Shown here: in pieces, positions 1-64,000 of the stretch
Position numbering within the stretch: position 1 is the first letter of the stretch
Layout of the letters: each line of letters opens with the position of its first letter
Assembly: GCF_001997295.1 (NCBI RefSeq)
Contig: NZ_CP019605.1
Location: 372,001-436,000 of the forward strand
Length of the DNA: 64,000 nt
Origin: Tessaracoccus flavus
Lineage (GTDB): Bacteria > Actinomycetota > Actinomycetes > Propionibacteriales > Propionibacteriaceae
Direction of reading: 5' to 3'
Made by a program: the position numbers and the translations under genes
The notes under the pieces: model-generated
The model's database searches: none
What the model was told of the DNA's origin: nothing
What the model saw: only the letters and a program-made list of their open reading frames with translations

Positions 1-486
1 GTCGTCGTCGCCCTCATCATGGCGTACGCGGCGGTGTGGGCCGCCTGGCGCGAACTCGCCGCCGAGAAGGTCCGGCACAACGAGGAACTGCGCCATGAGA
101 TGGGCATGCGCGCGCAGCAGGCCCAGCGCTTCCACGAGGAGTCGGTCGCCATGATCGGCCGGTTCAACGCACGTTCCGAGAACCTCCAGGCGGTCATCGC
201 CAAGCTCCGCCGCCAGCTCGGCGCCGCCAAGGCCGAACTGAGCTCGATGCGGGGCAACAACGCGTGGCTCCGCGCTGAGGTTGCGGAGCGCCAGGCCCGG
301 GTCGAGGCACTCGAGACCCGCATCGCAGAGCTGGAGGCCGAGGACACCGGCAACATCGTCGCGCTGCCCCGCCACGTCCGCCCCAGCATCGACGACGTCT
401 GGGGCGAGGACGAGCACCCCACGATGGTCGACCTCGCGAAGCTGAACCTCGACGGACTGCCGGTGCACTACGCCAAGGAAGCCTGA
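1..486 (+). CDS. Coiled-coil protein with N-terminal membrane segment (5' partial)
   Basis: The reading frame is open from the first base of the window, so the gene starts upstream; an ATG at 19 exists but the residues before it (VVVALI) continue a hydrophobic stretch through AYAAVWAAW, suggesting the end of a membrane helix. The rest is a long charged, heptad-like helix rich in Ala, Glu, Arg and Leu, i.e. a predicted coiled coil, followed by a short acidic tail. No catalytic motif or recognised family is visible. A strong hairpin follows the stop codon at 500-536. Function unknown; a membrane-anchored coiled-coil protein is as far as the sequence goes. Confidence 0.6.
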   Translation, partial: VVVALIMAYAAVWAAWRELAAEKVRHNEELRHEMGMRAQQAQRFHEESVAMIGRFNARSENLQAVIAKLRRQLGAAKAELSSMRGNNAWLRAEVAERQARVEALETRIAELEAEDTGNIVALPRHVRPSIDDVWGEDEHPTMVDLAKLNLDGLPVHYAKEA

Positions 487-499
487 TCCACTGATCCTT

Positions 500-536
500 A
501 CGACGGGCCCATCCGCACTGCGGGTGGGCCCGTCGT
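500..536 (+). terminator. Hairpin terminator after the coiled-coil gene
   Basis: A 12-bp perfect stem (ACGACGGGCCCA / TGGGCCCGTCGT) with a 13-nt loop lies 14 bases after the stop codon and is followed by a short CGCGTTT tract. It would work for either convergent transcript. Confidence 0.7.
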
Positions 537-557
537 CGCGTTTCCCCACAGTGGGAT

Positions 558-637
558 TTGAGCAAATGAGACGGGTCGTCGAATCCAAACGCTGTTATCG
601 CGGCGTGTCGCCGCGTTGACCCATCTCACTTGCTCAA
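558..637. repeat. 80-bp dispersed palindromic element, family 1, copy 1
   Basis: Imperfect palindrome with arms TTGAGCAAATGAGACGGGTC and GACCCATCTCACTTGCTCAA. A second copy of exactly 80 bp is present in opposite orientation at 44378-44457; when one is reverse-complemented the two align end to end without gaps, with the outer arms nearly identical and the centre diverged. This copy lies between two convergent genes. No open reading frame is contained. Confidence 0.85.
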
Positions 638-689
638 CTCGACCAACCAGGAGCGGCGATGTGCCCGCCCAGGCCCAGGCATGGCCGGC

Positions 690-1793
690 CTACTTGTCCG
701 CGTCGCCGATCGTGTAGCCGAGCGAGGCGACGACGTCGCAGATCTGCTCCTCGGGCGCACCTGACAGCGCCGCCCCCAGGGCCGAGAGGTTGGCGAACGA
801 CGGGGTGCGCAGCGCCACCCGCCACGGAGTCTGTCCGCCGCGGGAGACCATGAGGCACCCGGCAACGCCCCACGGAGCCTCGATCTGCGTCTGATGCTCC
901 CCCTCCGGCACCTTGAGGCGCCGGGACAGCCGCACGTCGACGTCGCCCGGCGTCTCGCCGGCCAGCGCGCGCGCCATCCGGATCATGTCGATGCTCGTGC
1001 CCAACTCGTCGATCAGCACACCGAACCGGGCCTGCGCGTCACCCGCGTCGCGGGTCTGGACTGGGCGGTGCAGTTCCCCGTAGGCGAGGTAGCCCGTGTA
1101 TCGACGGTCGAGGTCCAGGTCCGCGGCCCTCGAGACGGGACCGGACAATCCGTAGGACAGGCAGGCCTCGGCATCGAGGACCGCCAGGCCCGAGAACCTG
1201 TCGGTGCGGGCGAGCACCCCCCGAAGGTCGGAGGACACGCGTGCGACGTCGTCGAGCAGATCGTCGAGGGCATCGAGCCAGCCCGCAGGGACGTCGGCCG
1301 CCAGACCTCCCACCCTGGCCAGCATGGGGTGCACCCGGTTGCCCGTCCACGTGAGCAGACCCTGCCGCAACCCCTCGACGCACGCCCAGAGCCGCGCCTC
1401 GAGCTCGCCATCTGCGAGGTAGCTGAGGAACGACAGGTGGCTGTGCAGCCGCGCGTACTCGGCCAACAGGGTCCGCAGGACGGTGGCGCGGGGGGGAGGG
1501 GTGAGCCGCAGAGCGTTCTCCACGGTCAATGTCAGGCTGAGTTCACCGCTGAAGGCGGCGAGCCAATCGTGGCGATCGGCAAGCATGATCATGGACCGGT
1601 AATCGCGGACCTCGAAGAGCTTTTCCGCCGCTCGATGCCCGAAGCCGCTCGTGACATCGGCGTGCGAGATGACCCCATTGTCGGTGTGGAGGCTCAATCG
1701 GATGAGGCCGACGCTCGTCGGGTGGCGCGGGCCCAGCGAAAGAGAATCATGCCCGGGCAGGCTCAATCCGCCAATTGTGTACTGCTTATCCAT
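690..1793 (-). CDS. Orphan NuoD-like protein (49-kDa / NiFe-hydrogenase large-subunit family)
   Basis: A 367-residue protein whose whole length follows the NADH-quinone oxidoreductase subunit D pattern. The N-terminal LGPRHPTSVG matches the NuoD MGPQHPSTHG block, followed by HRAAEKL, a conserved DRHDW block, and near the C-terminus an RTPSFANL segment and a terminal IGDAD resembling the NuoD GEIDR end. In complex I NuoD lines the quinone site. Here no other nuo gene is adjacent, and the protein is shorter than typical NuoD (about 400 residues or more), so it may have a stand-alone role. The start is the ATG preceded by AGAGGAAAT. It is divergent from lsr2. Confidence 0.65.
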   Translation of the reverse strand: MDKQYTIGGLSLPGHDSLSLGPRHPTSVGLIRLSLHTDNGVISHADVTSGFGHRAAEKLFEVRDYRSMIMLADRHDWLAAFSGELSLTLTVENALRLTPPPRATVLRTLLAEYARLHSHLSFLSYLADGELEARLWACVEGLRQGLLTWTGNRVHPMLARVGGLAADVPAGWLDALDDLLDDVARVSSDLRGVLARTDRFSGLAVLDAEACLSYGLSGPVSRAADLDLDRRYTGYLAYGELHRPVQTRDAGDAQARFGVLIDELGTSIDMIRMARALAGETPGDVDVRLSRRLKVPEGEHQTQIEAPWGVAGCLMVSRGGQTPWRVALRTPSFANLSALGAALSGAPEEQICDVVASLGYTIGDADK

Positions 1794-1812
1794 ATTTCCT
1801 CTGGAACATTCC

Positions 1813-1842
1813 TTGCCGCAGGCTGTAGTGTCATCTTAGCTA
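1813..1842 (+). promoter_or_regulatory. Putative lsr2 promoter
   Basis: TTGCCG at 1813-1818 and TAGCTA at 1837-1842 are separated by 18 bp, upstream of a short leader that carries the AAGGAG ribosome binding site of lsr2. The call rests on spacing and hexamer likeness only. Confidence 0.4.
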
Positions 1843-1867
1843 TCCCCAGCACTTAAGGAGCGCCACA

Positions 1868-2194
1868 ATGGCTCGCCAAATCCGCGTCATTCTCACCGAC
1901 GACATCGACGGTTCGGAGGGCGCTCAGACCGTCGAATTCGCCCTGGCCGGTAAGAACTACTCCATCGATCTGAATGAAACAAACCGAAAGAAGCTCGAGA
2001 CCGCGCTCGCGCCTTTCATCGAGAAGGCCGACAAGGTCTCGCGCGGACGCACCCAGCGTCGTTCCTCGTCTAGTTCAGCCCGCTCGGGCAACACCTCCGC
2101 GGTCCGCAGCTGGGCGCGTGGGGAGGGCTACGAGGTGTCCGATCGTGGCCGGGTGCCGGCCCACATCGTCGAGGCCTACGAAGCCGCGCACTGA
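1868..2194 (+). CDS. lsr2: Nucleoid-associated protein Lsr2
   Basis: A 108-residue protein of normal Lsr2 length. The N-terminal half (starting ARQIRVILTDDIDGSEGAQT) is the family's dimerisation/oligomerisation domain; a Ser/Arg-rich linker follows; the C-terminal half contains VRSWARGEGYEVSDRGRVPA with the RGR tripeptide that inserts into the minor groove of AT-rich DNA. Lsr2 is the actinobacterial H-NS analogue that silences AT-rich, often horizontally acquired genes. The start is fixed by AAGGAG seven bases upstream of the ATG. It lies upstream of clpC in the same direction, with a 107-bp gap that probably holds a separate promoter. Confidence 0.95.
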   Translation: MARQIRVILTDDIDGSEGAQTVEFALAGKNYSIDLNETNRKKLETALAPFIEKADKVSRGRTQRRSSSSSARSGNTSAVRSWARGEGYEVSDRGRVPAHIVEAYEAAH

Positions 2195-2301
2195 CAAGTT
2201 CGCCCAGGGAGGACGCCGGATAGTTTGATCGCTGTCCCTCGTTAGTAAGCTAGACGGAGTGGCCGTACGCTCGTCGTCCAGCCGCAGGAGGGAAGTTATC
2301 A

Positions 2302-4812
2302 ATGTTCGAACGGTTCACCGACCGCGCCAGGCGTGTCATCGTCCTCGCGCAGGACGAAGCGAAGCTGCTCAACCACAACTTCATCGGCACGGAGCACGTC
2401 CTGTTGGGGCTCATCCATGAGGGCGAAGGTGTGGCCGCGAGAGCTCTCGAGTCGCTCGGCATCGCGCTCGACGCGGTGCGCGAGCAGGTTGAAGAGATCA
2501 TCGGCCCCGGCCAGCAGGTGCCCACGGGCCACATCCCGTTCACGCCGCGCGCCAAGAAGGTGCTGGAGCTCTCGCTCCGCGAGGCGCTGCAGATGAACCA
2601 CAACTACATCGGCACCGAGCACATCCTGCTCGGGCTGATCCGTGAGGGTGAGGGCGTCGCGGCGCAGGTGCTCATCAAGCTGGGGGCCGACCTCAGCCGC
2701 GTGCGCAGCACCGTGCTGCAGCTCATCACGGGCTACCAGGGGCGCGAGGCGTCCATGTCGGGCGCCCCGGAGACCGGACCGGAGAAGGGCAACTCCCAGA
2801 TCCTGGACCAGTTCGGCCGCAACCTGACCCAGGCGGCGCGCGAGAACCAGCTCGACCCGGTCATCGGCCGCACCCAGGAAATTGAGCGGGTGATGACGGT
2901 GCTGAGCCGTCGCACCAAGAACAACCCCGTGCTGATCGGTGAGCCCGGCGTCGGCAAGACCGCCGTCGTCGAGGGCCTGTCCCAGGCGATCGTGCGCGGT
3001 GACGTGCCCGAGACGCTGCGGGACAAGCAGATCTACACGCTGGACCTGGGCGCACTCGTCGCCGGATCCCGCTACCGCGGTGACTTCGAGGAGCGCCTGA
3101 AGAAGGTCCTCAAGGAGATCAAGACCCGCGGCGACATCATGCTGTTCATCGACGAGATCCACACGCTCGTCGGTGCCGGCGCAGCCGAGGGCGCGATCGA
3201 TGCGGCGAGCATCCTCAAGCCCATGCTGGCTCGGGGGGAGCTGCAGACGATCGGCGCCACGACGCTGGATGAGTACCGCAAGCACATCGAGAAGGACGCC
3301 GCGCTGGAGCGCCGGTTCCAGCCGATCCAGGTGGCCGAGCCGTCGGTCGCGATGACCGTCGACATCCTCAAGGGCCTTCGCGACCGCTACGAGGCGCATC
3401 ACCGGATCACCATCACGGACGAGGCGCTTTCCGCCGCCGCCACGATGGCGGACCGCTACATCCAGGACCGGTTCCTGCCCGACAAGGCGATCGACCTCAT
3501 CGACGAGGCGGGAGCACGGCTCCGCATCCAGCGGATGACGGCACCGCCGGATCTGCGCGAGTTCGACGAGGCGATTGCGGCCAACAAGCTCCAGAAGGAC
3601 GCGGCGATCGACGCTCAGGACTTCGAGCGCGCCGCGCGCCTGCGCGACGAGGAGCAGAAGCTCCGGGCACAGCGGGCTGAGAAGGAAGAGGCCTGGAAGC
3701 AGGGCGACTCCGACATCCCGGCTGTGGTCGGCGAGGAGGAGATCGCAGTTGTGCTCTCCGGCTCCACGGGCATCCCGGTCTTCAAGCTGACCGAGGAGGA
3801 ATCGCAGCGACTGCTCCGCATGGAGCAGGAACTGGCGAAGCGATACATCGGCCAGGACGACGCAGTGAAGGCGCTCTCGCGCTCTATCCGCCGTACCCGG
3901 GCGGGTCTCAAGGATCCCAAGCGCCCCAGCGGTTCGTTCATCTTCGCCGGACCTTCGGGCGTCGGCAAAACCGAACTCACCAAGGCGCTCACCGAGTTCC
4001 TGTTCGGTGACGAGGACGCCCTCATCACGCTGGACATGAGCGAATACTCCGAGAAGCACACCGCCTCGCGGATGTTCGGCTCGCCTCCCGGCTACGTCGG
4101 ATATGAAGAGGGCGGACAGCTGACCGAAAAGGTCCGCCGCAAGCCCTTCTCCGTGGTGCTCTTCGATGAGATCGAAAAGGCGCATCCCGACATCTTCAAC
4201 TCGCTTCTGCAGATTCTGGATGAGGGTCGTCTCACCGACGCGCAGGGCCGCGTGGTGGATTTCAAGAACACCGTCATCGTGATGACCACGAACCTTGGAT
4301 CCAGAGACATCTCGAAGAATGTCAATCTGGGCTTCACCAGGTCCGGTGACACCGAGTCCAGCTACGAGAAGATGAAGGCGAAGGTGTCGGACGAGCTCAA
4401 GCAGCACTTCCGTCCCGAGTTCCTCAACCGCGTCGACGAGATCGTGGTCTTCCACCAGCTGACCCAGGCGGACATCGAGCGGATCGTCGACCTCATGGTG
4501 GCGCAGATCGAAGGACGCCTCCGCGACAAGGACATGGGCATCGAGCTCACCCCCGCCGCGAAGACGTTGATCGCCAAGCGCGGCTTCGACCCGGTCCTCG
4601 GTGCGCGCCCGCTGCGACGGGCACTCCAGCGCGACGTCGAAGACATCCTGGCCGAGAAGATCCTCTTCGGGGAGATCGGCGCCGGCCAGATCGTCCAGGT
4701 GGACGTGGCCGAGGAGGGCTCCGAGTTGCCGTTCAAGTTCACCGGTGTGGCCAAGACTGAGGTGCCGGAACTCGAGCCGGTCGCCGACGGCGAAGCCGGG
4801 CCGACGGCCTGA
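2302..4812 (+). CDS. clpC: AAA+ unfoldase ClpC, ATPase subunit of the Clp protease
   Basis: An 836-residue ClpC of canonical architecture: two Clp_N repeats (about 1-145), a first AAA+ module with Walker A GEPGVGKT near residue 213, a UVR-like coiled middle segment around 425-460, and a second AAA+ module with GPSGVGKT near 551, ending in the D2-small domain. The LGF tripeptide in NLGFTRS near residue 674 matches the loop that docks on ClpP. ClpC unfolds substrates and feeds them to ClpP1P2 in the cytosol. The ATG is preceded by GAGGGAAG. Transcription probably ends at the hairpin right after the stop codon. Confidence 0.97.
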
Positions 4813-4822
4813 CAACCACGCC

Positions 4823-4853
4823 GACGGGGCGGACCACCTGGTCCGCCCCGTCG
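4823..4853 (+). terminator. Intrinsic terminator of clpC
   Basis: GACGGGGCGGACCA and TGGTCCGCCCCGTC form a perfect 14-bp stem with a very short loop, about 12 bases after the clpC stop. There is no clear T-tract, as is common in high-GC actinobacteria. Confidence 0.75.
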
Positions 4854-4890
4854 TCGCGTCTGCGCTCTGTCCCGTGCCGACCTGCCGACC

Positions 4891-5155
4891 CGAACGCCAA
4901 CGGACAGGACCGAACGCCAACGGACAGGCCCAAACGCCAACGGACAGGCCCAAACGCCGCCGAGGCCCAGCGACGCCAGCGAGATATCGCGGGTGACGCT
5001 GGGTCTCGCGGGCGACACGGGATGTCGGTTGGCGTCTCGGTTCTTGGTTGGCGTTGTCGGCTGGGCGTTGGCGTTCGGGTCGGCCGGTTGGCGTTGTCGG
5101 CTGGGCGTTGGCGTTCGGGTCGGCCGGTTGGCGTTCGCGGTTGTGGGTTGGCGTC
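4891..5155. repeat. 20-bp-periodic inverted repeat field between clpC and pgsA
   Basis: The stretch 4854-5243 holds no gene. AACGCCAA recurs at 4893, 4913 and 4933 with a decayed fourth unit at 4953, in 20-bp units. After about 75 bp the complement TTGGCGTT/C recurs at 5029, 5048, 5068, 5088, 5108, 5128 and 5148, again with 20-bp (once 19-bp) spacing, including two identical 40-bp blocks at 5046-5085 and 5086-5125. The two halves are therefore the same unit in opposite orientation. Unit sequence outside the TTGGCGTT core varies. Its role is unknown. Confidence 0.8.
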
Positions 5156-5231
5156 CAGTCCTACTCCCGACCCCCCCCGACCCCAGGACGTCGTGTGGCG
5201 AGGCTCAGGGTCAGCGTCGGCCGGGGCTGGG

Positions 5232-5243
5232 TACGCTGACCCG
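5232..5243 (+). promoter_or_regulatory. -10 element, leaderless start of pgsA
   Basis: TACGCT at 5232-5237 lies 6 nt before the GTG, placing the expected transcription start on the start codon. One of a recurring pattern in this window. Confidence 0.45.
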
Positions 5244-5858
5244 GTGCTGTCGTTTCTGCGCGGAGCCTACGGGCGTGCGCTCACCCCACTGGCCGGACTT
5301 CTCCTGCGGGTGGGACTGACACCGACGGCCGTGACGGTGGTTGGAACACTCGGCGTCGCCGTGGCCTCGCTGTGGCTCCTGCCGCAGGGCCGGTGGGCGC
5401 TGGCGTTCTTCATCATCGGGGCCTTCCTGCTGGCCGATGGCCTCGACGGCACGATGGCGCGTCTCGGTGGACGGGAGTCCCGGTTCGGAGCATTCCTCGA
5501 CTCGACGCTGGACCGGGTGGCGGACGGCGCTGTCTTCGCAGGCTTTGCCATCTGGGCGGCCCTGCACGACACAGCGACGATGTGGCTCGCCCTGGGTGCC
5601 CTCGTCATGGGGTTCGTCGTGTCCTACGCGCGAGCGCGTGCCGAGGTGGAGGGCTGGGACGCCTCGACCGGGCTCTTCGAGCGAACCGACCGGCTCGTGA
5701 TCGCCGGGGCCGGCGCGCTGGCCGTCGATCTCGGTGCGCCACTGTGGGTCCTGACCGCAGCGCTGTCTCTGGTGGCGCTGGGGAGCGCAATCACCGCCGG
5801 GCAGCGGATAGCAGCGGCGTGGCGACAGTCGAAGGGACCTGACGCCCCCCAATCCTGA
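5244..5858 (+). CDS. pgsA: CDP-alcohol phosphatidyltransferase, probable phosphatidylinositol-phosphate synthase
   Basis: A 204-residue membrane protein with the full CDP-alcohol phosphotransferase signature D65-x2-D68-G69-x2-A72-R73-x8-G82-x3-D86-x3-D90, and several hydrophobic helices. In actinobacteria this family member makes phosphatidylinositol phosphate from CDP-diacylglycerol and inositol phosphate, at the base of PI and PIM synthesis; that substrate is inferred from family, not visible here. The frame stays open far upstream through the repeat field, but the GTG at 5244 is chosen because TACGCT sits exactly 6 nt before it, a leaderless-promoter arrangement, and because homology begins at LSFLRGAYG. 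The usual PatA/PimA neighbours are absent. Confidence 0.8.
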   Translation: MLSFLRGAYGRALTPLAGLLLRVGLTPTAVTVVGTLGVAVASLWLLPQGRWALAFFIIGAFLLADGLDGTMARLGGRESRFGAFLDSTLDRVADGAVFAGFAIWAALHDTATMWLALGALVMGFVVSYARARAEVEGWDASTGLFERTDRLVIAGAGALAVDLGAPLWVLTAALSLVALGSAITAGQRIAAAWRQSKGPDAPQS

Positions 5859-5875
5859 GCAGCGAGTTCGCCGGC

Positions 5876-6847
5876 TCAGACGGGGGTGACGGCACCACCG
5901 ATCAGTCGGATGCGCATCGTCGAGGAGTCGAGTCGCTCGGGCACGGAGACGACGGCGCGCTGGCCGTCGGGCAACCGCACCCCCACCTCGACGTCGTCGA
6001 CGGTGAAGCCCTGGTCCAGGATCGGCACCTCTACCCCGGCCTGGTCGGGCACCAGGGAACCCGGCCCGATCCCGAGCACGGTGCCGACGGGCAGCGTGCC
6101 GTCCCAGAGCAGCACCCGCGCCTGCTGCTGAGTGACGAAGGCTCGGAAGCCGAGGAAGGCCGCCACCTCACGGGAGGCGGGCGTCCTCCGGAGCGCGTCC
6201 GGGTCGGCCTCCTGCAGGAGCCGGCCCTCCTGCAGCACCGCCACGGTGTCGGCCACCGTGTATGCCTCCTGGTGGTCGTGCGTGACGTGGATGGCTGTAG
6301 TGTGCGTGGCCCGCAGGATCCGGGCGAGATCATCGGCAAGGCGTCGCCGAAGGCCTGTGTCGAGGGCAGACAATGGCTCGTCCAGCAGCAGGAGGCGTGG
6401 GGAGGGAGCCAGCGAGCGGGCCAGCGCGATCCGCTGCGCCTGGCCACCGGAGAGCTCCGTCACCCGCCGGGACTCGAACCCCGGTAGCCCGATGAGGTCG
6501 AGCATCTCGGCGACGCGCTCACGTTGAGCCGCTCTGCCCAGTGACCCCAACCCGTAGGCGATGTTGCGGCCGACAGTCATGGTGGGAAACAGCTGCGCGT
6601 CCTGGAACACCATACCGAAGTTGCGCTTGTGCACCTTCACCCTGGCGAGGTCCGTGCCGTCCCACAGCACGGCCCCGGACACCAACGGCTCGAGCCCTGC
6701 GATCGCTCGCAGCAGGGTGGACTTCCCGGATCCGGAGGGACCGAGGAGCGCCACGACTGCGCCAGGGGTCACCTGGAGGCTCACGTGGTCGACGGCTGTG
6801 GTCGCGCCGTACCGGACGACGGCGTCGCGCACCTCAAGGCCTACCAC
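5876..6847 (-). CDS. thiQ: Thiamine ABC transporter ATP-binding protein ThiQ-like
   Basis: A 323-residue ABC ATPase with Walker A GPSGSGKS, the ABC signature LSGGQ, Walker B LLLLDEP and the H-loop HVTHD, followed by a C-terminal extension of about 90 residues typical of iron/thiamine/spermidine importer ATPases (TOBE-like). It energises import through ThiP. The frame runs on upstream, antisense to nothing real, but the true start is the GTG at 6847: GGGAGG sits 9 nt upstream and the start overlaps the thiP stop by 7 nt. Third gene of the thiB-thiP-thiQ operon under a TPP riboswitch, which is the main argument for thiamine rather than iron as substrate. Confidence 0.85.
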   Translation of the reverse strand: MVGLEVRDAVVRYGATTAVDHVSLQVTPGAVVALLGPSGSGKSTLLRAIAGLEPLVSGAVLWDGTDLARVKVHKRNFGMVFQDAQLFPTMTVGRNIAYGLGSLGRAAQRERVAEMLDLIGLPGFESRRVTELSGGQAQRIALARSLAPSPRLLLLDEPLSALDTGLRRRLADDLARILRATHTTAIHVTHDHQEAYTVADTVAVLQEGRLLQEADPDALRRTPASREVAAFLGFRAFVTQQQARVLLWDGTLPVGTVLGIGPGSLVPDQAGVEVPILDQGFTVDDVEVGVRLPDGQRAVVSVPERLDSSTMRIRLIGGAVTPV

Positions 6848-8481
6848 GACGTCACCTCCCTCGGCCGGACGCGCTCGGCGGCGGCCATCGTGATCGCTGC
6901 CAATCCTGCCAGCACCACAGAAGCGGCCAGCGCCGAACCGTAGTTCTCGGCTCCCGGCCGCCCGAACAGCCGGAAGATGAGGACAGGCAGCGTCGGGTTG
7001 TCGGGACGCGCAAGGAAGCTGGTGGCTCCGAACTCGCCGAGCGACGTCGCGAATGCGAAGCCCGCGGCGAGGCCGAGCCCGCGCCCCACATGGGGCAGTT
7101 CGATGTCGCGCAGGACTCGAAAGGGGTGCGCTCCGAGCGTCGCGGCGGCCTCCAGCTGGCGCGGGTCGATCGCTCTGAGCACCGGCAGCAGCGTGCGGAT
7201 GACCAGGGGCAGGGCGACGATGGCCTGCGCGATGGGGATGAGCACGATCGAGGAGCGGAGGTCGAGGGGTGGTCGGTTGAGCGTGATGAGGTACCCGAAG
7301 CCGACGGTCACCGCGGACACCCCGAGCGGCAGGAGGAAGAGCGCCTCCAGTGCGGACAAGGCGTTTCTTCCACGGCGGCTGCGGGGGCGGCGGGAGGCGA
7401 CGAGGGCCACGAGCACCCCGAGCGTGAGCGCGATCGTCATGGCGGCGGTCGCCGTCAGCAGCGTGGTCCTGAGTGCCGACCACACGCTCGTCCCGAAGGC
7501 CCCGTCCCTGAACAGCCGCACATAGTTGCCGACTCCGAAGGCCCCCTCTGCGTGGAGCGAACGCCAGAGCAGGTTCGCCACAGGAAGCCCGAGGAGGAGG
7601 GTGCCGACGACGGTCGTGATGCTCACCGCAACCCAGTCGCGGCGCAGGGCGAGGCGCCGGGAGGCCGCGACGTCGGGCTGCAGGCGCAGCGCCCGGGTCA
7701 TGGTCGCCTGCGCTCGTCCGCTCACCCAGAGCGCCACCGTGACCACCGCCAGCTGGGCGACGGAGAGCGCAGCTGCTCCCGGCAGATCGAGCAGTTGGGT
7801 GGTGAGAAACCAGATCTCGGTCTCGATCGTGCTGTAGCGGGTCTGCCCGAGCACCATCACGATGCCGTAGGACGAGGCGCTGAAGAGGAAGACGAGCGAG
7901 GCAGCGGAGACGACGGCAGGGGTAAGGGCGGGCAGGGTCACCGTCGCCAGTGCCCGCAGCGGTGACGCGCCCAGCATCGCGGCGGCGTGGCCGAGGCGGG
8001 GGTCGAGCCTGGCCCACAAGGTGCCGACGGTCCGCACCACCACGGAGTAGTTGAAGAACACCATGGCCGCGATGATCGCCGTCGGGGTGCCGTCGAGGCC
8101 GGTCCAGCCCAGTAGCCCGTCTCGGCGCAGCAGGGACCCGAACGCAACGCCGACCACGACCGTCGGCAGCACGAACGGGATCGTGATGAGCCCCCGCAGC
8201 ACGTCTCGGCCGCGGAAGTGGCACCGGTAGAGCAGGTAGGCGCCGGGTAGGCCGAGCACCAGGCACGCGACTGTCGACACGCCTGCCGACCAGAGGGTGA
8301 ACGTCAGCGCACGCCATGTCCGGCGGGACGCGAAGACCTGCCGGAACCCGTCGAGGGTCCACCCCTCTGCGTCGTGGAAGCCCCTCGCGACCAGCGCGGC
8401 GACGGGCCAGGCGAAGAAGACCCCGAGGAACACGGCGGGTACGAGCGCGGCGATCAGCCACGCCAGACGCCACCTGGTCAT
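6841..8481 (-). CDS. thiP: Thiamine ABC transporter permease ThiP-like (fused two-domain permease)
   Basis: A 546-residue integral membrane protein made of two tandem binding-protein-dependent permease domains, each with an EAA-like loop (around [14 protein letters not shown] in the second half; the first is weaker). The N-terminus begins with a hydrophobic helix (LAWLIAALVPAVFLGVFFAW). It forms the membrane channel for the ThiB-bound substrate. The ATG at 8481 has no good ribosome binding site and lies 54 nt after thiB, so translation may be weak or coupled. Fused permeases of this type also occur in Fe3+ importers; the upstream TPP riboswitch favours thiamine. Confidence 0.85.
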   Translation of the reverse strand: MTRWRLAWLIAALVPAVFLGVFFAWPVAALVARGFHDAEGWTLDGFRQVFASRRTWRALTFTLWSAGVSTVACLVLGLPGAYLLYRCHFRGRDVLRGLITIPFVLPTVVVGVAFGSLLRRDGLLGWTGLDGTPTAIIAAMVFFNYSVVVRTVGTLWARLDPRLGHAAAMLGASPLRALATVTLPALTPAVVSAASLVFLFSASSYGIVMVLGQTRYSTIETEIWFLTTQLLDLPGAAALSVAQLAVVTVALWVSGRAQATMTRALRLQPDVAASRRLALRRDWVAVSITTVVGTLLLGLPVANLLWRSLHAEGAFGVGNYVRLFRDGAFGTSVWSALRTTLLTATAAMTIALTLGVLVALVASRRPRSRRGRNALSALEALFLLPLGVSAVTVGFGYLITLNRPPLDLRSSIVLIPIAQAIVALPLVIRTLLPVLRAIDPRQLEAAATLGAHPFRVLRDIELPHVGRGLGLAAGFAFATSLGEFGATSFLARPDNPTLPVLIFRLFGRPGAENYGSALAASVVLAGLAAITMAAAERVRPREVTSW

Positions 8482-8535
8482 GCGGGCGGCGGTGGCTTGG
8501 TGGCGCTCCGGTCCGCAATGAGCGATGAGGGCCGA

Positions 8536-9579
8536 TCAGAAGTCACTGGTGGCCTCGGTCCAGTCCCTGATCCACTGGTCCCGGTTCTCGCTGATGCGGT
8601 CCGCGCTGACCTCGATCGGTTGCGTCGGGAGCGGAGCGAACTTCACCCACTCCTCGGGGAGCGGCGTGTCGGCGACCACCGGGTACATGTAGAGGTTCGT
8701 CGGGATCGCCCGCTGGACTTTCGGCGACAGCATGAAGTCGATGAACGCGCGGGCCCCCGCCTCGTTCTCGGCACCGGCGAGCACGCCCGCGTACTCGATC
8801 TGGCGGAAGCAGGTGCCGAGAAGGGCGACCGTGGAGGACTCGCCGTCCTCGACGGTGAAGGCGGGCGAGGTTGCGTACGAGAGGACGAGCGGTCGGGGCC
8901 CCTCGCCGTCGGCCCCGGAGAACTCGGTGTAGTAGGCGTCCGACCAGCCGGACGTGACGAGCGTGCCGTTGTCCATCAGGCTTCGCCAGTAGTCGAGGTA
9001 GCCGTCGCCCTTGGCCCCGATGGTGGCGATGAGGAAGGCCAGACCGGGCGAGGACGACGCCGGGTTGGTCACCACGAGCAGGTCCTTGTAGCGAGGGTCG
9101 GTCAGGTCGTCGAGGGTGGTGGGCAGCGGCAGGTCCCGTTCCTCGAACCAGTCCTTGTCCGCGTTGATGCAGACGTCCCCGAAGTCGATCGGCGTGAGGC
9201 CGGCAGCATCGAACTGCGTCGATGACTGGGGGAGTGCGGGGGAGTCGTAGTCCGTAAGGATGCCCTCGTCGTCGGCTCTGCTCGCGAACGTGTTGTCGAT
9301 GCCGTAGACGACGTCGCCGAGCGGTGAGTCCTTGGTCAGGATGAGCTGGTTCACCAGTGCCCCAGCATCGCCCGGCGCGAGGTACGTCACCTCGTAGCCC
9401 GTCTCCTCGGCGAACTGCTCTTTCAGCTCGTCCGGCAGCGTGAACGAATCGTGGGTGACCACGGTGAGCTCCGTGGACTCGGTAGGAGGTGCGGATCCCT
9501 CAGCGGGGCCGGGGGTCGGCGCACTGCACGCGGCGAGGGCGACGAGGGTGACGGTGGCGAGCGTGGCGCTGAACTTCAT
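8536..9579 (-). CDS. thiB: Thiamine ABC transporter substrate-binding lipoprotein ThiB-like
   Basis: A 347-residue extracytoplasmic binding protein with a short basic N-terminus, hydrophobic core and lipobox LVALAAC, so it is expected to be lipid-anchored on the outer face of the membrane. The mature part opens with TELTVVTHDSF and has the ThiB/TbpA-type pattern (GYEVTYLAPGDAGALVNQ; GDVVYGIDNTF). It captures thiamine or its phosphates for ThiPQ. AAGGAG precedes the ATG. The first gene after the TPP riboswitch at 9622-9703, which would shut the operon off when thiamine pyrophosphate is abundant. Confidence 0.9.
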   Translation of the reverse strand: MKFSATLATVTLVALAACSAPTPGPAEGSAPPTESTELTVVTHDSFTLPDELKEQFAEETGYEVTYLAPGDAGALVNQLILTKDSPLGDVVYGIDNTFASRADDEGILTDYDSPALPQSSTQFDAAGLTPIDFGDVCINADKDWFEERDLPLPTTLDDLTDPRYKDLLVVTNPASSSPGLAFLIATIGAKGDGYLDYWRSLMDNGTLVTSGWSDAYYTEFSGADGEGPRPLVLSYATSPAFTVEDGESSTVALLGTCFRQIEYAGVLAGAENEAGARAFIDFMLSPKVQRAIPTNLYMYPVVADTPLPEEWVKFAPLPTQPIEVSADRISENRDQWIRDWTEATSDF

Positions 9580-9621
9580 GGTGCTCCTTTCGGAGGCTCG
9601 GGCAGGCCCGAGGAGATCTCA

Positions 9622-9703
9622 CTCCCTACGCCGGTGCTAACCGGATCAGGTTTGAGGGTCTGCGGTGATCCGCACTCTCAGCGCCCCTGTGGCGCTCCCC
9701 TGT
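9622..9703 (-). promoter_or_regulatory. TPP riboswitch (THI element)
   Basis: Read on the minus strand the segment contains the THI-box landmarks in order: GGGGAGC, then GCTGAGA, ACCCTC, then AACCTGATC..GGTTAGCACCGGCG and the closing TAGGGAG. This is the conserved thiamine-pyrophosphate aptamer. It lies immediately upstream of thiB, so TPP binding is expected to repress the transporter operon, by sequestering the ribosome binding site or by termination; the exact mechanism is not resolved here. Confidence 0.95.
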
Positions 9704-9778
9704 GTGTACCGGTCACTGTAGCCGATTGACGACGGTCGCTGAGCTTGGTCCGAAGCCCCCTGCTGGCAGCGCAGGTCG

Positions 9779-10815
9779 TCAGTTGGACTCGGTGATCCGG
9801 GCGAGCGCGTCGCGGATCTGGCGCGCGCGCTGCGGGCCGATTCCTTCGATCTCCATCAGCGTCGCCACCGAAGCTCCGAAGAGTTCCTGCAGTGTGAGTT
9901 CGCTGATCAGCCTGGTGACGAGCGGGCCCGGAAGGCGGCCCGTCCGGGTGAGCAGGCGGATGCCGCGGCTCGTCAGCGACTGCTCAAGATTGGCGCTGCC
10001 CCGAATCCGAGCCGTTCGGCGACTAGCTGGCTCGCGAAGAGTTCCTCGCCGGAGAAGTTGTGCAGCGTCGTGAGGTCGAACGCGGCGGGGTCGGCGACGT
10101 TGTGGGAGTAGTCCTGGGTGAGCAGGTCCGCCAGGCCGTCGAAGCTGGTGGCGAGCTCCGCGTGCTGGAGCGACACGAGCCGCCCTTCCACGCCGAGCAC
10201 ATCGGTGTAGAACTGCATCTCCGACGACAACCGACGGGTCAACTCGAGGCGGTGCACCACCTGCGTGAGGTCGCGCAGCGTCACCTGCTCGCCGATCTCC
10301 AGCGTCGAGAAGTGGTCCAGCATGTCGGTGAGGCGGCCCACCACCCTCGAGAGGGTGGCCAGCGTCTGGTTGGCCCGGCTGGTCACCTGTGGGACCGTCT
10401 CGACGACGTGGCGCCGTCCAGCCAGGAACAGCGAAATGGTGCCCATGGATGCCGACACGGTGACCACGGGAACGCCCGCGTGCTGGGCCGTGCGGTCGGC
10501 CGACCGGTGCCGCGTTCCGGTCTCCGCCGTCGGAAGATCTCCCCCGGGAACGAGATGCACGCCGGCGGACACGATGCGGCTCAGGTCGTTGGTGAGGACG
10601 ATCGCCCCGTCGAGCTTGGCGAGTTCCCGCAGGGACTGCTCGGTGCAGTCGACGCCGATCTGGAACCCGCCGGAACAGACCTGCTGCACCTTGGCGTTGT
10701 TGCCCAGCACGATCAGCGCGCCCGTCCCGCCGTGGAGAATGCGATCCAGCCCGGCGCGCACCGGGGTACCGGGTGCGAGCTGCTTGAGGTAGCGGCGGAC
10801 GGTCGACCTGGACAA
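9779..10815 (-). pseudogene. disA: DNA integrity scanning diadenylate cyclase DisA, frameshifted near the 3' end
   Basis: The N-terminal cyclase domain has both DAC motifs, D69-G70-A71 (LDGAIVL) and R102-H103-R104 (GTRHRSA), followed by the DisA linker helices. DisA converts ATP to c-di-AMP and scans DNA. The frame ends early at 9973, while the missing C-terminal helix-hairpin-helix domain (SLTSRGIRLL ... IEGIGPQRARQIRDAL) is intact in the next frame down to 9779. Adding one G to the GGGG run (plus-strand CCCC at 9999-10002) joins them into a normal 345-residue DisA. The TTG at 10815 is the likely start, with GGAGG upstream. A base-calling error is more likely than true loss. Note it neighbours radA, as usual, with two HEAT genes between. 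Confidence 0.85.
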
Positions 10816-10909
10816 TAAATCCTCCTGCGGACAGGGTTTCAGTCTAGGGAAACCACTGAGCAACCAGAAGAGCATTGAGCAGTACTTCCCAGGGCGCTAG
10901 GTGGCCGGC

Positions 10910-10946
10910 TTGACCTTCACGTCGCGTGAAGCTTTAGCCTCGAAGC
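10910..10946 (+). promoter_or_regulatory. MerR-type operator/promoter driving the HEAT-repeat gene
   Basis: TTGACC (10910-10915) and TAGCCT (10935-10940) are separated by 19 bp, longer than the usual 17. The spacer is filled by a 7-3-7 perfect dyad CTTCACG-TCG-CGTGAAG (10915-10931). Over-long spacer plus a dyad centred between the hexamers is the hallmark of promoters activated by MerR-family regulators through DNA untwisting. The -10 lies 6 nt before the ATG, so the transcript should be leaderless. Confidence 0.75.
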
Positions 10947-11720
10947 ATGAAGTACGACGTGACCACCCTGATCAACCAACTCGATTCCAGCGTCGGCACC
11001 GACCGTCGGCACGCCGCCCTCGCTCTGGGCGCTCTCCAAGGTCCCGAGATCGTCCCGGCGCTGCTGGCCCACCTGAAGTCCGAGACGGACGGCCGGGTGA
11101 AGGAGGACCTCACCTGGGCCATCGTCCAGCACGCTGACGACGCGAACGACGAGATCCTCGCGCTGCTGGCGAGCGAGTCGGAGCACGAGCGGTTCACCGG
11201 CGCACACGTGGTGAGCAAGGTGGCCAACCCCGACCACTTCGAGCACGTCCGGCCGCTCGTGGCTGACACCCACGCCGACGTCGCCATCAAGGCCTACCGT
11301 GCCGCTGCCAACACCGGTGGCCCGAGGGCCGCCGACGCCCTGGCTGAGCGCCTCGGTGACGGCGACGACTGGCAGCGCGACGCGCTCAGCGACGCGTTCC
11401 GTCGGCTGGGCGAGCACGGCGTCGACGCGCTCGTGAAGCGCCTGGCCGACGCCGACGCCGTCGTCAGGCACCACGCCGCCGACGCGCTCGGCTACGTGGG
11501 TGGGCCGGAGGCGGACGCGGCCGCGACCGCACTTGAGACCGCCACCACGGACGACGATCCTGAGGTGAGGCTGGCCGCCGTCTCCGCACTCGGGCAACTG
11601 GCCTTCGCCGCCGACGAACCGCTCCAGCGGATTGCGGAGGGCGACGACGCGGTACTGTCCGCGATCGCCAAGCGCTTCCTCGAGGAGCGCCCGGCACAGG
11701 ATCCGAGCGCTCGGCGCTGA
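10947..11720 (+). CDS. HEAT-repeat protein, probable target of the adjacent MerR-HEAT regulator
   Basis: A 257-residue soluble protein built of about seven HEAT/PBS-lyase-like helical repeats (for example RHAALALGALQGPEIVPALL and VRHHAADALGYVGGPEADAA), with no signal peptide or catalytic motif. HEAT solenoids bind proteins or, in AlkD-type enzymes, DNA; neither can be assigned. The start is fixed by the -10 hexamer 6 nt upstream (leaderless). It ends 6 bp from the 3' end of a convergent gene encoding MerR fused to the same kind of repeats, and its promoter looks MerR-controlled, so the two probably form one regulated unit. Confidence 0.8.
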   Translation: MKYDVTTLINQLDSSVGTDRRHAALALGALQGPEIVPALLAHLKSETDGRVKEDLTWAIVQHADDANDEILALLASESEHERFTGAHVVSKVANPDHFEHVRPLVADTHADVAIKAYRAAANTGGPRAADALAERLGDGDDWQRDALSDAFRRLGEHGVDALVKRLADADAVVRHHAADALGYVGGPEADAAATALETATTDDDPEVRLAAVSALGQLAFAADEPLQRIAEGDDAVLSAIAKRFLEERPAQDPSARR

Positions 11721-11726
11721 CAATGG

Positions 11727-12809
11727 TCAGCTCAGCGGCCGGGCCTCCAGCAGGCGCGCGGCCACCAGGCTGGTCCGCCGGTCGGGTGAAGCAGTGAGGG
11801 CCTCGAGCGCGTGACGCGCCTCGGGGCCCTCTGCGCTGCCCAGCGCGAGCAGGGCGGAGAACCGCACGTCGGCATCGTCGTCCTCAAGGGCTGCGATGAG
11901 GACCGGGACAGCCTCCGGATGGGCCAGGAAGCCGAGGGCCTCGGCCACCTGCGCGCGCACCTGCGGGAGCGGATGTGACGCTGCCGCGGTGAGCGACGCC
12001 AGAGACTCGGGAAGACGGCCGAGGGCCGAGGTCGCCTCGTCACGCACGGCCACCCGACCATCCTCCAGCGCGCCGATGAGCAACTGAACTGCCTCGTCGC
12101 CGCCAACCTGGCCGAGGCTGAACGCCGCCTTGGCCGCCACCTCGGGCACGTCGTCGGTCAGCAGCAGGGACAGCTGGGGGAGGGCCTCGATGGTCCGGAG
12201 TTTGCCGAGCACGTGGGCCAGCGCGTGCCTCGCCTGGGCGTCGCCGTCGGCCAGCGACGAGACTGCCCTCAGCGCGGCCGGACCTTGCTGGGCCAGCGCC
12301 CACGTGGCCGCTTCGCGGACCCCGGGTTCCGGGTCCGAGCGGAGGCGCTCCACCAGGTCCTCGACCGGCGCCGATGCGTGGCCCGTCAGCGCGGCCCGGA
12401 ACCGGACCTCGCCGTCGGGATGACGCAGGCGCTCGCTGAGCGCAATGGTCTCAAGCACCTCGTCCCACCCTGTCTGCGCGGCGGTCTGCAGTTGCCGGAG
12501 CCGACGCAACAGCGCCTGCTCCGCGGCGATGCGTTGCTCGACGACGCGGGCGTGCCGCTCGAGCAGCGGACCGGCGTCGAACGTCGGATCGTCGAGCGCC
12601 TGCTGGATCTCCGCCAGGCCGAGCCCCAGCGACTTGAGGTGCTGGATGGCCAGGAGGCGGTCCATGTCGTCGCGGGAGTACAGCCGGTAGTCGCCATCCG
12701 TGCGGCCGCTCGGTACCAGGAGTCCGAGTTCGTCGTAGTGCCGGAGAGTTCGCGGGGTGAGGCCGGTGCGCGCGGCCACTTCACCGATGCGGAGCCACTC
12801 CATCGTCAC
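11727..12809 (-). CDS. MerR-family regulator fused to HEAT repeats
   Basis: A 360-residue protein. Residues 1-75 are a MerR winged helix-turn-helix (LRIGEVAARTGLTPRTLRHYDELGLL, then YRLYSRDDMDRL), residues about 80-120 a dimerisation helix, and about 130-355 a run of six or so HEAT repeats (for example VREAATWALAQQGPAALRAV, VRDEATSALGRLPES, VRAQVAEALGFLAHPEAVPV). In classical MerR proteins the C-terminus binds the inducer; here HEAT repeats occupy that place. Start GTG at 12809 overlaps the radA stop (GTGA), implying co-translation with radA; ATG at 12803 is an alternative. The likely operator is at 10910-10940. Confidence 0.85.
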   Translation of the reverse strand: MTMEWLRIGEVAARTGLTPRTLRHYDELGLLVPSGRTDGDYRLYSRDDMDRLLAIQHLKSLGLGLAEIQQALDDPTFDAGPLLERHARVVEQRIAAEQALLRRLRQLQTAAQTGWDEVLETIALSERLRHPDGEVRFRAALTGHASAPVEDLVERLRSDPEPGVREAATWALAQQGPAALRAVSSLADGDAQARHALAHVLGKLRTIEALPQLSLLLTDDVPEVAAKAAFSLGQVGGDEAVQLLIGALEDGRVAVRDEATSALGRLPESLASLTAAASHPLPQVRAQVAEALGFLAHPEAVPVLIAALEDDDADVRFSALLALGSAEGPEARHALEALTASPDRRTSLVAARLLEARPLS

Positions 12810-14191
12810 TGCCTCGCGGCTCGGCGCAGGTCGAGCATGCCGAGGGCATCCGCCAGTGTCTCCACCTCGACCACCTTGAGCCCGCCCAGCTTGGGAACCT
12901 TCACCGTGACGTCACGGGATCCGCGAGGAACGACGGCCAGCTCGAACCCGAGCCGCGAAGCCTCGGCCAGGCGGCGCTCCACACCGGGCACCCGCCGGAG
13001 GTCACCGGCCAGACCCACTTCGCCGAGGGCCAGCAGCTTCTTCGGGAAGTGGCGATCCAGCGCCGCCGAGGCGACGGCCACCGCCACCGGAAGGTCGACT
13101 GACGGGTCGGTCACCCTGGCCCCGCCGACGGTGGAGACGTACACGTCGTGGGAGGACAGCGGCAGGTTCGCCTTGCGCTCCAGCACCGCGAGCACCATGG
13201 CGATGCGGGAGCTGTCCAGGCCGTGCGTGGTTCGTCGAGGCGACGACTGGTTCGGCGATTGGGCCACGAGGGCCTGGATCTCCGCGAGCAACGGCCGGCG
13301 TCCTTCGAGCGTCACCGTGACACAGGTGCCCGGGGTGGGTTCGGAATGGGCGGTGGTGAACAGCCCGGACGGGTCCGGCACCTCCACGATGCCGCGCTCG
13401 CTCATCTCGAAGCAGCCCACCTCGTCGGCGGGTCCGAAGCGGTTCTTGGTGGCCCGCACCATGCGGAAGCCCGAGTGCCGGTCCCCCTCAAAGGTGAGCA
13501 CGACGTCGACGAGGTGCTCGAGCGTGCGGGGCCCGGCGATGGAACCGTCCTTCGTGACGTGACCGACGATGACCACCGCCATGTCCTCGCGTTTGGCGAC
13601 GCGGGCCAGGGCGCCGGTCACTTCGCGCACCTGCGCCGGTCCGCCTGGGGCGCCCTCGGCGTCGGCGGTCGCGATGGTCTGGACCGAGTCGAGCACCAGG
13701 AGGGAGGGTCGCACCTGTTCGATGTGGCCCAGCACCGTGCCCAGGTCGGTCTCCGAGGCGAGGTAGAGCTTGTCGTCGAGGGCGCTGGTGCGTTCAGCGC
13801 GCAGCCTCACCTGAGAGGCGGATTCCTCCCCCGAGATGTACAGCGTGGTCTGGCCCGATCGAGCCCACTTGGCTGCCACGTCGAGCAGCAGCGTCGACTT
13901 CCCGACCCCGGGTTCTCCGGCCAGGAGGACCACCGCGCCCGGGACCAGTCCGTCGCCCAGGACCCGGTCGAGCTCGGCGATGGTGGTGCGGCGTCGCTGC
14001 GCCTTGTCAGTGGCCACATCGGAGATCGGCACGGCCTTATCGGCGGGCACCGAGGAGGCCACCTGCCTCAGCTTCGGCGCACCGCGCTCCGCGACGGTGC
14101 CCCAGGCCTGGCACTCGCCGCACCGGCCGACCCAGCGGGTGCTGACCCAGCCGCACTCGGTGCACTGGTAGGAATCCTGCTTCTTCGCCAC
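12806..14191 (-). CDS. radA: DNA repair protein RadA
   Basis: A 461-residue RadA (Sms). It carries the N-terminal C4 zinc finger (C10, C13, C24, C27), a RecA-like ATPase with Walker A GEPGVGKST at 92-100, the RadA signature KNRFG at 249-253, and a C-terminal Lon-protease-like domain. RadA drives branch migration in recombination and homologous repair. The GTG at 14191 is chosen because TAGGCT lies exactly 6 nt upstream, indicating a leaderless transcript. Its stop overlaps the start of the MerR-HEAT gene. Proximity to disA is the common actinobacterial and firmicute arrangement. Confidence 0.95.
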   Translation of the reverse strand: MAKKQDSYQCTECGWVSTRWVGRCGECQAWGTVAERGAPKLRQVASSVPADKAVPISDVATDKAQRRRTTIAELDRVLGDGLVPGAVVLLAGEPGVGKSTLLLDVAAKWARSGQTTLYISGEESASQVRLRAERTSALDDKLYLASETDLGTVLGHIEQVRPSLLVLDSVQTIATADAEGAPGGPAQVREVTGALARVAKREDMAVVIVGHVTKDGSIAGPRTLEHLVDVVLTFEGDRHSGFRMVRATKNRFGPADEVGCFEMSERGIVEVPDPSGLFTTAHSEPTPGTCVTVTLEGRRPLLAEIQALVAQSPNQSSPRRTTHGLDSSRIAMVLAVLERKANLPLSSHDVYVSTVGGARVTDPSVDLPVAVAVASAALDRHFPKKLLALGEVGLAGDLRRVPGVERRLAEASRLGFELAVVPRGSRDVTVKVPKLGGLKVVEVETLADALGMLDLRRAARQ

Positions 14192-14203
14192 CCGTGCAGC
14201 CTA
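14192..14203 (-). promoter_or_regulatory. -10 element, leaderless start of radA
   Basis: Minus-strand TAGGCT (14198-14203) precedes the GTG by 6 nt. Confidence 0.45.
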
Positions 14204-14365
14204 CGCGCGACCACCGACAGGTCCTGCGCTTGTTTCCCGGCACGGCCAAATACCGAACAGGAGGCACGTCCCGAGAGGTGCCATTCAGCGACATGTACGA
14301 CCACTATGGTCGCGCGTGTCACCAAACTGACCCCTTCAGAGCAGGGGTGAGGATTGAACCCCGGG

Positions 14366-15001
14366 TCAGATGGTGACGGGGCCGTTCGGGGTCTCGAACG
14401 TGACGTGGTTGATCCCCGGCATGCCGCGGGGGGAGACGAGCTCGAGGATGATCCCGTCGATCTCTTCGCCGATCTCGAGATCCAGCCACTCGGAGAGCCG
14501 CTCGGCGGAGCCGGAGATCTGCAGCGAGGTCAGCTTGACGTCGCCGTGCAGGGCGGAGGGACGCAGGGACTCGTCGGACTTCCACTCGAGGAAGTAGGGC
14601 AGCTGGGGATCGGCGATGAGTCCGCGGATACCGATCTGCACCCACTCGAGCTTCCGCCCGTCGGGGAAGTGCCGCGAGCCCTGAACAGCCGAGCGCTCCA
14701 ACCGCTGCTCGTAGGGAGCGATGTTGGGGACGCTCACCACCCAGCCGAGCCAGCCGCCGCCCATCTCGGAGCGTGCCCGGACGGCCTGCCCGAAGGCCGC
14801 CTTGTCGGCCGCCGGGTGGTCGAGAACCTCGACCACCTCGATGTAGCGGCCTTCGGCCAGCGGGATGATGTGGTTGCGGGTGCCGAACCGCGGGTGGAAG
14901 CCGCCGTCCTTGTAGTCAGTGCCCAGCGCCTCAGCGAGCCGAGCGGCCTCTGATTTGAGGCCGTCGGGGCCGGTCGCGAAGATCAGATGGTCGACGTGCA
15001 T
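14366..15001 (-). CDS. VOC-superfamily (glyoxalase-like) protein
   Basis: A 211-residue protein with an N-terminal glyoxalase-like fold segment (MHVDHLIFATGPDG ... LAEALGTDYKDGGFHPRFGT ... NHIIPLAEGRYIEVVEVLDH), the pattern of the VOC family members that carry a glyoxalase_3-type domain: a His in strand 1 and a Glu (IEVVE) in strand 4 are candidate metal ligands. The substrate cannot be inferred. ATG at 15001 is preferred to an upstream ATG because AAGAAT lies 6 nt before it. Divergent from the isomerase gene. Confidence 0.65.
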   Translation of the reverse strand: MHVDHLIFATGPDGLKSEAARLAEALGTDYKDGGFHPRFGTRNHIIPLAEGRYIEVVEVLDHPAADKAAFGQAVRARSEMGGGWLGWVVSVPNIAPYEQRLERSAVQGSRHFPDGRKLEWVQIGIRGLIADPQLPYFLEWKSDESLRPSALHGDVKLTSLQISGSAERLSEWLDLEIGEEIDGIILELVSPRGMPGINHVTFETPNGPVTI

Positions 15002-15071
15002 AGCCCCATTCTTGCCCGCACAGGGTGAAAACATCTAATCGGCGCTGGTCGGCTACAGGTAGGGTGAACGC

Positions 15072-15871
15072 GTGCCAACGTCGAAGGTCCTGTTGTCGAC
15101 AACCTCGGTCTACCCGGAGGCGTCCTCCAGCGCGTTCGAGCTCGCCGCCGCGCTGGGTTACGACGGCGTCGAGTTGATGGTCGGGGTGGACTCACTGTCG
15201 ACCGACGTTGATGCCGTCGCCAAACTCGCTGAGTATCACGGGGTTCCGGTGCTTGCCATCCACGCGCCCACACTTCTGGTCACGCAGGGGACCTGGGGCT
15301 CCGATTCGTGGGAGAAGCTGCGCCGTTCGGGGGAGGCAGTGTCAAAGCTCGGCGGCGACGTCGTCGTCGTGCACCCTCCGTTTCGCTGGCAGCGGGAGTA
15401 CGGGGCCGAATTCGTCGAGGGCATCAAGCGCCTCAACGCCGAGATGGACGTCACGTTCGCGGTCGAGAACATGTACCCCTGGCGCACCCCTGCCGGGCAC
15501 TTCCAGGCCTACCTGCCGGGATGGGATCCGACGCCCTACGACTACGACCACCTCACGCTCGACCTGTCGCACGCGTCGACGTCGCAGCGCCAAGCGATGG
15601 ACTTCGTGCACAGTTGGGGGGAGCGCCTCGCGCACCTCCATCTGACCGACGGTCGCGGGTCGATGAAGGACGAGCATCTCTTCCCGGGGAGGGCGACCAG
15701 GATGCCTGGGCCGTGGTCGAGGAAGCGATTCGCTCCGGGTACACCGGTCACATCGTGTTGGAGGTCTCCTCGCGGAGAGCGCGGTCCCGGCACGAGCGTG
15801 AGGAACTACTGAGCGACTCCCTGGCGACGATCCGGTCGATCGTCGCCAAGGGCGTGGGGGAGAGGTTGTGA
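15072..15871 (+). pseudogene. Sugar phosphate isomerase/epimerase-like TIM-barrel protein, frameshifted
   Basis: The protein reads as an xylose-isomerase-like TIM barrel (AP_endonuc_2 family): LAAALGYDGVELMVG, VLAIHAPT, VVVVHPPF, FAVENM, and LAHLHLTDGR carry the Glu/His positions usual for metal binding. At the GGGG run 15686-15689 the frame breaks, giving a junk tail; the proper continuation (EGDQDAWAVVEEAIRSGYTG, then HIVLEVS) is in the next frame to 15871. One extra G restores a 266-residue protein, so this is likely a sequencing error. Start GTG with TAGGGT 6 nt upstream. It abuts proline dehydrogenase with a TGATG junction. Substrate unknown. Confidence 0.75.
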
Positions 15872-16779
15872 TGTCCCGTTTGAATTCTGCAGTGCGCCGC
15901 TTCATCCGCTCCGAACGCCTGCGCGAGGCCGCGCTGGCCAGCGGGGTGGCTGAGGAGTTCGCCAAGTTGTATGTGGCGGGGGATGACGCCTCAGGTGCCG
16001 CCGAAGTGGCCCGGCGGCTCAGATCGCACGGGCTGCTGATCTCGCTCGCCTATCTGCCCAGGTCCGACGACGAGGCGGAAACGCCGGAGAAGCTCGGCGA
16101 GGCGCTCGGTGCATTGGGGGACGCGGCCGACGGTGCCGAGTTGTCGGTCAAGCCGTCATCGCTGGGTATCCGCACGGATGCCGCGAGCGCGGCCGCCCGG
16201 CTCGCTGACCTCTGCCAGGCCGCGGCCGAGCGCGGCAGCGTCGTGACGCTGGAGATGCAGGGCATCGACCACTACCAGGCGACCATCGACCTGTGGCAGG
16301 CCGCCGTGTCGAGCCACGCGTCCCTCGGGTTGACCCTGCCTGCGGACATCCGGCGCGCCGAGCGGGACGTTGCCCGACTCGCGCCCGACGGCGCCCGGCT
16401 CCGCCTCTGCGTCGGGTCCTACCCCGTGCCGCCGTCGCTCGGGTACCGCACCGAGCGCGAAAAGTTCCGTGCGCTGGTCCGGACGCTGCGCCTCACCATG
16501 GAGAACGGTGGCTACGCGATGCTCGCCTCGCACCATCCCACGGTCATCGCGATCGCGCAGGACCTGGCCCGGCGAAACGGGGTGGGGCGAGACGGGTTCG
16601 AGTTCCAGATGTTCCACGGCGTCCGGCCGCTCGAGCAGCGCCGGTTGACCGACGTCGGCTATCGCTCGCGCACGTACCTGCCGTTCGGCCCGGCCTGGTT
16701 CGAATACCTGACGACGAAGGTCGCGGCCCGCCCCCGCAGCGCCTTCAGCTACCTGCGCGCCGTCGCCGACAAGCGATGA
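15871..16779 (+). CDS. Proline dehydrogenase (PutA/PutB-type, monofunctional)
   Basis: A 302-residue FAD-dependent TIM-barrel enzyme oxidising proline to pyrroline-5-carboxylate. Recognisable PRODH features are the LSVKPSSLG strand, LEMQGIDHY, the FAD-proximal MLASHHPTVI, FEFQMFHGVRP and the C-terminal RTYLPFGPAWFEYLTTK, in which family members carry the arginines that bind the substrate carboxylate. Length suits the short monofunctional actinobacterial form. No P5C dehydrogenase gene is next to it. The ATG overlaps the preceding stop by one base and the downstream CPBP gene overlaps its stop (ATGA), so the three are translationally coupled. Confidence 0.85.
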   Translation: MSRLNSAVRRFIRSERLREAALASGVAEEFAKLYVAGDDASGAAEVARRLRSHGLLISLAYLPRSDDEAETPEKLGEALGALGDAADGAELSVKPSSLGIRTDAASAAARLADLCQAAAERGSVVTLEMQGIDHYQATIDLWQAAVSSHASLGLTLPADIRRAERDVARLAPDGARLRLCVGSYPVPPSLGYRTEREKFRALVRTLRLTMENGGYAMLASHHPTVIAIAQDLARRNGVGRDGFEFQMFHGVRPLEQRRLTDVGYRSRTYLPFGPAWFEYLTTKVAARPRSAFSYLRAVADKR

Positions 16780-17537
16780 GGATGCACCGGCTGCGGTGGG
16801 AGATCGTGGTCGTTCTGGCGATCTCGCTCGGCCAGTCCGCGGTGTATGCGGTGCTGTCCATCATCGAGAAGATGACGCGACCCACACCGCTCAACCAGCA
16901 GACCACGTCGATGAACCGCAGCGCCGTGCCCGACCGCCCCTGGCTGGACCTGGCCTATCAGGTGGCCGGGGTGGTCTTCCCCCTCATGCCGGTGGTGCTG
17001 GTGCTGTTCCTCATGGCCATCCACGTCCGGCCGCCTGATGGCCCCGCCCGCACGATGGGGTTCGATCTGAAGAGGCCGGCGTTCGACCTGGCCTGGGGGT
17101 TCGGAGTGTTCGCCGTCATCGGCGTGGCAGGACTTGCCTTCTACCTGTTCGCGGTGACCATCGGGATCAACACCCAGGTGAGCCCAGCCAACCTCGCGGC
17201 AAACTGGTGGACCGTACCGGTGCTTCTCGCCAGGGCGGTGATGAACGGCGTCCTCGAAGAGGTCGTGATGGTCGGTTATCTGTTCACCAGGTGGGCCCAG
17301 ACCGGCGGCCGGATGTGGGTCATCGTCGTGCTCAGCGCCGTGGTTCGAGGCGGCTACCACCTGTACCAGGGCTGGGGCGGTTTCATCGGGAACCTGGTCA
17401 TGGGTCTGGCGTTCGGCTGGCTGTATCTCAGGATCAAGCGCGTGATGCCCCTGGTCATCACCCACTCGCTGCTCGACATCGTCGCGTTCCTCGGCGCGCC
17501 GCTCCTCCCCGTCCTGATGGCCATGGTGGGCCGCTGA
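16776..17537 (+). CDS. CPBP-family intramembrane metalloprotease
   Basis: A 253-residue polytopic membrane protein with about six helices. The CPBP/Abi motifs are present: EEVVMVGYL (motif 1, Glu-Glu), RGGYHLYQGW (motif 2, Arg and His) and ITHSLLDIV (motif 3, His). Such proteins cleave transmembrane peptides, in eukaryotes CAAX proteins and in bacteria processing or self-immunity functions; the substrate here is unknown. The third residue of motif 1 region carries G where many family members have R. Start ATG overlaps the proline dehydrogenase stop. Confidence 0.8.
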   Translation: MRMHRLRWEIVVVLAISLGQSAVYAVLSIIEKMTRPTPLNQQTTSMNRSAVPDRPWLDLAYQVAGVVFPLMPVVLVLFLMAIHVRPPDGPARTMGFDLKRPAFDLAWGFGVFAVIGVAGLAFYLFAVTIGINTQVSPANLAANWWTVPVLLARAVMNGVLEEVVMVGYLFTRWAQTGGRMWVIVVLSAVVRGGYHLYQGWGGFIGNLVMGLAFGWLYLRIKRVMPLVITHSLLDIVAFLGAPLLPVLMAMVGR

Positions 17538-17701
17538 GCCCGCATCCACCAGCTCCCCGCCGACAACCCGCGTCACGCAACTGGGATCGATCACGGCCAC
17601 TGCGCACTGGCCTCGCACTGGTGCACAGTGCCGCCGCGATCTACCCTCGCAGCATCTGTTCTGATCCCCCGTGGGTCAAGCCCGATGAAAGGGAAACGTC
17701 G

Positions 17702-17761
17702 ATGTCGACTTCAACCCGACTGTTGGCGGTGGGCGCTGCCCCTCCCTGCTGTCGTCCGTAA
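17702..17761 (+). pseudogene. Possible 5' remnant of a signal-peptide gene cut by a palindrome
   Basis: After AAAGGGAAAC, an ATG opens MSTSTRLLAVGAA, which looks like the start of an exported or lipoprotein signal. It runs only 19 codons; the stop codon lies inside the left arm of the palindrome that begins at 17756. No continuation was seen beyond the palindrome. The rest of 17538-17977 holds no gene. Confidence 0.3.
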
Positions 17762-17887
17762 CCCTTCGACAAGCTCAGGGAACAGGAAGCGACAAGCTCA
17801 GGGAACTTGATCCCTGAGCAGGGCCGGCTCGCTCTGCGAGCAGCCCGTCCGTCGCAATTGGTCCCTGAGCTTGTCGAAGGGTTACGG
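17756..17887. repeat. Palindromic element, family 3 (132 bp)
   Basis: A perfect 26-bp inverted repeat: CCGTAACCCTTCGACAAGCT.. at 17756-17781 and its complement at 17862-17887, with an internal third copy of GACAAGCTCAGGGAAC. A related element is at 32394-32498. Confidence 0.85.
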
Positions 17888-17965
17888 CCGCGACTGTGAT
17901 CGCCGCCCTGGGGCCGGGGGCCGTGAGCGGTGGACACGAGGCCTGGCGGTCTGGGGCCGCCCACG

Positions 17966-19782
<1,817 letters not shown>

Positions 19783-19812
19783 GCGCGCTCGGTGGGGCCG
19801 CCGTGAACGGGA

Positions 19813-19842
19813 TTGGGCGTTGTTCCGCGCGCACGGTAGGAT
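19813..19842 (+). promoter_or_regulatory. Putative promoter for the bS22-heme-cytochrome c operon
   Basis: TTGGGC (19813-19818) and TAGGAT (19837-19842) with an 18-bp spacer lie 72 nt before the bS22 start. Confidence 0.4.
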
Positions 19843-19914
19843 TTGGAGTCTGGCCATCCGTGGCCAGGCATCCCCGACACGTCCGGATTCTCCGGAGCTA
19901 CGAAAGGCAAGTAA

Positions 19915-20016
19915 GTGGGTTCTGTCATCAAGAAGCGCCGCAAGCGTATGGCGAAGAAGAAGCACCGCAAGCTGTTGAAGAAGACCCGCATCCAGCGTCG
20001 CCGCGCAGGCAAGTGA
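19915..20016 (+). CDS. 30S ribosomal protein bS22 (AURKAIP1/COX24-like), 33 residues
   Basis: GTG starts [20 protein letters not shown] and continues [13 protein letters not shown], an extremely basic 33-residue protein. It matches the actinobacterial small-subunit protein bS22 seen in mycobacterial ribosomes, where it lies near the decoding centre. AAAGG is 7 nt upstream. The stop overlaps the GTG of the following glutaredoxin-like gene (GTGA). Too short for default gene finders. Confidence 0.85.
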
Positions 20017-20327
20017 CCCCACCCTCACGGGTCGTCCTCCTGACGCGCGCCGGCTGCCACCTGTGTGTGGAGGCCGAGGCGACGCTGAGACGCACCTGTG
20101 AGGATCTGGGCGTGGCCTGGCGGGCCCTCGACATCGATTCCGAGCCGGATCTACGCGCCGGATTCACCGATCATGTGCCCGTGACGTTCGTCGATCGCCA
20201 GCTGTTGAGTTACTGGTTCCTCGACGAGGACGCGCTACGCGCCGCACTCTCCCAACCCGCCCCCTCCCGACGCACGACGAGTGGGTTCCCACCGTCGACC
20301 TCCAGCCCTGAACGGATGCAGCCGTGA
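20013..20327 (+). CDS. Glutaredoxin-like thiol-disulfide protein (DUF836 type)
   Basis: A 104-residue protein with a thioredoxin fold beginning [14 protein letters not shown], where C15 and C18 form a CxxC redox pair, and a cis-Pro in DHVPVTFVD. Target unknown; its position at the head of a heme and cytochrome c maturation run suggests a redox role there. The tail after about residue 80 is low-complexity Ser/Pro/Arg. Overlaps both neighbours by GTGA junctions. Confidence 0.75.
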
Positions 20328-21922
20328 CTGAGCCCCAGGACCCGATGTCCCCGGCCTCGCCGCCGGAGTTCGAGCCGACCGGTGGTTCGGTGACCTTCGT
20401 TGGATCCGGCCCCGGGGATCTCGGCCTGCTCACGCTGGCCGGCTGCCGCGCGCTGCGCTACGCGGATCTGGTCATCGTCGACGAGAACGTCGACATCGAA
20501 GCCGTGCGTTCGCTCGCCCCGGCTCACGCCGAGATCAGGTTGGCCGGCGGCGACGACGAGGTCACCGACATCCTCGGGGCCGTCGCCCGGGGACAGAAGG
20601 TGGTCCGCCTCCACGCGGGCGACTATTTCACCGACGCCGACGCAGCCGGGGTCCTGCCCGAGGTGCTGGCCAGCGCGGGGCTACGCGCCAACGTCGTGCC
20701 CGGGATCAACCGCTGGAGCGCTGCACTGTCCTTCGGCGGAGTCCGCGCCACGGCCGCGTTCGCGGCTCTCGACACGACCGTCGACGTCCCCGACATCGAC
20801 GAGTGGCCGTCCGCGGGCACGCTCATCATCCGCGGCTGCGGCGAGACCGCGACCCAGGTGGCCGAGCAGGCGGTGCGCAGGTTCGGCGCCGACGGCAGCC
20901 TGCTCTACCTCGTCGGCACCGGCTCCACCAGCCAGGTCAGTGAAGTGCTCACCTGGGGCGAGGTCCAGACATCAGAGGTCGCCGAGTGTTTCTTCGTCGT
21001 CGGGCCGGGCATCGAGGACTCCCACCGTCAGCGCTACGCGTGGTTCGAGGGCAAGCCCCTGTTCGACTGGCGAGTCATCGCCCCGCGTACGAAGGACGAC
21101 CTCAGCGCGCTCACTGAGGAGCTCGCCCACTACGGCGCGACCACCGAACTGGTCGCCACCATGTCGATCGAGCCGCCGCGCACGGAACAGGCGATGGAGA
21201 AGGCCGTCCGTGGGCTCGTGGACGGCCGCTACCTCTGGCTGGTGCTCACCTCGCCGCACGCCGTCAGCGCCATCTGGGAGCGACTCACCGAGTACGGCCT
21301 CGACTCGCGCGCCCTCTCCGGAATCAGCCTCGCCGCCGTGGGCCGGGGAACGGTCGACGCGCTGAGCAGGCTTGGACTGTCCGCGGACCTCACCCCCGTC
21401 GTGGAGAACACCACCGGAGCCCTCGCCAACGAATTTCCTGCCTACGACGACCTGATCGATCCACTCGATCGCGTCCTGGTGCCCAGCGCCGACGTGTCGG
21501 TGGAGCCGCTGTTGGTCGGCCTCAGCCGTCTGGGCTGGGAGGTTGAAGAAGTCACTGCCTACCGGACGGTTCGGGCCGCCCCGCCCCCGGCTGAGGTGCG
21601 CGACGACATCAAGACCGGCATGTACGACGCCGTGGTCTTCACGTCGGCCACGGCGGTCCGCAACATGATCGGGATCGCCGGCAAGCCGCACGCCGCCACC
21701 GTCGTGGCCGCCATCGGTCCGGCCACCGCCGCGGCCTGCGAGATCCATGGGCTGCGCGTGGACGTCGTCGCCGACGCCCCGACGTTCGAGTCGCTCGCAG
21801 AGGGCCTCGCTCGGTTCGCCGACCGGCGTCGGGCCGACCAGATCGAGGCGGGCCTGCCAGTCACGAAGCCCTCCCAGCGCAAGCGTCGGAAGCGCCGTAA
21901 GGCAGTTGACCCGGCCGAGTAG
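20324..21922 (+). CDS. hemD: Uroporphyrinogen-III methyltransferase / uroporphyrinogen-III synthase fusion
   Basis: A 532-residue two-domain protein. Residues about 20-235 resemble the SUMT/CysG-A methylase fold (SVTFVGSGPGDLGLLTL, LHAGDYF, VVPGINRWSAALSFGG). Residues about 245-510 form HemD, which cyclises hydroxymethylbilane (LTSPHAVSAIWERL, RVLVPSAD, YDAVVFTSATAVRNM, AIGPATAAAC). A lysine/arginine-rich tail follows. Such fusions are usual in actinobacteria. In the methylase half several catalytic positions look degenerate (for instance the DALV block reads DLVIVDENV), so its methylase activity is uncertain. HemA/B/C/L are not in the window. Confidence 0.85.
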   Translation: MTEPQDPMSPASPPEFEPTGGSVTFVGSGPGDLGLLTLAGCRALRYADLVIVDENVDIEAVRSLAPAHAEIRLAGGDDEVTDILGAVARGQKVVRLHAGDYFTDADAAGVLPEVLASAGLRANVVPGINRWSAALSFGGVRATAAFAALDTTVDVPDIDEWPSAGTLIIRGCGETATQVAEQAVRRFGADGSLLYLVGTGSTSQVSEVLTWGEVQTSEVAECFFVVGPGIEDSHRQRYAWFEGKPLFDWRVIAPRTKDDLSALTEELAHYGATTELVATMSIEPPRTEQAMEKAVRGLVDGRYLWLVLTSPHAVSAIWERLTEYGLDSRALSGISLAAVGRGTVDALSRLGLSADLTPVVENTTGALANEFPAYDDLIDPLDRVLVPSADVSVEPLLVGLSRLGWEVEEVTAYRTVRAAPPPAEVRDDIKTGMYDAVVFTSATAVRNMIGIAGKPHAATVVAAIGPATAAACEIHGLRVDVVADAPTFESLAEGLARFADRRRADQIEAGLPVTKPSQRKRRKRRKAVDPAE

Positions 21923-21926
21923 GGTG

Positions 21927-22589
21927 ATGAACGTGGCAGAGCAGAGCATTGTGCATGTGATGAGGCACGGCCAGGTGGAGAACCCGGGTGGGGTTCTGTA
22001 CGGTCGCCTCCCGGGATATGGGCTGTCCGAGCTCGGCCACGAGATGGCCCGTCGGATGGGGGAGTTCTGGCGCGACGTGCCGCTCACCCACCTTCGATGC
22101 TCACCGCTTCAGCGGGCGCAGGAGACCCTGGCCCCCACCGCCGCACAGCACCCGCACCTTGAGGTGGTCACCGATCCGCGGGTGATCGAGGCCGAGAACA
22201 AGTTTGAGGGCATGGTCTTCGGCAAGGACAACCGCGCGCTGCGCGACCCCAAAATGTTCTGGCACATGCGCAACCCTCTGCAGCCGAGCTGGGGCGAGCC
22301 CTACAAGGAGATCGCAGCCCGGATGATGGCGGCCATCCGTGACGCCGCAGAGGCGGCGGGTCCGGGCGGCCAGGCCCTCATCGTCAGCCACCAGCTCTCG
22401 ATCTGGATGGCGCGCCGCTTCGCCGAAGGCAGGTCGCTGGTGCACGACCCGCGCCGCAGAGAGTGCACGCTGTGCTCCGTGACCAGCTTCACACTGCGCG
22501 ACGGGCTCGTCACGGCGGTCGGCTACCAGGAGCCCGTCGCGGACCTGTTGCCCGTCAAGCACGGCCGGAAGTTCAAGGTAGGGACGTGA
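21927..22589 (+). CDS. Histidine phosphatase family protein of the cytochrome c maturation cluster
   Basis: A 220-residue phosphoglycerate-mutase-like protein: RHGQVENP holds the catalytic His and Arg, and VSHQLSIW the second His. Substrate unknown. In mycobacteria a similar gene (Rv0525) stands at exactly this place, directly before the TlpA-like, ccdA, resB and ccsB genes. ATG 21927 is the likely start; a GTG six bases later is possible. The stop overlaps the next gene (GTGA). Confidence 0.8.
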   Translation: MNVAEQSIVHVMRHGQVENPGGVLYGRLPGYGLSELGHEMARRMGEFWRDVPLTHLRCSPLQRAQETLAPTAAQHPHLEVVTDPRVIEAENKFEGMVFGKDNRALRDPKMFWHMRNPLQPSWGEPYKEIAARMMAAIRDAAEAAGPGGQALIVSHQLSIWMARRFAEGRSLVHDPRRRECTLCSVTSFTLRDGLVTAVGYQEPVADLLPVKHGRKFKVGT

Positions 22590-23137
22590 GACGCCTCGCA
22601 GCAGCCGGGCTCAGCGCGGTGCTGCTTCTGTCCGGCTGCAGTGGGCCGTCCTCAAGCGACGGCGTGGGCTTCGAGGGCGGCGACGGTGCCGTGACGATCC
22701 TGGAGAGCGACGACAGACCCGACGCTCCGGTGCTGTCCGGCGACACCCTCGACGGCACCGCAGTGTCCACCGACGATTTCCGCGGCAGCACCGTCGTGGT
22801 CAACGTCTGGGGGTCCTGGTGCGCGCCCTGCCGCGCTGAGGCCCCCGAACTCGTGCGTGCGTCCGAGGAGTTGGGCCCCGAGGTGGTCTTCCTCGGTGTC
22901 AACACCCGCGACCTCGACGTCGGCCCCGCGCTCGCCTTCGAGCGCAGCTTCGGGCTCACCTACCCGAGCATCTTCGACCCGAAGGGCGAACTGCTGCTCG
23001 GATTCGGGCAACTGCCCCCCAAGGCGATTCCCAGCACGGTCGTCATCGACGAGCAGGGCAGGGTGGCTGCCCGTGTGCTCGGCGAGGTGACCGCCTCCAC
23101 CCTGGTCGGCATCGTCGAGGATGTGGTGGCCGGATGA
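22586..23137 (+). CDS. TlpA/ResA-like thioredoxin lipoprotein
   Basis: A 183-residue exported protein: signal ending in the lipobox LLLSGC, then a thioredoxin domain with WGSWCAPCRAEAP (CxxC) and a cis-Pro near LPPKAIPSTVVID. It is expected outside the membrane to reduce apocytochrome c thiols before heme attachment, receiving electrons from CcdA. GTG start overlaps the previous stop; the stop overlaps ccdA. Confidence 0.9.
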   Translation: MRRLAAAGLSAVLLLSGCSGPSSSDGVGFEGGDGAVTILESDDRPDAPVLSGDTLDGTAVSTDDFRGSTVVVNVWGSWCAPCRAEAPELVRASEELGPEVVFLGVNTRDLDVGPALAFERSFGLTYPSIFDPKGELLLGFGQLPPKAIPSTVVIDEQGRVAARVLGEVTASTLVGIVEDVVAG

Positions 23138-23892
23138 ACGTGTTGCTGGAATCCTGGGCCAGCCAGGCGCTCACGTCCTCCATGCTGGTGGCCCTCCCCG
23201 TCGCGCTCCTCGCAGGCATCGTCTCCTTCGCCTCCCCCTGCGTTCTGCCGCTCCTGCCCGGATACCTGTCGTACGCCTCCGGTCTCGGCTCGGCCCAGAT
23301 CGCGGAGGGTACCGGCTCGAAGAAACTGCTGGTCGGCGGGACATTGGGCTTCGTGCTGGGCTTCTCCGTTATCTTCGTCCTGACGGGGGCGATCCTCGGC
23401 GGGGTCGGTGCAGCCCTCCTGACCAATGCCCGAGCGATCACCATCGCTCTCGGCGTCGTGATCCTCGTGCTCGGCGCCGGGTTCGCCGGGTGGTTGCCGG
23501 TGCCGTCCGGATGGCGCCCCAGCACCGCTCCGCGCCTCGGCGTGTGGGCGTCGCCCCTGTTGGGGATGGTGTTCGGCCTCGGCTGGACCCCGTGCATCGG
23601 GCCGGCCCTGTCGGTAGTGCTGACGCTGGCGCTCAACGAGGGCTCCGCCGTGCGGGGCGGCGTGCTCGCCTTTGCGTACGCGTTGGGCCTCGGGCTTCCC
23701 TTCCTCGCATTCGCAGTGGCCTTCACCACGCTGGCGCCCAAGCTCGACTGGCTGCGCCGCCACCAGCAGACCATGCAGCGGATCGGGGGCGTGGCGATGA
23801 TGGCCGTGGGTGTCGCGATGATCGTCGGCTGGTGGGACGCGCTGGTGGCCGTGCTGAGGCAGTGGGCGGCGAACTTCGGGACCATTCTGTGA
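23134..23892 (+). CDS. ccdA: Cytochrome c biogenesis protein CcdA
   Basis: A 252-residue polytopic membrane protein with six or so helices and the two conserved cysteines of the CcdA family, C36 in SPCVLPLLPGYLSY and C154 in GWTPCIGPALS. It passes electrons from cytoplasmic thioredoxin to the extracytoplasmic TlpA/ResA-like protein. ATG and GTG overlaps on both sides mark a tight operon. Confidence 0.95.
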   Translation: MNVLLESWASQALTSSMLVALPVALLAGIVSFASPCVLPLLPGYLSYASGLGSAQIAEGTGSKKLLVGGTLGFVLGFSVIFVLTGAILGGVGAALLTNARAITIALGVVILVLGAGFAGWLPVPSGWRPSTAPRLGVWASPLLGMVFGLGWTPCIGPALSVVLTLALNEGSAVRGGVLAFAYALGLGLPFLAFAVAFTTLAPKLDWLRRHQQTMQRIGGVAMMAVGVAMIVGWWDALVAVLRQWAANFGTIL

Positions 23893-25517
23893 GCCAACCG
23901 ACCCGGGCGCTCGGCGCCAGCGAGCTGGGGAGATGGGCCTGGGGTCAGCTGACCAGCATGCGAACCGCCCTGCTGCTGCTGTTCCTGCTGGCGCTGGCCA
24001 CCATCCCCGGTTCGATGATCCCTCAGCAGAGCGCCTCGCCGATCTCCGTGCTCGACTTCAAGCGCGCCAACCCCTTCTGGGATCGGATCTTCGAGCCGCT
24101 CGGGTTCTACGACATCTACACCTCGCCGGGGTTCTCGGCCGTCTACCTGCTGCTGTTCATCTCGCTGATCGGCTGCATCCTGCCCCGCATCGCGAAGTAC
24201 TTCCGAGCCGTGCGCAAACCCCCGCCTGCCCTGCCGGCGCGAGTCGAGCGGCTCCCGGTCAGCGAGTCCGGCGCGGTCGGCGCCGCAGGCCCCGCCCTGG
24301 ATCGCGCCGAGAAGTGGTTGGCCGCCCGGCGGTACCGCACCCGACGCTCGCCCGATGGGGTGAGCGCGGAGCGGGGCTACTCCAGGGAGGCTGGAAACCT
24401 TGTCTTCCACGTCTCGCTGGTCTTCATCCTCCTGGGCATGGCGTGGTCGAACCTGTGGGGGTATCACGGCTCGGTGGTTGTGGTGGAGGGACGCGGATTC
24501 GCCAACGTCATCACCCAGTTCGACGACTTCACCGCCGGCGGCCTGCTCGACACGGATTCGCTCGAGCCGTTCTCCGTCGACATCAACACCTTCACGGCCG
24601 AGTTCGAGACCGGGGAGGTGCAGCGCGGCGCAGCACGGCGCTTCGACGCAGACGTCACGCTCCACGATGCCGCCGGCTCCCGCGACGAACTCCTCACCGT
24701 CAACGAGCCTCTCCTCACGAGCGGCGGCACCCAGGTGAACCTCATCGGTCACGGCTACGCGCCGAGCTTCACCGTGCGCGACGGCAACGGCGACGTCGCC
24801 TTCAGCGGGCCGGTGGTGTTCCTGCCACAGGACGGGAACTTCGCCTCCATCGGAGTCATCAAAGTGCCCGATGCCCGTCCGTACCGGCTGGCTTTCGAGG
24901 CCTACTTCTTCCCGACGGCGGTGCTGGGCGAGCAGGGGCCGCAGTCGGTCTTCCCCGACGCGCTGAGCCCGGAGGTCTACCTCAACGCCTGGATGGGCGA
25001 ACCAGGTGTTGAGACGGGGATCCCGGAGAGCATCTACACGCTGAACACGGACGAGCTGACGCAGATCGAGGGCGACGGCGGCGAGGTGCTGAGCGCACGG
25101 ATGCTGCCCGGCGCCGGGTTCGCCCTGCCCGACGGGCTCGGCTCGATCAGCTTCGACGGGTGGCAGCGCTGGGTCAAGCTCCAGGTCAGCGAGACGCCCG
25201 GCAACGCCATGATGCTCATCTCTCTCGCGATCGGCGTCGCCGGCCTGTGCGTCAGCCTCTACGTGCGGCCTCGCCGCCTCTTCGTCCGGATCGCCGACGG
25301 CACGGCCACCGCGGGAGGGCTCGACCGGGCCGACGCCGCGTCGGGCCTCGAGGAGCAGGTGGCGGACCTGCTGCAGGTCACCGTCGGCGGCACCGCGGAC
25401 CCAATCGGTTCGGGCCATCGGGAGGACTCGGGGCACAATGTCCCCGGACACACCGACTCCGGGCACGCTGGGGGAGCGCCCGGTGCCCGACGCAAGGAGA
25501 CCCATGACGCTGTCTGA
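23889..25517 (+). CDS. resB: Cytochrome c maturation protein ResB (Ccs1)
   Basis: A 542-residue protein with three N-terminal hydrophobic helices (MRTALLLLFLLALATIPGSM; GFSAVYLLLFISLIGCILP; NLVFHVSLVFILLGMAWSN), a large extracytoplasmic domain and a last helix near 455-475 (MMLISLAIGVAGLCVSLYV). With CcsB it forms the System II synthase that moves heme out and attaches it to CxxCH apocytochromes. The family His in helix 3 (FHVS) is visible. GTG start overlaps ccdA; its end overlaps the ccsB start by 14 nt. The C-terminal tail is His/Gly-rich and hydrophilic. Confidence 0.9.
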   Translation: MSQPTRALGASELGRWAWGQLTSMRTALLLLFLLALATIPGSMIPQQSASPISVLDFKRANPFWDRIFEPLGFYDIYTSPGFSAVYLLLFISLIGCILPRIAKYFRAVRKPPPALPARVERLPVSESGAVGAAGPALDRAEKWLAARRYRTRRSPDGVSAERGYSREAGNLVFHVSLVFILLGMAWSNLWGYHGSVVVVEGRGFANVITQFDDFTAGGLLDTDSLEPFSVDINTFTAEFETGEVQRGAARRFDADVTLHDAAGSRDELLTVNEPLLTSGGTQVNLIGHGYAPSFTVRDGNGDVAFSGPVVFLPQDGNFASIGVIKVPDARPYRLAFEAYFFPTAVLGEQGPQSVFPDALSPEVYLNAWMGEPGVETGIPESIYTLNTDELTQIEGDGGEVLSARMLPGAGFALPDGLGSISFDGWQRWVKLQVSETPGNAMMLISLAIGVAGLCVSLYVRPRRLFVRIADGTATAGGLDRADAASGLEEQVADLLQVTVGGTADPIGSGHREDSGHNVPGHTDSGHAGGAPGARRKETHDAV

Positions 25518-26415
25518 ATGGTCCTACTCGGCGATGGTCTTCGGGACCGTCGCGTACCTCGTCGCGTTCGCGCTGCACACCGTCGAGTGGTCTGCTGCGC
25601 GGGGGTTGGCCGCCGTGCGCCCCGACGACGGCACGGAGGACGCCAGGCGGCTCCGGGTGGACCTCTTCGGCAGGCTCGGGCTGGCGGCCACGGTGCTCGC
25701 GGCGATCCTGCACATCGCCGCAGTGGTGCTGCGCGGCGTCGCCGCCGAGCGTCCTCCGTGGGGCAACATGTACGAGTTCATCACGTCGTCGTTGGCGTTC
25801 GCAGTGGTGATCTACCTCGTCGGCGCGCTGCGCTGGGGAATGCGGTGGCTGGGGCTGGGCGTCACGCTGCTGTTCGCGATCGGCCTGGGCGCGGCGGTGA
25901 CTCAGTTCTACGTCGACGTCGCGCCGCTCGTCCCCGCTCTGCACAGCGTGTGGTTCATCATCCACATCATCGCCGCCGCGATATCAGGGGCCGCCTTCAA
26001 CGTGGGCGCCGTGGCCGCGGCCCTCTATCTGGTGCGGGAGTCCGCGGAGCGCCGCGCCGCCGTGTCCGGGGGCGAGCTCACCGGCTACCTCGCGAAGCTC
26101 CCGAGCGCCGTCAAGCTGGACATGATCTCGTACCGGCTGCACGCGTTCGCCCTGCCGCTATGGACGTTCACGATTGCCGCTGGGGCGATCTGGGCCCAGT
26201 ACGCCTGGGGACGCTTCTGGAACTGGGACCCCAAGGAGACCTGGTCCTTCATCACGTGGGTTGTCTACGTCGCCTACCTCCACGCCCGCGCGACGGCCGG
26301 ATGGCGGGGCCGCCCCGTGGCCATCATCGCGCTCGTCGGGCTCGTCACGTTCTGGTTCAACTTCATCGGGGTCAACCTGCTGTTCAGCGGTCTGCACTCC
26401 TACGCGGGGATCTGA
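25504..26415 (+). CDS. ccsB: Cytochrome c synthase subunit CcsB (ResC/CcsA)
   Basis: A 303-residue multi-helix membrane protein of the heme-handling family, with the WWD heme-binding motif WGRFWNWDPKETWSF and flanking conserved histidines. Partner of ResB in System II cytochrome c maturation. AAGGAG lies just upstream of the ATG, inside the end of resB. Confidence 0.92.
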   Translation: MTLSEWSYSAMVFGTVAYLVAFALHTVEWSAARGLAAVRPDDGTEDARRLRVDLFGRLGLAATVLAAILHIAAVVLRGVAAERPPWGNMYEFITSSLAFAVVIYLVGALRWGMRWLGLGVTLLFAIGLGAAVTQFYVDVAPLVPALHSVWFIIHIIAAAISGAAFNVGAVAAALYLVRESAERRAAVSGGELTGYLAKLPSAVKLDMISYRLHAFALPLWTFTIAAGAIWAQYAWGRFWNWDPKETWSFITWVVYVAYLHARATAGWRGRPVAIIALVGLVTFWFNFIGVNLLFSGLHSYAGI

Positions 26416-26418
26416 TCG

Positions 26419-27870
26419 ATGGCGGGCGAAGAAGAGCGGGACTGGCTGCTCCAGCTGCACGAGGAGCACGGGGCCATGCTGCACCGGCTGGCCGTGCTGC
26501 TGGGCGCCGCGGACGAATCGGAGCGGATCGTCCGCAGCGCCTTCCTGGCCCTCTACCGGCGGGGCCGGAGAGTCATCGATCCGGCCGACCGCGTCGAGTT
26601 CCTCCACGAGCACGTCGTCCACCTTGCCCGCGCGGTCCGTGGTTCGCAGGGCTCGATCGAGCTCGGGTCCGTCCCGGACTCCCGTCAGGACGAGATCCTG
26701 CGCTCCATCGGCGAGTCTCCCGACCGGGCCGCCGAGCTGCTGGTGGTCAGCCACTACCTGGGGGTGTTCGGCCCCGAACTGGCCGGCATCATGCGGATGT
26801 CGGTCAGGTCTTGCAACCAGAAGCTCGAGCAGTCGCTGGAAGCGGTTCGCGATCGCGTCGGTGACCCGACCCCCGGGATCCTCCCAGGAGTCATCGAGTC
26901 GCTGTCTCAGGAGGTGACCGACGCGCTCCGTTCGGCCGCCCGCCAGGTGCCGACCCCCGAGGCGGACACGCTGGCCAAGGACGTCGCAGAACTCGACTCA
27001 GCCCGCAACGGCCTCGGGCCGCGGATCATTGGTGTCCTGACCCTCGGCGCGATCGCGGCGGGCCTGCTTCTCGCGGCGGTCACCCGCCCCACCGTCGCCG
27101 CGCCCGAACTGCCGGCCGTCTCCAGGCAGGCCCTACCCCCCAGCCCTGTCGCCACGCGTTCACTGCCGGCGCTTGTGCGCGACGTGCCGCTGTACTTCAT
27201 TGGCCAGGACGGCAAGCTCTACCGTGAGCAGCGCAACCTGCCCGCGTCGGACAACCTGCTGAGTTCCGCCCTCGACGCGCTGCTGACCCTGGTGCCCCGC
27301 GATCCGGACTACGCGTCGGCGTGGAGCGGAGGGCAGGTGCATTCCGCAGAGCTGGCAGGCGAGACCCTGACCGTGGACCTCTCTGCTGACGCCTACGAGG
27401 GCTTCACCTCCCCGGCCTTGGCGCAGCAGGCCCGCGATCAGGCCGTCTACACGGCCTCGGAACTGATCGGGAACCCCAACCTGCGGGTGGTGTTCCTGAG
27501 CGACGCCGGCGCGCCGCCGGCCGACTTCGCCGCTGCGGAGGGCTACACGAGGAGAGGGCTCGATCCGATGCCCGCGGTGTGGATCACCAACCCCCGCAAC
27601 GGCGAGCAGTCGGCCCCGGGCGCGCACGTGTTCGTCGGCACGGTCAAGGCGGACGTCGGCGAGCCGATCGTGACGATCACCGAGATCGCTAGCGGCCGCG
27701 TCATCGCCGAGGTATCGGCGCAGACCTCGCTCAGCGTGAACTCCGACGGCTGGCGCGTGTGGTCCGTCAGTATCAACCTCGACCCGGGCTCCTACGACAT
27801 CAAGGCGGCGGTCACGACGGGTACCCCACCCGTGACGGTCTCGGAGAACAAGTCGATCAGGATCGGCTGA
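26419..27870 (+). CDS. Membrane protein with sigma-factor-like N-terminus, GerMN and Gmad2 domains
   Basis: A 483-residue protein with an unusual order. Residues 1-190 are helical and resemble an ECF sigma-factor (a region-2-like half, then a helix-turn-helix-like LGVFGPELAGIMRMSVRSCN at about 114-133). A single transmembrane helix spans about 202-222. Outside the membrane come a GerMN-like domain (about 255-370) and a Gmad2 immunoglobulin-like domain (about 385-480: NPRNGEQSAPGAHVFVGTV). GerMN/Gmad2 are known from spore germination lipoproteins, but no sporulation gene is near. Three bases separate it from ccsB, so it may be co-transcribed with the cytochrome operon. Function unknown; a membrane-tethered regulator is one reading. 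Confidence 0.7.
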   Translation: MAGEEERDWLLQLHEEHGAMLHRLAVLLGAADESERIVRSAFLALYRRGRRVIDPADRVEFLHEHVVHLARAVRGSQGSIELGSVPDSRQDEILRSIGESPDRAAELLVVSHYLGVFGPELAGIMRMSVRSCNQKLEQSLEAVRDRVGDPTPGILPGVIESLSQEVTDALRSAARQVPTPEADTLAKDVAELDSARNGLGPRIIGVLTLGAIAAGLLLAAVTRPTVAAPELPAVSRQALPPSPVATRSLPALVRDVPLYFIGQDGKLYREQRNLPASDNLLSSALDALLTLVPRDPDYASAWSGGQVHSAELAGETLTVDLSADAYEGFTSPALAQQARDQAVYTASELIGNPNLRVVFLSDAGAPPADFAAAEGYTRRGLDPMPAVWITNPRNGEQSAPGAHVFVGTVKADVGEPIVTITEIASGRVIAEVSAQTSLSVNSDGWRVWSVSINLDPGSYDIKAAVTTGTPPVTVSENKSIRIG

Positions 27871-27887
27871 GGGCTGCGCCCTCCAGC
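27866..27887. terminator. Bidirectional hairpin between convergent genes
   Basis: GCTGAGGGC-TGC-GCCCTCCAGC, a stem with one bulged base, overlaps the stop codon of the GerMN gene and abuts the stop of the convergent SDR gene. No T-tract. Confidence 0.45.
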
Positions 27888-28649
27888 TCAGTGGGTGGCA
27901 ACGTGGCGCGCCACCGCCACCTGAAGGTCCACCGGTACCAGACGGTTGGTGAAGGCCAGGACCTTGTTGATGGTGCCGTCGACCACGAACGGGCGATGCC
28001 GGCCGAGGGCGTCGAAGGTGGCGTCGACGACCTGCTCGGGCGTGCGTCGTCGTCGCATCGCCGACGCCCGTCCGGCGTTGGCGAAGAACTCCGTCTCTGT
28101 GGGCCCGGGACAGACGGCCAGCGCGCGAACACCGGTGGTCTTCAGTTCGCCCCACAGGGCGGAGGTGAAGCGGAGCACGTACGCCTTCGCGGCGGCGTAG
28201 ACGGCCATCTCGGGAATCGCCTGGAACGCTGCGGTCGACGACACGTTGATGATGGCGCCGCGGCCGCGCGAGAGCATCCCCGGCACTGCGGCGCGGGAGA
28301 GCTCGGTCAGCGCCACGACGTTCAGCTCCAGCTCGGACAGGATCCGTTCCTCGGAGATCTCGTGGAAGCTGTTGATGGTGCCGAACCCGGCGTTGTTGAT
28401 CAGATGGCTGACGTCGCGCTCCTTCAGGAGTTCGACCAGCTCCGCACGGGCGGCGCGGTCGGTGAGGTCGACGGCCAGCACGAGCGTGTCGACGCCGTGC
28501 TGTGCGCGCAGCGAGGCGGCAACCTTCTCCATCTTGTCGACGCTCCGGGCCACCAGGACCACGTTGGCACCGTCCGCGGCCATCCGCTCTGCGTAGGCCA
28601 CGCCCAGACCACTCGACGCGCCGGTGACCACTGCCCAAGACTTGCTCAT
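27888..28649 (-). CDS. Short-chain dehydrogenase/reductase
   Basis: A 253-residue classical SDR: cofactor loop TGASSGLG, structural LINNAGFG, catalytic Ser in INVSSTAAF and YAAAKAY (the Tyr-x3-Lys pair), and PGPTETEF. The acceptor is not predictable. ATG start with minus-strand TACACT 6 nt upstream (leaderless). Convergent with the GerMN gene. Confidence 0.85.
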   Translation of the reverse strand: MSKSWAVVTGASSGLGVAYAERMAADGANVVLVARSVDKMEKVAASLRAQHGVDTLVLAVDLTDRAARAELVELLKERDVSHLINNAGFGTINSFHEISEERILSELELNVVALTELSRAAVPGMLSRGRGAIINVSSTAAFQAIPEMAVYAAAKAYVLRFTSALWGELKTTGVRALAVCPGPTETEFFANAGRASAMRRRRTPEQVVDATFDALGRHRPFVVDGTINKVLAFTNRLVPVDLQVAVARHVATH

Positions 28650-28766
28650 CGCCCCAGTGTAGGGACGTGCTGATCAAGACTGTCTCGGTGCGCCGCAGCC
28701 GGGACACCATTGACCAGCGTTTCCCTAGGGCCGGGCCGCTATGGCGAGCGTGAGACAATGGGGGCC

Positions 28767-30173
28767 ATGCAGCACTTCGACCTCGCAGTGATCGGCTCCG
28801 GTACGGGCAACTCGCTGATCGACGAACGCTTCGCCGACTGGAACGTTGCACTGATCGAACGGGACGAGACATTCGGCGGGACCTGCCTCAACCGCGGGTG
28901 CATCCCGACGAAGATGTTCGTGGTGCCGGCCGATTTCGCTGCCTCGCCGCCCCACGCGAAGCGACTGGGCGTGCATCTCGAGCACCGCGGCTCGGACTGG
29001 AACGCCATCCGGGACCGCATCTTCGGACGGATCGATCCGATTTCCGAGGGCGGGCTCGACTGGCGCCAACGTTCCAGCAACGTGACCGTCTTCACCGGCG
29101 AGGCGAGCTTCGTCGACGCCCAGACGCTGCAGATCGGCGACGACCGGATCAGCGCGGACAACATCGTCATCGCGACAGGGTCTCGCCCGAGGGACCTCCA
29201 CGTCCCAGGGTTCGAGGACGTCGCCGACCGGATCTACACCTCCGACACCATCATGCGCATCCCGGACCGACCGCGGCGCCTCATGATCCTCGGGGGCGGA
29301 TTCATCGCCGCAGAGTTCGCCCACGTCTTCGCTGCGCTCGGGACCGACGTCACGCTCCTCAACCGCTCCGAGGTGTTGCTGCGCGGCCAGGACCGGGAGG
29401 TCTCGGAGCAGTTCGCTGCCCTCATCGGACGTCGAGTTCGGGTTCGGCTCAACCAGAAGGTCTCCTCGGTGGAGAAGGGCTCGAAGGGCGACATCGTGGT
29501 GGTCACCACCGACCGGAACGGCGTCGAATACGAGTACTTCACCGACGCGATCCTCGTCGCGGTGGGACGTGAACGGAACTGGGAGGCGCTCAACCTCTCG
29601 GCGGCCGGCATCGACGTCAACGTCGACGGCCAGATCCGGGTGGATGCCCATCAGCGCACCAACGTCCAGGGGATCTGGGCCATGGGCGACGTCTCGTCCG
29701 ACTATCTCCTCAAGCATGTGGCCAACGCCGAGATGCGCACCGTGCAGCACAACCTCCTCCACCCCGACGACCCCGTGGAGACCGATCATCGCTACGTCCC
29801 GAGCGCGGTGTTCAGCGACCCGCAGATCGCCTCGGTGGGTGCGACGGAGGAGCAGTTGAAGGCGTGGGGCAACCCTTACGTCGTCGCCCGGCAACGCTAT
29901 GCGGACGTCGCCTACGGCTGGGCCCTCGAGGACGAGGGCCACTTCGTCAAGCTGCTGGCGGATCCCCGCTCCTGGCACATCCTCGGCGCCCACATCGTCG
30001 GACCGCAGGCATCCACCCTGCTCCAGCCGCTCATCCAGGCAATGTCCTTCGGACAGCGGGTGGACGATCTCGCCCGGGGGCAGTACTGGATCCATCCGAG
30101 CCTGCCGGAAGTGGTCGAGAACGCACTGCTCGGCCTACTGGCCGCCCACCGCCCCGCGGAGCTCGACCGGTGA
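28767..30173 (+). CDS. mtr: Mycothione reductase
   Basis: A 468-residue FAD disulfide reductase with GSGTGNSL at the FAD site, the redox-active C40/C45 pair in GGTCLNRGCIPTK, an NAD(P)H loop GGGFIAAEFAHVF and a C-terminal His-Pro of the active-site base (YWIHPSLPEV). The SGTGNS loop and length near 460 mark mycothione reductase, which keeps mycothiol reduced, rather than lipoamide dehydrogenase. ATG 28767 is chosen; GACAAT lies 7 nt upstream. MshD is encoded about 10 kb away. The stop overlaps the next start (GTGA). Confidence 0.9.
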   Translation: MQHFDLAVIGSGTGNSLIDERFADWNVALIERDETFGGTCLNRGCIPTKMFVVPADFAASPPHAKRLGVHLEHRGSDWNAIRDRIFGRIDPISEGGLDWRQRSSNVTVFTGEASFVDAQTLQIGDDRISADNIVIATGSRPRDLHVPGFEDVADRIYTSDTIMRIPDRPRRLMILGGGFIAAEFAHVFAALGTDVTLLNRSEVLLRGQDREVSEQFAALIGRRVRVRLNQKVSSVEKGSKGDIVVVTTDRNGVEYEYFTDAILVAVGRERNWEALNLSAAGIDVNVDGQIRVDAHQRTNVQGIWAMGDVSSDYLLKHVANAEMRTVQHNLLHPDDPVETDHRYVPSAVFSDPQIASVGATEEQLKAWGNPYVVARQRYADVAYGWALEDEGHFVKLLADPRSWHILGAHIVGPQASTLLQPLIQAMSFGQRVDDLARGQYWIHPSLPEVVENALLGLLAAHRPAELDR

Positions 30174-31384
30174 GCCGCCTTCCCTGGTTGCTCGCCGCAG
30201 GGGCGCTCGCCCTGACGGGCTGCGCGCCGAACCCCGAGGTGTTCGAGTCCGCAGGCGAATCGGCGACCCCCGCCGCCGTCGAAGTCACCGGCACAGCAAC
30301 GCACCCCTCCATGGACGCGGTGGCGGAAACCAGCCCCAGCCCGACCGTCACCTCGTGCCGGGACGTGGCGTCCAGCCTGAGCCCAGCCGAGCAGGTCGGT
30401 CAGCTGTTCATGATCGGCGTCGACACCGGGGGCTTGGACGAGGCGACCCGGTCCGCGATCGCCAACGCACGGGTCGGGTCCGTGGTGCTCCTCGGCAACA
30501 CGTCCGCAGGTGCCTCCCCGATCCGTCAGCTGACCGCTGAGCTCGGCAGCCTCGGCAGCCACCGGGTCCCGGTGCTCATCGCCGTCGACCAGGAGGGCGG
30601 TACCGTCCAGCGCCTCAAGGGGGAGGGGTTCTCCTCCATCCCCAGCGCGAGGGAGCAGGGCGCCTTGGCCGAGGGAGACCTCCGCGCCGCCGCTCAGCAG
30701 TGGGGCGAGGAACTACGGGAGGTGGGGGTCCACTACGACCTCGCGCCCGTGGCCGACGTCGTGTCCGAGGCCAAGCGCGGCACCAACGAGCCGATCGGCC
30801 AGCTGAATCGCGACTACGGATCTGACCCGGAAGCGGTCTCGCAGTCCATCGTCGAGTTCGTCGAGGGGATGGGCGCGGCCTCGGTGGCCACCTCGGTCAA
30901 GCACTTCCCCGGCCTCGGCGAGGTGGTGACGAACACCGACTTCGGGATCGCCACCGATGACGTCATCGAAGCTGATGGGGAGAGCCTGGAGCCGTTCGCG
31001 GCTGCGATCGACGCGGGGGTGGACTCCGTCATGGTGTCGTCGGCCGTCTTCACGAAGATCGACCCGGACAACGAAGGCGTCTTCAGCTCAGTGGTCATCG
31101 AGGATCTGCTGCGCGACGACCTGGGATTCGACGGCGTGGTCATCGCCGACGATCTCGGTGCGGCGAAGTCGGTAAGTGGGGTGGCGCCCGCGGATCGGGC
31201 GCTGCGCTTCTTCGACGCCGGGGGCGACCTGCTCATCAACGCGAACCCGTCCCTCATGGCGACGATGGCCGACGCCACGCTGGGCAGGGCCCAGAGCGAC
31301 GCTGAGTTCGCGGACCGGGTGCTCGACTCCGTCGAGCGCGTCCTCCGGCTGAAGTCCGGTGTCGGCCTCGTCGACTGCGCGTAG
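30170..31384 (+). CDS. LpqI-like glycoside hydrolase family 3 lipoprotein
   Basis: A 404-residue exported lipoprotein (lipobox LALTGC) with a family-3 N-terminal TIM barrel: VPVLIAVDQEGGTVQRL, KHFPGLGEV, and GVVIADDLGA carrying the nucleophile Asp. It is expected to release N-acetylglucosamine from cell-wall fragments during recycling. Classical NagZ has a His in a KHFPGHGD..DSH loop; here the loop reads KHFPGLGEVVTNTDFG without that His, like mycobacterial LpqI. Overlaps the end of mtr. Confidence 0.82.
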   Translation: MSRLPWLLAAGALALTGCAPNPEVFESAGESATPAAVEVTGTATHPSMDAVAETSPSPTVTSCRDVASSLSPAEQVGQLFMIGVDTGGLDEATRSAIANARVGSVVLLGNTSAGASPIRQLTAELGSLGSHRVPVLIAVDQEGGTVQRLKGEGFSSIPSAREQGALAEGDLRAAAQQWGEELREVGVHYDLAPVADVVSEAKRGTNEPIGQLNRDYGSDPEAVSQSIVEFVEGMGAASVATSVKHFPGLGEVVTNTDFGIATDDVIEADGESLEPFAAAIDAGVDSVMVSSAVFTKIDPDNEGVFSSVVIEDLLRDDLGFDGVVIADDLGAAKSVSGVAPADRALRFFDAGGDLLINANPSLMATMADATLGRAQSDAEFADRVLDSVERVLRLKSGVGLVDCA

Positions 31385-31453
31385 CGCCGAACCCGGCCAG
31401 ATTCCACTCCTGAGGGTGTTGTCGCGGCTGGTCCAGGGTGGTTATGTGGAGGC

Positions 31454-32317
31454 ATGGCTGAGAACCGTGAAGAACTGAGCAAGATCCCGTCCCAGAAGCA
31501 GGAATGGCCCGGCACCGAGAGCGAGCTCAAGCCCGCCGCGGACCACGGGCAGAAGACCTGGACGGGCCGTGACCGACTGACCGGCAAGCGGGCGCTGATC
31601 ACCGGAGCCGACTCCGGGATCGGGCGCGCTGTGGCCGTCGCGTTCGCCAAGGAGGGAGCCGACGTCGTGGTCGTCGACCTGCCCGGCAGCGACGACCTCG
31701 AGGAGACCCGACGGCTGGTCGAAGCGGAAGGGCGCACGTGCGTGGCGCTCCCGCTCGACCTGCGGACGCCCGAGGCGAACAAGGAGGCGGTGGAGACCAC
31801 CGTCAAGGAGTTGGGCGGGATCGACATCCTCGTCGCCAACGCCGCGTACCAGATGACACACCCTGATCTCGACCAGTTCCCCGACGATCAGATCCACCAG
31901 ACGTTCGAGACGAATGTGTACTCGCCGTTCTGGCTGGTCAAGGCGGCTGACAAGCACCTGAGCGAGGGCGCATCGGTCATCTTCACCGCGTCGGTGCAGG
32001 CGTACGACCCCTCGGAGCCGCTGCTCGACTACGCCGCAACGAAAGCCGCGGTCACCAACCTCGGGATGAACCTGGCGTCCCTCCTGGGTGAGCGCGGTAT
32101 TCGCGTCAACGTCGTCGCCCCCGGCCCGATCTGGACCCCGCTCATTCCGGCCACGATGCCGGAGAAGAAGGTGGAGGGTTTCGGCTCAGACACCCCGCTG
32201 GGCAGGGCAGGCGACCCCATCGAGGTGGCGTCCGCGTTCGTGTACCTCGCCTCCGATGAGGCCAGCTACGTGTCGGGTGCCGTCCTCGGCGTGACCGGCG
32301 GACGGCCCGTCTTCTGA
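31454..32317 (+). CDS. SDR-family oxidoreductase (general-stress YhxC/GSP39 type)
   Basis: A 287-residue SDR with a long hydrophilic N-terminal extension (about 40 residues; SQKQEWPGTESELKPAADHG) before the fold, as in the general stress protein 39 group. Cofactor loop TGADSGIG, LVANAAYQ, catalytic Ser in TASVQAY, YAATKAA, and the late PGPIWTPL. Substrate unknown; family members are often stress-induced. GGAGG precedes the ATG. Confidence 0.82.
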   Translation: MAENREELSKIPSQKQEWPGTESELKPAADHGQKTWTGRDRLTGKRALITGADSGIGRAVAVAFAKEGADVVVVDLPGSDDLEETRRLVEAEGRTCVALPLDLRTPEANKEAVETTVKELGGIDILVANAAYQMTHPDLDQFPDDQIHQTFETNVYSPFWLVKAADKHLSEGASVIFTASVQAYDPSEPLLDYAATKAAVTNLGMNLASLLGERGIRVNVVAPGPIWTPLIPATMPEKKVEGFGSDTPLGRAGDPIEVASAFVYLASDEASYVSGAVLGVTGGRPVF

Positions 32318-32393
32318 TCCTCTCTGACGCCAGAGGGTACACCGTCGCCCAGAGTAGTGAGCGAGGAACGAGCGAGCGTCCGTCGAAGGGCGG

Positions 32394-32498
32394 TCCCTGA
32401 GCTCCGTCGAAGGGTAACGGCCTCGTTCCCTACCGCCGCCCCCGCCCACAAGGGCGGCGACCCCGGTCCCGGCCGTAACCCTTCGACAAGCTCAGGGA
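32394..32498. repeat. Palindromic element, family 3, second copy (105 bp)
   Basis: TCCCTGAGCTCCGTCGAAGG.. (32394-32420) and CCGTAACCCTTCGACAAGCT.. (32473-32498) are inverted copies with a short indel. The same arms occur at 17756-17887. An additional GTCGAAGGG half-unit lies at 32382-32390. Sits between convergent genes; nothing else is seen in 32318-32537. Confidence 0.8.
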
Positions 32499-32537
32499 GC
32501 ACGGTGCCGGCCGGGCGTCGCTGCTTATGGTTGGCAA

Positions 32538-33317
32538 TCAGCCGAAACGGCCGGTGATGTAGTCCTCGGTGGCCTTCTGATCGGGGTTGTGGAAGATCTT
32601 CTCCGTGGGACCCATCTCGATCAACTCGCCGGGCTTCCCGTGTTCCTTGAGGTTGAAGAACGCGGTGGAGTCCGACACGCGCGCGGCCTGCTGCATGTTG
32701 TGGGTCACGATGACGACGGTGTAGGTCTCTTTGAGTTCCTTGATGAGGTCCTCGATGGCCAGCGTGGAGATGGGGTCGAGCGCTGAGCACGGCTCGTCCA
32801 TGAGGATGACGTCGGGGGAGACGGCGATCGCGCGCGCGATGCAGAGGCGCTGCTGCTGGCCGCCGGACAGGCCGGACCCGGGCTTGTCGAGCCGATCCTT
32901 GACCTCATTCCAGAGGTTCGCCCCGCGAAGCGACTTCTCGACGAGCTCGTCGGCCTCCGACTTGGAGAGCCGCGAGTTGTTGAGCCGGGCACCGGCCAGG
33001 GTGTTCTCCCGGATCGACATGGTGGGGAACGGGTTGGGCCGCTGGAACACCATCCCGATCTGACGACGCACCCGCACCGGGTCGACGTTCGGCGCGTACA
33101 GGTCGACGCCGTCGAGGAGCACCTCACCGGTCACGTACGCTCCGTCGATGACCTCGTGCATGCGGTTGATCGATCGCAGCACGGTGGACTTGCCACAGCC
33201 GGAGGAGCCGATGAACGCCGTGACGGCGCGCGGCTCGATGACCATGTTCACATCCTTCACGGCGTGGAACTTGCCGTAGTAGATGTTGAGGTCGTTGAGT
33301 TCAATGCGCTTGGACAT
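32538..33317 (-). CDS. pstB: Phosphate ABC transporter ATP-binding protein PstB
   Basis: A 259-residue ABC ATPase with the PstB pattern: Walker [18 protein letters not shown], signature [14 protein letters not shown], Walker [14 protein letters not shown], and the C-terminal [20 protein letters not shown] typical of PstB. Last gene of pstSCAB, 17 nt after pstA. Confidence 0.97.
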
Positions 33318-33334
33318 GTGTTTCCTTCAGGGCG

Positions 33335-34414
33335 TCAGCGGCCGGGCTTGGGGGCGAACTTCCACGCGATGAACCGGCCCAGCGCGTTGAGCCCCATCAC
33401 GATGAGGATGAGGGTGAGCGCGCCGGCCCAGGCGCGGGCATGGTAGGCGGCCGTGTCGATGCCGGGCGCGTACATGTACTGGTTGTAGACGAACACCGGC
33501 AGCGTGGCCATGGGGTTCTGGGTCGGGTCGAGATTCATCGAGGCCGTGAAAGAGGCGGTCACCAGCAGGGGTGCGGTCTCACCGATGACCCGGGCGATGG
33601 CCAGGACGACACCGGTGATGATGCCGGCGATGGAGGTGGGCAGAACCACCTTCAAGATGGTGCGGAACTTCGGCACGCCGAGAGCGTAGGAGGCCTCCCG
33701 CAGCTCGTTCGGGACGATCCTCAGCATCTCCTCGGTCGATCGCACGACAGTGGGGATCATCAGGATCGTCAGCGCCACCGCACCGGAGAGGCCGCTCTTG
33801 TGACCGGCGCCGAAGATCATCGAAAACATCGTGTAGGCGAACAGGCCCGCGACGATCGAGGGGATGCCCGTCATGACGTCGACGAAGAAGCGGATGCCGG
33901 CGCCGAGCTTGCTCGCCGATCCGTACTCGACGAGGTAGATCGCGGTGAGCAGGCCGATCGGCACAGAGATCAGCGTCGCGATGCCCGTGATGATGAGCGT
34001 GCCCCAGATCGCGTGGACAGCGCCCCCGCCCTCGCCGAGGATGTTGCGCATCGACCAGGTGAAGAAGGTGCCGTCGAAGCGGGAGATCCCGTTGGCAACC
34101 GTGCCCCAGACGAGCGAGATGAGGGGCGTGAGCGCCAGGAGGAAGAAACCCGTGACCACGTAGCGGGCCAGGCGGTCCTTGGCTCGGCGGCTGCCCTCAA
34201 CGCTTGCGGACAGCGTGAAGATGGCGACGAGGAACAGCAGCGCGCCGAAGATCACCACGTTGGCGATGCTCGCCGAGCCGAACAGTGCCAGCGCCCCGGC
34301 AGCCGCGGCGACTGACACCACCAGGGTGGCCAGCGGGGTGAACTTCGGCAGCTGGGCAGCCGTCAGGAAGTTGAGCCTCGAGGGGGCGGGCTTGTGCGTC
34401 GTGTCGATGCTCAT
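33335..34414 (-). CDS. pstA: Phosphate ABC transporter permease PstA
   Basis: A 359-residue permease with about eight helices; the PstA-type EAA loop ELREASYALGVPKFRTILKV is clear. The ATG at 34414 overlaps the pstC stop by one base (TGATG), preferred to upstream ATGs that lie inside pstC. Confidence 0.95.
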   Translation of the reverse strand: MSIDTTHKPAPSRLNFLTAAQLPKFTPLATLVVSVAAAAGALALFGSASIANVVIFGALLFLVAIFTLSASVEGSRRAKDRLARYVVTGFFLLALTPLISLVWGTVANGISRFDGTFFTWSMRNILGEGGGAVHAIWGTLIITGIATLISVPIGLLTAIYLVEYGSASKLGAGIRFFVDVMTGIPSIVAGLFAYTMFSMIFGAGHKSGLSGAVALTILMIPTVVRSTEEMLRIVPNELREASYALGVPKFRTILKVVLPTSIAGIITGVVLAIARVIGETAPLLVTASFTASMNLDPTQNPMATLPVFVYNQYMYAPGIDTAAYHARAWAGALTLILIVMGLNALGRFIAWKFAPKPGR

Positions 34415-35397
34415 CAGTTCGCTCCCGAGAACTCTTTGCGACGGTTGATGATCCACCGCGCGGTCATGTTCACGGCCAGGGTGATGACGAACAGCACCAG
34501 GCCCGTGGCGATCAGCTGGTTGCGCCCGATGTCATGCGCTTCGGGGAAGGACTGGGCGATGTTGGCAGCGATCGTGTTTGGGTTCTGCGACGTCAGCAAC
34601 TGGATGCTGATCACTTCGCTGCCCGACAGCACCATCGCCACCGCCATGGTCTCGCCGAGCGCGCGGCCGAGGCCGAGCATGCAGGCGGAGATGATGCCGG
34701 GCATGCCGAAGGGGATGACGGCCTGCCGGATCATCTCCCACCGCGTGGCACCCAGGGCGAGCGAGGCTTCCTCGTGGAGCCGTGGGGTCTGCAGGAAGAC
34801 CTCCCGCGAGATTGCGGTGATGATCGGCAGGATCATCACCGCCAGCACCAGGGACGCGGTGAGGATCGTGCGCCCGGTGCCTGAGACCGGGCCGCTGAAC
34901 AGGGGGATGAACCCGAGATTCTCCTCCAGCCAGAGGAAGAGCGGGCGCAGCGCCGGTGCCAATACTGCGATGCCCCAGAGACCGAACACCACCGACGGCA
35001 CGGCCGCGAGGAGGTCGATGACGTAGCCGAACGTCGAGGCGACCCGCTTCGGGGCGTAGTGCGTCAGGTACAGAGCAATCCCCACCGCCACGGGCACGGC
35101 AACCAGCATCGCCAGGATCGAGGACCACATCGTGCCGAACGCGTACGGCGCGACGTACTCCCAGAAGCTCACGCCGCGACCGAACTGGAGCTCGGCGGGG
35201 TCGGCGAGGAGCGCGGGGAGGGCCAGACCGACGAGGAACGAGGCCACCGCGGCGAGGATGAGGAGGATGAGGATGCCGGAACCTGTCGAGAGGCTCCGGA
35301 AGACCGTGTCGCCGAAACGCTTGGCGCTGCGCTGCAGGGAGTGTGGCTCTGAATCGGGTCGGGTGCCGGCTGCCGGGGCGGCGTCCGTTGGCGACAT
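34414..35397 (-). CDS. pstC: Phosphate ABC transporter permease PstC
   Basis: A 327-residue permease with the PstC EAA loop (LHEEASLALGATRWEMIRQA) and an N-terminal cytoplasmic segment of about 45 residues. The ATG at 35397 is chosen because AGGAG precedes it by 8 nt; the frame stays open to 35439. Partner of PstA in the phosphate channel. Confidence 0.95.
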   Translation of the reverse strand: MSPTDAAPAAGTRPDSEPHSLQRSAKRFGDTVFRSLSTGSGILILLILAAVASFLVGLALPALLADPAELQFGRGVSFWEYVAPYAFGTMWSSILAMLVAVPVAVGIALYLTHYAPKRVASTFGYVIDLLAAVPSVVFGLWGIAVLAPALRPLFLWLEENLGFIPLFSGPVSGTGRTILTASLVLAVMILPIITAISREVFLQTPRLHEEASLALGATRWEMIRQAVIPFGMPGIISACMLGLGRALGETMAVAMVLSGSEVISIQLLTSQNPNTIAANIAQSFPEAHDIGRNQLIATGLVLFVITLAVNMTARWIINRRKEFSGAN

Positions 35398-35431
35398 CTG
35401 CGCTCCTGGGTCGAACGGGTGGGACGGGATT

Positions 35432-35490
35432 TCCCTCACTGGGCGAAGTCGCGCCGCCCTCGCGGGTGACGCGACTTCGCCGCAGAGGGA
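35432..35490 (-). promoter_or_regulatory. Large hairpin between pstS and pstC
   Basis: GGCGAAGTCGCG (35442-35453) and CGCGACTTCGCC (35470-35481) form a perfect 12-bp stem with a 16-nt loop, flanked by an outer TCCCTC/GAGGGA pair (35432-35437, 35485-35490). It sits between the binding-protein gene and the permease genes, where partial terminators or mRNA-stabilising stems commonly give excess binding protein. Confidence 0.65.
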
Positions 35491-35495
35491 TCAGA

Positions 35496-36614
35496 TCACT
35501 GGATCGAGTCGATCGCGGCCTGAACCGTCTCGCTCAGGCTAGCGGAAAGCGGCGCGGATCCCGCACGCTCGGCGGCGGCCGACTGGCCCTCGTCCGAGAC
35601 GATGTAGGACGCATAGCTCTTCACGAGGTCGGCCACCGCGTCATCCTCGTAATCCTGACAGGTGATGAGGTAGGAGACCAGCACGATGGGGTAGCCCTCG
35701 GCCTCGCGGTCGAGTGCGATGGCCATGTCGTTGTCGGCGCGGCCCTCTTCCACGGGCGAGTTCTCGACGATCGCGGCGGCGGATTCCGTGGTCGGGCCGT
35801 GGAAGCTGCCGTCCTTGCCCAGCTTGGCCACGCTGAACTGCTCGGCCTGGGAGGCATCGACGTAGCCGATGGCACCCACACCGCCGGAGACCGCAGCGAC
35901 GACGCCCTGGGTCTGGCCCGCGCCCTCACCGGTCTGGTACGGCCAATCGCCCGACTTCTCCGCGTCCCACACATCGGGGGCGGCGGAGGCCAGGTAGTCG
36001 GTGAAGTTCTCTGTGGTGCCGGAGGTGTCGGAGCGGTGCACAGCGGTGATGGTCAGATCGGGGAGCGTGACGCCCTCGTTCGTCGCTGCGATGGCCTGGT
36101 CGTTCCAGTTCGTGATGTCGCCCTTGAAGATGCCGGCGAGAGTAGCGGCGTCCAGGTTGAGCTCCTCAACGCCCTCGACGTTGAAGATCACGGCGATGGG
36201 GGAGATGTAGACGGGCAGGTTGATGGCCTTGCTGTCGGCGGCGCACTTGCCGAAGGAGTTCTCCTCCAGCTCATCGATCTTGAACGCGCGATCGGAGCCG
36301 GCGAAGTCCGCGCCGCCGCCGATGAACGCCTCGCGGCCGGCGCCGGAGCCCTCGGCTGCGTAGTTCACGGTGACGGCCTCGTTAGCCGTCTGGAAACCAG
36401 CGATCCAGGTCTGCTGGGCAACCTCCTGCGCCGACGCGCCGATGCCGGAGATCGTGCCGCTGATGGGCTCCTGGGCCGGAGCATCCGAGGCGCCAGCGGC
36501 TGAGGTGGTGGCGGCGGGAGTGTCCGCGGTCGGGGCGGTGCTCTCATTGGCAGCGCAGGCTGAGAGCATCAGTGCGGCGGAGAGACCGAGTGCAGCGGTC
36601 AGACGAATCTTCAT
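35496..36614 (-). CDS. pstS: Phosphate-binding lipoprotein PstS
   Basis: A 372-residue exported binding protein: signal with lipobox LMLSAC, a Thr/Ala/Pro linker to about residue 50, then the PstS fold (SGTISGIGASAQEVAQQTWI; AEGSGAGREAF; FAGSDRAF; AVHRSDTSGTTENFTDYL with the phosphate-binding Ser/Thr loop; GAIGYVD). ATG 36614 lies 10 nt after GGAAGG; another ATG nine bases upstream is too close to it. A PHO-box-like pair is upstream. Confidence 0.95.
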   Translation of the reverse strand: MKIRLTAALGLSAALMLSACAANESTAPTADTPAATTSAAGASDAPAQEPISGTISGIGASAQEVAQQTWIAGFQTANEAVTVNYAAEGSGAGREAFIGGGADFAGSDRAFKIDELEENSFGKCAADSKAINLPVYISPIAVIFNVEGVEELNLDAATLAGIFKGDITNWNDQAIAATNEGVTLPDLTITAVHRSDTSGTTENFTDYLASAAPDVWDAEKSGDWPYQTGEGAGQTQGVVAAVSGGVGAIGYVDASQAEQFSVAKLGKDGSFHGPTTESAAAIVENSPVEEGRADNDMAIALDREAEGYPIVLVSYLITCQDYEDDAVADLVKSYASYIVSDEGQSAAAERAGSAPLSASLSETVQAAIDSIQ

Positions 36615-36724
36615 TCGGGTCATGCCTTCCAAGACGTGAGTTCGGGCCGGTGGCCCCCCTGGAACCATGTGGTTCAGCAGGTCTGACGTGGACGCTAGAG
36701 TTCCGAAGTAACGCGTCCGGGGGC

Positions 36725-36746
36725 CGTTGGTAAACACCGGGTGAAC
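36725..36746 (-). promoter_or_regulatory. PHO-box-like direct repeat upstream of pstS
   Basis: On the minus strand two 11-nt units, GTTCACCCGGT and GTTTACCAACG, stand in tandem. Direct 11-nt repeats beginning GTTCACC are the PhoP-binding PHO box of streptomycetes and relatives. It lies about 110 nt before the pstS start, so PhoP activation under phosphate limitation is expected. phoR/phoP are not in the window. Confidence 0.65.
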
Positions 36747-36821
36747 GATCTGGGAGGAATGCCCGGTGGACCCGCCAGCTGCGCTAGTGAGCGGACCGCC
36801 CGAACTCGACGAAGGAGGGGA

Positions 36822-37693
36822 TCAGGCGCGTGGCTTATGAACCTCGACGGCCACCCGGTTGCCGTGTTCGTCGCGGTGCACGACGACAGACTCCCCGACG
36901 ACCATGGATTTCGGTTCCAGCCCCACTCCCTGGAACATCATGGGCAACACCGGTCGGTGCCCGCAGATGGCCGTGGGGGCGTCGAGGGTCTTGAACAGGG
37001 CCGCGACATAGGCGCGAACATGCTTGGGCTTGACGGTGCCCTCTTCTTCGGTCAACACATCCTCGGCGTAGATGGGGATTGCCGCCGCTTCGGAGTACGG
37101 CCGCAGGGTCTCCATGCACCTGGTCGACGAACTCGACACGAGCGCGTCAACCCCGTAGGCCATCAGGAGTTGGGAGAGCTCCTGCGCCTGTCGTCGTCCG
37201 CGGCCGGTGAGACGGCGCATCTGGTCGGGCCCGTCCCAGTCCTTGCGGAGCATGGCCTTGCCGTGCCGGACGATGATGAGCGGCGTCGTCGGGGGGATGA
37301 GAAGTGCAGCCGACAAGACCCGACGCTCGTCGGCGTAGGTCATCCGCTCCATGGCGCGGTCGACGGGGAACCACTTGACCTTGTCCACCTCGGCGTCCGG
37401 TTCACGGCGGTGCTGCTCGACCATCTCGGCGCGCCAGTACTCGACGGCCTTGGTGCCCTTTGACACCTTGTAGCGGATGGTGGGGAGGCGGACTCCGAGC
37501 CGGACCACGGCTCCGGTCTCCTCGTGAACCTCGCGCATCGCGGTGAGCGGGGGAGTTCGTCGACGACACCCTTGCCCTTGGGTAGGGACCAGTCGTCGTA
37601 CGAGGCCCTGTGGATGAGAAGTACTTCGGTAGCGTCTCCGTGACCGCGCAGCACAACAGCGCCGGCCGCCCGGACCTGGGCTCGTTTTGTCAT
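36822..37693 (-). pseudogene. mutT1: MutT1-type NUDIX hydrolase fused to histidine phosphatase, frameshifted
   Basis: The N-terminal half is a NUDIX domain (VRAAGAVVLRGHGDATEVLL, SLPKGKG), the C-terminal half a histidine phosphatase (IVRHGKAMLRKDWDG with the RHG). Mycobacterial MutT1 of this architecture degrades 8-oxo-(d)GTP and diadenosine polyphosphates. The frame breaks within the NUDIX box at plus-strand GGGGG 37549-37553. Adding one base gives GKGVVDELPPLTAMREVHEE, which fits GX5EX7REUXEEXGU exactly, and a 290-residue protein. Likely a base-calling error. Its start overlaps ppk1 (ATGA), the same neighbour as in mycobacteria. Confidence 0.85.
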
Positions 37694-39777
37694 CGCGAGG
37701 AGCGCCTCTCCGCAGCCTCCTGGATGAGGGTTTCCTGCAGGTCCGTCAGGGGGTTGCCCTGGTCGTCGTGGGTGTGTGCCGTCCAGGTGTCGTCGATCAA
37801 CTCCCAGTGGACAGTATCGGGGGCGAACGCCCGATCGAAGAGGGTCTCCACCCGTTCGACGTGCGCGGGGTTGCTGATGCCGACGATCGCCTCTACCCGC
37901 CGGTCGAGGTTGCGGTGCATGAGATCTGCGGAACCGATTCCCACGATGGGACGACCGCCGCCCGCGAACCAGAACACCCGGGAATGCTCAAGGAATCGGC
38001 CAAGCGTGGACCGCACGCGGATGTTGTCGCTGAGGCCCGGCACCCCGGGACGGATGGTGCAGATGCCGCGCACCCAGATGTCGACGGGCACGCCGGCCTG
38101 CGAGGCACGGTAGAAGGCGTCGATGAGCGCCTCGTCGACGATGGAGTTGATCTTGACGCGGATGCCGGCCGGCTTCCCGGCCAGGTGGTTGGCCACCTCG
38201 CCGTCGACGTACTCCAGGAGGCCCTTTCGGATGCCGTGCGGGGCGACGAGGAGCCGCCGGTAGTTGGTCTCGTGGGTCATGCCCGAGAGGTGGTTGAACA
38301 GCCGTGCGATGTCGTCGGTGATGACCGGGTTGGACGTGAGGAGCCCCATGTCCTCGTACAGACGGGCGGTCTTGGGGTTGTAGTTGCCGGTGCCGATGTG
38401 GGCGTAGCGGCGCAGGCCGTCGGCCTCCTCCCGCACGACGAGGGCCAGCTTGCAGTGCGTCTTGAGCCCCAACATGCCGTAGACGACGTGGACGCCGTAC
38501 TTCTCGAGCTTGCGGGCCCACCCGATGTTCGCCTGCTCGTCGAACCTGGCCTTGATCTCGACCACCGCCAGGACCTGCTTGCCGGCCTCCGCGGCCTCGA
38601 TGAGGGCGTCGACGATGGGGGAGTCACCGGAGGTGCGGTACAACGTCTGCTTGATGGCGAGCACGGCGGGGTCGGCTGCCGCCTGCTCGATGAACCGCTG
38701 CACCGACGTGGCGAACGAGTCGTAGGGGTGGTGCACCAGCACGTCGCGGAGCTTGAGCGACTTGAACATGTCGGCCGGGCTGGAGCTCTCGACCTCGGCC
38801 AGATCGGGATGGGTGATGGGGAGGAAGTTCGGGTACTTGAGGTCCTCGCGATGCGAGTCGGCCAACGAGAACAACCCGGTCAGGTCGAGGGGTGCGGCGA
38901 GCCGGAAGACCTCGGCCTCGCTGACGTCGAGCTCGCGCATCAGCATGTCGAGCATCTGCAGGTCGATGTCCTCTTCGACCTCGAGCCGAACCGGCGGCCT
39001 GCCGACCTTACGGCGGAGAAGCTCCTTCTCCAGCGCGAACAGGAGGTTCTCGGCGTCGTCCTCTTCGACCTCGATGTCTTCGTTGCGGGTGACGCGGAAC
39101 GTCGTGTGCTGCAGCACCTGCATGCCGGTGAAGAGCTGCCCGAGGTGCCGGGAGATGATGTCCTCCAGCGGTAGGAAGCGGCCCTCCGCCAGCTTGATGA
39201 AGCGCGACAGTACCGGCGGGACCTTGACGCGTGCGAACTGCTTGGCGCCTGTGGCGGGGTTGCGCAGCAGGACCGCCAGGTTGATGGACAGGCCGGAAAT
39301 GTAGGGGAACGGATGAGAGGGGTCGACCGCGAGAGGGGTGAGCACCGGGAAGATGCGCTCGACGAACAGCGCCCGCATCCGGTCCTTCTCGGCAGCCGTC
39401 AGCTCCTCCCAGTTCAGGATTTCGATGCCCTCGGCGGCGAGCTCCGGGCGGACCTCCTCGTGGAAGATCCGGGACTGCTCGGCGACGAGCTCGGCAACGT
39501 GACCCAACAACTCCGAATGCAGTTCGCCGGGCATCTTCCCGGTCACGGTGGGGACGGCGACCCCCGCCGCGATGCGACGCTTGAGTCCCGCGACGCGGAC
39601 CATGAAGAACTCGTCCAGGTTGGAGGAGAAGATCGCGAGGAACTTGGCGCGCTCGATGAGAGGCACCCTGCGCTTGTCGCGGGCGAGGTCGAGCACCCGG
39701 TTGTTGAACAGGAGCCAGGAGATCTCGCGGTCAAGGTAACGGTCAGCGGGAAGTGGTTCTTGCGTCACGTCTCTCAC
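37690..39777 (-). CDS. ppk1: Polyphosphate kinase PPK1
   Basis: A 695-residue enzyme that reversibly polymerises the gamma-phosphate of ATP into polyphosphate. Four PPK1 domains are recognisable: the N domain ([16 protein letters not shown]), the head domain, and two C domains with the autophosphorylated-His region [14 protein letters not shown] and the ATP-site [17 protein letters not shown]. Length is normal. Overlaps mshD and mutT1 by four bases each; the pst genes next door point to a phosphate-handling block. Confidence 0.95.
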
Positions 39778-40628
39778 CTGTCGACGCGGTAGCTGGTGTC
39801 GGTCTGCGCGACGTCGAAGCCCGCCGCCTTGTACATGTTGACCACGCGCGTCTCAGCGGCCTCCACGTAGAGCTGAACCCTATCGTCGCCTTGCTGGACC
39901 AGATGGTTGAGGCCCTCTTCGAGGAGCACCCGACCCAGCCCTCGGCCCTCATGGTCGGGAGCGACCGCGAGCACATAGACCTCGCCCAACCCTTCGCCGT
40001 GACGCTTGGTCCAATGGAAGCCGGTGGCGACGCCGTTGCTCTTGGCGATGAGCAGGCCCGCCGGGTCGAACCACGGCTGGCGGGTGAGCTGGAGAAACTC
40101 TCCCACGCTCAGCCGGCCCTGTTCCGGGTGGTGCGCGAAGGCGGCGGCATTGATCGCGACGACGGCCTCAGCGTCGTCAGGCGTGTAGGCGACGATCTCG
40201 AAGCCCTCCGGCATGCTGACCCGGGAGGGCGGGTCGAGCGGCCGCTCCATCCGCAGCAACTGCCTCACGGGGGTCAGCCCCACCCTCGCCGCGAGCGCCT
40301 CCGCGCCCGGCAGCGTGCCGAACGCCCAGACGGCGGAATCGGGGTGCGACCGGAGCGCCTCGTCGAGCAGCTGCGTCCCGACCCCACGGCAGCGGTGATC
40401 GGGATGGACGCCGACCATGAGTGTCCCGTCACGCTCATCGCAGACGACGAAACCGTGGGGGTCGGTCCGCGAGCCCATGAAGTAGAAGTCGGCCTCGCGT
40501 TCGCCGTCGATGCCCAGCGAAGCGGACTCGTTGATCGGGGAGACACCGTCGTGCTTGGTGATGTCGGCCACGAGGCTCAGCAGGGCCTCTCGCATGGTCG
40601 GGGTCAGGGTGGTCAGGCTAACCAGCAC
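39774..40628 (-). CDS. mshD: Mycothiol synthase MshD
   Basis: A 284-residue protein with two tandem GNAT acetyltransferase folds; the C-terminal one carries [20 protein letters not shown], the acetyl-CoA pyrophosphate loop, the N-terminal one [17 protein letters not shown]. MshD adds the acetyl group to Cys-GlcN-Ins, the last step of mycothiol synthesis. GTG 40628 is preferred since GAGAGG lies 6 nt upstream; ATG 40646 is an alternative. It overlaps the end of glnR by 11 nt, the same order as Rv0818-Rv0819 in M. tuberculosis. Confidence 0.88.
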
Positions 40629-41262
40629 GGTGGGCCTCTCTGGCATTGGCGAAACGGTAACCGACGTTGCGCACGGTGCCGACGTAGTGATCGAACTGGC
40701 CGAGCTTAGCCCGAAGTCGGCGGACATGAACATCGACGGTGCGGGTGCCCCCGTAGTAGTCGTACCCCCACACCTGGCTCACCAGAGTCTCGCGTGAGAG
40801 CACGCGCCCGGGATGCTGCATGAGGTAGCGCAGCAGCTCGAACTCGGTGTAGGTGAGGTCGAGAGGTGCCCCGTCGAGCGTGGCCGAATAGGCCGCCCCA
40901 TCCACCCTGATCGGGCCGGCCACCAGCACGTCGGGGTCGGCGTTGGTGCGCAGCAGGACGCGCAGCCGTGCGTCGAACTCGGCGGGCTCCGAGTTGGCGG
41001 CCACGAAATCGGAGAATCCCCAGTCGGGAGAGAGGACGGCGAGCCCCGCCAGAGCGACGAGGAGCAGCACCGGAGCCTCCGCCCTCGACAGCGTCTGGCA
41101 GGCCGCTCTGGCGCCCGCCAGGTCGGTGCGGCCGTCGATGACGTAAACGTCCGCGGCTTCCTGGAGCGCGTCCGCCGCCGACTCGACAGTCGTCATCTCG
41201 TAGCTCAGCAGGGTCAACTCGCTGGGTGGTTGAGTGGAGGAGACGAAGACGATTCTGCTCAT
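40618..41262 (-). CDS. glnR: GlnR-type OmpR-family response regulator
   Basis: A 214-residue regulator: an atypical receiver domain (YVIDGRTDLAGARAACQTL, matching the GlnR pattern with the single conserved Asp) and a winged-helix DNA-binding domain (LTYTEFELLRYLMQHPGRVL, YYGGTRTVDVHVRRLRAKLG). GlnR orphans control nitrogen assimilation genes in actinomycetes. Assignment leans on the receiver pattern and on the mshD neighbour. GGAGG precedes the ATG. No cognate kinase is present. Confidence 0.8.
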   Translation of the reverse strand: MSRIVFVSSTQPPSELTLLSYEMTTVESAADALQEAADVYVIDGRTDLAGARAACQTLSRAEAPVLLLVALAGLAVLSPDWGFSDFVAANSEPAEFDARLRVLLRTNADPDVLVAGPIRVDGAAYSATLDGAPLDLTYTEFELLRYLMQHPGRVLSRETLVSQVWGYDYYGGTRTVDVHVRRLRAKLGQFDHYVGTVRNVGYRFANAREAHRAG

Positions 41263-41332
41263 GATGCCTCCTCCCGACGCACGTGGACGTGATCATCGTA
41301 ACGTGCGATGGCCGGGCGGTAGCATGGCCGCC

Positions 41333-42085
41333 ATGGTCCAGCGGGTCCCGGACGAGTACTTCCGGAAGCGGGCCGCTGAGTCTGAAGACATCGACGAGTC
41401 GGCGGACGAGCGGCACCGACCACCGAGCACCACCGCCAGGGCGGTGGTGGCCCGCGATGCCCAGGGCGGTCTGCCACCCCGCGCCACCGCGATCGTGGTG
41501 GTCCTCGCCCTTGCCCTGTCCTTTCTCGCCGGACGTCTGTTCCTGTTCCCACCTGTCGTGGTGCCCCCAACGCCCAGCAGTTCGGCGTCGACCTCGATGG
41601 GGCCCGACCCGTCGACGGATGCCTTCAGCGCCTACGAGGGGCCGGTCTCGGCCGTTCAGCCCATCGCGGCGCTGGGTGAATGCCGGGAGGGCGGCACCCT
41701 CGAGTCCCCCTCGGCGCTGCTCGACGGCGACCCCGAGACGCTGTGGCGCTGCCGCGGGGCGGGCGACGGCGAGTCGTTCACGATCGTGTTCGACGGCCCG
41801 GTGAGCCTCGCGGGGATCAGGATCGTCAACGGAAACGTCGCGTGGCCCGATCGCTACGCCGTCGAGCGGCGGATCACCGCAGTGCGGTGGACGTTCGCCG
41901 ATGGCTCCTACTTCGAGCAGGGACTGGCCGCCAACGACCGCAACGCGCAGGAGGTCCGCTTCCCCGAGACCCTCACGGACCGGGCGACGCTCGAGGTCCT
42001 GAGCGCCACGGTGCCGGGCGAGATCAGCCCCAACTCCGATGCGGTGTCGATCAGCTCGCTCGAGTTCCTGACCCCCGCCCGCTGA
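41333..42085 (+). CDS. Single-pass membrane protein with discoidin-like extracellular domain
   Basis: A 250-residue protein. Residues 1-50 are hydrophilic and cytoplasmic; one helix (AIVVVLALALSFLAGRLFLF) follows; a Ser/Pro linker leads to a C-terminal domain with ALLDGDPETLWRCRG, FTIVFDGPVSLAGIRIVNG and a final SISSLEFL, the beta-sandwich pattern of F5/8-type or NADase-type glycan-binding domains. The ligand is unknown. ATG 41333 has TAGCAT 7 nt upstream; ATG 41324 overlaps that hexamer. Divergent from glnR. Confidence 0.65.
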   Translation: MVQRVPDEYFRKRAAESEDIDESADERHRPPSTTARAVVARDAQGGLPPRATAIVVVLALALSFLAGRLFLFPPVVVPPTPSSSASTSMGPDPSTDAFSAYEGPVSAVQPIAALGECREGGTLESPSALLDGDPETLWRCRGAGDGESFTIVFDGPVSLAGIRIVNGNVAWPDRYAVERRITAVRWTFADGSYFEQGLAANDRNAQEVRFPETLTDRATLEVLSATVPGEISPNSDAVSISSLEFLTPAR

Positions 42086-42158
42086 CCCTGAGCGCCTGGT
42101 GCTGCGCGGCGACCGGACATCAATGGGTTGACCGAGCGCGACGAGCCGAGCGCCTGCG

Positions 42159-42223
42159 TTCATCCTGAAGAAATGATGTGCCAGGGCTCACATGGGAATG
42201 GGAGGACGTTTTTTCAGGGTGAA
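42159..42223. repeat. 65-bp dispersed palindromic element, family 2, copy 1
   Basis: TTCATCCTGAAGAAATGATG.. at the left and ..ACGTTTTTTCAGGGTGAA at the right form an imperfect inverted repeat. The reverse complement of 56137-56201, also 65 bp, matches both ends closely and differs in the centre. Lies between two convergent genes. Confidence 0.8.
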
Positions 42224-42291
42224 CCTTCCCACCACCCCGGCCGACCCAGCGAACACGTCGGCCGGTTGGCGTCTGAGGCGCCGGGGCAGGC

Positions 42292-42729
42292 TCACTCCCA
42301 GGACTTGGTGTCGATCGTGATGGTGATCGGGCCGTCGTTGACGGACGACACCTTCATGTGGGCACCGAATCGCCCACGCTGGACCGTCGCGCCCAACCGC
42401 TCGAGCTCCACGCAGAGGCGCTCCACCAGCGGTTCGCTGATCTCGCCGGGGGCCGCCCTGCTCCACGACGGTCGGCGGCCCTTCCTGGTGGAGGCGAAGA
42501 GGGTGAACTGGCTCACGACAAGGATCGGAGCGTTGAGGTCACTCGCGGAGGCCTCGTCGTCGAGGATGCGCAGACCCCAGATCTTGCGCGCCAGCGCGGC
42601 CGCGTCGTCGGACCCGTCGTCGTGGCCGACGCCGGCCAGTACGAGGAGGCCGGGTCGGGGGAGTTCGGCGATCACTTGACCCTCGACCTCGACGGAGGCC
42701 TCGGTCGCCCTGGTCACGACAACACGCAT
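42292..42729 (-). CDS. dtd: D-aminoacyl-tRNA deacylase
   Basis: A 145-residue DTD homodimer subunit hydrolysing D-aminoacyl (and glycyl-tRNAAla) esters. Both catalytic-groove motifs are present: LVVSQFTL and VNDGPITI (the Gly-cisPro motif). Start ATG with CACAAT 7 nt upstream. Divergent from the 39-residue membrane protein. Confidence 0.93.
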   Translation of the reverse strand: MRVVVTRATEASVEVEGQVIAELPRPGLLVLAGVGHDDGSDDAAALARKIWGLRILDDEASASDLNAPILVVSQFTLFASTRKGRRPSWSRAAPGEISEPLVERLCVELERLGATVQRGRFGAHMKVSSVNDGPITITIDTKSWE

Positions 42730-42762
42730 GGGCCCCATTGTGGCCGACGTAGACTGTCGCGC

Positions 42763-42882
42763 ATGGCCGAGATCCTGGTGTGGGTGCTGATCGTCGCGGC
42801 GGTCGCCGTCGGAGTAGGAGCGCTGGTTGCGCTCTGGCGCACGCTGGCAGGCCTCAAACGACTGCAAGGAGAACGAGAGTGA
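42763..42882 (+). CDS. 39-residue single-pass membrane protein
   Basis: One hydrophobic helix (ILVWVLIVAAVAVGVGALVA) between a short N-terminus and a basic tail KRLQGERE. TAGACT lies 7 nt upstream of the ATG; the stop overlaps the GTG of the next gene (GTGA), which supports real translation. Function unknown. Confidence 0.55.
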   Translation: MAEILVWVLIVAAVAVGVGALVALWRTLAGLKRLQGERE

Positions 42883-43382
42883 ACATCGACATCGAGGTCC
42901 CCGAAGGGCTCAACCCGGCCTTGACCGCGCTGGGCTGGCTGGTCGGACGCTGGGAAGGCACCGGGAACGGGACCGACCACGAGGGCAACGACTTCGAGTT
43001 CGAGCAGCGCATCGAGTTCAGTCACAACGGCAGCGACTACCTCTATTACGCCTCGCAGACGTTCCTTCTCGGCGACGACGGCGCGGAGGCGGAGCCGCTC
43101 GGCGTCGAGACCGGGTTCTGGCGCCCGAAGGCCGACGCCTCCCTCGAGGTGGTGCTGGCCAGCGCTGACGGTTGGACTGAGGTTCTGCTCGGGAAGATCG
43201 CCGTGACCCGCATCGACCTACTGACCGACGCCGTCGTGCGCACCGAGTCTGCGCAGGTCAGCCACGCATCGGGGCAGCGCCTCTACGGCAAGGTCGAGGG
43301 AGATCTGATGTACGCGCTCGACCGCTCGACCGCCGAGCACGCGCTGCGACCCCACATGTGGGCCCGCCTCAAGAGGGTCTGA
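42879..43382 (+). CDS. Nitrobindin-like (FABP/THAP4-type beta-barrel) protein
   Basis: A 167-residue protein of the DUF1794/nitrobindin group: LVGRWEGTGNGTD (GxWxGxGxG), FEQRIEFSHNG, LGVETGFWRP, and the C-terminal ALRPHMWARLKRV whose His is the axial heme ligand in nitrobindins. Likely binds heme b and handles NO or peroxynitrite; heme binding is inferred. AAGGAG precedes the GTG. One base separates it from ygfZ. Confidence 0.8.
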   Translation: MNIDIEVPEGLNPALTALGWLVGRWEGTGNGTDHEGNDFEFEQRIEFSHNGSDYLYYASQTFLLGDDGAEAEPLGVETGFWRPKADASLEVVLASADGWTEVLLGKIAVTRIDLLTDAVVRTESAQVSHASGQRLYGKVEGDLMYALDRSTAEHALRPHMWARLKRV

Positions 43383-43383
43383 C

Positions 43384-44313
43384 GTGCCGGTACTTCTGGA
43401 CTCGGGCCCCGACGAGGGCCTTGCGTGGCACTACGGCAATCCGGTGACGGAGGCGAGGTCGCTCGTTGCGGGCAACGGCGTCGTCGACCTCCACAATCGT
43501 GAGATCGTCGAGATCTCGGGCCCGGACCGGCTCAGCTGGCTGCACTCGCTCACAACCCAGCACCTTTCCGCCCTCACCCCGGGCGACTCCACCACGGCGC
43601 TGATTCTGTCCCCGACGGGCCACATCGAGCATGTGCTCCACGGGGTCGACGACGGCACCTCGTTCCTGGCCTGGACGGAGCCGTCCCGCGCGGACGCGCT
43701 CGTGGATTTCCTCCTACGCATGCGGTTCGCGATGCGCGTGGAGGTGGCCCGGCGCACCGACCTCACCCTCGCGTGGACGGGCCATCGGGTGGACCTGGAC
43801 CCGGCCTGGCGGAGCCGCCGGTCCGAGGTGGGGGGTTCCGAGGTGTTCCTCCCAGCAGGCGAATCTCTGGAAGCGAATGTCGGGACGTGGGCCTTTGACG
43901 CGCAGAGGATCGCGGCAGGTGTCCCCCGCATCTTCGTCGACACGGACTTCAAGACCATCCCCAACGAGATCGGCCTTATGGGCACCCACCTCGACAAGGG
44001 CTGCTACCGCGGACAGGAGACGGTGGCACGCGTGCACACCCTCGGTCGGCCTCCGCGTCGGCTGGTGCAACTCCACCTCGACGGCTCGCTGTCGTCGCTG
44101 CCGGAGGTGGGCGACCCGATCGAGTTCGGCGGCCGGGTCGTCGGTTTTGTCGGATCGTCTGCGAGGCACCACGAGCTCGGCCCCGTGGCCCTGGGACTGG
44201 TGAAGCGCAATGTTCCCGTTGACGCCGAGGTGCTGGCCGGGGGCATCGCCGCGGCCCAGGAGGCCCTGGTGGATCCCGACGTCGGCCTCCACGTTCGCCC
44301 CGTCCTCGGCTGA
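43384..44313 (+). CDS. ygfZ: Folate-binding YgfZ/GcvT-family protein
   Basis: A 309-residue protein with the YgfZ signature KGCYRGQE near residue 207, which carries the conserved Cys, plus the GcvT-fold segments RLSWLHSLTTQHL and NEIGLMGTHLDKG. YgfZ/IBA57 helps mature or repair some Fe-S proteins with tetrahydrofolate. Start GTG. Confidence 0.88.
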   Translation: MPVLLDSGPDEGLAWHYGNPVTEARSLVAGNGVVDLHNREIVEISGPDRLSWLHSLTTQHLSALTPGDSTTALILSPTGHIEHVLHGVDDGTSFLAWTEPSRADALVDFLLRMRFAMRVEVARRTDLTLAWTGHRVDLDPAWRSRRSEVGGSEVFLPAGESLEANVGTWAFDAQRIAAGVPRIFVDTDFKTIPNEIGLMGTHLDKGCYRGQETVARVHTLGRPPRRLVQLHLDGSLSSLPEVGDPIEFGGRVVGFVGSSARHHELGPVALGLVKRNVPVDAEVLAGGIAAAQEALVDPDVGLHVRPVLG

Positions 44314-44377
44314 GCGACAGCGCCCTAACCGGACCGTCGCGCCGGTCCCCGGAGCTCACTGCCCGCCTGGGCTTGAG

Positions 44378-44457
44378 TTGAGCAAATGAGATGGGTCAAC
44401 GTCTCGACACGCCGGTGTAACACCGTTCTGCTTCGACGACCCATCTCACTTGCTCAA
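44378..44457. repeat. 80-bp dispersed palindromic element, family 1, copy 2
   Basis: TTGAGCAAATGAGATGGGTC and GACCCATCTCACTTGCTCAA are near-perfect inverted arms; the centre holds a small CGGTG-TTA-CACCG hairpin. Same length as the copy at 558-637, opposite orientation. Between convergent ygfZ and tpx. Confidence 0.85.
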
Positions 44458-44470
44458 CTCGCCACCGGGG

Positions 44471-44968
44471 TCAGCTCAGCGCGGCGAGCGCCTCGTCGTA
44501 GTCGGGCTCCGTGGTGGTCTCCTCCACCTGCTGGGTGTAGACGACCTTGCCGTCGGTGTCGATGACGACGACCGACCGGCTCAGCAGACCCTCGAGCGGG
44601 CCGTCGGTGAAGGTGACGCCGTACTTCTCGCCCAGGTCGGTGCGGAAGTCGGAGGCCACCACGACGTTGTCGATGCCCTCAGCGCCGCAGAATCGGCCGA
44701 GCGCGAACGGCAGGTCGCGCGAGATGCACAGGACCGTCGTGCCCTCCAGGCCGGCCGCCTTCTCGTTGAAGGCCCGGACGCTGTTGGCGCAGACGCCCGT
44801 GTCGACGGACGGGAAGATGTTCAGCACGATCTTCTGCCCGGCGAAGTCGCTGAGCTTGACGGGGGAGAGGTCGGTACCGGTCACCTCGAAGTCGGGTGCC
44901 GTCGACCCCACCTCGGGGAGGGTGCCTACGGAGTGGACAGGGTTACCGTGAAACTTGATATCAGCCAT
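44471..44968 (-). CDS. tpx: Thiol peroxidase Tpx
   Basis: A 165-residue atypical 2-Cys peroxiredoxin: peroxidatic C60 in [16 protein letters not shown] and resolving C94 in GRFCGAEG, positions matching E. coli Tpx within one residue. Reduces peroxides in the cytosol using thioredoxin. ATG 44968, with GGGG upstream. Confidence 0.95.
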
Positions 44969-45040
44969 GACCCCGATCTTTCCTGATCGTGCCAAATCTC
45001 GCTACCCCCGCGTGGAGGGGGAGTTGGGTAGCGTTGGCCC

Positions 45041-45955
45041 ATGAGCCAGAGCCTGCGTGAGTACATCGACATGTTGCGAGCCGAGGGTTACGCCGTCGCC
45101 GACGTGCACGGCGAGGATCCGTACCTGATCGACCCGCTCGGCAACGCCGTCGAGACATGGCAGGAGAAGTACCCCTACGACGAGCTGATCAGCCGCAGCG
45201 AGTACGAGACCGAGAAGCGACAGCTGCAGATCGAGCTCCTGAAACTCCAGTACTCGGCCCAGGATCGCGGGACGAAGCACGTCATCATCTTCGAGGGACG
45301 CGACGCGGCCGGCAAGGGCGGGGCGATCAAACGGTTCACCGAGCACCTCAACCCCCGCAACGCGCGCGTGGTGGCGCTCGCCGCGCCGACCGAGCGGGAG
45401 AGGGGCCAGTGGTACTTCCAGCGCTACATCCAGCACCTGCCGACGGCCGGGGAGATTGTCCTGTTCGACAGGTCCTGGTACAACCGTGCGGGCGTCGAGC
45501 GGGTGATGGGCTTCTGCACTGACGAGGAGTACGAGATCTTCGTGCGGCAGGCCCCGATCTTCGAGGAGATGCTCATCGAGTCCGGCATCACCGTCACGAA
45601 GCTCTGGTTCTCGGTGACGCAGCGCGAGCAGCGCACCCGGTTCGCGATCCGACAGATCGACCCTGTGCGCCAGTGGAAGCTCTCACCGATGGACCTCGAG
45701 TCACTAGGTCGGTGGGACGACTACACGGCGGCCAAGACGGCGATGCTGCGTCACACCGACACTGCGGTCGCGCCGTGGTACCGCATCAAGAGCAACGATA
45801 AGAAACGGGCGCGGTTGAACGCGATGAGGTTGTTCCTGGACCTGCACGACTACGACGGCAAGGACGCCTCCGTGATCAAGCCGACCGATCCGTTGATCGT
45901 GACGCGCGGCTACAAGAACCGTTCCGCTGCTCAGCTCGACGAGTCCGACGACTAG
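45041..45955 (+). CDS. ppk2: Polyphosphate kinase 2 (PPK2)
   Basis: A 304-residue PPK2 of the class that phosphorylates nucleotides from polyphosphate: Walker A FEGRDAAGKGGAIKRFTEHL, Walker B-like IVLFDRSWYNRAGVERVMGF, and the lid RDD-like stretch RFAIRQIDPVRQWKLSPMDL. N-terminal about 45 residues are an extension. TAGCGT lies 6 nt before the ATG (leaderless). With ppk1 and pst this makes a second polyphosphate enzyme in the window. Confidence 0.93.
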   Translation: MSQSLREYIDMLRAEGYAVADVHGEDPYLIDPLGNAVETWQEKYPYDELISRSEYETEKRQLQIELLKLQYSAQDRGTKHVIIFEGRDAAGKGGAIKRFTEHLNPRNARVVALAAPTERERGQWYFQRYIQHLPTAGEIVLFDRSWYNRAGVERVMGFCTDEEYEIFVRQAPIFEEMLIESGITVTKLWFSVTQREQRTRFAIRQIDPVRQWKLSPMDLESLGRWDDYTAAKTAMLRHTDTAVAPWYRIKSNDKKRARLNAMRLFLDLHDYDGKDASVIKPTDPLIVTRGYKNRSAAQLDESDD

Positions 45956-45998
45956 GCACGCCCGACGCCCTGGCCGCGGTCGCCTCCGTGGAGCCAGG

Positions 45999-46634
45999 CT
46001 AAAGGAGCGAGCCGAGGGCTTCCATCGCGTCCAGGAGGGGGCGCAGGTCATTGTTGAGCACGCGCTGCGAATTGGCCGACTCGCTGATGCCCTCGGCCGC
46101 CGCGATCGCCGCGTTGTCCAATCCCTTGAGCATGCCGCGAAGCGTGCCGACGGCTCCGTCGCGTAGCCGAGCAAGGTGCGCGTCGACGAGCCGGGCGAGA
46201 GCGTCGGCCGACGGCGTGGCCGTCGGACGGCCGTCGCGGATGGCGGTTCGCGCCGATTCGTGCCCCTTGCGTTGCGAGTGCTCCTTCACCCAGTCGATGG
46301 CCTCGCGTGCGTTCCACCACGCGGAGCCGTCCTGGATGCCGCGGGCGGCGTCGACGATCAGCACCTCGCCGCCACCGATGCCGAACCGCACGTCCCAGCG
46401 GGGCGCCAGCTCGAGTCGGAGGCTGTAGCTTGCAGCCAGTGCCGCGCCGAGGGTGGGGTAGACGCCCTGGAGTTCGTCGCCGACGGTGGGGTGTAGCGGA
46501 TGGGTGCCGGCGACCGCGACGTTGGTGGCCTCCACTGCGGCCAGAACGGCGGTGTGGAGCGCCCCCCGGTCGGCGGAACGGGACTCGACAACATCTACCA
46601 GCAGGGCTGCAGAGAGATCCTTCATTCGGGACAT
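45999..46634 (-). CDS. SatD-family protein
   Basis: A 211-residue protein resembling the SatD family (VDVVESRSADRG, VGDELQGVYPTLGAALAASY, RFGIGGGEVLIVD) with a C-terminal helix-turn-helix-like region (AAEGISESANSQRVLNN). Biochemical role unknown. Minus-strand TAGTAT lies 6 nt before the ATG. Divergent from the next membrane protein gene. AT-rich upstream compared with the neighbours. Confidence 0.65.
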   Translation of the reverse strand: MSRMKDLSAALLVDVVESRSADRGALHTAVLAAVEATNVAVAGTHPLHPTVGDELQGVYPTLGAALAASYSLRLELAPRWDVRFGIGGGEVLIVDAARGIQDGSAWWNAREAIDWVKEHSQRKGHESARTAIRDGRPTATPSADALARLVDAHLARLRDGAVGTLRGMLKGLDNAAIAAAEGISESANSQRVLNNDLRPLLDAMEALGSLL

Positions 46635-46727
46635 ATGTAGATACTAGCTTAATCATGGAGGTATGAAGCCCTTGGCTTCATCAAGATGCCTGGGGATTAT
46701 GTCGTCGGTGCCGTGTAGCGTGCCCAT

Positions 46728-47144
46728 GTGGAATGGACCACTGTTGGGTTGAAAGCGCTGATCGTCCTGGTCAGTGCGCTGGCGGCCATGCTCGGCAACC
46801 CCCTGATCCGGCTGCTTCTTCGCCGCATCGACAGGTCGGCCGAACCCGACGACGTGGAGCAGGCACGGGCGAACCTCGGCCTCGTGCAGGCGCAGAAGGA
46901 GCTTCCCGGCGGACGGTGGGTCGGGATCCTGGAGAGGTTGGCGGTCTACGCATGCATCGTTGCGTCGTTCCCCGCCGGGATTGCCATGGTGTTGGCGGTC
47001 AAGGGACTCGGGCGCTACGCGGATCTTGTCACCGAGTCGGACCGTTCCCGCAAGGGTGAGTTGTTCATCATCGGCACCTTCGCCTCCATGCTCTGGGCCG
47101 CCCTCTGGGGCGGCATCGCCTACTGGGGGGTGCGCGCGTGGTGA
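46728..47144 (+). CDS. Membrane protein of unknown function
   Basis: A 138-residue protein with three predicted helices: near 8-26, 71-90 and 113-135. No known motif seen. It faces a SatD-family gene with 93 bp between; SatD is often next to a small membrane protein. TAGCGT lies 6 nt before the GTG. Ends by overlapping the HD gene. Confidence 0.5.
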   Translation: MEWTTVGLKALIVLVSALAAMLGNPLIRLLLRRIDRSAEPDDVEQARANLGLVQAQKELPGGRWVGILERLAVYACIVASFPAGIAMVLAVKGLGRYADLVTESDRSRKGELFIIGTFASMLWAALWGGIAYWGVRAW

Positions 47145-47710
47145 TCGACGGCCACGAGGTGCCGGCCTCGGTCTTCACCAGCCTCAGGCAGCGGTGGGCA
47201 GAACCGCATCGGGTCTATCACTCGGCCTCACACCTGGCCGACGGGTTGAAGGCCCTGGATCGGCTGGGCGGCCAACCCATCGAAGTGCTGGCGTTCTGGG
47301 GGCACGACGCGGTGCACACCAACACCACCCCCGACGACGAACGCGCCTCTGCCGTGGTGATGGAGGACCTGCTCGCCGGGCACCTGCCGCTCAGCGTTGT
47401 TGAGGAGGTGCGTCGCCTGATCCTGCTGACGGCTGGCCACAGCGTCGAGCCCGGCGATGACGCAGGGGCTCGCCTCTGCGACGCCGACCTAAGCGGCCTC
47501 GGAGCGGACTGGGAGCAGTACGCGCGCAACGTCCAGGGAATCCGGGCCGAGTTGCCGGATCTCTCCGACGAGGGGTGGAGGGAAGGCCGCGCAAAGTTCC
47601 TGGCGGGGTTCCTGGAGCGCGATCGTTTCTACTCCACCGAGCGCGGGCGCGCGCTGTGGGAAAAGCAGGCCCGAGCCAACCTGACTCGGGAGTTGGAGGG
47701 GCTCACCTGA
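47141..47710 (+). CDS. HD-superfamily predicted metal-dependent phosphohydrolase
   Basis: About 189 residues, similar to the COG4339-like group: RWAEPHRVYHSASHLADGL, then FWGHDAVHT (paired His-Asp metal ligands), LILLTAGH and DADLSGLG. Substrate unknown. The GTG at 47141 overlaps the preceding stop (GTGA); GTG 47138 is equally possible. Confidence 0.7.
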   Translation: MIDGHEVPASVFTSLRQRWAEPHRVYHSASHLADGLKALDRLGGQPIEVLAFWGHDAVHTNTTPDDERASAVVMEDLLAGHLPLSVVEEVRRLILLTAGHSVEPGDDAGARLCDADLSGLGADWEQYARNVQGIRAELPDLSDEGWREGRAKFLAGFLERDRFYSTERGRALWEKQARANLTRELEGLT

Positions 47711-47809
47711 GCTCTGCACGGTTCCCTGGGCCCCCGCACCCGATGGCTCGAAGGAGTGTGGATGTGGCGTGTGGCTTGAAATCGAGGCGCGGGAAGGCAG
47801 GATGGGGCC

Positions 47810-48271
47810 ATGAGCGACAACACCTCTGTCCAGGTATCCCGCACGATCAACGCCCCCGCCGATAAGGTCTTCGAGCACCTCACTCTGCCGGCGAACCACG
47901 TCGAGCTCGACGGCTCGGGCTTCATCCGTTCCGTCGCGCACGGCGACCGCATCCAGGCCGTTGGCGACGTGTTCACCATGAACATGGAGGGTGATCACAT
48001 GGGCGGCGAGTACCAGACCGACAACCATGTCACCGCGTACGGCCGCAATGCCGTCGTGGGCTGGGCCACCGCTCCCGCAGGCACCGAGCCGCCCGGGTGG
48101 ACCTGGGTGTGGGAGCTGGAAGGCGAGGGCACCGGGGCCACCAGGGTGACGCTCACCTACGACTGGTCGAAGGTCACCGACAAGGAGCTTCTCAAGAAGG
48201 TCTCCTTCCCCCTCGTCGAAGAGTCGAAGCTGGAGGATTCGCTGGCCAAGCTCAGCGAGGCGCTCTCCTGA
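47810..48271 (+). CDS. SRPBCC-family protein
   Basis: A 153-residue START/Bet v1-like fold protein: VQVSRTINAPADKVFEHLT, then a hydrophobic-pocket pattern and RVTLTYDWS. Ligand unknown. CAGGAT lies 6 nt before the ATG. Followed by a strong hairpin. Confidence 0.75.
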   Translation: MSDNTSVQVSRTINAPADKVFEHLTLPANHVELDGSGFIRSVAHGDRIQAVGDVFTMNMEGDHMGGEYQTDNHVTAYGRNAVVGWATAPAGTEPPGWTWVWELEGEGTGATRVTLTYDWSKVTDKELLKKVSFPLVEESKLEDSLAKLSEALS

Positions 48272-48292
48272 CGCAACTCGTCAAGCAAGCGC

Positions 48293-48327
48293 GAACGGGC
48301 GCGGACCATTGTGGTCCGCGCCCGTTC
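48293..48327. terminator. Strong hairpin terminator between convergent genes
   Basis: GAACGGGCGCGGACCA-TTG-TGGTCCGCGCCCGTTC: a perfect 16-bp stem, 21 bp after the SRPBCC stop. Probably also protects against typA read-through from the other side. Confidence 0.75.
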
Positions 48328-48418
48328 CGCGTGTGGTGCCGGCTCAGCTCTCGGCGAGCAGCCGGTAGAGACGCTTCTTTTCCCTTGCCATCTCCCACGG
48401 GGCCGTACGCTGAGACCG

Positions 48419-50281
48419 TCAGAGCTTCTTTTGACGGTTGCGCACCTTCTGTCGCTCGTTGCCGTCGAGGATCACCTTGCGGATGCGGACCACGGCCGGG
48501 GTCACCTCCAGGCACTCGTCGCCGGCGCAGAACTCGAGCTGCTGCTCCATCGACATCTGCTTGGCCGGGATGAGCCGTTCTAGTTCGTCGCCGGTGGAGG
48601 ACCGGACGTTGGTGAGCTTCTTCTCCTTGGTGGGGTTGACGTCCATGTCCTCGGCGCGGGGGTTCTCGCCGACGATCATGCCCTCGTAGACCTCGGCGCC
48701 GGGGGACACGAACAACGTGCCACGCTCCTGGAGGTTGAACAGTGCGTACGACGTCACCACGCCCTTCCGGTCAGCCACCAGTGAACCGGTGGGGCGGGTG
48801 CGGAAGTCGCCGGCCCAGGGCTCGTAGCCCTCGGCCACGTGGTTCATGATGCCGGTGCCACGGGTCTCGGTGAGGAACTCCGTGCGGAAGCCGATGAGGC
48901 CGCGCGCGGGGACGATGAACTCGAGGCGGACCCAGCCGGTGCCGTGGTTGACCATCTGTTCCATCCGGCCGCGCCGAAGACCCATGAGCTGTGTGACGAC
49001 ACCCACGAACTCCTCGGGGATGTCGGCGGTCAGCCGCTCGATCGGCTCATGCAGCTTGCCGTCGATGGTCTGGGTGACCACCTGGGGCTTGCCCACCGTG
49101 AGCTCGAAACCCTCACGACGCATCTGCTCAACGAGGATCGCGAGCTGCAGTTCGCCTCGTCCCTGGACTTCCCAGGTGTCGGGACGTTCTGTGGTCAGCA
49201 CCCGGATGGAGACGTTGCCGACCAGCTCCTGCTCGAGCCGGGCCTTCACCAGGCGGGCGGTCAGCAGCTTGCCCGACTTACCGGCCAGCGGTGAGGTGTT
49301 GATGCCGATCGTCATCGAGATGGACGGGTGGTCCACGTGGATGAGCGGCAGGGGCTTGGGATTCTCGGGGTCGGAGAGCGTCTCGCCGATCATGATGTCA
49401 GGGATGCCGGCGATGGCGACGATGTCGCCGGGGCCGGCGCTGTCGGCCGGTACCCGGTCCAGTGCCTCGGTCTTGAGGAGCTCGGTGAGCTTGACGGTCT
49501 GCACGGTGCCGTCGGTCTTGCACCACGCCACCTGCTGGCCGCGCTTCAGTTCGCCCGCCACGACGCGGAGCAGCGCGAGGCGCCCCAGATAGGGGGACGC
49601 GTCGAGGTTCGTCACGTGGGCCTGCAGAGTCGCACCCTCTTCGTACTCCGGGGCAGGGATGTGCTCCATCAACGTGTCGAAGAGCGGCTCCAGGTTGGGG
49701 GAATCGGGCATGCCGCCATCCTCCGGCTGCGTGAGCGACGCCCTTCCGGCCTTGGCGGAGGCGTACACGATCGGGAAGTCGAGGATGTGGGCGGCGTCGT
49801 CGTCGATGAGGTCCATGAACAGGCCGTACGTGTCGTCGATGACCGCCGAGATCCGGGCATCCGAGCGATCGACCTTGTTGACCACGACGATGATCGGGAG
49901 CTTCTTCGCGAGCGCCTTGCGCAGCACGAACCTGGTCTGGGGGAGCGGGCCCTCGGAGGCGTCAATGAGCAGGATCACCCCGTCGACCATCTCCAGGCCG
50001 CGCTCCACCTCACCGCCGAAGTCGGCGTGGCCCGGGGTGTCGATGATGTTGATCGTCACGCTCGAGCCGTCCGGCCTGATGTGCTGGACCCCGGTGTTCT
50101 TCGCGAGGATGGTGATGCCCTTCTCCCGCTCGAGGTCCATTGAGTCCATGACCCGGCTGTTGACGTCGGAGCCCTCTCGGAAGGCTCCGGACTGCCACAG
50201 CATGGCGTCGACGAGCGTCGTCTTACCGTGGTCGACGTGGGCGACGATGGCGACGTTTCGCAAGTCTTCGCGTTTTGGCAT
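48419..50281 (-). CDS. typA: Ribosome-associated GTPase TypA/BipA
   Basis: A 620-residue translational GTPase: P-loop AHVDHGKTTL, switch region DTPGHADFGGEVER, VVNKVDR, then EF-G-like domains III and V and the BipA C-terminal domain (VNHGTGWVRLEFIVPARGLI; RTEFLTETRGTG). Acts in 50S assembly and stress/cold adaptation. A leader of some 20 bp with GGGAG precedes the ATG. Confidence 0.97.
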   Translation of the reverse strand: MPKREDLRNVAIVAHVDHGKTTLVDAMLWQSGAFREGSDVNSRVMDSMDLEREKGITILAKNTGVQHIRPDGSSVTINIIDTPGHADFGGEVERGLEMVDGVILLIDASEGPLPQTRFVLRKALAKKLPIIVVVNKVDRSDARISAVIDDTYGLFMDLIDDDAAHILDFPIVYASAKAGRASLTQPEDGGMPDSPNLEPLFDTLMEHIPAPEYEEGATLQAHVTNLDASPYLGRLALLRVVAGELKRGQQVAWCKTDGTVQTVKLTELLKTEALDRVPADSAGPGDIVAIAGIPDIMIGETLSDPENPKPLPLIHVDHPSISMTIGINTSPLAGKSGKLLTARLVKARLEQELVGNVSIRVLTTERPDTWEVQGRGELQLAILVEQMRREGFELTVGKPQVVTQTIDGKLHEPIERLTADIPEEFVGVVTQLMGLRRGRMEQMVNHGTGWVRLEFIVPARGLIGFRTEFLTETRGTGIMNHVAEGYEPWAGDFRTRPTGSLVADRKGVVTSYALFNLQERGTLFVSPGAEVYEGMIVGENPRAEDMDVNPTKEKKLTNVRSSTGDELERLIPAKQMSMEQQLEFCAGDECLEVTPAVVRIRKVILDGNERQKVRNRQKKL

Positions 50282-50419
50282 AGGTGTGCTCCCTTGGGGG
50301 ATAGATGGCTAAGGGCCATCGAAAAGTGTAAAGCCGCAGCGCGCTGTCAAGAAACACAGCGGATCCGCCCGGCGCTCATTCGCGGAGACCTTCCCCCTGA
50401 GCCGCCGAGAAGCGAGCCC

Positions 50420-50851
50420 TTAGCTCGTCAATTCCTGGTAAGCGGTCTCGGAGGAGTCGCGCAGGAACTGGGCGCACCGCTGCTGTTCTTCGGACTCCCC
50501 GATCCGGCCGGCCGCGACGCTCAGGGCCCACAGCGCCCGCAGGAAGCCGCGGTTGGGTTCGTGCTCCCACGGCACCGCGCCCGAACCCTTCCAGCCGTTT
50601 CGACGCAGCGTGTCGAGGCCCCGGTGGTAGCCGGTCCTCGCGTAGGCGTACGCGGCCAGGGAACTGCCCAGGTCGTCGTCCGCGAGGCAGGTTTCGGCGA
50701 GGAGCGCCCAACACAGCGACGACTCTGGGTACGCCGCGACCACCTCGAGGAAGTGCTCCCGGCCCTTCTCAGAGATCGCTGCCAAGGCCGGGTCCTCGGG
50801 CAGGTGCACGACGACGTCGGAAGCCATCAAATTCGGGTGCGTCTCGCTCAT
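50420..50851 (-). CDS. DUF3151 protein
   Basis: A 143-residue soluble protein of the DUF3151 family, seen mainly in actinobacteria (VAAYPESSLCWALLAETCL, AYAYARTGYHRGLDTLRR, GWKGSGAVPWEHEPNRGFLR). Function unknown. TAGGCT lies 6 nt before the ATG on the minus strand. Confidence 0.8.
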   Translation of the reverse strand: MSETHPNLMASDVVVHLPEDPALAAISEKGREHFLEVVAAYPESSLCWALLAETCLADDDLGSSLAAYAYARTGYHRGLDTLRRNGWKGSGAVPWEHEPNRGFLRALWALSVAAGRIGESEEQQRCAQFLRDSSETAYQELTS

Positions 50852-50879
50852 GTCGTCAGCCTAGCCCCCACCTCTGCGA

Positions 50880-51284
50880 CTACTGGGGACGGCGCAGGCC
50901 GCGCCACAGAAACGAGTCGCTGACGACCATGCCGCCGAGAGCGAGCCCCGCGGAGACCCCCATCCAGACCCAATTGCCCGCGGCCAGTTCGCGGAGCGCC
51001 CCGTCGGTCAGGCCCCACGTGACGATGAGCAGCATCAGGCCGATCGCCAGGTAGTTCCACTGGACCAACTTGCGCCGGATATGCGAGTACCACCCGACCC
51101 CCGCCAGCCCTCCGATGAGGACAGTGAAGGCGAGGCTGGAGATGACCCTGGCGCCTCGTGTGACGGGCAGCACGATCTCGAGAGGCCACAGAAGGAGCAC
51201 GACCACGCCGAAGATGGTGGCGGCGGTGGCCACCCACAACGCTGCGACGTGCCAGACGTCGGCACGTCGAGTATGGGCCAGCAC
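50880..51284 (-). CDS. Four-helix membrane protein, unknown function
   Basis: A 134-residue protein with four hydrophobic segments and no recognised motif. Its start overlaps the dhaM stop, so it is probably translated with the dha operon. Confidence 0.5.
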   Translation of the reverse strand: MLAHTRRADVWHVAALWVATAATIFGVVVLLLWPLEIVLPVTRGARVISSLAFTVLIGGLAGVGWYSHIRRKLVQWNYLAIGLMLLIVTWGLTDGALRELAAGNWVWMGVSAGLALGGMVVSDSFLWRGLRRPQ

Positions 51285-51994
51285 TATTCGCCGAACCCCG
51301 ACTCGATGAACCGGACCAGCGCGTCGATCGCCGCCTGCGCGTCGGGACCGCTCGCCTCGAGGTGGAGGGTGTCGCCCTTGCGGGCGCCAAGCGTTGCGAG
51401 ACCGATGCTGCTCTTGGCGGGCACGGGGCCCTGGACTCCCTTGCTGACCAGCACGTCCGCGTCGTGGCGCTTGGCTTCGGCGACGAACATCGCGGCGGGG
51501 CGCGCGTGCAGCCCCGTGTCGTTGACGAGGGTCGCCTCCGCCCGCACCTCCGCCGAGCGGCGGGACTCGGGTTCGGCGGCCATCTCTTCAACGGTGCCCA
51601 GCGCTGCCAGTTTGGGCCGCAGGGCGCTGAGCGCCTCGGCTGCCACTTCGTCGAGTGAAGCGTCGGTGGCGGACCGCACCATCGCGGCCAGGACCCCCTC
51701 GACGAACGGGGCGGCGAGCACCCGGATGTCGGGGCGCTCACCGTAGAGCTCGGCCCCGAGCTCAGCGCTCATGATGGCCGAGCCGATATCAACGAAGACG
51801 ACCACGCCCTCGCCCTGGTCGACCTCCTCGATAGCCGACATCACGCGCGTGGCGTCGGTACCGAGACCGCCGTCGGGCATGCCGGCGGCCAGAGCGACCG
51901 GAGGTGCGTCGTCGTGAATCATCTCCATGGCCATCTCGACGACCGCCTCGGCCAGCCGTGCGCTGTGTGAGACCAGCACGATGCCGACCGCCAT
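51284..51994 (-). CDS. dhaM: Dihydroxyacetone kinase phosphotransferase subunit DhaM (EIIA-HPr fusion)
   Basis: A 236-residue protein. Residues 1-125 are the EIIA-Man-like DhaM domain (VLVSHSARLAEAV, catalytic His10); about 145-236 is an HPr domain (VNDTGLHARPAAMFV, phosphorylatable His; then the Ser-containing KSSIGLATLGA loop). It passes phosphate from PEP:PTS Enzyme I to ADP bound on DhaL. No Enzyme I domain is fused here, unlike E. coli DhaM, so a separate EI must supply phosphate. Confidence 0.92.
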   Translation of the reverse strand: MAVGIVLVSHSARLAEAVVEMAMEMIHDDAPPVALAAGMPDGGLGTDATRVMSAIEEVDQGEGVVVFVDIGSAIMSAELGAELYGERPDIRVLAAPFVEGVLAAMVRSATDASLDEVAAEALSALRPKLAALGTVEEMAAEPESRRSAEVRAEATLVNDTGLHARPAAMFVAEAKRHDADVLVSKGVQGPVPAKSSIGLATLGARKGDTLHLEASGPDAQAAIDALVRFIESGFGE

Positions 51995-52629
51995 CAGGTG
52001 CCGATCACGTCCGCAAGAGCGTCGAACAGATAAGCCGACGACGTTGCACCAGGGTCGCAGTGCCCCGCGGAACGCTCACCCAGGTAGCTGGCGCGGCCCT
52101 TGCGGGCGACCATCGGGGTGGTGGCGTCGCGCCCCGCAGCGGCGGCCTGCTGGGCGGCGTCCACCGCGTCCCACAGGTCGGCGCCGTCGGCGAGGGCAGC
52201 GTCGTAGGCGTCGATGGCGGGCGACAGCGCATCCACCATCGTCTTGTCCTCGAGCTCGGTCTTGCCACGGGCGATGAGACCCTCGAGGCCCGCGCGCAGC
52301 GCCTTGCCGAACTGGTCCGGTTCAAGCTCCACCACGGAGCCTGTGGCCATGCCCATCTTCATCAGCAGTGTGCCGTACAGGGGCCCGCTGGTGCCGCCGA
52401 CGGTGCTCACCAGCGTCATCCCTGCCTTCTTGAGAAGGCCGTCGATGGTGGTTGCTTCGTCGAGGTGGGTCACGACGGCCGCCGTGCCGCGGGCCATGTT
52501 GGCGCCGTGGTCGGCGTCGCCGATCGCCGAGTCGAGCTCGGTCAGATACGTCTTGTTCTCGTCGATGATCGCCGCGAAGCGGCGCAGCCAGTCAGCGAGC
52601 AGATCGAGTGTCAGCGTGGATGAGGTCAC
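51994..52629 (-). CDS. dhaL: Dihydroxyacetone kinase subunit DhaL
   Basis: A 211-residue subunit carrying tightly bound ADP/Mg: DSAIGDADHGANMARG provides the metal-binding aspartates, and VGGTSGPLYGTLLMKMG the nucleotide loop. The GTG at 52629 overlaps the dhaK stop (GTGA). Confidence 0.95.
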   Translation of the reverse strand: MTSSTLTLDLLADWLRRFAAIIDENKTYLTELDSAIGDADHGANMARGTAAVVTHLDEATTIDGLLKKAGMTLVSTVGGTSGPLYGTLLMKMGMATGSVVELEPDQFGKALRAGLEGLIARGKTELEDKTMVDALSPAIDAYDAALADGADLWDAVDAAQQAAAAGRDATTPMVARKGRASYLGERSAGHCDPGATSSAYLFDALADVIGT

Positions 52630-53621
52630 AGGCCCCACCGTAGCCCTGCTGTCTTCACCGGCGCGTCCCAAAGGCGAATTAGCTCATCGTCGGCTTTCAC
52701 CAGGGTGAGGGAGCAGCCGGCCATGTCGAGGCTCGTGATGTAGTTGCCCACAAGGTTGCGCTCGATCTTGATCCCGGCGGCCTCGAGCAGCGCCACGACC
52801 TCGCCGTACATCAGGTAGAGCTCGATCAGCGGCGTGCCACCCATGCCGTTGAGCATGGCGATGACCGGTGCGCCGGTGAAATCGAGGTCGTGCAGGATCG
52901 GATCGACGAGCTGCTTGGCAATCGACTTGGCGTCCGCCATCGGCTCGCGGTGTCGGCCGGGTTCGCCGTGGATGCCGATCCCGATCTCCATCTCGTCGGC
53001 GGGTAGGTCGAACGTCGGTTTGCCCGCCGAGGGGACGGTGCACGAGGTGAGCGCCATGCCCATCGAGCGTCCGTTGTCGGCCACCTTCTGCGCGACTGCC
53101 TTGACCGATGCCAGGTCCTGTCCCTCCTCGGCGGCTGCCCCGACGATCTTCTCCAGCAGCACGGTCGTCCCAACGCCGCGGCGGCCGGCGGTGTAGAGCG
53201 AGTCCTGAACGGCGACGTCGTCCGCCACCAGAACGGTCTCGACCTGCACGCCCGCGTCGGCTGCCATCTCGGCGGCCATCTCGAAGTTCATGACGTCGCC
53301 GGTGTAGTTCTTGACGATGTGGAGGACTCCGGCCCCGGTGTCGACCGTCGTGGTCGCTTCCAGCATCTGGTCGGGCGTCGGGGAGGTGAAGACCTGGCCG
53401 CAACAGGCCGCATCGAGCATGCCGAGACCGACGAACCCGCCGTGCATGGGCTCATGTCCTGAGCCGCCGCCGGAGATGATGGCGACCTTCCCCGAGTCCT
53501 TCGCCTCGGCGCGGTAGATGACCCGGTTGGTGTGGTCTACCCGGACGTTGCCGTCCGAGGCCTCGATGCCCTTCAGGGCGTCGGCCAGTACGTCGTCGGC
53601 GGAGTTGATGAGCTTCTTCAT
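52626..53621 (-). CDS. dhaK: Dihydroxyacetone kinase subunit DhaK
   Basis: A 331-residue subunit that binds dihydroxyacetone as a hemiaminal on His218 (GIGIHGEPG), the same residue number as in E. coli DhaK. Other landmarks are GGGSGHEPMHGG and NGMGGTPLIELY. First gene of dhaKLM; GGAGG is upstream of the ATG. No dhaR activator is visible. With DhaL and DhaM it feeds dihydroxyacetone into glycolysis. Confidence 0.96.
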   Translation of the reverse strand: MKKLINSADDVLADALKGIEASDGNVRVDHTNRVIYRAEAKDSGKVAIISGGGSGHEPMHGGFVGLGMLDAACCGQVFTSPTPDQMLEATTTVDTGAGVLHIVKNYTGDVMNFEMAAEMAADAGVQVETVLVADDVAVQDSLYTAGRRGVGTTVLLEKIVGAAAEEGQDLASVKAVAQKVADNGRSMGMALTSCTVPSAGKPTFDLPADEMEIGIGIHGEPGRHREPMADAKSIAKQLVDPILHDLDFTGAPVIAMLNGMGGTPLIELYLMYGEVVALLEAAGIKIERNLVGNYITSLDMAGCSLTLVKADDELIRLWDAPVKTAGLRWGL

Positions 53622-53801
53622 GGTGCCTCCTACATCGGGCGCGGCGGCGCTGCCACGCGGTCTCCATTGTCTCACCGGTTGTCTGCACTTTCCAGATCTA
53701 GCCGGTGCTGGCTGCTGGTCGTCGGCACGCCACAGCGGCTGGCCGGGTAGAATGCGGTGGCACGGCCCCGTGCGACGCGCGGGGCTTCATCTATGTGTTG
53801 A

Positions 53802-55097
<1,296 letters not shown>

Positions 55098-55098
55098 G

Positions 55099-55857
55099 GT
55101 GGCGCAGAAGGGGCCGCTGGCACTGCGGCTGTGGAACTTCAAGAAGGCGTTCATCGAGGACGACACCCCCGTCGACGACCTGTCCTTCCTGTCGCGTCAC
55201 CGTGACACGCTGCGCGAACTCGTCATCACCGGGGATGAAGAGATGGACGTGGCGGAAATCAATCAGCTACGGGCCCTCGAGCGCCTGAACATCAATGCCC
55301 CAGGCGGTGCCAATGCTGTCCTTCGGCTGGCGGGGATGCCGTCGCTGAGGCAGCTGTCGATCCTTGACCGGGGTCCTGAGGGCAGGCGCCTGATCGTCGA
55401 TTTCGGCGGAGCGACGGAGATCCGCCAGGTGTTGCTGGCGGCCCCGGACGAAAGTGAGGTCGCGGCCGTCGCGGCCCTCCCTCGGCTGGCTGACGCGACG
55501 CTGGAAGGGGCAGGGGCGTTCCCCGCCCGCTTCGCGTCGCTGGAACTCACGGACCTGACCGTGACGGGCGTGACGTCCTGGCCGGCGTCGGTGACAGGGA
55601 TCGAGCGCGTGGTGAGTCTGGAGGTCGCCGAGTCGAGAGGGCTGGCTGATCTCTCGCTCTTCGCAGACGCGAGCCCGCTGCGTTTCCTCACCCTGTTCGA
55701 CCTCCCGGGACTGCGAAGCCTCCGGGGCGTGCGCTTCGCCGACGACGCTGAGATCGACATTCAGGGGTGCCCCGACCTGGTGGACCTCGGCGAGCTTGAT
55801 CCCGGCCGTGCCGTCGGGGGCGCCGTGACCGGCAGCCCCCGGCTGGGTCTGCCATGA
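55099..55857 (+). CDS. Leucine-rich-repeat-like protein
   Basis: A 252-residue soluble protein with irregular leucine-rich strands (LNINAPGG, LRQLSILDRGPEGR, LRFLTLFDLPGLRSLRGV). One base after the purA stop, so probably co-transcribed with it. No signal peptide. Function unknown. Confidence 0.5.
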   Translation: MAQKGPLALRLWNFKKAFIEDDTPVDDLSFLSRHRDTLRELVITGDEEMDVAEINQLRALERLNINAPGGANAVLRLAGMPSLRQLSILDRGPEGRRLIVDFGGATEIRQVLLAAPDESEVAAVAALPRLADATLEGAGAFPARFASLELTDLTVTGVTSWPASVTGIERVVSLEVAESRGLADLSLFADASPLRFLTLFDLPGLRSLRGVRFADDAEIDIQGCPDLVDLGELDPGRAVGGAVTGSPRLGLP

Positions 55858-56081
55858 CCACGAAACGACTCGTCACCGCGCTCGTGGTGGTCCTCGTCGG
55901 CTTCATGGTGGCCACTGTGGCCATCGCCTTCGGCCAGGACGACATCGACTGGGGCTGGTGGTGGGCCGTCCCGCTGGGCGGCTTTTTCGTGCTCGTGGTC
56001 CTCGGCTTCCGCGTGCTGGTGCAACGCTCGCAGGAGGCCGCCGAGCGAGCCGACCGCGAGGCTGACGAACCAGCCCGCTGA
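55854..56081 (+). CDS. Two-helix membrane protein, 75 residues
   Basis: Helices near 6-25 and 35-55 and a charged C-terminal tail. ATG overlaps the stop of the preceding gene (ATGA). Function unknown. Confidence 0.5.
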   Translation: MTTKRLVTALVVVLVGFMVATVAIAFGQDDIDWGWWWAVPLGGFFVLVVLGFRVLVQRSQEAAERADREADEPAR

Positions 56082-56136
56082 CCTCAACGTCTCCCGGGTA
56101 GGGGAGCGAGGGACGAGCGCCCGGTTCGCCTACTCC

Positions 56137-56201
56137 TTCACCCTGAGAAAACGTGCCTGCGCAGCGATATGGCGCACGGCACATCATTTTCTCAGGATGA
56201 A
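56137..56201. repeat. 65-bp dispersed palindromic element, family 2, copy 2
   Basis: TTCACCCTGAGAAAACGTGC.. at the left and ..ATCATTTTCTCAGGATGAA at the right. Reverse-complement of the copy at 42159-42223, same length, between convergent genes. The preceding 56095-56136 resembles a CGAGGGACGAGCG half-unit like that at 61117. Confidence 0.8.
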
Positions 56202-56261
56202 AGGCTGAGGGAAGCGGAAGGGGCGGAGGCCTCAGCCTCCGCCCCATCCTGTCGGACCAGA

Positions 56262-57125
56262 TCAGCCCTTGACCGCGCCGGCGGTCATGCCGCGCACGAG
56301 GAAGTTCTGGAGCGTGAAGAACACGATCATCGGCAGCACCATCGAGATGAAGGCGCCGGCGGTGACGAGTTCAGCACCCTGACCCTGTGTACCCAGCAAC
56401 TGCTGGACCTTGACGATCACCGTCGTGTTGTCGTTGGACAGGAACAGCTTGGCAATGAGCAGGTCGTTCCACACCCACAGGAACTGCAGCGTGGCGAACG
56501 CCGCGATCGCGGGCGTCGACATCGGGGCGATGAGCTTCCAGAAGATCTGGAAGTTCGAGCACCCGTCGATGCGGGCCGATTCGACGACGCTGTAGGGAAG
56601 CGACGACATGTAGTTGCGCAGCGTGTAGATGCACAGCGGCATGCCGAAGCCTGTGTGGAGGATCCACACCGCCAGATACTGTCCAGAGATGCCCAGGCCG
56701 TTGGGGCCCATGAGGTTGAGCAGGGGCTGGAACGCCACCTGGATGGGCACCACCATGACCGCGACGATGATGATGAACAGCACGTCCTTGAACGGGAAGC
56801 TCATGAACGTGAACGCGTAGGCCGCGAACGCCGCGAACATGATCGGGATGATCGTGGCCGGAACCGCGACGGCGATGCCGTTGAGGAACGCGTTGCCCAT
56901 GTCCTGCATCTCGAACACCCGGGTGTAGTTGTCGAACGTCCAGGTGCGCTCGAAGGGCTTGTAGATCGCCTCCCACCAGCCACCGCGGAGCGCGGAATCG
57001 CGGGTCTGGAAGCTGATCACGAGCAGGCCGAGCGTGGGCACGGCCCACAACAAGGCAAGCAGGAACATGACCACCATGGAGAAGGGACTGCGGTAACGGC
57101 CGTCCTTCATTCTGCTGACGCTCAT
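56262..57125 (-). CDS. Carbohydrate ABC transporter permease (MalG type)
   Basis: A 287-residue permease with six helices and EAA-like loop VVESARIDGCSNFQIFWKLI. Third gene of a sugar importer; its ATG overlaps the MalF-type stop. ATPase is missing and probably shared (MsiK-type), as usual in actinobacteria. Confidence 0.9.
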   Translation of the reverse strand: MSVSRMKDGRYRSPFSMVVMFLLALLWAVPTLGLLVISFQTRDSALRGGWWEAIYKPFERTWTFDNYTRVFEMQDMGNAFLNGIAVAVPATIIPIMFAAFAAYAFTFMSFPFKDVLFIIIVAVMVVPIQVAFQPLLNLMGPNGLGISGQYLAVWILHTGFGMPLCIYTLRNYMSSLPYSVVESARIDGCSNFQIFWKLIAPMSTPAIAAFATLQFLWVWNDLLIAKLFLSNDNTTVIVKVQQLLGTQGQGAELVTAGAFISMVLPMIVFFTLQNFLVRGMTAGAVKG

Positions 57126-58309
57126 CGCATTGACTCCTGTTGCCTGAACAGCCGCACCTGGTAGATGAGGACGGGGAGAATCGCGACCAGGAGGACCACC
57201 ACGATGGCGGTGGCCCGGCCGGCCTGGAGGTTGGTGAACATCTCACGGAAGAACATGTTCGCGATGACGTCCGTGTTGTTGCGCCCGTTGGTGAGCACGT
57301 AGATGATGTCGAAGACCTTCATGACCAGGATCAGCACGGTGATGAAGACCGTGATGATCGTCCCCATGATCTGGGGGATGATCACCTGGAAGAAGATCTT
57401 GAACTCGGACGCGCCGTCGATGCGGGCGGCCTCGATCGTGTCCTCGGGGACACCCTTGATGGCCGACGAGAGCAGCACCATCGCGAAGCCCACCTGCAGC
57501 CAGATGAGGATCACCATGAGCAGGAGCGAGTTCAACCGCCCAGTGTCGATGGACAACCAGGCGAGCGGTTCGTTACCCGTCGCTGTGCGCATCGCGTTGA
57601 GGATGGCCGTCTGCGGCTGGCCCGGGGGCTGGTAGCCGTAGACCGTCGTCGACCAGATCGCCGACGCCGCCACGAACGAGATCGCCATCGGGAGGAAGAT
57701 GAAGCTCTTCGACCACTTCTCACCAGCTGCGGACAGCTTGTCGGAGAGAACGGCGACGATGACGCCCAGCGCCACGGTCACAGCCGGGACGATCGCGATC
57801 CACAACACGTTGTTGAAGATGGCGGACCAGAACTCCGAGCTTTGGAACAGGAAGGTGTAGTTGGCCCACGGGGGGTCCATGTACTCGGTGCTGTTGCGGT
57901 TCGCGAAGGAGTAGTTGATCGTCTGGATGGTCGGGTAGAGCAGCATGAGGCCGATCAGCGAGAAGCCCGGCAACAGGAACGCGTAGGGCATCAATCCGTG
58001 CTCGAGCGAGCGCGGCAGCCCCTCGATCGCCATGTTGAGGAACCAGAAGAAGATCGCGGCACCGCCCACGCCCACGATGAGGGCGAGGATGGCCATGAGG
58101 ATCTTGCTGTCGAAGAACCACTGCGGGTAGTAGGCGAAGGCCAGGAACAGGTTGCCCATGAACCAGAGGGTGAAGGCCGCGCCGACGGCGCCGCCGATCA
58201 CCTTGAGCGGCTGCAGGCCAGTGGTGGCTGCTGTGGGTGGACCTGACGGGTCAGGGCTGTCGGGCACCCCGCTCACGGGAGGCGGGGTGGCACTTGGAGT
58301 GCTCATCAC
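57122..58309 (-). CDS. Sugar ABC transporter permease (MalF type)
   Basis: A 395-residue permease with a long N-terminal part (Pro-rich tail, then two or three extra helices) before the MalF fold; EAA loop EDTIEAARIDGASEFKIFFQ. Resembles alpha-glucoside AglF-type permeases, substrate unproven. GTG 58309 overlaps the binding protein stop; ATG 58306 is an alternative. Confidence 0.88.
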   Translation of the reverse strand: MMSTPSATPPPVSGVPDSPDPSGPPTAATTGLQPLKVIGGAVGAAFTLWFMGNLFLAFAYYPQWFFDSKILMAILALIVGVGGAAIFFWFLNMAIEGLPRSLEHGLMPYAFLLPGFSLIGLMLLYPTIQTINYSFANRNSTEYMDPPWANYTFLFQSSEFWSAIFNNVLWIAIVPAVTVALGVIVAVLSDKLSAAGEKWSKSFIFLPMAISFVAASAIWSTTVYGYQPPGQPQTAILNAMRTATGNEPLAWLSIDTGRLNSLLLMVILIWLQVGFAMVLLSSAIKGVPEDTIEAARIDGASEFKIFFQVIIPQIMGTIITVFITVLILVMKVFDIIYVLTNGRNNTDVIANMFFREMFTNLQAGRATAIVVVLLVAILPVLIYQVRLFRQQESMR

Positions 58310-59658
58310 TCCTCCTCTTCCTCCGACTCCGGCCAGGTGGCGGCGATGGCGTCGGCGGTGTCCTGGGCGGACTTACCGGATTGGAAGGCCACCATCTCGG
58401 TCCAGAAGCTGCCCGAACCCACCTCGCGAGGCATGACGTCGGAGCCGTCGTACCGGAACACGTCGGAGCTCACGGCGAGCTCGGCGATCTGTCGGGTCGT
58501 CTCGTTGGGGTACAGCGAGGTGTCGAAGGTGGTGTGCGGGCTCAGCCAGCCACCGGCCTCGGCCCAGGGGCCACCGAACTGGTCGGAGCTCAGGAACTCC
58601 ATGACGGCGATGGTGTCGGCGTCGTAGCTGAACGCTGCGGCGAGGTCGCCGCCGCCCAGCATCGGCTGGCCGTCGTAGCCTTCCTCGTCGCGCGGGAACA
58701 CGAAGATGCCGATCTCCTCATCGAGATTGGACGCGATCTCGGGCGGGAAGAAGCCGATCGCGAAGTTGCCCTGGCGCATCATGTAGCAGCCGGGGGTTTC
58801 GCTGAAGGCCGGGTTCATGGCGTCGGAGAACGGCGTGTTGATGATGCCGTCGTTGCCGCCGATCACGTTCTCAGGGGTGGCGAGCTCGCCATAGCGCTCG
58901 ATCGACTGCACGATGCGCTCGTCGTTGAACGGGATGCGCCCGAAGATCCAGTCGTCGTAGACCTGAGGACCCCACATTCGCAGGACGTACTCCTCGATCC
59001 AGTCCGTGCCGACCCAGCCGGTGGCCTGGTCGGAGCCCCACGCGATGCACCACGGGGTGGTGCTGGTCTCAGTGCGGATCTGTTCGGTCAGCTCGTCCAG
59101 TTCCTGAAGGGTGGCCGGAGCGGTGTTCCACCCGTTCTCCTCGAAGGCCTTCTTCGGGTACCAGACGATGCTCTTCACTGCCATGCGCATGGGCACGGCA
59201 TACACACGGCCCTTGTAGCGGGCCGAGTCCAGGAAGCCGGGCACCAGCGTCGAGTTCAACGAGTCGTAGTCGAGGAACTCGTCGATCGGGTAGATGTGGC
59301 CGCCCTCGGCCAGGTTCATCACGCCGCCGGGTTGCGGGAACAGGCCGATGTCGGGCAGGTCGCCCGCGCTCACCCGCACCTGGATGGTGTTGGTGAAGTC
59401 CTGATCGGAGACGTAGTCGACCTGGATGCCGGTCTCGTCGATGAACGGTTGAAGGGCCTCGTTGAACAGCGCCTCCTCATCACCGCCGAACGCACCCATG
59501 ATGGTCACGATGCCGTCGCCCGCCTCGGGTTCGCCCAAGCTGAATCCTCCGGCCTGGTTGGACCCGGCGTTCGGGTCCTGCAGACAGCCGCTCAACAGCA
59601 ACCCCCCTGCGACGAGGAGCGCGGGTATGCGGGCTTTCCGCCAGTGTTGCTTAGCCAT
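58306..59658 (-). CDS. Extracellular sugar-binding lipoprotein
   Basis: A 450-residue family-1-type binding protein with lipobox LLLSGC. The fold segments (VTIMGAFGGDEEALFNEALQ, ETGIQVDYVSDQDFTNTIQV, YAVPMRMAVKSIVWYPKKAF) fit an oligosaccharide or alpha-glucoside binder. A Glu-rich tail ends it. GGGAG precedes the ATG. First gene of the operon; divergent from purD, and 200 bp upstream hold no recognised operator. Confidence 0.9.
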   Translation of the reverse strand: MAKQHWRKARIPALLVAGGLLLSGCLQDPNAGSNQAGGFSLGEPEAGDGIVTIMGAFGGDEEALFNEALQPFIDETGIQVDYVSDQDFTNTIQVRVSAGDLPDIGLFPQPGGVMNLAEGGHIYPIDEFLDYDSLNSTLVPGFLDSARYKGRVYAVPMRMAVKSIVWYPKKAFEENGWNTAPATLQELDELTEQIRTETSTTPWCIAWGSDQATGWVGTDWIEEYVLRMWGPQVYDDWIFGRIPFNDERIVQSIERYGELATPENVIGGNDGIINTPFSDAMNPAFSETPGCYMMRQGNFAIGFFPPEIASNLDEEIGIFVFPRDEEGYDGQPMLGGGDLAAAFSYDADTIAVMEFLSSDQFGGPWAEAGGWLSPHTTFDTSLYPNETTRQIAELAVSSDVFRYDGSDVMPREVGSGSFWTEMVAFQSGKSAQDTADAIAATWPESEEEEE

Positions 59659-59846
59659 CGTTGGCTCCCTTCCGGCGCTACCCCTCCCACGGCTGTGTGG
59701 TCGGCGAGCGCGCCTGACTCTCGTGCCGGAGCTTAGCAACAGTCGCGTCATGGAGGCTGCGATAGTCGCGACATAGTTACCGAATGGTGACTCCCGGATC
59801 TGTCCGTTGCGCTGAACGCCGGGGAGGTCTCCCCGGCGGCGCGGGT

Positions 59847-59858
59847 TAGGGTTGGGCC
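59847..59858 (+). promoter_or_regulatory. -10 element, leaderless start of purD
   Basis: TAGGGT at 59847-59852 sits 6 nt before the GTG of purD. Confidence 0.45.
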
Positions 59859-61085
59859 GTGAAAATTCTCCTCCTGGGTTCCGGTGGCCGCGAGCACGCG
59901 ATCGGCCGCGCACTGGCACACGATCCCGCCGTCACCGAACTGCACGTCGCCCCCGGCAATCCAGGCCTCTCATCAATCGCGACGATGCATTCGGCGGATC
60001 CCGCGTCCCCAACAGCGGTGCTGGACCTGGCGCGCTCCCTGCAGGTCGACCTGATCGTCATCGGCCCCGAAGCGCCGCTGGTGGCGGGTGTGGCCGACGC
60101 ACTTCGCGACGCCGGCTTCGATGTCTTCGGACCCGGCCGCGAGGCCGCGGTGCTGGAGGGGTCGAAGGCCTTCGCGAAGGAGGTCATGCGGTCTGCCGGC
60201 GTGCCGACGGCCGACGCGCGGGTGTGTGAAACCCCCGACGAGGTCTCGGCGGCGTTGGACGAGTTCGGGCCTCCGTACGTGGTCAAGAACGACGGCCTCG
60301 CCGCGGGCAAGGGAGTCGTGGTGACGACGGATCGGCAGGAGGCGCTGGACCACGCCGCGTCGTGTGGCCGCGTCGTGATCGAGGACTTCCTCGACGGCCC
60401 CGAGGTTTCGCTGTTCGCCATCTGCGACGGAGAGCGCGCGCTCCCTCTGCTGCCTGCGCAGGACTACAAGCGGGTCGGAGATGACGACGAGGGCCCCAAC
60501 ACCGGGGGTATGGGAGCGTACTGCCCACTGTCGTGGGCCGACGCGGGTCTGACCGACCAGATCATGTCCGAGGTCGTCAATCCCACGCTGGCCGAGATGC
60601 GCCGCCGCGGGACCCCGTTCATCGGGCTGCTGTACGCGGGGCTGGCGCTCACCTCGAGGGGGCTCCGCGTCGTCGAGTTCAACGTCCGCTTCGGGGACCC
60701 CGAAACCCAGGCCGTCTTGTCGCTGTTGAAGACACCCCTGGCAGGCGTCCTCCGGGCGGCCGCGCGCGGCGAACTGGACAGCGTGCCGGAACTTGACTGG
60801 CACGACGGTGCGGCCGTCGTCGTCGTCTCGGCCGCCGAAGGCTACCCCGGAACCCCGGCGACCGGACGTCCCATCACGCTCCCCGACGACGAAACTGACG
60901 CGTACGTGCTGCACGCCGGCACGCGGATCGAGGGCGGCCGTCTGGTGTCGTCGGGCGGGAGGGTGCTGGGCATCGTCGGCCGAGGCGCCGACCTCGACGA
61001 GGCCCGCCGCCTGGCTTACGCACTCCTGGAGAGAATCGACTTCGCCGGCGGCTTCAGCCGCACCGACATTGGCGTGCCCCACTGA
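59859..61085 (+). CDS. purD: Phosphoribosylamine-glycine ligase
   Basis: A 408-residue ATP-grasp enzyme, second step of purine synthesis. GSGGREHAI opens the N domain; VVKNDGLAAGKGVVV is the ATP-grasp loop; NTGGMGAYCP and FNVRFGDPETQ complete the site. Ends 55 bp before the IS element boundary. Confidence 0.96.
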   Translation: MKILLLGSGGREHAIGRALAHDPAVTELHVAPGNPGLSSIATMHSADPASPTAVLDLARSLQVDLIVIGPEAPLVAGVADALRDAGFDVFGPGREAAVLEGSKAFAKEVMRSAGVPTADARVCETPDEVSAALDEFGPPYVVKNDGLAAGKGVVVTTDRQEALDHAASCGRVVIEDFLDGPEVSLFAICDGERALPLLPAQDYKRVGDDDEGPNTGGMGAYCPLSWADAGLTDQIMSEVVNPTLAEMRRRGTPFIGLLYAGLALTSRGLRVVEFNVRFGDPETQAVLSLLKTPLAGVLRAAARGELDSVPELDWHDGAAVVVVSAAEGYPGTPATGRPITLPDDETDAYVLHAGTRIEGGRLVSSGGRVLGIVGRGADLDEARRLAYALLERIDFAGGFSRTDIGVPH

Positions 61086-61149
61086 GGACGTATCGACCGT
61101 TTCCCTGAGTAGTTCGCGAGGGACGAGCGAACGAAGGTCTTATGGTCTG

Positions 61150-62241
61150 TCAAGTGGTGTGGGGGAGGTTGTTGAGGTCTGTTTGGAGGGCGGTCCAGAG
61201 GTCTCGGGTGACGTGTCGTTTGAGTGCTCGGATGGCTTCGGAGCGGGTCTTTCCTTCGGATACTCGGCGTTGGATGTAGGTCTTGGATCGCGGGTCGGTT
61301 CCGAGGCGTCCGATGACGACGCGGTGGATGACGCTGTTGGCTTGCCGGTCGCCCGAGCGCGACAATCTCCACCGGCTGGACTTTCCGGATTGAACGGGCA
61401 GTGGTGCCACGCCGACAAGTTTGGCGAACGCGTCACCGGAGGTGATCCGGCCGGGGTGACCGGCGGTGATCAACAACTGGGCAGTGGTCACTGGCCCGAC
61501 ATGATGCTGGGCCAGCAGGGTCGGCGCGATCGGGGTGAGGATCCTGAGCAGTTGCGCATCGATCTCGACGATGGCCCGATCATGGTCGAGGCAGGCACGG
61601 GCGAGGTCCCTGAGGGCGAGTTTGTAACTGTTGACAGGGTCGTGGAGACGAGTCAGGTCGGGACGCCACGCGGCGATCCGGGCCAGTTTCTGGGCCGAGT
61701 TCAACCCCCGCACCTGGTCAGCGAGGTCGTCGGGACAGGTCACCAGCATCCCGCCTACACGGCCCCAGGCCCGCTGCCTGGAGCTCCGGTGATGGGCCCG
61801 CAGCACCATCAACGGTCGTAGCGCGGCGATCGCGGGATGATAGTGCTTGGCTAGGCCCTTCTGGGTGCCGGCCGCCGCCGCGGTCGCCGCCCGGTACGCG
61901 TCGAGCTCATCGGTCTTCCCGTGCCGGGCCCGGTCACCTCGTTCGGTGTGGTTGATCTCGATCACCTCGATCCCGGCAGCATGCAACACGGCGCTCAACC
62001 CGGCACCATAGGTGCCGGTCTGTTCCACCCCGGCCCGCGAGACCCTGCCATGACCCACAGCCCAGTCCAGCAACTCAAGATAGCCGGCCGGGGTGGCCGG
62101 GAACTGCTGGTCAGCCACCGGAGCACCGGTCGCCGCATCCACCAACGCCGCGTGATGGATGTCCAGATGGGTATCGATACCCACCACCACCGATCCTGAT
62201 GGGGGGTTGCGGTGACGGCGCGTGTGTGATGTCTTGTACAT
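61150..62241 (-). CDS. IS110-family transposase (DEDD)
   Basis: A 363-residue recombinase. N-terminal RuvC-like DEDD domain: D23 in VVGIDTHLD, E73 in GVEQTGTYG, D111 and D114 in KTDELDAYRAA. C-terminal Transposase_20 domain with LVGVAPLPVQSGKSSRWR, where S285 is the candidate catalytic serine. The frame is open to 62340 but GGGAGG five bases before the ATG at 62241 fixes the start. Full-length and apparently intact. It recombines DNA guided by its bridge RNA. Confidence 0.92.
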   Translation of the reverse strand: MYKTSHTRRHRNPPSGSVVVGIDTHLDIHHAALVDAATGAPVADQQFPATPAGYLELLDWAVGHGRVSRAGVEQTGTYGAGLSAVLHAAGIEVIEINHTERGDRARHGKTDELDAYRAATAAAAGTQKGLAKHYHPAIAALRPLMVLRAHHRSSRQRAWGRVGGMLVTCPDDLADQVRGLNSAQKLARIAAWRPDLTRLHDPVNSYKLALRDLARACLDHDRAIVEIDAQLLRILTPIAPTLLAQHHVGPVTTAQLLITAGHPGRITSGDAFAKLVGVAPLPVQSGKSSRWRLSRSGDRQANSVIHRVVIGRLGTDPRSKTYIQRRVSEGKTRSEAIRALKRHVTRDLWTALQTDLNNLPHTT

Positions 62242-62289
62242 GTTGCCTCCCTCAAGGCTTGTCACTATCAGCCGGGAGGGATGGCTCAG

Positions 62290-62540
62290 CAGGCCGGGGA
62301 CCGGAGCACTACAGAGATGAGCCCCACACACGCGGGGCACGGTCTTATCAAGCTACCGCCCCGGCCTGACCCATCCCCCAACCCGCACGCGGGGTCAGAC
62401 ACCGGCCCGGATCTCCCAGGGATCAACGAGGCAGGGCACATCGCAGCAACGCCCTCCAGGGCAGTATCGAAGACAGCCACCACCACAAGACCACCGGAAA
62501 GCCCGGCACCCTCATCCTCGCTGATCCCCGGGAAACCCGG
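62290..62540 (-). ncRNA. Candidate bridge RNA of the IS110 element
   Basis: Transcribed with the transposase, between the IS end and its start. Two hairpin-capped loops are seen. Loop near 62472-62451: CTTCGATAC (62472-62464) equals the target flank at 62566-62558; the cap is GCCCT/AGGGC. Loop near 62348-62310: ATAAGACC (62348-62341) equals the right junction at 61143-61136, and TCTCTGTA (62317-62310) is complementary to the left junction (62560-62553); the cap is GCCCC/GGGGC. A right-target guide was not found. The ends of the RNA are estimates. Confidence 0.6.
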
Positions 62541-62675
62541 TACCCCCAATCCTCTCTGTATCGAAGGGCATCCCGCGGCGTCGCGCTGACCTGGGTGAGC
62601 GGTCATGTCGCGAGCCCTTCGATTCGCGGCCGCTCGTACCTCGCGGCCGCTACTCAGGGAAACGGCAAGCGCGGG

Positions 62676-64000
62676 TCAGGCGATGATCGGGGGCACGGCC
62701 TCGGTCGGGTGCTTCTGCCAGCTCTCGGGGACTCCCAGGCCTTCGGCGAGTTCCTTGGCGCGCGGCCGAAGTTCGCCGCAGAGGGCGTCTACCGTCGCAG
62801 TGATCGCCTTGGACTTCTTCGGGTCGAAGGCCTCGTGCTCCAGGTACCAGGCGCGGTTCTGCTCGATCGTCCACAGCGCGTACAGGTCGCACACCTTGAC
62901 GAGGATCGCCTTGATGTAGTCGTCGGCGGTCTCCTCGATGCCCTCGATGAAGGCCTCCAGGACGATCCGGTCGACGTGGGCCTTGGCCGCCTCGATCATG
63001 TGCATCTGGCACGCGTTGATGGCCGCGTCGCGCTGGTCCTCGGGCTGCTTCGACGCCGCGCGCATCCGGGCGGCGAGGCTCTCGACGATGTGCGACTCCC
63101 GGAACTCGAACATCTGGACGTGCCAGCCGCGGGCGCGGAGCCGTTCGGACTCCGGCTTGCGGTTGGCGACGGCGACGAGGCGGTCGATGGCCGACCGGGC
63201 CGTGGTGCGCTCCATGAACGCACCGCCGATGAGCTTCGCTGTCTTCGACGCCGTCCCGCGCAGATCCATGTCGCCCCAGGTCGACTTGTACTCCAGAAGG
63301 AGCGCCTTGGCGACCAACTGCAGCAGCACCGTGTTGTCGCCCTCGAACGTGGCGAAGATGTCGGCGTCCTGGCGCGTCATCGTGATGCCGTTGTCGGACA
63401 TGTAGCCCGCGCCGCCGCACGCCTCCCTCGCCTCTTGGATCGCATCGAGTGCCCACCTGGTCAGGAGGGCCTTCATCCCGGCCGCGCGGGTCTCCAGTTC
63501 GCGGGACGCGGGGCTGCCCGGATCCTCCTGATCGAGCACGCGTTGCAGCTGCTGGGCGAGTTCGTTCTGCGCGAACCCATACGCGTAGGCCCGAGCGACG
63601 TGCGGCAGGAGGCGACGCTGATGGCTGAGGTAGTCGAACAGCGGGATCTCCTCGCCGAGGCCGGCGCGGCGGAATTGCCGACGGTTGAGTCCGTGATGGA
63701 CGGCGATAGCCAGGGCCTTGCGGGCACCTGACGCAGCGCCGCCGCCGACGCAGATGCGTCCGCGCACGAGCGTGCCCAGCATGGTGAAGAAGCGGGCGTT
63801 CTTGGACTCGATGGGGGAGTGGTAGGCGCCGTCCTCGCCGACGCCGCCATAGCGGTCGAGCAGCATCGACCGGGGGACCCGAACGTGCTCAAACGAGATC
63901 GTGCCGTTGTCGACGCCGAGCAGGCCTCCCTTGTGGCCGTGATCGCCGATCGTGACGCCCGGCATGGGGTTGCCGTCCTCGTCACGAATGGGGACCAGGG
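62676..64000 (-). CDS. Acyl-CoA oxidase/dehydrogenase family protein (5' partial)
   Basis: The last 441 residues; the gene continues past the window edge in the same frame. FAD and substrate segments of the acyl-CoA oxidase group are present (GVDNGTISFEHVRVPRSMLL; REACGGAGYMSDNGI; ATFEGDNTVLLQLVAKALL, where Glu of FEGDN is the likely catalytic base), followed by the long acyl-CoA oxidase C-terminal domain. Probably oxidises fatty acyl-CoA with O2. The REP-like palindrome with the IS lies after its stop. Confidence 0.85.
   Translation of the reverse strand, partial: LVPIRDEDGNPMPGVTIGDHGHKGGLLGVDNGTISFEHVRVPRSMLLDRYGGVGEDGAYHSPIESKNARFFTMLGTLVRGRICVGGGAASGARKALAIAVHHGLNRRQFRRAGLGEEIPLFDYLSHQRRLLPHVARAYAYGFAQNELAQQLQRVLDQEDPGSPASRELETRAAGMKALLTRWALDAIQEAREACGGAGYMSDNGITMTRQDADIFATFEGDNTVLLQLVAKALLLEYKSTWGDMDLRGTASKTAKLIGGAFMERTTARSAIDRLVAVANRKPESERLRARGWHVQMFEFRESHIVESLAARMRAASKQPEDQRDAAINACQMHMIEAAKAHVDRIVLEAFIEGIEETADDYIKAILVKVCDLYALWTIEQNRAWYLEHEAFDPKKSKAITATVDALCGELRPRAKELAEGLGVPESWQKHPTEAVPPIIA

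Follow-up and report, generated by a model that had tools for sequence, protein, structure and literature searches.

A predicted bridge RNA in the non-coding left end of a seven-copy IS110-group insertion sequence

What is encoded by the long non-coding end of the insertion sequence lying on the minus strand of the window (the whole stretch of 64,000 nucleotides analysed here)? Bridge RNAs have been known as a kind since 2024, and a preliminary description had proposed one at this locus, from short matches between the non-coding end, the ends of the element and its target. With a probability of roughly 0.93, the upstream non-coding end encodes the bridge RNA of a new IS110-group element, whose expression and activity are predicted from the DNA. 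Seven copies in one genome make this system unusually easy to read.

The element (61133..62557, minus strand) spans 1,425 bp, including one core C, and its ends were taken from empty repeats. It encodes a transposase/recombinase of 363 amino acids (61150..62241, minus strand), with a DEDD RuvC-like domain (PF01548, 1.1e-19) and a Transposase_20 domain (PF02371, 3.2e-14), which is also matched by the NCBIfam equivalog NF033542, 'IS110 family RNA-guided transposase' (3.7e-45). Residues D23, E73, D111, D114, and S285 are invariant across a 16-protein alignment, and the catalytic residues align with those of IS621 (PDB 8wt6, E 1.6e-22), for which their roles are described in the accessible text of PMC11208158. 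The DEDD RuvC-like domain and a C-terminal domain with a conserved serine place the protein in the IS110 family, while the long left end upstream of the gene (316 nt) and the short right end (16 nt between the stop codon and the core C) place the element in the IS110 group rather than the IS1111 group. A gene on each side converges on the element: the product of one has glycinamide ribonucleotide synthetase domains, that of the other acyl-CoA oxidase domains.

The nearest proteins found, besides itself, show 56% and 53% identity and lie on contigs no longer than 4,058 and 1,514 bases, and no relative above 56% was found among the 7,993 scored candidates sharing most words. A single-protein scan of genome contigs found no relative. 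Protein matches at E 1e-40 or better occur in 25 of the 145 searched relatives, its own genome apart, and in the alignment-based scan the best 80 of 569 matching stretches, from Actinomycetota, Proteobacteria, and others, were kept. The same genome also holds two copies of a second IS110 element of about 38% protein identity (101321-104637 and 2907129-2910445), inserted in a different repeat (CAGGGAC-C); its left target guide matches its own target, and at a handshake position its RNA has G where the target has C.

The boundaries of the element can be read from its copies. The other six are 97-99% identical to the window copy over the aligned stretch, and the insertion point, CTTCGATA^C, lies inside a dispersed palindromic repeat in all seven. 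The left junction reads (C/T)CTTCGATAC-AGAGAGG and the right junction ATAAGACCTTC-G in 7/7 copies. Comparison of these junctions with empty sites shows a single C common to the left junction, the right junction, and the empty site; it lies at 62558 on the left (minus strand, target CTTCGATA-C) and at 61133 on the right (minus strand), which is the true right boundary. The TT before the right-hand C is part of the element, and the right junction first proposed was off by about 3 nt. A CT core of the IS621 type at both junctions was considered and rejected, as the window element reads CA on the left and CG on the right.

Within the non-coding end, the letters quoted in the preliminary description are found on the minus strand exactly where it had put them: ATAAGACC at 62348-62341 and 61143-61136, TCTCTGTA at 62317-62310, CTTCGATAC at 62472-62464 and 62566-62558, as well as both hairpins. 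Three of the predicted guides (all features in this paragraph being on the minus strand) are confirmed. The left target guide CTTCGATAC (62464..62472) equals the left target plus the core, a relation also seen in relatives; the left donor guide ATAAGACC (62341..62348) equals the right end, with relatives in the same register; and the right donor guide TCTCTG (62312..62317) is the complement of CAGAGA. The target-binding loop is capped by a GCCCT/AGGGC hairpin (62451..62462), read directly, and the donor-binding loop by a GCCCC/GGGGC hairpin (62321..62338), read directly and by folding. The overrun of the donor matches into the target flank, as first described, is true of TCTCTGTA, which crosses the core by two bases (TA), and not of ATAAGACC, as the right boundary at C61133 places that match wholly within the element. 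The bases by which the right donor guide overruns form a handshake dinucleotide, as described for IS621: TA (62310..62311), complementary to the final TA of the target.

The right target guide had been considered not evident, the complement of AGAC being expected in its place. Those letters belong to the donor end and not to the target, and the guide itself was found through the homologous columns of relatives, which covary with the right target in 36 of them: it is GCTGCG (62442..62447, minus strand), followed by the target-loop handshake guide AT (62440..62441, minus strand). GCTGCG pairs, with one G.U, with the target C-GCGGC, which is the right target in three of the seven copies (L003, L005, L006). 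The right flank of the window copy, C-GTTCGC, pairs at its first bases only, so that the earlier suggestion of a diverged target holds for the right half of the window copy and for nothing else. A T/A polymorphism at 62445, within this guide (A in 3/7 copies), was considered as tracking the right target of each copy; this was rejected, as it fits L007 only.

Both donor-loop handshake bases of the window element are matched, and one of two in the target loop, where A pairs with a donor T and T is left unpaired with the next donor T. This mismatch (donor TT, guide AT) raises the alternative that the bridge RNA is present in an element that now moves poorly or not at all, and both groups of relatives with a TTC donor (AC1 and Sv4) carry AA rather than AT. 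Such a loss of mobility is nevertheless unlikely. The mismatch is identical in 7/7 copies that are 97-99% identical over the aligned stretch and thus did not stop the spread, and the wild-type IS621 RNA also has one handshake base without a canonical pair, according to the accessible text of PMC11208158.

The target repeat also bears on site choice. The window copy interrupts one repeat, whose left part (62559..62664, minus strand) was delimited by repeat matches in the genome, and whose right part (61095..61132, minus strand) was delimited by comparing copies with empty repeats. Apart from the seven element copies, 74 matches were listed in the genome, most of them short and falling in that left part, and an unoccupied sister repeat, folded as DNA, gives a long palindromic hairpin (z -2.8). 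Exact instances of the 10-mer CCTTCGATAC number 49 genome-wide, against none for the reversed 10-mer used as a control. After CCTTCGATA, unoccupied repeats mostly read C, then G or A; at the 42 (of 43) unoccupied exact sites counted, the base after the core C is G at 25, A at 15, C at one, and T at one. By the right target guide, the core should be followed by G and next by C, as is the case at 6/7 occupied and 13/42 unoccupied sites (Fisher one-sided p 0.010), with G alone at 7/7 versus 25/42 (p 0.039); the sole occupied site failing the GC test is that of the window's own copy. Agreement with the right target guide is thus better at occupied than at unoccupied repeats, and since the test was devised after the flanks were seen, this constitutes support and not proof. 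Seven occupied and 42 unoccupied sites in one genome amount to a natural experiment, in which the role of each guide in site choice can be read without any assay.

The same repeats could suggest another way of spreading for the seven copies, namely homologous recombination or duplication of an element-bearing repeat in place of RNA-guided insertion. The repeats are indeed homologous to each other, and over a left arm of about 100 nt L003 and L007 are nearly identical. This explanation is very improbable, since the flanks outside the repeat differ by eye, right flanks vary among the copies, the left arm is present in 5/7 copies (L004 and L006 being without it in the match), and the junction falls at one identical base in all seven.

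A CTCGATAC site is also the target of a distant element with a 44%-identical protein, present in one genome as L096, L098, L100, L102, and L104. At four of these five copies the site is followed by GCTCGT(T/A)CCTC-type repeat sequence, much like the target here; the two elements are diverged, yet one type of repeat is common to both.

The guide matches were compared with chance and traced in relatives. Dinucleotide shuffling of the 304-nt non-coding end, repeated 20,000 times, gave the 9-nt left-target match in four shuffles, the 8-nt right-end match in 94, and the 8-nt left-junction complement in 663, which alone is not rare; the three matches never occurred jointly (0/20,000). The non-coding end is GC-rich and folds strongly (z -5.4), and 60900-62900 matched no Rfam family at E up to 5. 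Left ends were gathered in 96 groups (95 relatives and the window element), with both ends recognised in 81. A common right-end pattern, TTGAC...CATAGGAGCNTC, is found in relatives, and in the donor-binding half of the RNA, TGACYTCATAGGAGCCTG...CATCACTGTCTTGTCC is widely conserved among them. A covariance model was built from 53 of 58 eligible sequences, five weak or odd ones being omitted by choice and the window element excluded. It finds the donor-binding half within the left end, at 62265..62381 (minus strand), with 39.7 bits and E 1.1e-5, as the only significant match in the window (the next having E 0.5 and 1.3). The consensus fold of the aligned relatives is weak, with 10 pairs at -3.5 kcal/mol and the outer stem unaligned, and compensatory changes are seen in six of these 10 pairs. 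A tRNA target in Arthrobacter-type relatives was also considered and dropped, as ARAGORN found none in five of them.

Guide covariation was examined in relatives of at most 56% protein identity to the window element. Of the 80 with both ends, 36 could be anchored for the test of the right target guide, and 71 survived the cut made for that of the left donor guide. The anchor for the right target guide lies in the RNA and is independent of the DNA; anchors were chosen after the pairing had been seen by eye. This anchor mis-places the window element, which was therefore excluded from the 36-relative test and had its guide assigned by homology. In these 36 relatives, complementarity between the RNA and the right junction peaks along one antidiagonal (z 7.8, 6.3, 3.5, 3.4, and 3.3). 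Target position +1 has z 7.8 (89% observed versus 34% expected), +2 has z 6.3, and +3 to +5 have z 3.3-3.5, while donor position 6 has z 5.9 (83% versus 42%). In the 71 relatives, the left donor guide is identical to the right end at eight columns (z 4.7-8.5, 86-97% match); past these, the match falls to 4%, an invariant T then agrees, and the core follows at 0%.

The left target likewise recurs in the RNA: 15 of 17 element groups show it at full length (8-9 nt), G113 over 7 nt, and G019a over only 4 nt. The total of 144 was reached in none of 20,000 permutations (best 99), although the left junctions of own2, Sv4, G110, G019b, G094, arthA, and arthC, whose targets are homologous to each other, were placed with the motif in view. 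A stricter repeat was made on nine other groups, with junctions placed without looking at the RNA: eight recur through the core C, G019a does not, and the total of 67 was again reached in 0/20,000 permutations, though the best was 65. Permutations ignore relatedness, and arthA/arthC and G058/G019a are close kin. Sister elements provide a case of natural retargeting, as L176 and L185 (CTTGAAAAC) differ from L189 (CTTGCAAAC) by an A-to-C change in both flank and guide. Separately, four copies in one same-genus genome (L125-L128) have the left target GACATAC and GACAAAT in the RNA, the clearest case among the 17 groups of a left target guide not spelling its target.

Relatives thus display what characterises a bridge RNA or seekRNA, a pair of loops whose guides covary with the target and with the donor, in the layout proposed at the outset: target loop first, donor loop second, and in each a left guide before the cap and a right guide after it. 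Were the left end no more than a regulatory region or structured 5' leader of the transposase mRNA, matching the junctions by chance, its GC-richness, its strong folding, and the single 8-nt matches arising in shuffles would fit. This alternative is scarcely credible, given that the three matches never arise jointly, that relatives with other targets hold their own target at the same place in the RNA, and that the columns of the guides covary with DNA lying beyond the element.

The bases adjoining the right guides were compared with both partner DNAs in the 17 groups. The target-loop dinucleotide matches the donor at 32/34 positions, 17 of them forced because the anchor requires the first base (A), and the target at 5/34; the donor-loop dinucleotide matches the target at 29/34 and the donor at 7/34. 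The placements of G058 and G019a appear mistaken and were kept unaltered in the counts. The free test is handshake position 6, which agrees in 15/17 groups for the target loop and 13/17 for the donor loop (permutation p 5e-5). A occupies target position 7 in 16/17 groups, and the sole C7 group (own2) has G in its guide. Published handshake covariation was reported at position 7; the relatives add position 6. They also point to a core of one base: in 14/17 groups C alone is shared, position 9 not being the same at the two junctions. Because right ends had to finish in TC, the donor T and core C are given by construction in the covariation, handshake, and core counts; without this requirement, 61/85 relatives still end in NTC, the rest having another register or failing.

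These observations allow the suggestion, to which we would give somewhat less than an even chance, that the clade recombines through one shared base, with an A-C target and a T-C donor, and that its RNA is written for the product and not for the substrate. Two features can tentatively be taken as signs of such a product-written RNA: the neighbours of the right guides match the post-exchange partner DNA, and the left donor guide avoids the donor bases adjoining the core. If true, this code would bias the reaction toward insertion.

A plausible cycle of the element can be outlined from these features. Excision would join both ends and assemble a candidate promoter transcribing the left end. Its -35-like TTGACA (61148..61153, minus strand) overlaps the TGA stop codon, which lies inside TTGAC in 74 of 92 relative groups; its -10-like GAGGAT (62549..62554, minus strand) has three of the six letters of TATAAT and would lie 18 bp from TTGACA once the ends are joined. 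In L109-L113, the right-end length differs by one base (TTGACATCC or TTGACCATCC), which alters the spacing of the circle promoter. The left-end RNA would then bind the DEDD/serine recombinase. Its first loop would pair with the palindromic repeat, CTTCGATAC with the bottom strand and GCTGCG with the top strand, and its second with the joined ends of the element, through the left guide ATAAGACC and the right guide TCTCTG. After top-strand exchange, the dinucleotides adjoining each right guide would pair with the partner DNA in a handshake, and the recombinase would insert the circle at CTTCGATA^C.

Known systems offer close parallels. As far as the accessible text of PMC11208160 and PMC11208158 goes, IS621 resembles the window element in protein architecture, aligned catalytic residues, four-guide order, handshake guides, and insertion into a palindromic repeat; once strands are exchanged, the bases adjoining its right guides likewise pair with those of the partner DNA (PMC11208158). 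It differs by its CT core, where only C is common in most groups here, and by a left donor guide pairing through the first core base, where the guide here ends before the core. Neither a one-base core nor a short left donor guide is stated in the accessible text, figures apart, of PMC11208160, PMC11208158, and PMC11187229; the actinobacterial ISAar29 (Extended Data Fig. 10 of PMC11208160) may show both already.

ISEc21, of the IS110 group, is described in the accessible text of PMC11187229 with a non-coding end upstream of the gene, no target duplication, and a bottom-strand match 5' of the top-strand match, all as in the window element, and with a joined-end promoter, for which the window element has a candidate. 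In contrast, it targets an IS3-family transposase gene, with other guides, and not a palindromic repeat. Relatives of about 40% identity (e.g., L148) have right flanks resembling this IS3-transposase target (PMC11187229), which may indicate a link; a script rebuilding empty IS3-type sites gave no clear result. Finally, although they have other hosts and other repeats, and although the accessible account of them (PMC1525189) predates the RNA, ISPpu9, ISPpu10, ISPa11, and other REP-inserted elements likewise have all their copies in repetitive palindromic sequence.
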